In this document: piece after piece, positions 1 to 32,753 of the stretch
Numbering within the stretch: position 1 is the first letter of the stretch
How the letters are laid out: every line of letters begins with the position of its first letter
Assembly (NCBI GenBank): GCA_001897425.1
Contig: MKSW01000034.1
Span: forward strand, 1-32,753
DNA from: Actinobacteria bacterium 69-20
GTDB taxonomy: Bacteria > Actinomycetota > Actinomycetes > Mycobacteriales > Nakamurellaceae
Length of the DNA stretch: 32,753 bases
Direction: 5' to 3'
The notes under the pieces: generated by a model
What the model was told of the DNA's origin: nothing
The model's input: only the letters and a program-made list of their open reading frames with translations
Databases searched by the model: none
Position numbers and translations under genes: made by a program

Positions 1-2
1 GA

Positions 3-113
3 AGCGCGAACATCGTCATCACCGTCATATTCGATGGCATCCCGCGACACCGCACCGAAATCCCGCCGCGAGCACCAACCGAGCCCGCCGACCGCGCCCG
101 GATGTTAGAGTGA
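3..113 (+). CDS. Possible 3' end of an upstream gene, truncated by the window edge
   Basis: One frame is open from the window edge to a TGA at 111-113. It reads as a short hydrophobic stretch (about residues 3-10, I/V-rich) followed by a Pro/Arg/Glu-rich tail. Its third codon positions are richer in G and C than those of the frame starting at base 1, which suggests coding, but 36 codons are too few to decide. I do not recognise the family. In relatives a membrane-associated protein gene often precedes pyrG, but this tail did not match what I remember of it. Confidence 0.25.
   Translation, partial: SANIVITVIFDGIPRHRTEIPPRAPTEPADRARMLE
106..111 (+). promoter_or_regulatory. Putative -10 box for a leaderless pyrG transcript
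   Basis: TAGAGT fits the actinobacterial TANNNT -10 pattern and lies 8 bases before the GTG at 120. That spacing would place the transcription start at or near the start codon. No clear -35 box is visible. Confidence 0.4.
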
Positions 114-119
114 AGTCCC

Positions 120-1925
120 GTGGAGCGGTCGCCGCAGGGCGCCGCGATGAGCACGGGAGTCGCCTTGGCCGGAGCCGGTTCAGACAGCCATCGCACCAAG
201 CACATCTTCGTCACCGGGGGTGTCGCGTCCTCGCTGGGCAAGGGGCTGACGGCGTCCTCGCTCGGCCGACTGCTCACCTCCCGGGGCCTGCGCGTCACGA
301 TGCAGAAGCTCGACCCGTACCTCAATGTGGACCCGGGCACCATGAACCCGTTCGAGCACGGCGAGGTGTTCGTCACCGACGACGGGGCCGAGACCGACCT
401 CGACATCGGCCACTACGAACGGTTTCTCGATCGCAACCTGACCAAGGACGCGAATGTGACCACGGGCCAGGTGTACTCGTCGGTGATCGCCCGCGAGCGG
501 CGCGGTGAATACCTCGGCCACACCGTGCAGGTGATCCCGCACATCACGAACGAGATCAAGGACCGCATCTACGCGATGGAGGAGCCGGACGAGACCGGCA
601 AGCGCCCGGACATCGTGATCACCGAAATCGGCGGCACGGTAGGCGATATCGAATCTCTGCCGTTCCTGGAGGCGGCGCGGCAGGTGCGGCACGACCTCGG
701 CCGGGACAACGTGTTCTTTGCCCACGTATCGCTGATCCCGTACCTCGCCCCGTCCGGGGAACTGAAGACCAAACCGACGCAGCATTCCGTGGCCGCGCTG
801 CGCAATATCGGCATCCAGCCGGACGCACTCGTGTGTCGCTCGGACCGGGACATCCCGCAGGGGCTCAAGAACAAGATTTCACTGATGTGCGACGTGGACA
901 CGGAGGCGGTGATCGCCTGCCCGGACGCGCCGTCGATCTACGACATCCCCAAGGTGCTGCATTCGGAGGGGCTGGACGCCTATGTGGTGCGGCGGCTCGG
1001 GGTGCGCTTCCACGACGTGGACTGGACGCAGTGGGACCGGCTGTTGGACCGTGTGCACCATCCCGACGAGACGGTCGAGATCGCTTTGGTGGGCAAGTAT
1101 GTCGACCTGCCGGACGCGTACCTTTCGGTGACAGAGGCGCTGCGCGCGGGCGGGTTCGCGAACAGGTCGAAGGTGTGCATCCGGTGGGTGGCCTCGGACG
1201 AGTGCGTGACTCCCGCGGGGGCCGCCGCGGCGCTGGCCGACGTGCAGGGGGTGCTGATCCCGGGCGGGTTCGGCATCCGCGGCATCGAGGGGAAGATCGG
1301 TGCGATTACGCACGCGCGCACGCACGGGATCCCTTTGCTAGGGCTGTGTCTCGGCATGCAGTGCCTGGTGATCGAGACCGCGCGGAACCTGGCGGGCCTG
1401 GCCGGCTCGAACTCGACCGAGTTCGAGCCGGGTTGCGCGGAGCCGGTGATCTCGACCATGGCGGAGCAGTTGGACGTGGTCGCGGGTGAGCGCGATATGG
1501 GCGGCACAATGCGGCTCGGGGCGTACCCGGCGGTGCTCGCGAAGGGATCGCTGGTCGCGGAACTCTATGGTGCGACGAAGGTTTCGGAACGCCACCGGCA
1601 TCGGTACGAGGTGAACAACGCCTACCGGGATCGGCTGGAGGCGGCGGGGGTGCGCATGTCGGGGACGTCTCCGGACGGCAGCCTCGTCGAGTTCGTGGAG
1701 CTCGATCGGTCGCTGCATCCGTTCGCGGTCGCCACGCAGGCGCACCCGGAACTGAAGTCGCGCCCGACGCGGCCGCATCCGCTGTTCGCCGGGTTCGTCG
1801 GCGCCGCGGTCGAGTACCTGCGCGGCGAGCGGCTGCCGATCGATGCCGCGGCGTCGGACGGCGCGGCTTTGCAGGGTTCCGTCGCGGTACCGGGCGCATC
1901 GCACAGCGCCGAGCAACGGGTATGA
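120..1925 (+). CDS. pyrG: CTP synthase (glutamine-hydrolysing)
   Basis: Makes CTP from UTP, ATP and glutamine in the cytosol. The N-terminal amidoligase half starts at about residue 28 ([13 protein letters not shown], residues 30-42) and includes [14 protein letters not shown] and [12 protein letters not shown]. The C-terminal class I glutamine amidotransferase half has GLCLGMQC with the nucleophile at Cys410, and the His542/Glu544 pair in [14 protein letters not shown]. The length (601 residues) is normal for actinobacteria; the last ~35 residues are a variable tail. The start is GTG at 120, favoured by the -10 box 8 bases upstream. ATG at 147 is an in-frame alternative, and neither has a strong ribosome-binding site. 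The stop overlaps the next gene by four bases (ATGA), so it is probably first in a long coupled operon. Confidence 0.97.
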
Positions 1926-2728
1926 CGCTGTTCGCGGCCGATCGGCCGGCGGACGGCCGTTTCACCGTGCTGGCGACCGAGAACCATTTCCAGGGGCGGA
2001 TCTTCTCCGTTCGGGTGGACACCCTGCGGATGCCGGGCGGCGGGAGCGCGCGGCGCGAGATCGTCGACCACATGCGGGCTGTCGCGGTGGTGGCGCTCGA
2101 CGACGTCGGGCGCGTGGTACTGGTCGAGCAATACCGGCACCCGCTCCGGCGACGGCTGTGGGAGATCCCCGCCGGACTGATGGACCTGGGCGGTGAGTCG
2201 CCGCTGGCCTGCGCGCAGCGGGAGCTTTGCGAGGAGGTCGGCCTGGCCGCCGAGAACTGGTCTGTGCTCGTCGATCTCGCTTCCTCGCCGGGCTACTCGA
2301 CGGAGGCCGTCCGGGTGTATCTGGCGACCGGCCTCACCGCGGTCGAGCGGCCCGCCGCGGAGGACGAGGAAGCGGACATGCGCGTGGTGCGCGTGGCGCT
2401 GGGTGATGCCGTGGGCGCCGCGTTTGACGGCCGGATCGTCGATGCGTCCACGGTGGCCGGACTGCTCGCAGCGGGGTGGGCGGGGGATGCGGGGCGCGGC
2501 GGCGGTATGTCGTTGCGTCCGGGCGATGATCCCTGGACGGATTCGCCGGCGCTGGTGAACGAGGCCGCCGCGATCGGCGATGCGCCAGACTTGGGCGGGA
2601 CCGTCGGCCTGGGCAGTGTTGTCGATTCGGGTGCCGCCGAGCCCGCCCCCGGGGGCGTAGCTGTCCGGGACACGCTAGGCGGCGGCGCCGTGAACAGCGT
2701 CATACCCGAAACCGCACCGGATCGCTGA
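1922..2728 (+). CDS. Nudix hydrolase, ADP-ribose pyrophosphatase type
   Basis: Probably hydrolyses ADP-ribose or a related nucleoside diphosphate derivative. The Nudix box spans about residues 85-108 and ends in the signature REL-C-EE-VGL, preceded by [12 protein letters not shown] as in ADP-ribose pyrophosphatases. The gene lies directly between pyrG and xerD, where M. tuberculosis has the Nudix gene Rv1700. Residues from about 190 to 268 form a Gly/Ala/Pro-rich tail beyond the usual ~205-residue family length, probably disordered. The ATG overlaps the pyrG stop (ATGA), implying translational coupling. The start and the 3' end each carry a copy of the TATGACG motif. Confidence 0.9.
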
Positions 2729-2732
2729 ACCG

Positions 2733-3743
2733 ATGGCCGACGACGCGACCGTGGTCTCGCCGGAGCTGGTCGCCGCGCTGACCGGGTACGTCGACCATCT
2801 GGCGGTCGAACGCGGGCTGGCGCGTAATACGGTCCTGAGCTATCGGCGTGACCTGGCCGGATATGTGCGCTTCCTGGCCGCGGCCGGTGTGTCCGACGTG
2901 ACCGCGATCGGTGAGCAGACCGTCGCCGCGTATGTGGCATCGCTGCGCGCCCCGAGGGACGGATCGGCCCCGCTGGCGTCCTCGTCGGTGGCGCGCGCGC
3001 TCGCGGCGGCGCGCGGCTGGCATCGGTACCTGCTCGCCGAGGGCATCACGGCGATCGATCCGAGCCGCGAGGTGCACCCGCCGAAGCAGGCCAAACGGCT
3101 GCCGAAGGCGCTCACGGTGGAGCAGGTGACCGCGCTGCTGGAGGCGGCTGGTGGCGGTCCGGACGGTGCTGGCGGTTCTGGCGGCTTGAGCGGTTCTGGC
3201 GGGCTCGCGGGCCTGCGCGGCCTTTTGGGCCTGCGGGACCGTGCCTTGCTGGAATTCCTGTATGCGACGGGGGCGCGGATCTCCGAGGCCGTGGGCCTGG
3301 ACGTCGACGACGTGGATCGGTCGGCGGGCATCGTGCGGCTCTTCGGTAAGGGGTCGAAGGAGCGCATCGTCCCGGTCGGCTCGTTCGCGGTGGCCGCGGT
3401 CGATGCGTACCTGGTGCGCGGTCGGCCGGCGCTCGCGCGGCAGAGCCGTGCCGCCCGGGGCGTTCCGGCGCTGTTCCTGAACGCGCGCGGCGGGCGGCTG
3501 TCGCGGCAGAGCGCCTGGCAGGTGCTGCGCGACGCGGCTGAGCGGGCGGGGATCGTGGAGCACGTGTCGCCGCACACGCTGCGGCATTCGTTTGCCACGC
3601 ATCTGCTGCAGGGCGGTGCGGATGTGCGCACGGTCCAGGAGCTGCTGGGGCATGCGTCGGTGACCACGACGCAGATCTACACGCTGGTGACGGTGGACGC
3701 GCTGCGCGAGGTCTACGCGGTGGCGCATCCGCGGGCGCGGTAG
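2733..3743 (+). CDS. xerD: Site-specific tyrosine recombinase XerD
   Basis: With XerC it resolves chromosome dimers at dif before cell division. The N-terminal SAM-like core-binding domain covers about residues 10-110. The catalytic domain follows, with Arg182 (ATGARISEA), Lys206 (FGKGSKER), His281-x-x-Arg284 ([10 protein letters not shown]), His307 (LLGHAS) and the nucleophile Tyr316 (TTTQIYT). The whole catalytic set is present. An unusual Gly/Ser-rich insert at residues 139-160 lies between the two domains, just ahead of the conserved [14 protein letters not shown] helix. The gene starts four bases after the Nudix stop. At 336 residues it is longer than the usual ~300, mostly because of the insert. 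Confidence 0.95.
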
Positions 3744-3748
3744 CGGGG

Positions 3749-3792
3749 ACCAACGTGGAGGGCTGCGGTCCCGCCGCGCGGGTCGCGTTGGT
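3749..3792 (+). terminator. Inverted repeat just downstream of xerD, possible terminator
   Basis: ACCAACG at 3749-3755 pairs with CGTTGGT at 3786-3792, and the GC-rich interior can form additional pairs. It starts five bases after the xerD stop. There is no T-run, so it could be a weak terminator or an mRNA-stabilising hairpin. Confidence 0.35.
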
Positions 3793-3804
3793 CGGAGGGG
3801 CTCC

Positions 3805-3830
3805 GGCCGCATAGTCTTAGGCCGCATAGT
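3805..3830 (+). repeat. 11-bp direct repeat upstream of parA
   Basis: GGCCGCATAGT occurs at 3805-3815 and exactly again at 3820-3830, a 15-base period, within the 145-base gap before parA. It may be an operator or part of a promoter; each copy ends in a CATAGT that could serve as a -10-like element. Confidence 0.45.
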
Positions 3831-3888
3831 TTGAGGTGCCGAGACCGTCGGGAGGACGGCGCCAGCGCGAGCACGGGAGTAGCGGGGC

Positions 3889-4950
3889 ATGACTCAGCCG
3901 GATGACGCAGCGTGGATCGCCGCGACCGGCGCGCCCCGGCGCGAGTCGAACGCGGCAGCCGAGACGCGCACCGTAGAACCCCGACCCGCTGAACCCCGAC
4001 CCGTTGACCAGGACGGCGAGGCCGTCGATCATGGCGGGCCAGCCGTCGAAGGCGCACAAGGGGCCGACAACGCGGGGGCCGGGACATCGTCATATCCGTC
4101 ATACGCGGACGAGACCGCCCCCGAGATGGGCCCGACCGGCCGACCGCTGCGCCCCGTCGCGGAGCCTGAAGTGCTCAGCGCGCACGGACCGGCCCGCGTC
4201 ATCGCGATGTGCAACCAGAAGGGCGGGGTCGGCAAGACCACCTCGACCATCAACCTGGGGGCCGCGCTCGCGGAGTACGGCCGGCGTGTGCTGCTCGTCG
4301 ACCTCGATCCGCAGGGCGCCCTCTCGGCGGGTCTCGGCGTCCCCGCGCATGAACTCGACCGCACCATCTACAACCTGATGCTCGAACCGTCGACGGCCGT
4401 CACCGATGTGCTGGTGCCGACCCGGCTCGAGGGCGTCGACCTGCTGCCCGCGAACATCGACCTGTCGGCCGCCGAGGTGCAGCTGATCAACGAGGTCGGT
4501 CGCGAGCAGACACTCGCCCGGGCGCTGCGCCCGCTGCTGCCGCTCTACGACTACGTGCTGATCGACTGCCAGCCCTCGCTCGGCCTGCTCACCGTCAACG
4601 CGCTGGCCTGCTCGCACGAGGTGTTGATGCCGCTGGCCGCCGAGTTCTTCTCGCTGCGCGGCGTGGCCCTGCTGGTGGACACCGTCGACAAGGTGCAGTC
4701 GCGCATCAACCCCGACCTGAAGATCGGCGGCGTGCTGGTCACCATGTTCGACGGGCGCACCGTGCACGCGCGCGATGTGGTGGCAATGCTGGTGGAGCGG
4801 TTCGGCGAGCTGGTGTTCGACACCGTGATCTCGCGCACGGTCAAGTTCCCCGAAACCACCGTGGCGGGCGAACCCATTACCACCTACGCGCCGGCGTCGT
4901 CCGCGGCGGAGGCGTACCGGGCGCTCGCGCGCGAAGTGATCGCTCGGTGA
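3889..4950 (+). CDS. parA: ParA/Soj-family ATPase (orphan, scpA-linked)
   Basis: A MinD/ParA-type P-loop ATPase, probably acting in chromosome organisation together with the ScpAB genes that follow. The deviant Walker A motif KGGVGKT is at residues 111-117, followed by a switch-type LLVDLDPQG and, later, YVLIDCQPSLGLLT. The ATPase core begins at about residue 102. The first ~100 residues are a Pro/Glu/Ala-rich extension with a short internal repeat (EPRPAEPRPV) and two copies of the TATGACG motif in its DNA. No parB gene and no parS-like palindrome were noticed nearby, so this is likely the second, ScpAB-linked ParA seen in Mycobacteriales (Rv1708-like) and not the origin-proximal one. The ATG at 3889 follows a GGGAG/GGGG stretch; the true start could lie further in. 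Confidence 0.88.
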   Translation: MTQPDDAAWIAATGAPRRESNAAAETRTVEPRPAEPRPVDQDGEAVDHGGPAVEGAQGADNAGAGTSSYPSYADETAPEMGPTGRPLRPVAEPEVLSAHGPARVIAMCNQKGGVGKTTSTINLGAALAEYGRRVLLVDLDPQGALSAGLGVPAHELDRTIYNLMLEPSTAVTDVLVPTRLEGVDLLPANIDLSAAEVQLINEVGREQTLARALRPLLPLYDYVLIDCQPSLGLLTVNALACSHEVLMPLAAEFFSLRGVALLVDTVDKVQSRINPDLKIGGVLVTMFDGRTVHARDVVAMLVERFGELVFDTVISRTVKFPETTVAGEPITTYAPASSAAEAYRALAREVIAR

Positions 4951-5036
4951 TGAATCGGCCCGCAGCTCGCGCGACAACCGAGACGGCGACGGCGGGGACC
5001 GCAGAGGGGACCCCGGTCCGGGGGATCACGCGGTGA
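4950..5036 (+). CDS. 28-codon bridging ORF between parA and scpA
   Basis: The ATG overlaps the parA stop by one base (TGATG), and its own TGA overlaps the scpA GTG start (GTGA). It fills the 82-base gap exactly. The predicted peptide is rich in Thr, Ala, Arg and Gly and resembles nothing I know. It may simply pass ribosomes from parA to scpA, or be chance. Confidence 0.3.
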   Translation: MNRPAARATTETATAGTAEGTPVRGITR

Positions 5037-5956
5037 ACTCGGCAGTGCCGGCCGACGGGACCGACACGCGTCCGGAAAGCGCCGCCTCGATGTCGCCGGA
5101 CGCCGCGGTTCCGGTGCGCGGCGAGCACGGAGATGACGATGTTCCGGGCAGCGCGCCGACGTCCACCGCGGGCTCGTTCCGGGTCCGGCTGGACAACTTC
5201 GACGGGCCGTTTGACCTACTGCTGCAACTGATCTCGAAGCAGCGCATGGACATCACCGAGGTCGCGCTGCATCGCGTGACGGACGACTTCATCGCGCACA
5301 TCCGGGCGCTCGGCTCCGAATGGGATCTCGGCGAGGCGACCGAGTTCCTGGTGGTCGCGGCGACCCTGCTGGACCTCAAGACCGCGCGCCTGCTGCCCGG
5401 TGCCGACGTGGAGGACCCGGCCGATATCGCGCTGCTCGAATCCCGGGACCTGCTCTTCGCCCGGCTGCTGGCGTATCGGGCGTATCAGCAGGTGGCGGAG
5501 CTTTTCGCGGAATTGCAGTCGACCGCGCTGCGCCGCTACCCGCGCGCAGTCACGCTGGAGGAGCGGTACCTGAACCTGCTGCCGGAGGTCCAGATCGGGT
5601 TGGACGCCGCCGCATTCGCCGCGCTCGCCACCGAGGTCTTCGCACCGAAACCGCCGCCGCCGACGGTGTCGATGGCGCACGTACACTCCTCGCCGGAATC
5701 CGTCGCGGAGCACACGGCCGCCTTGGTGTCACGGCTGAGTTCCATTGGGGCGGCGACGTTCTCGGAGTTGGTTGCCGACTGCACGTCGGTGATGCAGGTG
5801 GTCGCGCGGTTCCTCGGCCTGCTCAACCTCTACCGCAGTGCGGCGGTCGCGTTCGATCAGGACGAGCCCATGGGTCCGCTCACCGTACGCTGGACCGGGG
5901 ACGAAACCGGCGCACATGCCGACGGTGCCCTCGAGGTCGACGAGGAGTACGAGTGA
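5033..5956 (+). CDS. scpA: Segregation and condensation protein A (kleisin)
   Basis: The kleisin subunit of the SMC-ScpAB condensin, which bridges SMC heads and helps segregate chromosomes. The hallmark N-terminal kleisin segment FRVRLDNFDGPFDLLLQLI lies at about residues 46-64, followed by DITEVALHRVTDDFI and EATEFLVVAATLLDLKTARLLPG. The C-terminal winged-helix portion ends near residue 290. The first ~45 residues are a variable acidic/Ser-rich extension. The start is GTG at 5033. scpB follows after only 14 bases, or with a GTGA overlap if its alternative start is used, fitting a stoichiometric ScpA-ScpB complex. Confidence 0.93.
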   Translation: MNSAVPADGTDTRPESAASMSPDAAVPVRGEHGDDDVPGSAPTSTAGSFRVRLDNFDGPFDLLLQLISKQRMDITEVALHRVTDDFIAHIRALGSEWDLGEATEFLVVAATLLDLKTARLLPGADVEDPADIALLESRDLLFARLLAYRAYQQVAELFAELQSTALRRYPRAVTLEERYLNLLPEVQIGLDAAAFAALATEVFAPKPPPPTVSMAHVHSSPESVAEHTAALVSRLSSIGAATFSELVADCTSVMQVVARFLGLLNLYRSAAVAFDQDEPMGPLTVRWTGDETGAHADGALEVDEEYE

Positions 5957-5970
5957 TCGGGAGGGGAGCG

Positions 5971-6651
5971 GTGACCGGCGGGGTGAGCCCGGATATCGGG
6001 TATGACGATCTTTCGGATGATGCCGTGTCCGATGCCGCCTTGGGCGATGCCTCCTTGGCCGATGGCGGTGCCGACGAAGGGCCGCTCAACGAGCCGGCAC
6101 CCGCCCCGGTGGTCGCCGACGAGGATGTGCCGGCCGCGTTGGAGGCCGTGTTGCTGGTGGTCGATTCACCGGTGACGGACGAGGCGCTGGCGACGGCCGT
6201 CGGACGTTCCGCCGCCGAGGTGCGAGCCCACCTCCTGGCGATCGCGCAGCGGCTGACCGAGGCCCGGTCGGGGATCGACCTGCGCGAATTCGCGGGCGGA
6301 TGGCGTTTCTACACCCGCGATGTGTTCGCACCGGTGGTGGAGCGGTTCGTCATGGACGGTACCCAGACGCGGTTGTCCCGCGCCGCCTTGGAGACGCTGG
6401 CCGTGGTGGCCTATCGGCAGCCGGTCACTCGGGCGCGGATCTCGGCGGTGCGCGGGGTGAACGTCGACGGGGTCGTCCGGACGCTCCTCGCCCGCGGGCT
6501 CATCGAGGAGGAGGGCACCGATTCGGATACCGGGGGCACCCTGTATCGGACGACCGAGATGTTCCTGGAGAGAATGGGTTTGGCGTCGCTGGAGGATTTG
6601 CCCGCGCTCGGCCCGCTGCTGCCGGATGTGGATGCGATCGACGATGAGTGA
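5971..6651 (+). CDS. scpB: Segregation and condensation protein B
   Basis: The partner of ScpA in the condensin complex, with two winged-helix domains. Recognisable segments are PAALEAVLLVVDSPV (start of the first winged helix), REFAGGWRFYTR, and LSRAALETLAVVAYRQPVTRARISAVRGVNVDGVVRTLL (split here only by reading order), as in the family. I chose GTG at 5971 because a strong GGAGGGGAG ribosome-binding site lies just upstream. A GTG at 5953 overlapping the scpA stop is an alternative. The first ~45 residues are acidic and variable, and their DNA contains a TATGACG copy at 6001. The 3' end overlaps rluB. Confidence 0.92.
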   Translation: MTGGVSPDIGYDDLSDDAVSDAALGDASLADGGADEGPLNEPAPAPVVADEDVPAALEAVLLVVDSPVTDEALATAVGRSAAEVRAHLLAIAQRLTEARSGIDLREFAGGWRFYTRDVFAPVVERFVMDGTQTRLSRAALETLAVVAYRQPVTRARISAVRGVNVDGVVRTLLARGLIEEEGTDSDTGGTLYRTTEMFLERMGLASLEDLPALGPLLPDVDAIDDE

Positions 6652-7510
6652 GGGTGGCGACATGGCCGGCGGCGGGGCTCGTGGACAGGCCGGCGACGGG
6701 GATCGCGACGGTGTTCCGGACGGGGCCCGGGCGACGGACGACGTCATCAACGTCATAGGCGATTCCACCGACTCCGCGGGCGAACCCGTTCGGTTGCAGA
6801 AGGTGCTGTCCGCGGCCGGTGTCGCCTCCCGACGCAAGGCCGAGGAGATGATCCGGGCCGGGCGGGTGCGCGTCGACGGGATCGTGGTCCGCGACATGGG
6901 CGTGCGGATCGACCCGGATCGCGCCGTGGTGCACGTCGACGGCGACCGGGTGGTGCTGCGTCATGACCTGGAATACCTGGCGCTCAACAAGATGCCGGGC
7001 GTGCTGTCCACCATGTCCGACGACGAGGGGCGCGCGACGATCGGCGACCTGCTCGCGGACTGGGGCATTACGACGCGCCTGTTCCATGTCGGGCGGCTGG
7101 ACATCGACTCCGAGGGCCTGCTGCTGCTGACGAATGACGGTGAACTCGCGCATCGGCTGACGCACCCGTCGTTCGGCGTCGCGAAGACCTATATGGCGGA
7201 GATCCCGGGGCCGGTGCCGCGTGACCTGGGCCGGCGGCTGCTGCGCGGGGTCGAACTGGACGACGGGCTCGCCAAGGCCGATTCCTTCGATGTGGTAGAC
7301 GTTCTCGGCGGGCGTGCGGTGGTGAAGGTGGTGCTGCACGAGGGCCGCAAGCGGCTGGTGCGCCGGATGCTCGAGGCGACGGGCCATCCCGTTTCGCGTC
7401 TGGTGCGCACGCAGATCGGGGAGGTGCAACTCGGGCACCAGCGCCCGGGCACGGTGCGGCGCCTGAACCCGGTCGAGATCTCGCGGCTGTATCGGGCGGT
7501 GGGGCTGTGA
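6644..7510 (+). CDS. rluB: 23S rRNA pseudouridine synthase RluB family
   Basis: Converts a uridine of 23S rRNA to pseudouridine (the family targets positions near 2605). An S4 RNA-binding domain covers about residues 47-107 (RLQKVLSAAGVASRRKAEEMI). The catalytic domain has the RsuA/RluB signature HVGRLDIDSEGLLLLTNDG, with Asp153 as the catalytic aspartate, then GRKRLVRRMLEATGHPV. The closest protein I recall is M. tuberculosis Rv1711. ATG at 6644 overlaps the scpB stop. ATG at 6662, after AGGGTGG, is an alternative, so the first ~45 Gly/Asp-rich residues are uncertain. That stretch carries a TATGACG copy at 6751. Confidence 0.92.
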   Translation: MSEGGDMAGGGARGQAGDGDRDGVPDGARATDDVINVIGDSTDSAGEPVRLQKVLSAAGVASRRKAEEMIRAGRVRVDGIVVRDMGVRIDPDRAVVHVDGDRVVLRHDLEYLALNKMPGVLSTMSDDEGRATIGDLLADWGITTRLFHVGRLDIDSEGLLLLTNDGELAHRLTHPSFGVAKTYMAEIPGPVPRDLGRRLLRGVELDDGLAKADSFDVVDVLGGRAVVKVVLHEGRKRLVRRMLEATGHPVSRLVRTQIGEVQLGHQRPGTVRRLNPVEISRLYRAVGL

Positions 7511-9186
7511 CGGTGAGCGGAGCGGGGCGTCATGCGGCGCCGGAGGGCGGGGCGGTTGCTGGCACGGTTGCCGCCTCGGTGGCCCCTGCGAACAGCATCA
7601 TCGCCATCGACGGACCGTCGGGGACGGGCAAGTCCACGGTGGCGAGGACGGTAGCGGAGCGCATCGGCGCCGGGTACCTCGACACCGGCGCGCTGTACCG
7701 GATCGTCACCCTGCATGTGTTGAAGGCCGGGATCGACCCGGGCGACTCCGACGCGGTCGCCGCGGCGCTTGACGGGCTGACCTTTGACGTTCCGACGGAC
7801 CCGCACGCGCAGGTGCACCACCTGGCGGGCCTGGACGTGACCGGCCGCATCCGGGACGCGGACGTGACGGCGGCGGTCTCGGCCGTGTCTGCCATCCCCG
7901 CGGTGCGGGCATTCCTGCTCGATCGGCAGCGCGAGATCGCGCATTCCGGACAGATGGTGATCGAGGGGCGGGACATCGGCACGGTGATCGCGCCCGATGC
8001 GGCCGTGAAGGTCTTCCTCACGGCGGACGCGGCGGTGCGCGCCGGGCGACGGTATCGGCAGGACGCCGCGAGATCGGCGGGCGGGTCGGTGCGGGTCGAT
8101 CCGGGGTCGGCCGGGTCTGATGCGCCTGGGTTTGATGCGGCCGTGGATCGGGTGGCCGTGGATCGCGTGGCCGAAGGGCTCGACCTGCGCGATGCGATCG
8201 ATTCCAGCCGCGCGACCGCGCCGCTGGCGGCGGCAGACGATGCCGTCGTGATCGACTCCACGGATCTGACTGTGGCCGAGACCGTTGCGGCGGTGCTGGC
8301 GCTCGCCCGCGAGCGGGGATTGCCCGGTGTGCCGGGCGAGGTGGCTGCTGGTGACGCCGAACCGGCGCAACTAGATGCCTACGACACACGGGGGTCTCGC
8401 ACGGCCGGTGGCGCGCACGCTGCCGGCAGCGCCCGTGCGGCGACCGCCCCGGTGTCCCCGCCCGTGTCCCTGCCGGTGAAGTGGTTCCGGCTCGGCGGGC
8501 TCGGCGATCCGGTGCCAGTCGGGCGGCGCCCGCGTGACGTCGACCGCGGGCGGCGGATCGGAATCGCGTTGTCCCACATCATGTATCGCATGCGGATCCG
8601 TGGCGAGGAGCGTATTCCGGTCTCCGGTCCGCTGGTGGTCGTCGCGAATCACACGACCTTCGCGGATGGCCCGATCCTGTTCGGCCGGCTGCCACGGCGG
8701 ATCTCGTTCCTGATCAAGGCCGAGGTGCTCGTCGGGCCGCTCGGCTGGCTGCTGCGCACGGTCGGCCAGTATTCGATCGACCGGGCCGCGCCGCAACGAG
8801 AAGTGCTGCTCGCCGCGCTGAACCACCTGAAGGCCGGCGGGGTGATCGGGATCTTCCCGGAGGGCCAGCGCACCGACGGTTCGGTCTCCGAGGTGTTCCA
8901 CGGCGCCGGCTGGCTCGCGGCGCGGGCGGGCGCGACCGTGGTTCCGGTCGCCCTGCGGGGGACTGCCCGTCCGGCGGGTCGGCGGATCAAACGCTTCCGG
9001 CCGAAGGTGTACACGCTCGTGGGTGAGCCGTTCGATATTCCGCCGGGCGCCGGACGAACGGCGATCAACGCGGCGACATCGACTATCCAGCAGCACTTGT
9101 CGGGCCTGGTGGCCGACCTCGATCGTGGACTGGCCCGGGTCGCCGACGATCGCACCCGGTTCGGGCATCGATGGAGGCGACCATGA
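7507..9186 (+). CDS. cmk: Cytidylate kinase fused to a PlsC-type acyltransferase
   Basis: The N-terminal half is CMP/dCMP kinase: P-loop GPSGTGKST at residues 36-44, [11 protein letters not shown], and [13 protein letters not shown]. Its usual Arg-rich segment is lengthened by a Gly/Asp/Val-rich insert with a VDRVA repeat (about residues 200-222). After an Ala/Pro-rich linker (about 275-325), the C-terminal half is a lysophosphatidate-type acyltransferase: HX4D at His382/Asp387 (NHTTFAD) and the EGxR-type motif at Glu452-Gly-Gln-Arg455 (FPEGQRT). Both halves look intact. No stop or frameshift separates them, so the 559-residue protein should be one polypeptide. The GTG start overlaps the rluB stop (GTGA). 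In M. tuberculosis cmk is followed directly by der with no acyltransferase. Confidence 0.93.
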
Positions 9187-10658
9187 GCGATGACGACGTC
9201 AGGCCGGAGTCGGACGAAACCTGGTCTGCCACCTGGGATGCGGACGGAACGTGGAGCGACGAGGCGGAGCTCGCCGGCTGGGAGGAATCCGGCGGCGATT
9301 CCGAAGGCGGATCCACCGATGGGGAATCGGCAGGTGTGACGTCGCCGACGGTCGCCGTGGTCGGTCGGCCGAACGTCGGCAAGTCGACGTTGGTCAACCG
9401 AATTATCGGCCGGCGCGAGGCGGTGGTGCAGGACATCCCCGGGGTGACGCGCGACCGCGTGTCGTACGACGGGCTGTGGAATGGACGGACGTTCACCGTC
9501 GTCGACACCGGGGGGTGGGAGCCGGACGCGCGCGGCATGGCGTCATCCGTTGCGGCACAGGCGGAACGGGCGATGGAGGCGGCCGACGTGGTCGTCATGG
9601 TGGTGGATGCGTCGGTGGGAGCGACCACCACGGACGAGACGATGGCGGGCGTGTTGCGGCGCTCGAAGGTGCCGGTGGTGCTGGTCGCGAACAAGGTGGA
9701 CGACGAGCGCGGCTTCGCCGACGCGGCCGCGCTGTGGTCGCTGGGACTCGGTGAGCCGCACCCGGTGTCGGCGTTGCACGGGCGTGGATCGGGGGACCTG
9801 CTCGACGCGATCATCGCCGCTGTCCCCGATGCCCCGCGGGAGCGGTTCGGGGTGTCGCGCGGCCCGCGGCGGGTGGCGCTGCTCGGTAAACCGAACGTCG
9901 GGAAATCCTCGCTGCTCAACAAGCTCACCGGTGAGTCCCGGTCGGTGGTGCACCACGAGGCCGGCACCACCGTCGACCCGGTCGACTCACTGGTGGAGTT
10001 GGACGGCGAGGTGTGGCGGTTCGTGGACACCGCCGGGTTGCGCCGCAAGGTATCGACCGCATCGGGCACCGAGTACTACGCGTCACTGCGGACCCACAAT
10101 GCCTTGGAGGCGGCTGAAGTCGCCGTCGTGCTGATCGATACGGCCGAGCCGATGGCTGAACAGGATCAGCGGGTGATCTCCATGGTGATCGAATCCGGTC
10201 GCGCGCTGGTGATCGCCATGAACAAGGCGGATTTGGTGGACGCGGACCGCCGGCACGAGTCGGATCGGGAACTGGATCGGGACCTGGCGCGGGTCACCTG
10301 GGCGCAGCGGATCAACATCTCCGCCACGTCCGGCCGAGGCGTGCATCGGCTCGCAGCGGCGCTGCGCACCGCGCTCGCCTCCTGGGACAAGCGGATTCCG
10401 ACCGGGCGGCTGAACACCTGGCTGAAGGACCTGATTGCCGCGACCCCGCCGCCGGTTCGCGGCGGGCGGCAGCCGAAGGTGTTGTTCGCGACGCAGGCGT
10501 CGATCCGCCCGCCGACCTTCGTGCTGTTCACCACGGGCTTCTTGGAGGCCGGCTACCGGCGCTTCATCGAACGTCGGCTGCGCGAGGACTTCGACTTCAC
10601 CGGCTCACCGGTGCGGATCAACGTGCGCATCCGCGAGAAGCGTGCCGGCAAGAGGTAA
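9183..10658 (+). CDS. der: Ribosome-assembly GTPase Der (EngA)
   Basis: An essential double-GTPase for maturation of the 50S ribosomal subunit. The first G domain has GRPNVGKST (residues 61-69), DTGGW and NKVD. The second has GKPNVGKSS (235-243), DTAGLRRK and NKAD. A C-terminal KH-like domain ends in [16 protein letters not shown]. An acidic N-terminal extension of about 55 residues precedes the first G domain. I chose ATG at 9183 because it overlaps the cmk stop (ATGA) and follows GGAGG by six bases; an ATG at 9171 is less likely. This ends the housekeeping operon. The next gene is convergent after 30 bases. Confidence 0.96.
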
Positions 10659-10688
10659 GTCGCGGCCACTCGGGCGGTTCGCGTCGCG

Positions 10689-11129
10689 CTACTCGATCAG
10701 CCGAAGGTCGAGAGCCCGGAACTGCGTGAAGGCCCGGTCGATGGTGACGAACGTGGCGCCGGCGGTGATGGCGAACGCGGCGAGATAGGTGTCGGTCCAC
10801 ATTTTTGGCGATGCTGTCGCGCGGGATGAGAGTTGACACCACACGCTTTCCAGGGAATCTGGTTCGGCAAGTAGTGGCCCCACTCGATCGTCCGCGGCAA
10901 ATTGGCGATAGGCGTCCCATGCACCGTCGTTGTCGAGTGGCGCGCTGCCATAGCGACTCCGTATTGCGCTGTTCGTCGAAAGGCGAAGGAACCCTTGCTG
11001 CGTCGTCCGGCAGAAGCGAATCGACGTTCTGGTGGCAATCGAGTCGAGCCAGTCAACACAGGCGGCATAATGGGTATGTCCGGGCATCGCGAGGGCGACC
11101 CAAACGTTGATGTCAGGAAGAAACACCAC
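10689..11129 (-). CDS. vapC: VapC-type PIN-domain ribonuclease toxin
   Basis: A 146-residue PIN-domain protein that would cleave RNA when freed from its antitoxin. It starts VVFLPDINVWVALA, with Asp6 as the first metal ligand. Asp113 (WTDTYLAAFA) and Asp131 (TIDRAFTQF) supply the other acidic ligands. The usual second-position acid is replaced by the TTQQGFLRL segment, as in the group of actinobacterial PIN paralogues I recall as TIGR00028. Two adjacent GTG codons at 11129 and 11126 are possible starts, both inside the 3' end of vapB, giving an overlap of about 14-17 bases. Much longer in-frame translation upstream is ruled out by the family's N-terminus. Confidence 0.85.
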   Translation of the reverse strand: MVFLPDINVWVALAMPGHTHYAACVDWLDSIATRTSIRFCRTTQQGFLRLSTNSAIRSRYGSAPLDNDGAWDAYRQFAADDRVGPLLAEPDSLESVWCQLSSRATASPKMWTDTYLAAFAITAGATFVTIDRAFTQFRALDLRLIE

Positions 11130-11421
11130 TTGCCCGCAAGAATCGCTCGACGTCTTCGTCTTCCAGAATCTGCGCGATTCGCTCAGGGGTGAGTTCTTCA
11201 CCGGGTGCCGCCGGATGGCCGCCGCGGATCAGGGGCAGCTTCACCCGATGCCGGATCCGATCCGGTTCCGACCGCTGCTCGGGCAGCAGGCCCCGACGCA
11301 GCGCTTCCGTCGCCACGTCCTTGATCCGGCGATGCTCCTGCACGGCCTTGAGCTTCATCTCCTGGACCAGGTCGGCCGGAAGCTCCAGGGTGGTCTTGAC
11401 GGTCTTCAATGGTGTGGGCAT
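11113..11421 (-). CDS. vapB: VapB-type ribbon-helix-helix antitoxin
   Basis: A 102-residue partner of the downstream PIN toxin. The N-terminal stretch KTTLELPADLVQEMKLKAV looks like a ribbon-helix-helix DNA-binding domain (about residues 8-45), and the C-terminal acidic tail (EELTPERIAQILEDEDVERFL) would wrap the toxin. It overlaps vapC at its 3' end, so the two are coupled, antitoxin first. A -10 box lies six bases before the ATG within an array of CCAGG repeats, consistent with autorepression and a leaderless mRNA. Confidence 0.85.
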   Translation of the reverse strand: MPTPLKTVKTTLELPADLVQEMKLKAVQEHRRIKDVATEALRRGLLPEQRSEPDRIRHRVKLPLIRGGHPAAPGEELTPERIAQILEDEDVERFLRASGVSS

Positions 11422-11425
11422 GTCC

Positions 11426-11454
11426 CCAGGTTACCAGGAACCCAGGAAACCTGG
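11426..11454 (-). promoter_or_regulatory. vapBC promoter with CCAGG operator array
   Basis: On the + strand CCAGG occurs at 11426, 11434 and 11442, and CCTGG at 11450, all at an exact 8-base period. The outer copies form an inverted repeat, CCAGGTT...AACCTGG. The - strand -10 box TAACCT (11433-11428) lies inside the array and six bases before the vapB ATG. This is what an autoregulatory ribbon-helix-helix operator should look like. Confidence 0.65.
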
Positions 11455-11483
11455 TCGGCCGTCTGTGAACACCGCGGGTCTGG

Positions 11484-13712
11484 CTACATGGCCCCCATGA
11501 GCGCGCGGGCGGCGGAGATGATGTCGTCTTCGGAGACGAGCACGAGGTTGGCCGCCGGACCCAGGGGTACGAACGAGTCCGCGCTCGCGACGCGAGAGAT
11601 GCTGCCGTGGAAGCCGTTCTCCACCAGCGCGGTAACGATCCCTTCGCCGACGCCGCCGGTGTGTCGGGTCTCGTCCACTACGAGGACGCGCCCGGTGGCC
11701 TGGGCTTCGCGCAGCATGTCGTCGACCGGCAGGGGTGCGAGCCATCGCAGATCGACTATGCGGCAGCGAATTTCGTCATATTCGGTGGACCGCGCGAGGC
11801 GACGGGCGGCACGCAGGGCGAGCGGCACCCCGTTGCCGAAGGTGAGGATCGTGAGGTCTCCGCCGCTGACACCATCGCCGTAGGTACGCGCCGAACCGAT
11901 CGGAACATGCTCGGCAGGAGCGGGATACGGTGTGAGCCAAGCGTTGTCGCCCGCCTCGTAGAGGTCTTTGGTGTGGTAGAGCGCGATCGGCTCCAGGAAT
12001 GCACACACGCTGCCGTCGGCCGCGGCCGCGGCGAGGCACGTGCGCAGCATGGCAGCCGCGTCGTCACCGCGCGACGGGGACGCGATGACGACGCCCGGGA
12101 TGTCCCGCAGCACGGCGATGGAGTTGTCGTTGTGGAAGTGCCCGCCGAAGCCCTTCTGGTAGCCGTAGCCGGCGATGCGCACGACCATCGGGTTGCGGTA
12201 CTGGCCGCGCGAAAAGAATTGCAGCGTCGCGGCTTCCCCGCGGAGTTGGTCCTCGGCATTGTGCAGGTAGGCGAGGTATTGGATCTCGGGCACCGGCAGG
12301 AAGCCGGTGACGGCGGTGCCCAACGCGAGGCCGAGGATGGTCTGCTCGTCGAGCAGCGTGTCGAACACCTTGCCGCGGCCGACGGTTTGCTGCAGTCCCC
12401 GGGTGACGCCGTACACGCCGCCCTTCCGGCCGACATCCTCGCCGAACAGCAGCATCTCGGGCCGTCGGGCGAGCTCGTCGCGCAGCGCCTGGTTGATCGA
12501 CTGCGCGACGGTGAGCGGTGCGCCGACAGCGGCGGACGGCTCCGCGGCCGTCACTTGCGTTGCCACGGCGTGGGTATCGCGCGGCGCGAGCGGCCCGGCG
12601 ACCTCGGCCCGGGTGAGCAGCGGCGTGGACGTGAGCGCCTTCTCGGCGGCCTCCGCGACCTGGGCTCCGATTTCGGCGAACTCGTCCGCGAGTTCCCGCG
12701 CGGTCGTAAGCCCCAGGCCCACGATCGTGCGCGCGGTGCCGAGCAGCGGGTCGCGCTCCTGATCCGCCGCGATCTCCTGAGGCGTGCGGTACGCCGCCTC
12801 CACGTCCGAGCCGGCGTGCCCGTAGAGGCGCACCGTCGCGATGTGCAGGAAGGCGGGAGAACGCTTGCGGCGCACGTAGTCTGCGGCCGCCGTCGCGGCA
12901 TTAAGGACGGCGATCGGGTCCGTGCCGTCGGCCGAGAAGTACTCGAGCCCGGGCCGGGTGCTGTATGTCCGCGCGATCCAGCCGGACGGTGTGTGCACGC
13001 TGATGCCCAGCCCGTTGTCCTCGCACACCAGAAGTAGCGGCATGGGCAGCCCCGAATACCGGCACCATAGCGCCGCGTTGATCGCCCCGACGGCGGTCGA
13101 ATGGTTTGCCGAGGCGTCACCGAAGCTCGCCACCGCGATCGCGTCCGCCGGCCATGCCGATGCCACGCCGAGCTTCTTGGCGCGCTCGATAGCGAACGCC
13201 ACACCCACCGCCCGGGGGAGATGCGAGGCGATGGTGGACGTCTGCGGGATCACGGCGATCTCATGCCGGCCGAAGACCTTGTGCCGCCCGCCGGCGATGG
13301 GCTCGGCCGAATCCGCCGCCACGCCGGCCAACACATCGGCGATCGGGTCGATGCCGGCTCCGCCGGAGTCAGACTGCTGCCAGGCGCGCCGCACATAGAA
13401 CCCGCCGGAACGATAGTGCAGCAGGGCCGGGTCGGTCGGGCGCAGCGTCGCCGCGACCGCCGCGTTCGACTCGTGCCCGGCCGAACCGATCGTGTAGTAG
13501 CCGCGCCCAGCCGCCTGCATCCGTCGCGCCGCCAGATCCAACTGTCGCGACGTTGCCTGCGCCCGGAAGAGGGTCCGCAGCTCCGTGGCGAGGTTGGCGC
13601 TCGGCGTGGCGTTCGCGCTCAGGGTGGCGCGAGAAGAGATGGCACCACCCTCCGCGCGCAGACCGGAGAGGGACGCCCCCAGGGCGGCGGCGATCTCATC
13701 GGGAGTGGACAT
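11484..13712 (-). CDS. 2-oxoacid dehydrogenase E1, alpha and beta subunits fused
   Basis: A thiamine-diphosphate enzyme of the branched-chain/pyruvate dehydrogenase E1 type, decarboxylating a 2-oxo acid. The alpha half (about residues 40-370) has YYTIGSAGHE and the ThDP-binding stretch GDAS (198-201) to EDN (231-233). The beta half (about 405-742) has LLFGEDVGRKGGVYGVTRGL, DEQTILGLALGTAV, EIQYLAYLHNAEDQL and the C-terminal transketolase domain. Many actinobacteria encode these halves separately. No E2 or E3 gene is in the window, so it must borrow them or act alone. It lies downstream of the lysine-degradation genes on the same strand, separated by a 92-base gap with a large hairpin. The substrate cannot be told from sequence. 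Confidence 0.88.
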   Translation of the reverse strand: MSTPDEIAAALGASLSGLRAEGGAISSRATLSANATPSANLATELRTLFRAQATSRQLDLAARRMQAAGRGYYTIGSAGHESNAAVAATLRPTDPALLHYRSGGFYVRRAWQQSDSGGAGIDPIADVLAGVAADSAEPIAGGRHKVFGRHEIAVIPQTSTIASHLPRAVGVAFAIERAKKLGVASAWPADAIAVASFGDASANHSTAVGAINAALWCRYSGLPMPLLLVCEDNGLGISVHTPSGWIARTYSTRPGLEYFSADGTDPIAVLNAATAAADYVRRKRSPAFLHIATVRLYGHAGSDVEAAYRTPQEIAADQERDPLLGTARTIVGLGLTTARELADEFAEIGAQVAEAAEKALTSTPLLTRAEVAGPLAPRDTHAVATQVTAAEPSAAVGAPLTVAQSINQALRDELARRPEMLLFGEDVGRKGGVYGVTRGLQQTVGRGKVFDTLLDEQTILGLALGTAVTGFLPVPEIQYLAYLHNAEDQLRGEAATLQFFSRGQYRNPMVVRIAGYGYQKGFGGHFHNDNSIAVLRDIPGVVIASPSRGDDAAAMLRTCLAAAAADGSVCAFLEPIALYHTKDLYEAGDNAWLTPYPAPAEHVPIGSARTYGDGVSGGDLTILTFGNGVPLALRAARRLARSTEYDEIRCRIVDLRWLAPLPVDDMLREAQATGRVLVVDETRHTGGVGEGIVTALVENGFHGSISRVASADSFVPLGPAANLVLVSEDDIISAARALMGAM

Positions 13713-13743
13713 GGGCTCTCCGGCTCTCCTGCAGCGGAACTAT

Positions 13744-13795
13744 CGCCTCGTGTGTACCACGCGGCGATATGGCGCCACCTGGCACACACGAGGCG
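13744..13795 (-). terminator. 12-bp perfect inverted repeat between the dehydrogenase and E1 genes
   Basis: CGCCTCGTGTGT at 13744-13755 is perfectly matched by ACACACGAGGCG at 13784-13795, leaving a 28-base loop. It lies between the stop of the upstream aldehyde dehydrogenase gene and the start of the E1 gene. There is no T-run. It may be a terminator, an mRNA processing hairpin, or two half-sites for a repressor. Confidence 0.5.
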
Positions 13796-13804
13796 GGCGG
13801 GGAA

Positions 13805-15370
13805 TTACAGCCGGAAGTCCATATCGGGCGTCATCTCGACGATGTCCATCTGCGCCTTCTGCAGCTTGCCCGAGTAGTCCCAGTTCATCGCCTGCCAGCG
13901 GGTGAACTGGTCCAACACCCACATGCCGGACTGGCGAGACCCGTTGCCGGACTTGCCGTTCCCGCCGAACGGCAGGTGTGCCTCGGCGCCGGACGTGGAG
14001 TTATTCACCGATACCATGCCGGCCGAGATCCCGCGCCGGAAGGTGAAGACGGACTTCGGGTCGTTCGTGTAGATGGACGACGACAGGCCGTACCCTGGCT
14101 TGTTCCCGAGCCGGATCGCCTCGTCCAGGTCCCGGTAGGTCGTCACGCCGACGATCGGGCCGAACGTCTCGTTCATGAAGATTTCGTCGTCGGGACGCAC
14201 CCCGTCGACGATCACCGGGTGATAGAACAGACCGGCCTCTGGATCCCCGACGAAGCCCTCGCGTGGGTTCGAGGCGGAGATCCGGCCGGTGCCCGTCGAG
14301 CCGTACACCTTGTGGTGCGGCGCGATCCAGCCGAGATACTTCTCGTAGGTGTCGGCGAACTTCGGCGCCAGCATCGGCCCGTAGAGCACGTCCTTCGTCG
14401 GGTCGCCCACCACGGCGGCACGGGTTGCGGCGTCGAACCGGCGCAGGAAGTCGTCATGGACGGACTCGTGGACGATCACCGTGCCGAGCGACGTGCAGCG
14501 CTGCCCGCCGGTACCGAATCCGGCGAACAGGGCGCCCTCCACGGCGAGGTCCAGGTCAGCGTCCGGGCACACCACCATCGGGTTCTTGCCGCCGAGTTCC
14601 AGGCATGCGGACTGCACGTACCGACCGGTGAGCTCGCCGATCTTGGCGCCGACCACCGAGGAACCGGTGAAGCCGCTCTTGTCGAGAGTCCCTTCGGCCA
14701 AAGCCATCTCGAGGCCGGCAAAGGTCGCCGCGCCGTCCGCGTGCACGATATTGAGCACCCCGTCTGGCAGCCCGCCGCCGCGCACGAAGATCTCGTAGAA
14801 CGCCTGCGCCGCCTTCGCGCTGTACTCCGCCGGCTTCCACACCACGCTGTTTCCGGTGAGCAGCGCCGGGACGATGTACCAGGACGGCACCGCCACCGGG
14901 AAGTTGCCCGCGGTGATCACGGCCACGGTGCCCACCGGATTGCGGAACGTGAACAGGTTCTTGTCCGGCACCTCGCTCGGCACCGTCTGCCCGTACAGGC
15001 GCCGGCCCTCGCCGAGGAAGAAGTCGCAGGTGTCGATGATCTCGCGCACCTCGCCGAGCGCCTCCGCGTACGGCTTGCCGATCTCCTCGGTCACGATGCG
15101 GGCGAGCCGGTCGGCGTTCGCCTCGACCAGTCGGCCGATGGTGGCGATGGCCCGGCCGCGGATCGGCGCCGGCACATCGGCCCACTTCCGCTGGGCGTCG
15201 GTCGCCGCCCGGCAGGCCCGCGCGAAGGTCTCGGCGGAGGCGAGCGTCACCTCGGCCACCACTTGGTCGAGGTGAGAAGGGTTGGCGGACTTCAATACCC
15301 GATCGTCCGGGTCTGGTTCGACGACCTGCCCTCCGACGATCGAGCGAACGGATACCGGCTGTGCGGCCAT
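13805..15370 (-). CDS. pcd: Aldehyde dehydrogenase, probable aminoadipate-semialdehyde (piperideine-6-carboxylate) dehydrogenase
   Basis: An NAD(P)-dependent aldehyde dehydrogenase of 521 residues. The catalytic Cys292 is in GGQRCTSLG and the general base Glu258 in ELGGKNP. The cofactor region ITAGNFPVAVPSWYIVPAL and KPAEYSAKA is present. Its upstream neighbour by only eight bases is lysine 6-aminotransferase, whose product cyclises to piperideine-6-carboxylate. That makes oxidation to L-2-aminoadipate the most likely job. M. tuberculosis has a similar lat/pcd neighbourhood. The substrate is inferred from context, while the enzyme class is certain. The ATG at 15370 is followed by a typical short N-terminal arm. 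Confidence 0.85.
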   Translation of the reverse strand: MAAQPVSVRSIVGGQVVEPDPDDRVLKSANPSHLDQVVAEVTLASAETFARACRAATDAQRKWADVPAPIRGRAIATIGRLVEANADRLARIVTEEIGKPYAEALGEVREIIDTCDFFLGEGRRLYGQTVPSEVPDKNLFTFRNPVGTVAVITAGNFPVAVPSWYIVPALLTGNSVVWKPAEYSAKAAQAFYEIFVRGGGLPDGVLNIVHADGAATFAGLEMALAEGTLDKSGFTGSSVVGAKIGELTGRYVQSACLELGGKNPMVVCPDADLDLAVEGALFAGFGTGGQRCTSLGTVIVHESVHDDFLRRFDAATRAAVVGDPTKDVLYGPMLAPKFADTYEKYLGWIAPHHKVYGSTGTGRISASNPREGFVGDPEAGLFYHPVIVDGVRPDDEIFMNETFGPIVGVTTYRDLDEAIRLGNKPGYGLSSSIYTNDPKSVFTFRRGISAGMVSVNNSTSGAEAHLPFGGNGKSGNGSRQSGMWVLDQFTRWQAMNWDYSGKLQKAQMDIVEMTPDMDFRL

Positions 15371-15378
15371 GGTTGGTC

Positions 15379-16746
15379 CTACTTCCCTTCCACCGCGGTG
15401 AGCACTCGATCGAGCGCATCCACCGCCTGGCTCAGATCCTCGGCAGTGACGGCCAGTGACGGACGGACCCGGATCGAGCGGTCGCCGGAGCCGAGGACGA
15501 TGACATGTTCATCGTCATACATCTTTTTCACGACGTCGCCGCGGAGGGCCGGCGTCACCACATCGAACGCGCACATCAGGCCGCGGCCACGCACGTTCGA
15601 CACCGTGTCGGAGTGCGTCTCGCCCACCCGGCGCAGGTCCTTGAGCAGCGTCTCGCCGAGGTCCGCCGCCCGCCCCACCAACTGGCCTTGCTCGATGATC
15701 TCCAGCAGCCGACGCGCCCGCACCATGTCGGTGAGCCCGCCGCCCCAGGTCGAGTTGATGCGTGAGGAAACGCGAAACACGTTGTCCGGCACCAGGTCCA
15801 CACGCCGGCCGGCCATGATGCCGCCCAGCTGCACCTTCTTCGCGAACGCGACCACGTCCGGTTCGAGGCCGAGCTGCTGGTAGGCCCAGTTCGTGCCGGT
15901 CAGGCCGACACCGGTCTGCACCTCGTCGAGGATGAACAGCGCGTCGAACTCGTGGCACATCGCCTGTATCGCCTGCAAAAACTCCGGGCGCATGTGATTG
16001 TCGCCGCCCTCGCCCTGGATCGGCTCGCAGATGAACGCCGCGATGTCGTGCGGGTTCGCCTCGAACGCCGCCCGCGCCTGCGCGAGCGCGTGCCGCTCAG
16101 CCGCCTCGACCTCCGCCAGGTGCTCGGACAGCGGGAAGATGATCGCCGGTACGTCGATGCGCGGCCAGTCGAACTTCGGGTACCGGACGACCTTCACCGG
16201 GTCGGTGTTGGTGAGCGACATGGTGTAGCCGGTGCGCCCGTGGAACGCCTTGGTCAGGTGCATGATCTTCGTGCCGAGCTCGGGGGAGCGGCCCGCGGCC
16301 TCGTTGCGCCGCGACTTCCAGTCGAACGCCACCTTCAGCGCGTTCTCCACGGCGAGCCCGCCGCCCTCGATGAAGAACAGGTGCGGCAGCTCCGGATCGC
16401 CGAGCACCCGCGCGAACGTGTCGACGAACTCGGCGTAGTGCGTGGTGTACGCGTCGGAGTTGGCCGGTTTGTTCGCCGCCACCTCGGCCAGCAGGTCCAT
16501 GAACTCCGGGTCGTCGACGATGCCCGGCGGGTTCATGCCGAGCGGCGACGACGCGAAGAACGTGTACATGTCCAGGTACGACTCGCCCGTCGCCGCGTCG
16601 ACGATCTGTGACCCGCGACTCGCCTTCGTGTCCACCACCATCGGGAATCCGTCGGCGAGGATGTGCCGCCCCAGCACCTCGTGCACGTCTCCGGGCGCTA
16701 TCCGCTGGACAGCAAATTCTTTCATGAAGGTTGATGTGTTCCGCAT
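15379..16746 (-). CDS. lat: L-lysine 6-aminotransferase
   Basis: A PLP-dependent class III aminotransferase moving the epsilon-amino group of lysine to 2-oxoglutarate, the first step to 2-aminoadipate. It resembles M. tuberculosis Lat (Rv3290c) along its length: YLDMYTFFASSPLGMNPP, LPHLFFIEGGGLAVENALK, AFHGRTGYTMSLTNT, CEPIQGEGGD, LDEVQTGVGLTG and NSTWGGGLTDMVRARR. The PLP lysine is Lys303 or Lys304 (AFAKKVQLGG). I chose ATG at 16746 because a -10 box lies exactly seven bases upstream, suggesting a leaderless mRNA. ATG at 16725 is an alternative nearer the conserved region. No Lrp-type regulator is adjacent. Confidence 0.93.
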   Translation of the reverse strand: MRNTSTFMKEFAVQRIAPGDVHEVLGRHILADGFPMVVDTKASRGSQIVDAATGESYLDMYTFFASSPLGMNPPGIVDDPEFMDLLAEVAANKPANSDAYTTHYAEFVDTFARVLGDPELPHLFFIEGGGLAVENALKVAFDWKSRRNEAAGRSPELGTKIMHLTKAFHGRTGYTMSLTNTDPVKVVRYPKFDWPRIDVPAIIFPLSEHLAEVEAAERHALAQARAAFEANPHDIAAFICEPIQGEGGDNHMRPEFLQAIQAMCHEFDALFILDEVQTGVGLTGTNWAYQQLGLEPDVVAFAKKVQLGGIMAGRRVDLVPDNVFRVSSRINSTWGGGLTDMVRARRLLEIIEQGQLVGRAADLGETLLKDLRRVGETHSDTVSNVRGRGLMCAFDVVTPALRGDVVKKMYDDEHVIVLGSGDRSIRVRPSLAVTAEDLSQAVDALDRVLTAVEGK

Positions 16747-16753
16747 AATCTTG

Positions 16754-16759
16754 AGTGTA
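16754..16759 (-). promoter_or_regulatory. -10 box for leaderless lat
   Basis: TACACT on the - strand (AGTGTA on +) ends seven bases before the lat ATG. This TANNNT-N7-ATG layout is typical of actinobacterial leaderless promoters and would drive lat, pcd and possibly the E1 gene. Confidence 0.55.
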
Positions 16760-16782
16760 ACTGGGATCACGCAGGAAATCAT

Positions 16783-17194
16783 GACCGAGGGGAGGAGTGA
16801 CGGGTTCGCATGCGCCGCGCCCCGTTCCGGCTGTCAGCCACCGAGTATGACGCTGTTCGCGCCGCGGCTCCGCCGGCGGCGGCATCGTCTCTGTTGCCCC
16901 GCCCCACCACGCGAGAGGCTCACCCGATAGGGCCGTGTCCGATGTGCCGCAGCAGGTGCGGCGTTTCGCGGGCTTCGGGTGCGCGAACGACCCCGGGCGG
17001 TGTCGGGGCAGCGCGCCGTCATCTCCGTAGGGCCGCGACGATGATCGGAAACCACCGCGCGCACGACCTGCATATCGCCCACGATAGGCGGTCGTCGTGC
17101 ATGGTCGAGGCGATCACGACCGGGTTCCGCCAGTGCCTCGTCCTGGCACGGCTTTTCGCTCGATGGATCGCCGGTCGCCCGTCCGGGCGTCGCC
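16783..17194 (+). other. Intergenic region with no convincing gene
   Basis: About 410 bases lie between the divergent lat and lipoprotein genes. Open frames here are Arg/Pro-rich and look like composition artefacts. It holds one TATGACG copy (16846). A 17-base stretch around it is identical to the start of the Nudix gene (GTATGACGCTGTTCGCG at 1920), probably coincidence anchored on the motif. Confidence 0.5.
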
Positions 17195-17200
17195 TACAAT
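17195..17200 (+). promoter_or_regulatory. -10 box for leaderless lipoprotein gene
   Basis: TACAAT lies six bases before the ATG at 17207. No good -35 box is visible at 17 bases upstream, which is common in actinobacteria. Confidence 0.5.
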
Positions 17201-17206
17201 CGGCCG

Positions 17207-18553
17207 ATGCGCGTCCGCCGCCTTGCGATGATCATCGCCGCCGCCCTTGTGGTGCCGGCTGCGTGCACCGGCGGGGGAGCGGGGACGGTGAAAGGCGCGG
17301 CGCCCGCCGCCGGACCGGCCAGCGGGTCCGCGTCGACGGGTATGACGGCGTCCACGGCCGGGCCCGGTTCCACCAGTGTCGGCGCGGAGGGGACTGCCGC
17401 GAGCACGGGACCCGATCCCTGGCAGGCGCCCACGTCCGCGTTGGTGCTCACGCCGACATCTGCTGCGGGGCAGTCGATTTCGACGTCGTTGAGCATGACG
17501 TCACCGGCGCCCACGGCGACACCCGCATCGACCGTGACGCAGACTGCGACGCGGCCTGCGCAAACCGCGGCGGCCTCGTCGACCACACGCGGCTCGACCG
17601 CCACGCCTGCTCCCACCGCCCCACCGACGACGTCCGCGAAACCGCCCGCGCCGGTTGCCAGCGGCGCGGATGTCCTCTCGGGCACCAAGTGTCAGATCTT
17701 CCCGAACGACAACGCCTGGCACTCGGACATTTCGAAGCTTCCGCTCGCCAAACAGGGTGCCGCATGGCTCGCGTCGATGGGCGCCGCGAGCCGCACACTG
17801 CACCCTGATTTCGGCCCCTCCTACGGCGAGGCGCCGGTTCCCTACGGCATTCCCATTACGATCGCACCCGCCGGGACGAAACGGGTTCCGGTGCGCTTCG
17901 ACTATGACGCGGAGTCGGACCGGATCGCGTACCCGCTCACGGCGGCGACCCTGATCGAGGGCGGCTCGAACTCGGACGGAGACCGGCATGCGATCGTCGT
18001 CACCGCCGATACCTGTGAACTGTTCGAGACCTACGACTCCCGGCAGACGGCGACGGGATGGACCGCCGGCTCCGGCGCGCACTGGTCGCTCGCGAGCGAT
18101 GTGCTGCGGCCCGCTGGGTGGACCTCTGCGGATGCCGCCGGACTGCCGATCCTCCCGGGCCTGCTGCGCTGGTCCGAGGTCAAGGCAGGCGCCGTGCACC
18201 ACGCGATCCGGTTCACCACATCCCGGACGGCGGCCGCCTACGTGTGGCCCGCGCGCCACCAGGCCGGCAGCGGATCCGTCGCGTCCTACCCGCCGATGGG
18301 GGCGCGATTCCGGCTCAAGGCGAGTTTCGCCCTGCCGGGGTTCAGCAGCAGCGCGCAGGTGATCTTGCGCGCCATGCAGACCTACGGCTTGATCCTGGCG
18401 GACAACGGCTCGCCGTGGTTCTTCCAGGGCGACGCCGATCCGGGATGGCCGCCGTCGCTGATCGCCGAACTCAAGAAGATCCCCGCCAACGCCTTCGAGG
18501 CCGTGGACACGTCGTCACTCATGATGTCCGCCGACTCGGGGCGATCGCGGTAG
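17207..18553 (+). CDS. Putative secreted lipoprotein with conserved C-terminal domain of unknown function
   Basis: 448 residues. The N-terminus is a lipoprotein signal peptide: RVRR, a hydrophobic core (LAMIIAAALVV) and a lipobox ending PAAC, so Cys20 would be lipidated after cleavage. Residues 21 to about 155 are a low-complexity Thr/Ala/Pro/Ser linker that would span the envelope. The C-terminal ~290 residues form one domain with NAWHSDISKLP, LHPDFGPSYGE, EGGSNSDGDRHAIVV, LRPAGWTSADAAGLPILPGLLR, HAIRFTTSRT and ASYPPMGARFRLKAS. I have seen this domain in unnamed extracellular proteins of actinobacteria but know no function. Its last 343 bp are duplicated at 25596. Two TATGACG copies lie inside. 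Confidence 0.85.
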   Translation: MRVRRLAMIIAAALVVPAACTGGGAGTVKGAAPAAGPASGSASTGMTASTAGPGSTSVGAEGTAASTGPDPWQAPTSALVLTPTSAAGQSISTSLSMTSPAPTATPASTVTQTATRPAQTAAASSTTRGSTATPAPTAPPTTSAKPPAPVASGADVLSGTKCQIFPNDNAWHSDISKLPLAKQGAAWLASMGAASRTLHPDFGPSYGEAPVPYGIPITIAPAGTKRVPVRFDYDAESDRIAYPLTAATLIEGGSNSDGDRHAIVVTADTCELFETYDSRQTATGWTAGSGAHWSLASDVLRPAGWTSADAAGLPILPGLLRWSEVKAGAVHHAIRFTTSRTAAAYVWPARHQAGSGSVASYPPMGARFRLKASFALPGFSSSAQVILRAMQTYGLILADNGSPWFFQGDADPGWPPSLIAELKKIPANAFEAVDTSSLMMSADSGRSR

Positions 18554-18571
18554 ACGCACGCGGGCGCCACG
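18229..18571 (+). repeat. 343-bp direct repeat, left copy
   Basis: Spans the last 108 codons and stop of the lipoprotein gene plus 18 bases beyond. It matches 25596-25938 without gaps at roughly 90% identity by eye. Homology begins at GGCGGCCGCC and ends at GCGGGCGCCACG. The two copies bracket the catabolic operon. Confidence 0.85.
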
Positions 18572-18689
18572 GCCCACAACGCAACAGCGCTCGAAGCAGA
18601 CCGTGCTCGGGCGTTCCTTCGCACAGGTGGGAGAGTATTTTCGTTGATGGATCCGGTGTGCAGCCGGACTGTCGGCCGGGGTGTTCGTC

Positions 18690-18983
18690 ATGCGCGTAGA
18701 GGTGGGTGAGGCGGCCCGAGCGTATGTCGCCGATCATGGCGGCACGGTGTGGGTCTGGGTGAATGTTCCTCGGGTGCGGCGTTGCTGTACGCAGGGCTAT
18801 ATGCACGCTGCTGTGGCGCGGCCGGTAGTGCTCTCCGATTTTCGCGAGATTCCCGCTGATGGCCTCATGGTGAAAGTGCGGGGGATGATCGGGCACGCGC
18901 CGGAGGTGCTTCGCATCGATCTCGCCGGTCGTCGAGCCGACAGGCTGGAAGCGTACTGGGACGGGTGTCGATTGGCAGCGTGA
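18690..18983 (+). CDS. Small conserved protein with a CC motif, function unknown
   Basis: A 97-residue protein starting MRVEVGEAARAYVADHGGTV and ending YWDGCRLAA. Internal adjacent cysteines (RRCCTQG) and the overall layout resemble small actinobacterial proteins of unknown function, with some similarity in style to HesB-like folds; this is only an impression. ATG at 18690 follows GGGGTG by six bases; GTG at 18681 is an alternative. It is convergent with the - strand catabolic operon. Confidence 0.65.
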   Translation: MRVEVGEAARAYVADHGGTVWVWVNVPRVRRCCTQGYMHAAVARPVVLSDFREIPADGLMVKVRGMIGHAPEVLRIDLAGRRADRLEAYWDGCRLAA

Positions 18984-19025
18984 CCTGGCTTGGCGTAGCA
19001 GCTCCGGATGCGGGTCGGTTTCGGC

Positions 19026-20273
19026 TCACCGTGGCTGGAAACCGATCACCACGGTCCCGCCGGAATCAACGGCGGTTGTCCAATCGGCGGGGAGCGTCAG
19101 GGAACGATTGGGCGTCAGGCGCCGAACGCGGTGCCGGTACAACGTGTGGCCTTGTTGGGTGACGGTGATGGTGCCGGCTCCGGCTTGCTTCTCGGCGCGG
19201 AGGACGAAACGGTCGCACGCTGGCAGCCGGCTCGGAACAAGCCGCTGCGGGCTGATCCAGAGGAGCGGCGACGACACCTGGAGTAGGGTGCTTTGCTGCC
19301 ATTCGCGGGCTGAAGAGCTACTTCCGTCGAGCCAAGCGGTGATCGAGTGCCCGATATGTGCGCCGGTCAGCGCGGCGATGTCGGCGGGTTCGGCCGGGTG
19401 GCAGACGTTTCCCGCCGCGTACACGCCGGGGCGACTGGTAGAACCCGCGGTGTCGGTGATCGGGCCTTTCGTCGCCGCATCCATGGCCAGGTTCGCGGAG
19501 CGGGCGAGTTCGTAGTCGGGTATCCAGTCGCCGGTGAACACGATCGTGTCGCAGGCGAGGCGGGTGCTGATCCCGGTGGCGCTCGTGATGCTCAGGCCGG
19601 TGACCCGCTTGCTGCCTTCGATGGCGGTGATGTCGCACCCGTAGAGGACGGGGATCGCGTGTATTCCGGCGGTGCCCGCGCGCAGAAGCTGAAAGGTTTG
19701 CAGGATCGGTGACGGCGTGATGACGGCCGCGACCTCGGTTCCGGATCCGAGGAGGGTGTGCACGGCGGAGAACGCGATGTGTTCTGCGCCGACGACGACT
19801 GCCCGGCGGCCCACAGGGTGGCCGGCCAGGTGAACGAGTTGCTGGAGCGCGCCGGTCGTATAGATACCAGCAGGTCGGGAGCCCGGAATGAGCCGTGCAC
19901 TTGGCGGTCGTTCGCGGCATCCGGTTGCCAGCAGCACGGCGTCGGCATTGATCAGAGAGCGCCCGATGCGGCTCGTGGTGTGCATGCTCGTAGACCCGGC
20001 CCAGTCCGTAGCTGTCGTGCCGGTCCGGATCTCGACGCCGTCGGCCAAGGTGCGGCGCACGATCTCTTTGGCGTAGGTGGGTCCGCTGTATGTGCGGTGC
20101 AGATCTCGCAGCCCGAAGCCCGTGTGGGCGCAGTGCCGGGGCACGCCGCCGGCTTCGTCTTCCCGGTCGATGACGATGACGTGGTGGCCGGCCGCGGCCA
20201 CGGCGCGGGCTGCGGCAAGTCCGGCAGGCCCAGCGCCGACGACGAGCAGGTTCGTGTTTTCGGCGGCGGTCAT
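19026..20273 (-). CDS. FAD/NAD(P)-binding oxidoreductase, GlpB-like partner
   Basis: 415 residues. An FAD-binding Rossmann motif LLVVGAGPAGLAAARAVA lies near residues 9-26. A second dinucleotide site RRAVVVGAEHIAFSA is non-canonical (GAEHIA where GxGxxG/A is expected), and GVYAAGNVCHPAEPADIA is the usual C-terminal FAD contact. It resembles the small flavoprotein subunits found beside GlpA-like, sarcosine oxidase-like and HcnB/C-like dehydrogenases. The last ~90 residues form a beta-rich extension without cysteines. ATG at 20273 overlaps the stop of the GlpA-like gene (ATGA). It probably takes electrons from, or reoxidises, that partner. Confidence 0.8.
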   Translation of the reverse strand: MTAAENTNLLVVGAGPAGLAAARAVAAAGHHVIVIDREDEAGGVPRHCAHTGFGLRDLHRTYSGPTYAKEIVRRTLADGVEIRTGTTATDWAGSTSMHTTSRIGRSLINADAVLLATGCRERPPSARLIPGSRPAGIYTTGALQQLVHLAGHPVGRRAVVVGAEHIAFSAVHTLLGSGTEVAAVITPSPILQTFQLLRAGTAGIHAIPVLYGCDITAIEGSKRVTGLSITSATGISTRLACDTIVFTGDWIPDYELARSANLAMDAATKGPITDTAGSTSRPGVYAAGNVCHPAEPADIAALTGAHIGHSITAWLDGSSSSAREWQQSTLLQVSSPLLWISPQRLVPSRLPACDRFVLRAEKQAGAGTITVTQQGHTLYRHRVRRLTPNRSLTLPADWTTAVDSGGTVVIGFQPR

Positions 20274-21691
20274 TGTTGCTCGTCCTCCGCGAACAGGTGG
20301 GTGAGGGTCTGTCCCGTGGCGTCGGCGAACAGTCGGCTGACGTTGGCGGTGCAATAGAAGCCTTGGCAGCGTCCCATCATCGCTCGGGTACGGCGGCGCA
20401 ATCCGTTGAGGTCGCGGGCGGGTATGGGAGCCCGTGTGGCGGCGATGATCTCGGCCTCGGTGACGCGTTCGCAGTGGCAGACGATATGACCGCAGGTCGC
20501 GTCGGCGGCGATTGCCGCCTCGTCCTGGTAGGGGCGTGTGAAGGCCTCACCGATCATCGGCATGTGGGGCGTTTGCGTTTCCTCCTTGTCGCGCAGCTGC
20601 TGCCCGGCGTCTCCAAGAAGGTCCAATACATAGTCGGCGATGCCGAGGCTCGAAGACAGGCCGGTGGACCGGATACCGCCGACGCAGATGTAGTGCTCGT
20701 CGGGCCACGAATGAATCTGGTAGTCGGATTCGCCGGTGGCCGCGCGAAGCCCGGCATAGGTCGCGGTGACCTGCTCGGCGGCAAGGTCGGGCAGGATGGG
20801 TCGGCCCTTGTCGAGGAGCCCCGCGAGTCCTTCGGCAGTGGTTTCTGTAGCGGTCTTGTCGGTCAGGTCTTCGGCGGTCGGGCCGAGCAGCACGTTGCCG
20901 AACACGGTGGGCGCGATCAGCACTCCCTTGGTCTTGGCGGAGGGCACGGGAAGAAGCACCCGGGACAGCAGGGGGCGGGCCACCTTGTCGAAGACGATCA
21001 GTTGTCCGCGGCGCGGTGTGACGGTGAAGCTGTCGTGGCCGAGCATGCGGTCGATAACGTCGGAGTACAGGCCGGCGGCGTTGATGACCCACCGTGCGGT
21101 CACGGAATTGCGAGTCGTTTCGATGATGTGCGAGCCGCGGTCGTCCGGAGCGATGGCGGTGACCTGGTGGTTGAACCGGAAGTCGGTGCCGTTGAGTTGC
21201 GCGTCGTACGCGAGCGCCAGTGGCATCGTGAACGGGCAGATGATGCCTTCGCCGGGGACGAGCAGGCCGCCGGTCGCACCGGGGCCGAGGTGCGGTTCGA
21301 GTTCGTATACCTGCTGCGCGCTGACGCGTGTCACATCGTCGCACCCGTTGGCGTGGGCGTTTGTCTCTAGTTCGGGTAGTCGCTCGGCTTGATGCGAGTC
21401 CCAGGCCACGAGCAGCGCGCCGGTATTTTCGATCGGCACGCCCGTCCGGGCGGCGAACTCGGTGACGAGCGGGTAGGAACGACGCAGCAGGGCCGCTTCG
21501 AGGCTGCCCGGTTTGGCGTCGAACCCGGTGTGTCGAATGGCCGTATTGGCTTTGCTCGTTCCGGTCCCGACGTCGGGACCAGCGTCGAGCACGACTACGT
21601 CGACGCATTTATGCGACAGCGCCTGGGCGATGGCGGCACCGACCACGCCTGCGCCGATGATTGCCACGTCGTAGACGGGCGGTTCACTCAT
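20270..21691 (-). CDS. GlpA-like FAD-dependent dehydrogenase with C-terminal BFD [2Fe-2S] domain
   Basis: 473 residues. The N-terminal DAO domain starts DVAIIGAGVVGAAIAQALS and contains NTAIRHTGFD, VTARWVINAAGLYSD and GGIRSTGLSSSLGIA, as in glycerol-3-phosphate dehydrogenases of the GlpA/GlpD family. The C-terminal domain is a bacterioferritin-associated-ferredoxin type [2Fe-2S] site with Cys405-x-Cys407 (VCHCERVTEAEI) and Cys442-x4-Cys447 (GRCQGFYC). This pairing is characteristic of anaerobic-type GlpA and related multi-subunit dehydrogenases. It lies between the kinase gene (8-base overlap) and the GlpB-like gene (4-base overlap). The most likely substrate is glycerol 3-phosphate, but another phosphorylated polyol is possible given the unusual transporter. 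Confidence 0.85.
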   Translation of the reverse strand: MSEPPVYDVAIIGAGVVGAAIAQALSHKCVDVVVLDAGPDVGTGTSKANTAIRHTGFDAKPGSLEAALLRRSYPLVTEFAARTGVPIENTGALLVAWDSHQAERLPELETNAHANGCDDVTRVSAQQVYELEPHLGPGATGGLLVPGEGIICPFTMPLALAYDAQLNGTDFRFNHQVTAIAPDDRGSHIIETTRNSVTARWVINAAGLYSDVIDRMLGHDSFTVTPRRGQLIVFDKVARPLLSRVLLPVPSAKTKGVLIAPTVFGNVLLGPTAEDLTDKTATETTAEGLAGLLDKGRPILPDLAAEQVTATYAGLRAATGESDYQIHSWPDEHYICVGGIRSTGLSSSLGIADYVLDLLGDAGQQLRDKEETQTPHMPMIGEAFTRPYQDEAAIAADATCGHIVCHCERVTEAEIIAATRAPIPARDLNGLRRRTRAMMGRCQGFYCTANVSRLFADATGQTLTHLFAEDEQQ

Positions 21692-23129
21692 GGCTCGCCG
21701 ATTCTATGGTGAGATCCACGGCCGACCGCCAGCGGGCGACGCGTTCGGCGGCCTCCTCAGAGCTGCATTGCGGCTCGTACACGGTCTTGCGCTCCGCGGC
21801 CCCAGCGATCGCGTCGGCGGCGTTGTCGGCCCAGCCGAGGCCGAGGCGGGCGAACGCCGCAGCGCCGAGCGCCGTAGCGTCCGGTGTCGCGTAGACCTCG
21901 ACCGGTCGTTGCAGCAGGTCCGCTTGACGTTGCATCAGCGCGACGGATCGGGTCAGCCCGCCGTCGACGCGCAGGGCGGAAAGCGGGCTGGCCAGGTCTA
22001 CGTCGACTGCGTGACAGAGCACGGCCACGGCGGCGGCAAGACCTTCCAGGACGGCACCCACAATCTGGCTACGGTCCGTCGATAGGCCCAACCCGAGGAG
22101 CGCGCCGCGCGCGCCCGGCGCCCAGAACGGGGCGGCAAGACCGGCGAGGGCGGGGATGAAGACCTCCCGTCCTGGGGTGGCGTCAGCGGCGTACCTGTCC
22201 AGGTCTTTCGGCCCGGCGATGACGCCGATCGCCTCGAGCCAGTCGACAACGGACCCGACGGTGTAGACCTGACCGTCGAGGCAGTAGGCGGTCGAAGCGG
22301 TCGTCTTCCACGCGGGACAGGCGACAAGGCCGGCGGTTGATCGCACCGGTCTGGCGCCGGTGTTCGCGAGCAGGAACGCGCCGGTTCCGTAGGTGCATTT
22401 CGCTTCGCCGGCCCGGTGGCATGCCTCGGCGAACAGGGCGCCCTGCTGGTCGACGACGGTGCCGGCGACGGGTATGTCCCTGCCGAATGCACGGGTGGTG
22501 CCGACGTGTTCGTCGCAGGCGACCACGCGAGGCAAGAGGCCGACATCGAGACCGAACAGATCTGTGAGCTGCGGTGACCATTCGAGGGTGTCCAGATCGA
22601 GCAGCGCGGCACGGCCGGCCGTCGCCACGTCGGTGACGAACTCGCCGGTCAGCCGGTGCAACAACCAGGTGTCGCTGGTGGTGACGACACCGTCTGCGTG
22701 GCCGTTCTCCCTGAGCCATGTCATTTTCGGCGCGGAGAAGTACGGGTCCAGCTGCAGACCGCTGATGTCAGTGACCAGGTCTGCGCTTTCCCGCAGTCTC
22801 GTACACACCCCTTCCGCGCGCCGATCCTGCCAGACCAGCGCTGGCGACAGGGACTGTCCGGTGTTCCGGTCCCATGCCAGGACCGTCTCGCCCTGATTGG
22901 CCAGAGCAATGCCGTCGACGGGCCGGGGAGCCTTGGCGACTGCGGCCCGGCCCGCATCCAGCACTGACCGCCAGAGGTCTTCCGGATCGACCTCGACGTG
23001 GCCGTCTGCGCCGTATTGCGGGTGGACCGGTGCACCTGCTTCGGCCAGTATCGTCATCGTCTCGTCGACGACGATCGCCTTGGTGCTGCTGGTGCCCTGG
23101 TCGATAGCGAGCACGCAGCCTGCGGTCAC
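21684..23129 (-). CDS. FGGY-family carbohydrate kinase, glycerol kinase-like
   Basis: 481 residues. The N-terminal ATPase-fold motif DQGTSSTKAIVVD starts at residue 10. VDQQGALFAEAC, CTYGTGAFLLANTG, ARGALLGLGLSTDRSQIVGAVLEGLA and LRVDGGLTRSVALMQRQAD match glycerol kinase signature segments. Some glycerol kinase residues differ, for example TSSTKA where GlpK has TTSSRA, so another polyol is possible. I chose GTG at 23129 because it overlaps the permease stop (GTGA) and begins right at the fold. It would phosphorylate the substrate brought in by the adjacent permease and pass it to the GlpA-like dehydrogenase. Confidence 0.85.
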   Translation of the reverse strand: MTAGCVLAIDQGTSSTKAIVVDETMTILAEAGAPVHPQYGADGHVEVDPEDLWRSVLDAGRAAVAKAPRPVDGIALANQGETVLAWDRNTGQSLSPALVWQDRRAEGVCTRLRESADLVTDISGLQLDPYFSAPKMTWLRENGHADGVVTTSDTWLLHRLTGEFVTDVATAGRAALLDLDTLEWSPQLTDLFGLDVGLLPRVVACDEHVGTTRAFGRDIPVAGTVVDQQGALFAEACHRAGEAKCTYGTGAFLLANTGARPVRSTAGLVACPAWKTTASTAYCLDGQVYTVGSVVDWLEAIGVIAGPKDLDRYAADATPGREVFIPALAGLAAPFWAPGARGALLGLGLSTDRSQIVGAVLEGLAAAVAVLCHAVDVDLASPLSALRVDGGLTRSVALMQRQADLLQRPVEVYATPDATALGAAAFARLGLGWADNAADAIAGAAERKTVYEPQCSSEEAAERVARWRSAVDLTIESASHE

Positions 23130-24631
23130 TGCTGGTTCCCGGGCGCCGCGCCGGTCGCCTCGTCGACGGCGTGTTCGAGGTTCGTATCCGCAGTCGGCAT
23201 AGCCAACGAGCGGCGGCGGATCAGCATCCAGGCCAGGTAGACGAGGCCGATCGCGACCATGACGACGAGATACAGCCATGGCTGATGGAACGAATCGTCA
23301 CGGAAGATCGACAGTTCGAACAGCAACCACACGAGCGCCAGAATGATGACCGGCCATTCCCACCGGCCCAACGAGAAACCGCGTTCCGCGGGCAGACGGT
23401 GGCGGGTGGAGATGTACAAGATGACGGTGGCCAGGTACAGCAGGCATGGCATCAACGTGGCGGCGCTGAACAGTTGGAACAGTGCGTTGGAAGTGTTCGC
23501 GAAAGCGGCGAGAACGACCTCGATGACGATCCCGCAGGTGACGACGGCGGCGAGGGGCGTTCTTGAGCGCCGGTTGACCCGGCGTAGGACGCTGTAGCCC
23601 GGGAATCGAGCGTCGCGACTCATCGCCCACACCTGGCGGGTCGTGGATACGAAGATGATCATGCCGCACGCGAAGATCGAGTAGGCCACGATGACGAGGA
23701 AGATCTTGCCGACCACGGTGCCCAGGACCGCCACGACGATGTCGGCGACCGGCGTTCCGGACTTCGCCAAGGCTGCGAAGTCGTGACCGGCGACCGTCAA
23801 CGCGACGAGGAACGCCATGCCGATCACCCCGGACAACACCACGGACGTCCACATCGCGCGGGGCACCGTGCGCGGTGCGTCGTGTGTTTCTTCGGCGAGG
23901 TTGCATGCTGCGTCGAATCCGACGATTGTGAACGCTCCGAGCAGAAAGCCCATCACCCACGCCCCGACGTGGGTTGCCGAGCCTATCGAGAAATAGTTCG
24001 GGTCCGATGCGAGGGCGGCCTTACTGAAAAGGTCACTGCCATTGAGCATTCCGCGGATGGCGCCGACGATGACCAGTAGCACCGTCAGGCCGACGATCCC
24101 GACGATCTCCGTCCCGACGGCGACGTTGTTCACTCGCTCGGTCAACACCGTCGAAGCGCCGATCACGCACGCCTGCAGCGCGATCACCAAAGCTGTGACC
24201 AGCCAGGTGTTGCCGACCGTCGCCGTATAGCTGAATAGTGCGGGAAAGACGGTCTGGGCGACGGCGTAGTCGACAGCGACCACGTCGACCACCAGGAACG
24301 CGAACATGAACCAGCCCAGAACCCATCCGAAGCCGGGATTGGCCAGGCGCGACATCCACTGGTAGGAATAGCCGGCGAGCGGAATGCGGCTGGCTAGCAA
24401 CCCGAACACGAGGGCGACACCGGTAACGCCGAGCGCGACGAGAGGCCACGTCCAGATCCCCAGCGGGCCGGATGTAGTCAGCACCGATCCGTACGTGGTG
24501 AAGATGCCCGTTGTGATCGAAATGAACGAAAAGCCGATCGCGAACGAGGCGAATTTGTGCAGCGTCCGCGACATTTCCTGCTTGTATCCATAGCGGGACA
24601 CCGTTTCGTCGGCGCCGAGCTCAGCACTCAT
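23126..24631 (-). CDS. APC-superfamily permease
   Basis: 501 residues with about 12 hydrophobic segments. The start, RTLHKFASFAIGFSFISITTGIFTTYGSVL, and the NLAEETHDAPRTVPRAMWTS loop are typical of the GABA/choline/amino-acid branch of the APC superfamily. Such permeases move amino acids, amines or choline-like compounds, not glycerol, which is odd beside a glycerol-kinase-like gene. ATG at 24631 follows a strong GAGGAGGG ribosome-binding site and overlaps the regulator stop by one base (TGATG). The ~35-residue C-terminal tail is hydrophilic. Confidence 0.88.
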   Translation of the reverse strand: MSAELGADETVSRYGYKQEMSRTLHKFASFAIGFSFISITTGIFTTYGSVLTTSGPLGIWTWPLVALGVTGVALVFGLLASRIPLAGYSYQWMSRLANPGFGWVLGWFMFAFLVVDVVAVDYAVAQTVFPALFSYTATVGNTWLVTALVIALQACVIGASTVLTERVNNVAVGTEIVGIVGLTVLLVIVGAIRGMLNGSDLFSKAALASDPNYFSIGSATHVGAWVMGFLLGAFTIVGFDAACNLAEETHDAPRTVPRAMWTSVVLSGVIGMAFLVALTVAGHDFAALAKSGTPVADIVVAVLGTVVGKIFLVIVAYSIFACGMIIFVSTTRQVWAMSRDARFPGYSVLRRVNRRSRTPLAAVVTCGIVIEVVLAAFANTSNALFQLFSAATLMPCLLYLATVILYISTRHRLPAERGFSLGRWEWPVIILALVWLLFELSIFRDDSFHQPWLYLVVMVAIGLVYLAWMLIRRRSLAMPTADTNLEHAVDEATGAAPGNQQ

Positions 24632-25497
24632 CAGGCCCTCCTCTTGGGAAAATAGGCAGGTGCAGGCGCGCCGACTGACGCGTCGCCTTCGGTCGGCGCA
24701 ACAAGGACGTCGACTCCGCAATCACGCAATGCCGCGAGCACACCCGGATCGGCGCGGTCGTCCGTGATCACCGCGCTAACCTGCTCGACGGAGCAGACCG
24801 CTCCAACCGCGATCTGCCCGATCTTGGTCGCATCCGCAAGCACGTACGACTCGCGCGACCGTTGGATCATCACTTTTCGGACAGCGATCTCATCAAGGTG
24901 ATAGTCGGTGAGGCCGGCTTTGGGGTGGACGCCACCCGACCCGAGAAACACTTGATCTGCGAAGAAGCCCCGGAAGAAATCACCGGTGGTCTGTCCTGAG
25001 CACGCGAGATCCCCGGCACGCACGCGCCCGCCAGCGGCAAGGACCTCCACATGGGGCATGCGTGATAGTTCCCCCGCTGCGACGAGCGAGTTGGTCAACA
25101 CGCGGCAGGAGAAGTCTCTCGGTAATGCGCGCGCGATCTCGGTCACCGATGTGCCGACATCGAAGATGACGGTGCTGCCCGGCTCGAGGAGCGAGACAGC
25201 CAGGCGCGCCATAGCCCTCTTCGCGGACAGGTTCGCCACTTTGCGCGCGTCGAACGACGCCTCGATTGTGCGAGAACCGGCGCGCACCGCGCCACCATGG
25301 ACCCGACGGACGAGCCCTTTCCTCTCCAGCACGAGCAGATCGCGGCGGATCGTCTCCACGGATACGCCGAACCGCTGCGCGAGGCTCTGCGCCCGAACGC
25401 CGTCCCGCGCGTCGAGCGCCGCGACGATGTGCAGTCGACGCTGCTCCGGAACGTCCCGTACCGCATCCGCACGCAAGCCTCGTCCAGCCGCGATCAT
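24631..25497 (-). CDS. DeoR-family transcriptional regulator
   Basis: 288 residues. The N-terminal DeoR helix-turn-helix spans about residues 17-72 (EQRRLHIVAALDARDGVRAQ, then FGVSVETIRRDLLVLERKGLVRRVHGGAV). The C-terminal DeoRC sensor domain (IFDVGTSVTEIARALP) binds a phosphorylated sugar or polyol in this family. It is the first gene of the operon and very likely autoregulatory, sensing the kinase product. ATG at 25497 is preceded by a -10 box six bases upstream, indicating a leaderless mRNA, so upstream in-frame extensions are unlikely. Confidence 0.9.
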   Translation of the reverse strand: MIAAGRGLRADAVRDVPEQRRLHIVAALDARDGVRAQSLAQRFGVSVETIRRDLLVLERKGLVRRVHGGAVRAGSRTIEASFDARKVANLSAKRAMARLAVSLLEPGSTVIFDVGTSVTEIARALPRDFSCRVLTNSLVAAGELSRMPHVEVLAAGGRVRAGDLACSGQTTGDFFRGFFADQVFLGSGGVHPKAGLTDYHLDEIAVRKVMIQRSRESYVLADATKIGQIAVGAVCSVEQVSAVITDDRADPGVLAALRDCGVDVLVAPTEGDASVGAPAPAYFPKRRA

Positions 25498-25503
25498 GTG
25501 GGA

Positions 25504-25532
25504 ATAGTAGGAGGACTGTGGTGTTTTGTGAA
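25504..25532 (-). promoter_or_regulatory. Promoter of the DeoR-APC-kinase-dehydrogenase operon
   Basis: On the - strand, -35 TTCACA (25532-25527) and -10 TACTAT (25509-25504) are separated by exactly 17 bases. The -10 ends six bases before the regulator ATG. This is the best sigma70-like promoter in the window. Confidence 0.65.
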
Positions 25533-25541
25533 GGCATGTCG

Positions 25542-25562
25542 GCAAACTTATTGGAGATTTGC
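25542..25562 (-). promoter_or_regulatory. Candidate operator upstream of the DeoR operon
   Basis: GCAAA at 25542-25546 and TTTGC at 25558-25562 form an inverted repeat with 11 bases between, about 10 bases upstream of the -35 box. The arms are only five bases, so this is tentative. Confidence 0.3.
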
Positions 25563-25595
25563 GGGGTTTGCGATCACGCCACGATCCGGCCAGGC

Positions 25596-25938
25596 GGCGG
25601 CCGCCTACGTGTGGCCGGCGCGTCACCAGGCCGGCAGCGGTTCGGTCGCGTCCTACCCGCCGATGGGGGCCCGATTTCGGCTCAAAGCGAGCTTCGGGAT
25701 GTCGGGGTTCAGCAGTAGCGCGCGGGTGATCTTGCGTGCCATGCAGACGTACGGCTTGATCCTGGCGGACAACGGCTCGCCGTGGTTTTTCCAGGGCGAC
25801 GCCGATCCGGGGTAGCCGCCGTCGCTGATAGCCGAACTCAAGAAGATCCCCGCTGGCGCTTTCGAGGCCGTGGACGCGTCGTCACTCGTGGTGTCGGCCG
25901 ACTCCGGCCGATCGCGGTAGGTGCCCGCGGGCGCCACG
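25596..25938 (+). pseudogene. Broken copy of the lipoprotein gene 3' end (right copy of the 343-bp repeat)
   Basis: Gap-free match to 18229-18571, roughly 90% identical by eye. The 5' three quarters of the gene are absent: the match starts abruptly at GGCGGCCGCC. A Trp codon of the intact gene (TGG at about 18448) reads TAG here (about 25815), so even the fragment is interrupted. The original stop and the following GCGGGCGCCACG are kept. Many differences are third-position, suggesting an old duplication or a copy brought from a related strain. Confidence 0.8.
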
Positions 25939-25956
25939 ATCTGATGTGATGACGCG

Positions 25957-27009
25957 ATGAGCCCTCGCGCCCGGACTGCTGTTCCGAAGGCCGAGCCCGG
26001 CGATTGCGTCGCCGTGCTGTCGCCAGCGTTCGCCGCGCCGGCCGTGTCCCCGGCCGTACACGAGCAGGCGATGCATCGCTTGACCGAGGCCACCGGCCTG
26101 ATCCCTGTCGAGTATCCGACGACACGCCAGCTCGGTGCGAGTGCCGAGGATCGAGCGGCCGACGTCACCGCCGCGTTCGCGGATCCACGCATTCGAGCGG
26201 TGCTGGCGACGATCGGCGGCGACGATCAGATCACCGTCATTCCGCACATCGATGCCGATGTCGTCGCGCGCAACCCGAAGCCGTTCCTCGGATACAGCGA
26301 CAACACGAATCTGCACAACTTCCTGTGGAACCTGGGCATGCCGAGTTTCTATGGCGGCTCGACACAGGTGCATCTCGGGCCGGGCCCGCGCATCGACGAC
26401 GTGCATCTGCGGTCGCTGCGGGCGGCATTGCTGGACGGCGGCCGCATCGACCTCACCGACCCTGGGGAGTCCGAGGACTTCGGTCGGCCCTGGACCGACC
26501 CGCGTGCGCTCTCGGAATTCGGGGACCGGGAGCCCACGGAACCTTGGTGGTGGGCAGGGCCGAGCGCGACTGTCGAGGGGCCGACCTGGGGCGGCTGCAT
26601 CGAGGTCATCGACCAGATCGCGCTGGCGGGCCAGCTGCCCCGCGTCGCCGGCCTCGCCGGAACGATCCTGCTCCTGGAGACGAGCGAGGAGCTTCCTTCG
26701 GCCGACACGGTGAAGCGCTGGGTGCGCGGACTGGGTGAACGGGGCATCCTTGACCTTGTCGCGGGCGTCCTCGTCGCCCGGCCGCCGGTCAGCGAGCTGG
26801 ACTCGCCGATGCCCTCTGCGGCCGAGCGGTCGCAATTGCGCGACGCTCAACGCGACGCCGTCGTCGAGCAGATCAACCGCTACAACCCGCACGCCGTGGT
26901 GTGCGTCGGCGTGCCCTTCGGCCACACCCGGCCGCAGTGGATCGTCCCGCACGGCGGCACCATCCGTCTCGACGGAGCGACGCACACCGTGACCGCCGAC
27001 TACGCCTGA
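25957..27009 (+). CDS. S66 family peptidase (LD-carboxypeptidase / MccF-like)
   Basis: 350 residues. The S66 catalytic triad is readable: Ser114 in LGYSDNTNLH, Glu241 in LLLETSEE and His323 in VPFGHTRPQW, with the oxyanion segment ATIGGDDQ at about 85-91. LdcA members trim the terminal D-alanine from murein tetrapeptides during recycling, while MccF members cleave processed microcin C and similar aminoacyl-nucleotides. The GYSDNTN and GGDDQ forms and the extended middle region look more MccF-like to me, but this is not certain. No signal peptide is seen, so it should be cytosolic. The start is ATG at 25957, directly after the 343-bp repeat. Confidence 0.88.
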   Translation: MSPRARTAVPKAEPGDCVAVLSPAFAAPAVSPAVHEQAMHRLTEATGLIPVEYPTTRQLGASAEDRAADVTAAFADPRIRAVLATIGGDDQITVIPHIDADVVARNPKPFLGYSDNTNLHNFLWNLGMPSFYGGSTQVHLGPGPRIDDVHLRSLRAALLDGGRIDLTDPGESEDFGRPWTDPRALSEFGDREPTEPWWWAGPSATVEGPTWGGCIEVIDQIALAGQLPRVAGLAGTILLLETSEELPSADTVKRWVRGLGERGILDLVAGVLVARPPVSELDSPMPSAAERSQLRDAQRDAVVEQINRYNPHAVVCVGVPFGHTRPQWIVPHGGTIRLDGATHTVTADYA

Positions 27010-27020
27010 CCCGCAACCTC

Positions 27021-27046
27021 GGCCGAAGCCGCCCCGGGCGGTGGCC
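27021..27046 (+). terminator. GC-rich hairpin after the S66 peptidase gene
   Basis: CCGCCC (27029-27034) and GGGCGG (27036-27041) can pair, and the outer GGCC blocks at 27021 and 27043 extend the stem. It lies 12 bases after the stop codon without a T-run, so it is a plausible but weak terminator. Confidence 0.35.
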
Positions 27047-27129
27047 ACGGCGCTGCTGGTGGCCCCAGCGTGCCGCAAAGTGGACGGCAGGCGACGGCAC
27101 CCCACAGATGCCCATTGCGTACTTGCTAG

Positions 27130-27300
27130 GCTGAACTCGCCATCGCCGACAACACCACCATCACCGTGATCGAGCTAGCGACCGGGGAAATCCTCTCCAT
27201 CCACCTCATCGAGCCCAATAAGACCTACTGGCGCAACAAAGACAGAAGCCCGGGCCGATGGCCCGGGCTTCCACAGCGACCTATGTCACGACTCATGTGA
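27130..27300 (+). pseudogene. C-terminal remnant of an IS481-like transposase
   Basis: A frame without a start runs from just after a TAG at 27127 to a TGA at 27298. It reads ADNTTITVIELATGEIL, then IHLIEPNKTYWRN and PGRWPG, which resembles the C-terminal end of IS481/integrase-type transposases. The DDE core is absent, so only the last ~56 codons survive. A strong hairpin and repeated IS-end-like sequence overlap its 3' end. It marks the left boundary of the low-GC defence region. Confidence 0.5.
27246..27270. terminator. 11-bp perfect hairpin (bidirectional terminator-like)
   Basis: AAGCCCGGGCC (27246-27256) and GGCCCGGGCTT (27260-27270) are perfectly complementary around a GAT loop. The stem is very stable with A-rich and T-ending flanks on either strand. 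It separates the + strand peptidase side from the - strand defence operon and could terminate transcription from both. Confidence 0.6.
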
Positions 27301-27319
27301 GACACATGTCCCGACTCAT
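27283..27319. repeat. Tandem 14-mers at the IS remnant end
   Basis: ATGTCACGACTCAT (27283-27296) and ATGTCCCGACTCAT (27306-27319) differ by one base at a 23-base period. The outer end, read on the - strand, begins TGTGATGAGTCGGGACATGT, which resembles IS481-type terminal repeats. It is probably the right terminus of the element, and the 3' end of the adjacent - strand gene runs into it. Confidence 0.45.
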
Positions 27320-27955
27320 CACACTCGGGTTAGGTGCAGGCAGTTGCTGCTCCTCGATACGGATCGTGTAACGGTGCCAGTCAGATGCCGCTTGAAACCT
27401 AGCCAACCAGAGTTCCGTTGCGCCGGGCGGATCGTCGGCGTCACGACTCGCGCGATCACGGAACCAGACGTCTGAAATGCCCTGCGGGAGGACAAGATCA
27501 TCAACCTGCTCCCCAGTTCTGTCTTCGTAGGAGTCGGAAAGACCATAGAAGTAGGAGCCGTCCCTGTGCTGCTGCGCAAACAGGAAGAGATGCCGTTCAT
27601 TCACCGGTTGATCTAGAAGTTTCTCGAAGTTCTGATGTGCCCACCGTGTGTCCAGCATCCCGGCGCATACTTGCGCTAACGCATTCAGACGCAACGGGAT
27701 CGATCCGCTCTCGGTCTGGGGTTGACCCGCCCTCTTCGTTCGCGCCCACTCAGCCAACAAACGCTCGGCTGGCGGTGAGGTGACCTCTACAAGGCCCTGG
27801 CGCCCTCTGTTGCCGGGGTATGCCAAACAGCCATCCGGCATTTTGTCGTCAGCCCCTGCGTCCGCCAGCCAAACGTCGACACCAAGCACCTGCTCCACAG
27901 CCAGGAACGCAATCTCCTCTTCGCGACTGGCCTTCGTGCCGACCGCGTTGCTCAT
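27293..27955 (-). CDS. Defence-linked protein of unknown function, possible PD-(D/E)xK-like nuclease
   Basis: 220 residues and not recognised by name. Near the N-terminus, ADDKMPDGCLAYPG followed by GRQGLVEVTSP looks like the PD...ExT/K arrangement of some restriction-fold proteins in which EVT replaces ExK. This is a motif impression only. The rest is mixed alpha/beta with many Trp and Gln residues and no membrane segment. It lies 66 bases downstream of the ATPase gene on the same strand, with GAGGA about ten bases before ATG 27955, so it is likely a third gene of the operon. Its last ~10 residues are read from the IS-end repeat, so the natural C-terminus may be lost. Confidence 0.6.
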   Translation of the reverse strand: MSNAVGTKASREEEIAFLAVEQVLGVDVWLADAGADDKMPDGCLAYPGNRGRQGLVEVTSPPAERLLAEWARTKRAGQPQTESGSIPLRLNALAQVCAGMLDTRWAHQNFEKLLDQPVNERHLFLFAQQHRDGSYFYGLSDSYEDRTGEQVDDLVLPQGISDVWFRDRASRDADDPPGATELWLARFQAASDWHRYTIRIEEQQLPAPNPSVMSRDMCLT

Positions 27956-28021
27956 AGGCTCAGTATCCTCTGGTTTCGGGGTTGCGCGGTGCCGGGTGAA
28001 CCACGAGCGGCTGCCCGGTCG

Positions 28022-30589
28022 CTAGGCCTGTTCCTCATCTGCTTGGGGCAGGTCGCCAACATATGCGTGGATCGTTGCCAGCACATTTTCGGGCTTGATG
28101 TTCAGTTCCACTCGGTCCTCACGGGCCATGAAGTAGCCGGGAGCCATTCGGCTCAACGCCAAGCACTCTTCGCGCAACTCAGTGTCGGTGATCGTCAGTT
28201 TCTTGGTGAGGCGGAGCGCAGTTCTGAGAGCCGCATACTCGGCGGTGTGGTCTCGATCATTTTGCTGTAGCTCCCACACCGTCTCAAGAATCTGTTGGTG
28301 TGGGCTGGATTCGGGCTGGGATGCGGCGATGGTATCGACCCACTGTTCCGCGTCGGCCGGGCTCTGACAGGTAGCGAGCAACTCGCGCATCTTGGTTAGG
28401 TTGACTCGCTTGATTGGCGCCAGCCTTACCAACCTCGCCAAGTCCTTTGCCCGCATGAGGGTTATACCCTTGGTCGGGTTCGCTACCCGATCTGCCTGGA
28501 TTTCTCGCATCACGGCGCCGAGGTCGTCTGGCCCAGTCTCGAAATCCGGTCCTACGACGATTGCAAAATCGCAATCTGCTTCATCGCGATGGCGCGCGAT
28601 TGTGGATACTTCGACGCCACTCTTCTTCACCTTTCCGCCAGGCTTCTCCTTACTCTTGGCTTCCAGGGATACTCGATACTTGGTCTGTCCGTTCGGCCCC
28701 GCGGGCAGGAACGCCTCAGCGAGTCCGTCTTGCTCGTCTTTTGCTGCCTTCGGAACAGCCTCGAAGCCGAGTTGCTGGAAGACCTCCACAAGCGCAAGTT
28801 CGAGACCCTTGGCGCTAGTTAGCGATGCCATCAAACCCTGCGCAACGGTGATCGAGTTGCGGGCACCCGAAGACCGCGCGAGGTGACGGAGTAGTTCATC
28901 ACGAGTATCTAGGACCGTTATCGCGGCGGAACCATCGAGATTCGCATCGTGGAGACCTGCCTCAAGCAGAATCTCGGCCATCGCAAAAAGTTCCAGGGGC
29001 AGATTCTTCTTGCGATCGTTGAACTCGTCTGCAAAATGCGCAACGAACGGATGCTCAAGGTTGATCGAAAGCTGTCCGGTTGCGATGTCCAGCATTGCCA
29101 TCGGAAGCAGTGTGCCGAGGTCTTCATATACGACATCGCCGATCAGGCCGCCGCCGCTCGTGATCCGGCTTTCGAGAAAGGCGATCAGTTCGGCAGAGGT
29201 CGGGAACTCCTTCTTGTCGATCGGAACGAGATGACGGGAGTGAATCTTCTCCTCGTACGAGTCCACGACCATGCGTAGGATAGGTCGCTCAGTGAGGCTC
29301 GCGGGGCTGTCAGCAAATCGCTGTGAGGCGCGCCTTTCGCGAGCGGTCTCAGTTTCGTGTGCATCCAGTTTCGTGCGTGCAAGGTTAAAAAGACCACGAA
29401 GGAGTTCTCGGGCACGCTCGACCACGGGGCTCGCGAGCAACGTTTCGCGGCTAGACCGGAGCTCGGCGTCGAGGCGATCGATGTTAATGACCAGGCGGAA
29501 CCGTGAGAATGTGCCGTGCCGAAGGCTGTTTCGGTCGATACCGAATCCTGAGTCGTCGGGGTTGATGAGTCGTCCGTGGACATAGACGAAGAAACCGTTG
29601 CTTCTCCCGACAACCTCAGATTTTCCCGCGTCTATAGGGTCTTCATAGAGTTCGAGGTAGCCGCTGATAGGTCCCAGGCTCTTGTCGACCAGGAGGTAAT
29701 GCTGGTACTCGCCCTCGGGTACCTTCTCGTCCGTATCGGTGTCTAGTTCTCCGGGCGCAGGGCTCGGGATGGTGAGAATGTCCTTGCCGAGAACCCATGT
29801 CCCGACCTGCTTTGCTGACGCCTTGGAAGCGACGACTTTGTTGCCGTTCAAATACAGCGAGAAGTCGTCACGCAGCGGCATCGCCGTCGAGAGCACCCAT
29901 CGAAGCCTGCCTGCGGAGAGTTCAATCGCCATCGGCTTTAGTTCCGTGATGATCGCGACAGTCCAGGAGTCCTCGGCTCCCTCTCCGAAGAGGGTGATGT
30001 TCTCGCGACCGGTGTCGTCAGATAGCCAGGGACGTACGGTTCTGTGGGCTTCCTCCTCGGTGAGTTCACGAAGCGGAAGCTGGACTGGTGGTATCGCGGC
30101 GCTCTCGGAGCCGTCAGTGCGTTCGATCGCCGGTGGGGGCGTCGGAATCGCTTTGAAGTCCATCGTTGTGGAGAAGAACTTTCCATCCGACTTGGTGATG
30201 TGCGTCAGGCGGGTTCCGAGGACGTACGCTGCGAGCTTACCGATCCCAAATTTGCCGATAGTGCGGCGACCACGGGCGGTTGTGCGGTTGCTCGTCTTTA
30301 CTGAGTCTCCAACGATCCAATGAACCTTGAGCCCTGCGGCGTCCATTCCGGTTCCGTTGTCAAGGATTGCGATAGATGCGTCGCTCGCTGCCCGGTCGGG
30401 TGACATCACAGTATGGACACAAGTTGCGTCAGCATCGAAGGCATTCGAGACGAGTTCCTCGATCGCCTTGTTAGGGCTACTGTAGAGACCTTCGGAAAAC
30501 AGGCCGATGATCTGGAAGCTGATTTCGACATTGATGTGGTCCGTGACCGTGCCTGATTCGAAGAATGCGGTCCCGAGCGAGTCAGTCAT
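28022..30589 (-). CDS. GHKL (MutL/MORC/Hsp90-like) ATPase with C-terminal restriction-nuclease-like domain
   Basis: 855 residues. The N-terminal GHKL ATPase has all motifs: N box EELVSNAFDADA (44-55), DNGTGMD (77-83) and GKFGIGKLA (112-120), followed by a transducer-like region. The VTDHINVEISFQIIGLFSEGLYSS start resembles Hsp90/MORC-type proteins. The middle (about 250-600) is unassigned. Near the C-terminus, Asp621, then YRVSLEAK with Glu643-x-Lys645, and STIARHRDEADCDFAIVVG have the layout of a PD-(D/E)xK/Mrr-like nuclease. ATG 30589 overlaps the methyltransferase stop (ATGA), so the two are co-translated. Predicted restriction-modification systems with MutL/MORC-like ATPases have been described by comparative genomics. 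I infer the same role: ATP-driven restriction of DNA lacking the partner's methylation. Confidence 0.82.
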   Translation of the reverse strand: MTDSLGTAFFESGTVTDHINVEISFQIIGLFSEGLYSSPNKAIEELVSNAFDADATCVHTVMSPDRAASDASIAILDNGTGMDAAGLKVHWIVGDSVKTSNRTTARGRRTIGKFGIGKLAAYVLGTRLTHITKSDGKFFSTTMDFKAIPTPPPAIERTDGSESAAIPPVQLPLRELTEEEAHRTVRPWLSDDTGRENITLFGEGAEDSWTVAIITELKPMAIELSAGRLRWVLSTAMPLRDDFSLYLNGNKVVASKASAKQVGTWVLGKDILTIPSPAPGELDTDTDEKVPEGEYQHYLLVDKSLGPISGYLELYEDPIDAGKSEVVGRSNGFFVYVHGRLINPDDSGFGIDRNSLRHGTFSRFRLVINIDRLDAELRSSRETLLASPVVERARELLRGLFNLARTKLDAHETETARERRASQRFADSPASLTERPILRMVVDSYEEKIHSRHLVPIDKKEFPTSAELIAFLESRITSGGGLIGDVVYEDLGTLLPMAMLDIATGQLSINLEHPFVAHFADEFNDRKKNLPLELFAMAEILLEAGLHDANLDGSAAITVLDTRDELLRHLARSSGARNSITVAQGLMASLTSAKGLELALVEVFQQLGFEAVPKAAKDEQDGLAEAFLPAGPNGQTKYRVSLEAKSKEKPGGKVKKSGVEVSTIARHRDEADCDFAIVVGPDFETGPDDLGAVMREIQADRVANPTKGITLMRAKDLARLVRLAPIKRVNLTKMRELLATCQSPADAEQWVDTIAASQPESSPHQQILETVWELQQNDRDHTAEYAALRTALRLTKKLTITDTELREECLALSRMAPGYFMAREDRVELNIKPENVLATIHAYVGDLPQADEEQA

Positions 30590-31761
30590 GGCTTCTTCAC
30601 CGTCAGGACGACTTCGGTTCGCATGCGCTTGGCCATAGACGACTCACGGTTGATCGTCCGGACCGGGAGGTACCGTCTATTCTCCGGTAACTCGCGCTCG
30701 GTGCGAGCCTCGACACGGAAGTCTGAATACTCATACGCCTTTCGAACGAGAACATCATTCTGGATGTAGTTTCCACGCAGCGTAGAGTTGCCGATAACGG
30801 TGACGATCTCCGATCCAGCCTTGCACACGCGGTCGAGTTCACGCGAGAAGAGTACAAGATCGTGTGCGTAGCGAGTGATCGTCGCTGCTGGAAGTTGATC
30901 GGGCGCGTCCACTGAGTCCTTGATGTACTGCACCATGTCATCGACTTGTTTGAGCGCATCGCCGTCGAGCGCGCGTTCTGCACCGATGCTGCGGGAGCGA
31001 ATCTTGCGTAGCTCGGGGATCGTGTGACCGAACCAGATCAGCGACATCCTGTGTCCACGCAGGTAGTCGATCGCATTGAGGTACGGCGGTGACGTAATAA
31101 TCAGATCGACTGACGAATCTGGCAGATCAAGCGCTCGCGCGTCTCCCCTACTGACCTCCACCTGCCCAACAGTGGATCGCTGATCGAGCAGCTTTCTGAT
31201 GCTCGCGACCGAGCCCTCGAACCCTCGATACACGTCGTAGCTGGATTCGGTCGCCACACGGTGGGGCCTGCTGTGCGAGGTGTCGGCTGCCAGCGAAGCC
31301 TTGGGTGCCTTCGTAATGATGATCCGGCTTAGGGCCACTTGAAGCGCCTGACGGACGGAGTCCTCGCTAACGTCGTCCAGTTCTCGCGAGAGACGGTTGA
31401 GTTGACTACGCTGCGTCTCTGCGAACCAGTACTCCGCGAACTTGAGCGTCTCTGCGTCATCCCACCGCGGCCCGTCCACCCTTGACGCCCGCGCACGCGC
31501 ACAGACGCGCTCGGCCTCAGCGACGACCTGCTCAGTATCTACGGGCTTGGTCGCAACCGAACTCATGAGGACAGCGAGAGGATCGACGTCGAACCCGCGC
31601 GCGGCATGGCCTCGATCGGCCGCCGCGGCGAGGACCGTTCCTGATCCGCACATCGGATCGAGGACTATCAACTCGGTATTGCTTTCCCTGGCATCAAGGT
31701 GGTCAATCGCGATGTCAGGTGCCATTCTGGCTGGGAACGGATGGATTGTCCTTGCACCCAT
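30586..31761 (-). CDS. DNA methyltransferase, SPPY type (N4-cytosine or N6-adenine)
   Basis: 391 residues. The start TIHPFPARMAP is a conserved opener of this methylase group. SAM-binding motif I is DPMCGSGT (35-42), followed by GFDVDPLA, and catalytic motif IV is TSPPYLNAIDY starting at Thr223. The order I then IV, with ~180 residues between, could leave room for a target-recognition segment there, as in alpha-class enzymes. TSPPY is most often an N4-cytosine signature, but the target cannot be told. The ATG at 31761 follows a strong AGGAG. It is first of the operon and presumably protects host DNA from the ATPase-nuclease encoded next. Confidence 0.9.
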   Translation of the reverse strand: MGARTIHPFPARMAPDIAIDHLDARESNTELIVLDPMCGSGTVLAAAADRGHAARGFDVDPLAVLMSSVATKPVDTEQVVAEAERVCARARASRVDGPRWDDAETLKFAEYWFAETQRSQLNRLSRELDDVSEDSVRQALQVALSRIIITKAPKASLAADTSHSRPHRVATESSYDVYRGFEGSVASIRKLLDQRSTVGQVEVSRGDARALDLPDSSVDLIITSPPYLNAIDYLRGHRMSLIWFGHTIPELRKIRSRSIGAERALDGDALKQVDDMVQYIKDSVDAPDQLPAATITRYAHDLVLFSRELDRVCKAGSEIVTVIGNSTLRGNYIQNDVLVRKAYEYSDFRVEARTERELPENRRYLPVRTINRESSMAKRMRTEVVLTVKKP

Positions 31762-31829
31762 CAGTACTCCTATGTGTCATACGTTCCGGCGCCAGCTGAC
31801 GTGCTCTTAGAGGCCGCAAGTTTTTCATC

Positions 31830-31856
31830 ATCCTAAGGGCGTAGAGGTTAGGTCAA
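31830..31856 (-). promoter_or_regulatory. Weak candidate promoter of the defence operon
   Basis: On the - strand TTGACC (31856-31851) and TAGGAT (31835-31830) are 15 bases apart, shorter than ideal. They lie about 70 bases upstream of the methyltransferase ATG, leaving room for a 5' leader that contains AGGAG. Confidence 0.3.
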
Positions 31857-31955
31857 TGAAGACCGCCTGCGTGTCTGATCGTATCGGTGCCCACCGACAT
31901 GATCGCGTCGCCGGCGCCGGAGGAACTGGGAAAAACTGAAGCGCTCGAAGTTTTC

Positions 31956-32721
31956 TGGATATCCCCCGTTTTTGTGGACGCCTCGTGTAGGAGGGGTTCA
32001 TGGAAGCAAGTGGGATGCCGGCCGGGTCTGCTGGGCGGCGGAAGTTCACGGCCGAGTTCAGGGCTGATGCGGTCGCGTTGGTGCTCGACGAGGACCGGTC
32101 GATCGCGGACGTGGCGCGCAGTGTCGGGATCGTGGAGCAGACGCTCGGGAACTGGGTGCGCCAGGCCCGGATCGACCGGGGCGAGAAGGAGGGCCTGACC
32201 ACGGACGAGCGGGTCGAGCTGGTGCGGCTGCGCAAGGAGAACCGGCAGCTGCTCATGGAGCGTGAGCTCTTAAAACGAGCAACGGTCTTCTGGGTCCAGG
32301 AGTCAACACGATGACCCGGGTCTATTGGGTCGACTCCCGGAAGGCCGAGGGCTTCCTCGTGGCGGCCGCGTGTGCCGTCGCAGGGATTTCCACCAGCGCT
32401 TACTACCAGTTCGTCGGACGCGGCGGGCCGAGCGTCAAGGACTGGGCCGATGCGCGTCTGGTCAACATGATGGTCGACATCCACCGCGCCAGCGACAAGA
32501 CGTATGGGGTGCCGCGCATGACCCGGGAGCTGGCCGACCGCGGTATCGAGGCCAACCACAAGCGGGTCGAACGGCTGATGCGCGAGAACAACCTGGTGGG
32601 GGTGCACAAGCGCCGCAAGGTGCGCACCACGATCCCCGCGGAGGAGAACCCGCCGGTCCCGGACCTGGTCGGGCGGCGGTTCGCGCCCGGTGAACCGGAT
32701 GTCGCATGGTGCTCGGACTTC
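31956..32721 (+). mobile_element. Truncated IS3-family insertion sequence
   Basis: The left end probably begins near TGGATATCCCCCGTTTTTG, which resembles IS3-group terminal repeats. orfA is intact and orfB stops after the first catalytic Asp region. The right part is missing, replaced by a palindrome at 32715. No target-site duplication can be assigned because the right end is absent. Confidence 0.75.
32000..32314 (+). CDS. IS3-family transposase OrfA
   Basis: 104 residues. A helix-turn-helix of the transposase_8 type, RRKFTAEFRADAVALVLDE with VARSVGIVEQTLGNWVRQ, is followed by a leucine-zipper-like segment (VELVRLRKENRQLLMERELL) that normally mediates dimerisation. The ATG is preceded by AGGAGGGG. 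It overlaps orfB by four bases (ATGA). In intact IS3 elements the two frames are joined by -1 frameshifting, but I saw no clean slippery heptamer here. Confidence 0.9.
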   Translation: MEASGMPAGSAGRRKFTAEFRADAVALVLDEDRSIADVARSVGIVEQTLGNWVRQARIDRGEKEGLTTDERVELVRLRKENRQLLMERELLKRATVFWVQESTR

Positions 32722-32724
32722 TAA
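32311..32724 (+). pseudogene. IS3-family transposase OrfB, truncated
   Basis: 137 codons out of the usual ~280. The HTH_21 region (TYGVPRMTRELADRGIEANHKRVERLMRENNLVGV) is intact. The frame ends at GEPDVAWCSDF followed by TAA, just after the first Asp of the DDE catalytic triad. The other two catalytic residues are lost, so the element cannot transpose by itself. The break coincides exactly with the left arm of the palindrome at 32715-32748. Confidence 0.85.
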
Positions 32725-32748
32725 TGCCGACGTCGGCATTAGACGTCC
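32715..32748. repeat. 34-bp near-perfect palindrome at the orfB break
   Basis: GGACTTCTAATGCCGAC (32715-32731) faces GTCGGCATTAGACGTCC (32732-32748), with one mismatch and no spacer. The inner 24 bases are perfect. It may be a terminal repeat of another element inserted into orfB, a resolvase- or recombinase-type site, or a fold-back created by rearrangement or assembly. Confidence 0.7.
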
Positions 32749-32753
32749 TATGC

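Follow-up and report, generated by a model that had tools for sequence, protein, structure and literature searches.

The low-GC end of the window, by which we mean the whole 32,753-nucleotide stretch analysed, raises the question of whether a DNA methyltransferase gene, a GHKL ATPase gene and a third gene of no known family constitute a restriction-modification system and, if so, which of the encoded proteins cuts DNA. All three were found as minus-strand open reading frames where the original prediction had placed them: the methyltransferase (391 aa) at 30586..31761, the GHKL protein (855 aa) at 28022..30589 and the third protein (220 aa) at 27293..27955. The first two genes are joined, as had been proposed, by a 4-base overlap of the methyltransferase stop with the GHKL start (ATGA, 30586-30589), and the third frame begins 66 nt past the GHKL stop.

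GC content is 58.7% over 27293-31761 vs 68.6% over bases 1-27000, in keeping with the claim that the operon is poorer in GC than its surroundings. Across bases 1-27009, 11 of 12 scanned open reading frames belong to ordinary families (CTP synthase, NUDIX, ParA, cytidylate kinase, EngA GTPase, E1 dehydrogenase, aldehyde dehydrogenase, FAD oxidoreductase, FGGY kinase, DeoR regulator, S66 peptidase), and the frame at 16810-17808 gave no match. Insertion sequences had been proposed on both flanks. On one side, IS3-family orfA and a cut orfB were recognised on the plus strand at 32000..32724 (NF033516, 46.6 and 103.5 bits, covering profile positions 1-82 and 93-223 of 369); as the match reaches only position 223, orfB is considered cut, and the broken IS3 element stands. 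The contig ends at 32753, 29 bp past the stop of this fragment, and this end is an assembly break at a repeat; a palindromic repeat at 32715-32753 recurs on both strands near an end of contig C36. On the other side, the supposed IS481 remnant near the operon 3' end (27130..27320, plus strand) could not be confirmed, with no match among plasmids by DNA or protein, none in NCBIfam and no second copy elsewhere in the genome.

The methyltransferase matched UPF0020 (5.7e-10), PADLOC MTase_II (2e-30) and the DNA methyltransferase family phrog_18146 (2.2e-29). It carries HPFPARMAP at its start, DPMCGSG at residues 35-41 and TSPPY at residues 223-227 (within TSPPYLNAIDY), and the assignment as a SPPY-type DNA methyltransferase was thereby borne out. 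Its N-terminus is likely genuine, because the HPFPARMAP start is kept in relatives. It is predicted to be an amino-methyltransferase acting on N4-cytosine or N6-adenine. Homologues with 40-48% identity were also located on viral contigs L082, L084, L085, L087 and L089, the examined stretches of which lack a GHKL gene; these are candidate phage self-protection enzymes.

The 855-residue protein matched PF13589 (9.3e-20) and is arranged as a GHKL ATPase domain (residues 37-148; 30146..30481, minus strand), a putative S5-like middle region and a fused, C-terminal predicted nuclease. The ATP-site residues E45-N49, D77-G79 and G112/G115/G117-K118 are invariant in all ten aligned proteins. For structural comparison an AlphaFold2 model was computed from seven sequences (mean pLDDT 67.8, pTM 0.40). 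The 50 matches listed by Foldseek for this model were to Hsp90/TRAP1, MORC2, MORC3, MORC4 and SMCHD1, with no nuclease structure among those 50; among the 60 matches listed by phmmer against PDB sequences, one was a MutL and the rest of Hsp90 type. The S5 region was seen solely through the Foldseek alignments to MORC2, MORC3 and MORC4 chains, which extend over 399-516 columns. Concerning the MORC S5 motif GhXhhpXXRhl, G332 and R340 are invariant at the correct spacing (10/10), and the polar position is occupied by V in 7/7 rows.

The predicted nuclease domain spans residues 582-725 (28415..28846, minus strand) and was aligned with 11 others, including two from proteins without a GHKL domain (G132 and G370). 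The C-terminal ExK of the original prediction corresponds to E643-A-K645 and was found to be part of a larger pattern, E597-[DE]621-[DE]643-x-K645 (E597, D621, E643 and K645 in the window). E597, [DE]621, [DE]643, A644 and K645 are kept in 12/12 aligned domains, a count that shows conservation within the family and is not an independent test, because the sequences were partly picked by the same similarity. Mrr_cat was matched by seven of the twelve domains at E ≤ 0.5 (best 1.1e-7; window domain 0.0023, under the gathering score) and the PADLOC ZorD Mrr-like nuclease by two (best 6.6e-5). The profile of the domain matched HindIII at 0.0013, with its DAK motif aligned, and a Holliday-junction resolvase at 0.24. 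In the model, a helix (593-606) is followed by strands 610-614, 622-627 and 639-644, a second helix (661-670) and a further strand (675-680), giving an alpha-beta-beta-beta-alpha-beta topology with D621 before strand 2 and E643/K645 at the end of strand 3. This order over residues 593-680 we take to be that of the PD-(D/E)XK core, and the C-terminus is predicted, from the sequence pattern, the model and the weak matches to Mrr_cat and HindIII, to be a nuclease of this topology. Related domains also occur outside GHKL proteins, in G370 (L060, 7992-10226) behind weakly matched winged-helix regions, and in G132 (L058, 7720-9327) at the start of the reading frame.

A scan of genome contigs yielded two further loci with all three genes in the order of the window, in Brevibacterium sp. 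HMSC07C04 (L002) and Cellulosimicrobium cellulans PW (L003). The homologous DNA in the window runs from 27324 to 31929 (minus strand; blastn identity 82.4% and 82.7%, 4612 columns). Although their hosts are of separate genera, L002 and L003 are 99% identical over 6,058 columns (7532-13588 and 7533-13589, respectively), a sign of recent transfer between Brevibacterium and Cellulosimicrobium; within this shared segment of about 6 kb lie the trio and, at least in part, a DprA-like gene. Beside the trio in L003 are the DprA-like gene (PF02481) and a TrwC relaxase gene (PF08751, 6e-95). For the window, too, the analysis supports a laterally acquired defence operon. Measured against L003, dN/dS (NG86) was 0.063 for the methyltransferase and 0.030 for the GHKL gene, and the third gene, compared over 211 codons, gave 0.174; across the Brevibacterium and Cellulosimicrobium comparisons it ranged from 0.03 to 0.20, with 0.17-0.20 for the third gene, which is the fastest-evolving of the trio (75% identity to L003). 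By these ratios all three genes are under purifying selection and have been selected as proteins, and the recurrence of the trio goes beyond chance.

Full-length GHKL relatives were collected from nine lineages, comprising 11 loci with the window. A methyltransferase gene directly adjoins the GHKL gene in ten of these and lies next but one in L081 (PF00145, 1.1e-38), and the methyltransferase is of the same family as in the window in 7/11 loci and 5/9 lineages; GHKL-nuclease genes thus stand beside methyltransferase genes in distant bacteria and on viral contigs. The phage collection gave no match to the GHKL protein; among plasmids 14 records matched it, each over less than 80%. On one viral contig (L078, 6710-13921), genes for a GHKL-nuclease, two methyltransferases (one m5C), a protein with a FokI cleavage domain and Vsr are clustered. 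No relative of the third protein was found in the loci of the other eight GHKL lineages (11.6-19.0 kb). The three genes do occur together in some homologues, all within one lineage of three genomes, so that a conserved trio is rejected: the recurrence in L002 and L003 agrees with the trio originally expected from neighbourhoods, and the other eight lineages do not. The methyltransferase and the GHKL protein are the conserved core, a predicted two-gene restriction-modification unit. A helicase is not part of this core: as had been remarked for the window, no helicase gene adjoins the trio there or in L002 and L003, but such an absence is not unusual among relatives.

No Pfam model reaches its gathering score with the third protein (Dppa2_A comes closest, at 0.0037), PADLOC, NCBIfam and PHROGs offer no family for it, and nothing useful was obtained from PDB sequences (best E 0.84), plasmids or viral contigs. 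Its reading frame is truncated at the 3' end, with homology ending at 27324 and the last residues derived from unrelated sequence; relatives run about 22 residues further to a GWR.P tail (AGWR.P), which is present in G619 as well. Strong matches numbered 2/345 (G000, G220), 3/297 (G220, G472, G619) and 2/396 (G000, G220) in overlapping samples; with G472 taken as the same record as L002, the relatives are L002, L003, G619 and a decayed copy in G220. Six weak genome matches (G164, G225, G367, G763, G810, G902; E 0.0014-0.0089) were judged to be chance and dropped, since each covers part of the profile and none has both D41 and E57; the stretch matched in G367 holds two stops, and when all six loci were re-scanned the one in G367 gave nothing notable. 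The intact relative in G619 (L065, 5096-10854; 48% identity to the L002 copy) stands alone, flanked by one gene for an AAA_13 protein (1.6e-98) and one for an Abi_C protein (1.4e-8), in what is likely a defence island. The copy in G220 (L059, 8193-8862) has lost its start, is frameshifted and immediately follows the hsdM-hsdM-hsdS-hsdR genes (Pfam) of a type I system; the GHKL search reported nothing for this genome at E ≤ 1e-10.

Of the PD...EVT motif suggested for the third protein, D41 and E57-V-T59 are present in the window, and D41 with E57-[VI]-T59 is conserved in 4/4 intact or nearly intact copies, but P40 is not conserved and T occupies the place of the expected lysine in all four, which rules out a canonical PD-(D/E)XK site. 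Its structural model is very poor (pLDDT 39), and the order of secondary structure, which would permit a PD-(D/E)XK core, carries no evidential weight. A nuclease fold is therefore supported for the domain in the GHKL protein and not for the third protein. We infer that the latter is an optional accessory for target recognition or control, perhaps impaired here by the loss of its C-terminal tail. A bolder reading, to which we give roughly one chance in four, is that it founds an undescribed defence-island family whose members move from one sort of restriction system to another, accompanying the GHKL type here and a type I system in G220 while standing by itself in G619. It might then be a PD-(D/E)XK derivative without the lysine that serves as target-sensing or control subunit of a GHKL restriction enzyme.

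Taken as a whole, the locus probably encodes a helicase-free restriction-modification system in which the GHKL protein is the predicted restriction enzyme, its gene linked to that of the methyltransferase by overlap here, by adjacency in 10/11 loci and at a distance of next but one in the remaining locus. The methyltransferase would mark the recognition site of the host; the GHKL protein would dimerise on ATP in the manner of MORC, Hsp90 and MutL and clamp DNA, and the two C-terminal nuclease domains would then cut DNA without the mark.

The assignment to the restriction-modification class built on MutL/MORC-like ATPases is supported, and the kind is a known one. According to the sections of Iyer et al. 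(2008; PMC2292703) drawn on here, MORC and paraMORC ATPases are encoded in operons for restriction-modification. Of the MORC neighbourhoods described there, about 70% include a helicase and a minority lack one, and the paraMORC3 family carries an E-D-ExK nuclease as a fused domain. The window protein shares with paraMORC3 the succession of GHKL, a putative S5-like region and a predicted C-terminal E-D-ExK nuclease, as well as restriction-modification neighbourhoods, some without helicase; the E-D-ExK residues of the C-terminal RE-fold domain are kept in 12/12 aligned domains, and its topology is seen in the model. It differs in that the paraMORC3 nuclease matched the RecB family, whereas that of the window is Mrr/HindIII-like, with no RecB-family model among the nuclease-domain matches (Mrr_cat, HindIII, Holliday resolvase, ZorD) and hence no RecB-related nuclease recognised. 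Moreover, a subset of paraMORC3 stands alone in the portion consulted, whereas a methyltransferase was nearby in every full-length locus found here. The type 3 operons of the same source combine GHKL, an SFII helicase with DThhQXuRhFG and a nuclease, often with a methyltransferase, and differ from the trio by this helicase. The locus thus probably encodes a GHKL-nuclease restriction-modification system of this kind, of which versions without helicase exist, in a variant with an optional third protein.

The further claim that few, if any, members are characterised was too strong. NCBIfam has a family of restriction enzymes under the names BbrUII/HgiDII (NF050001), and VcSduA, a GHKL-PD-(D/E)xK protein with a DUF4263 nuclease, stops phages and needs both of its active sites to do so, with E27 and K557 required, as stated in the part of PMC12137116 used here. 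BbrUII/HgiDII have a GHKL N-terminus and a DNA methyltransferase encoded alongside, and in the relative on L078 NF050001 spans residues 42-414, that is, GHKL and middle region; the window protein reached 58.6 bits of the 550 required, with nothing past residue 149, and is not a member of this equivalog. The partner methyltransferases differ as well, being of TSPPY type here and m5C there: the consulted parts of PMC5867850 give M.HgiDII as an m5C methyltransferase with the site GTCGAC and M.BbrUII as m5C, and those of PMC8011034 tie paraMORC-like proteins to m5C operons. The open literature searched yielded no paper that treats the window operon or that describes a TSPPY methyltransferase paired with a GHKL-nuclease.

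Unlikely, though the strongest of the competing explanations, is a GHKL protein that acts as a remodelling accessory, as MutL does to MutH, with its C-terminal fold binding DNA or regulating, and the cut made by another protein, be it the third one or a nuclease encoded at an unlinked site. DNA looping has been proposed for MORC-like proteins in the cited sections of Iyer et al. (PMC2292703), HNH, Vsr or FokI-type nucleases lie near some GHKL relatives, and the third protein has D..E-x-T; against this stand the invariance of the catalytic pattern in 12/12 nuclease domains, the missing lysine of the third protein and the absence of its relatives from the examined loci of eight other GHKL lineages. 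That the island is decaying and the system no longer works in this genome is harder still to credit: the truncated third frame and the cut IS3 at the contig end would fit, but the methyltransferase and GHKL frames are intact, have been under strong purifying selection since divergence from L003, leaving room for a very recent loss, and homology is kept for 168 bp upstream of the methyltransferase start. A Shedu-like single-protein defence, with a GHKL-nuclease that recognises some property of phages apart from absent methylation and a methyltransferase that serves a separate role, is very improbable. In its favour, VcSduA, a GHKL-DUF4263 protein described as a system by itself, is anti-phage (PMC12137116, as far as consulted). 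Against it, no DUF4263 match was obtained with the whole window protein at E ≤ 1 or with the 12 nuclease domains at E ≤ 0.5, so that membership in Shedu, including its GHKL type, is rejected, and a methyltransferase gene is adjacent or next but one to GHKL in 11/11 loci.

Homologues of the methyltransferase on viral contigs without a GHKL gene in the examined stretch suggest, without proving it, an arms race over the mark that this enzyme would set. On our reading of the literature, there has been little experimental testing of the mechanism by which MORC-like ATPases take part in restriction. With just two genes, no helicase and the ATPase joined to the predicted nuclease in a single polypeptide, the core unit would be a convenient test system. 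In it one could ask whether cutting is licensed by the GHKL clamp as such, which bears on MutL and on the eukaryotic MORC proteins.
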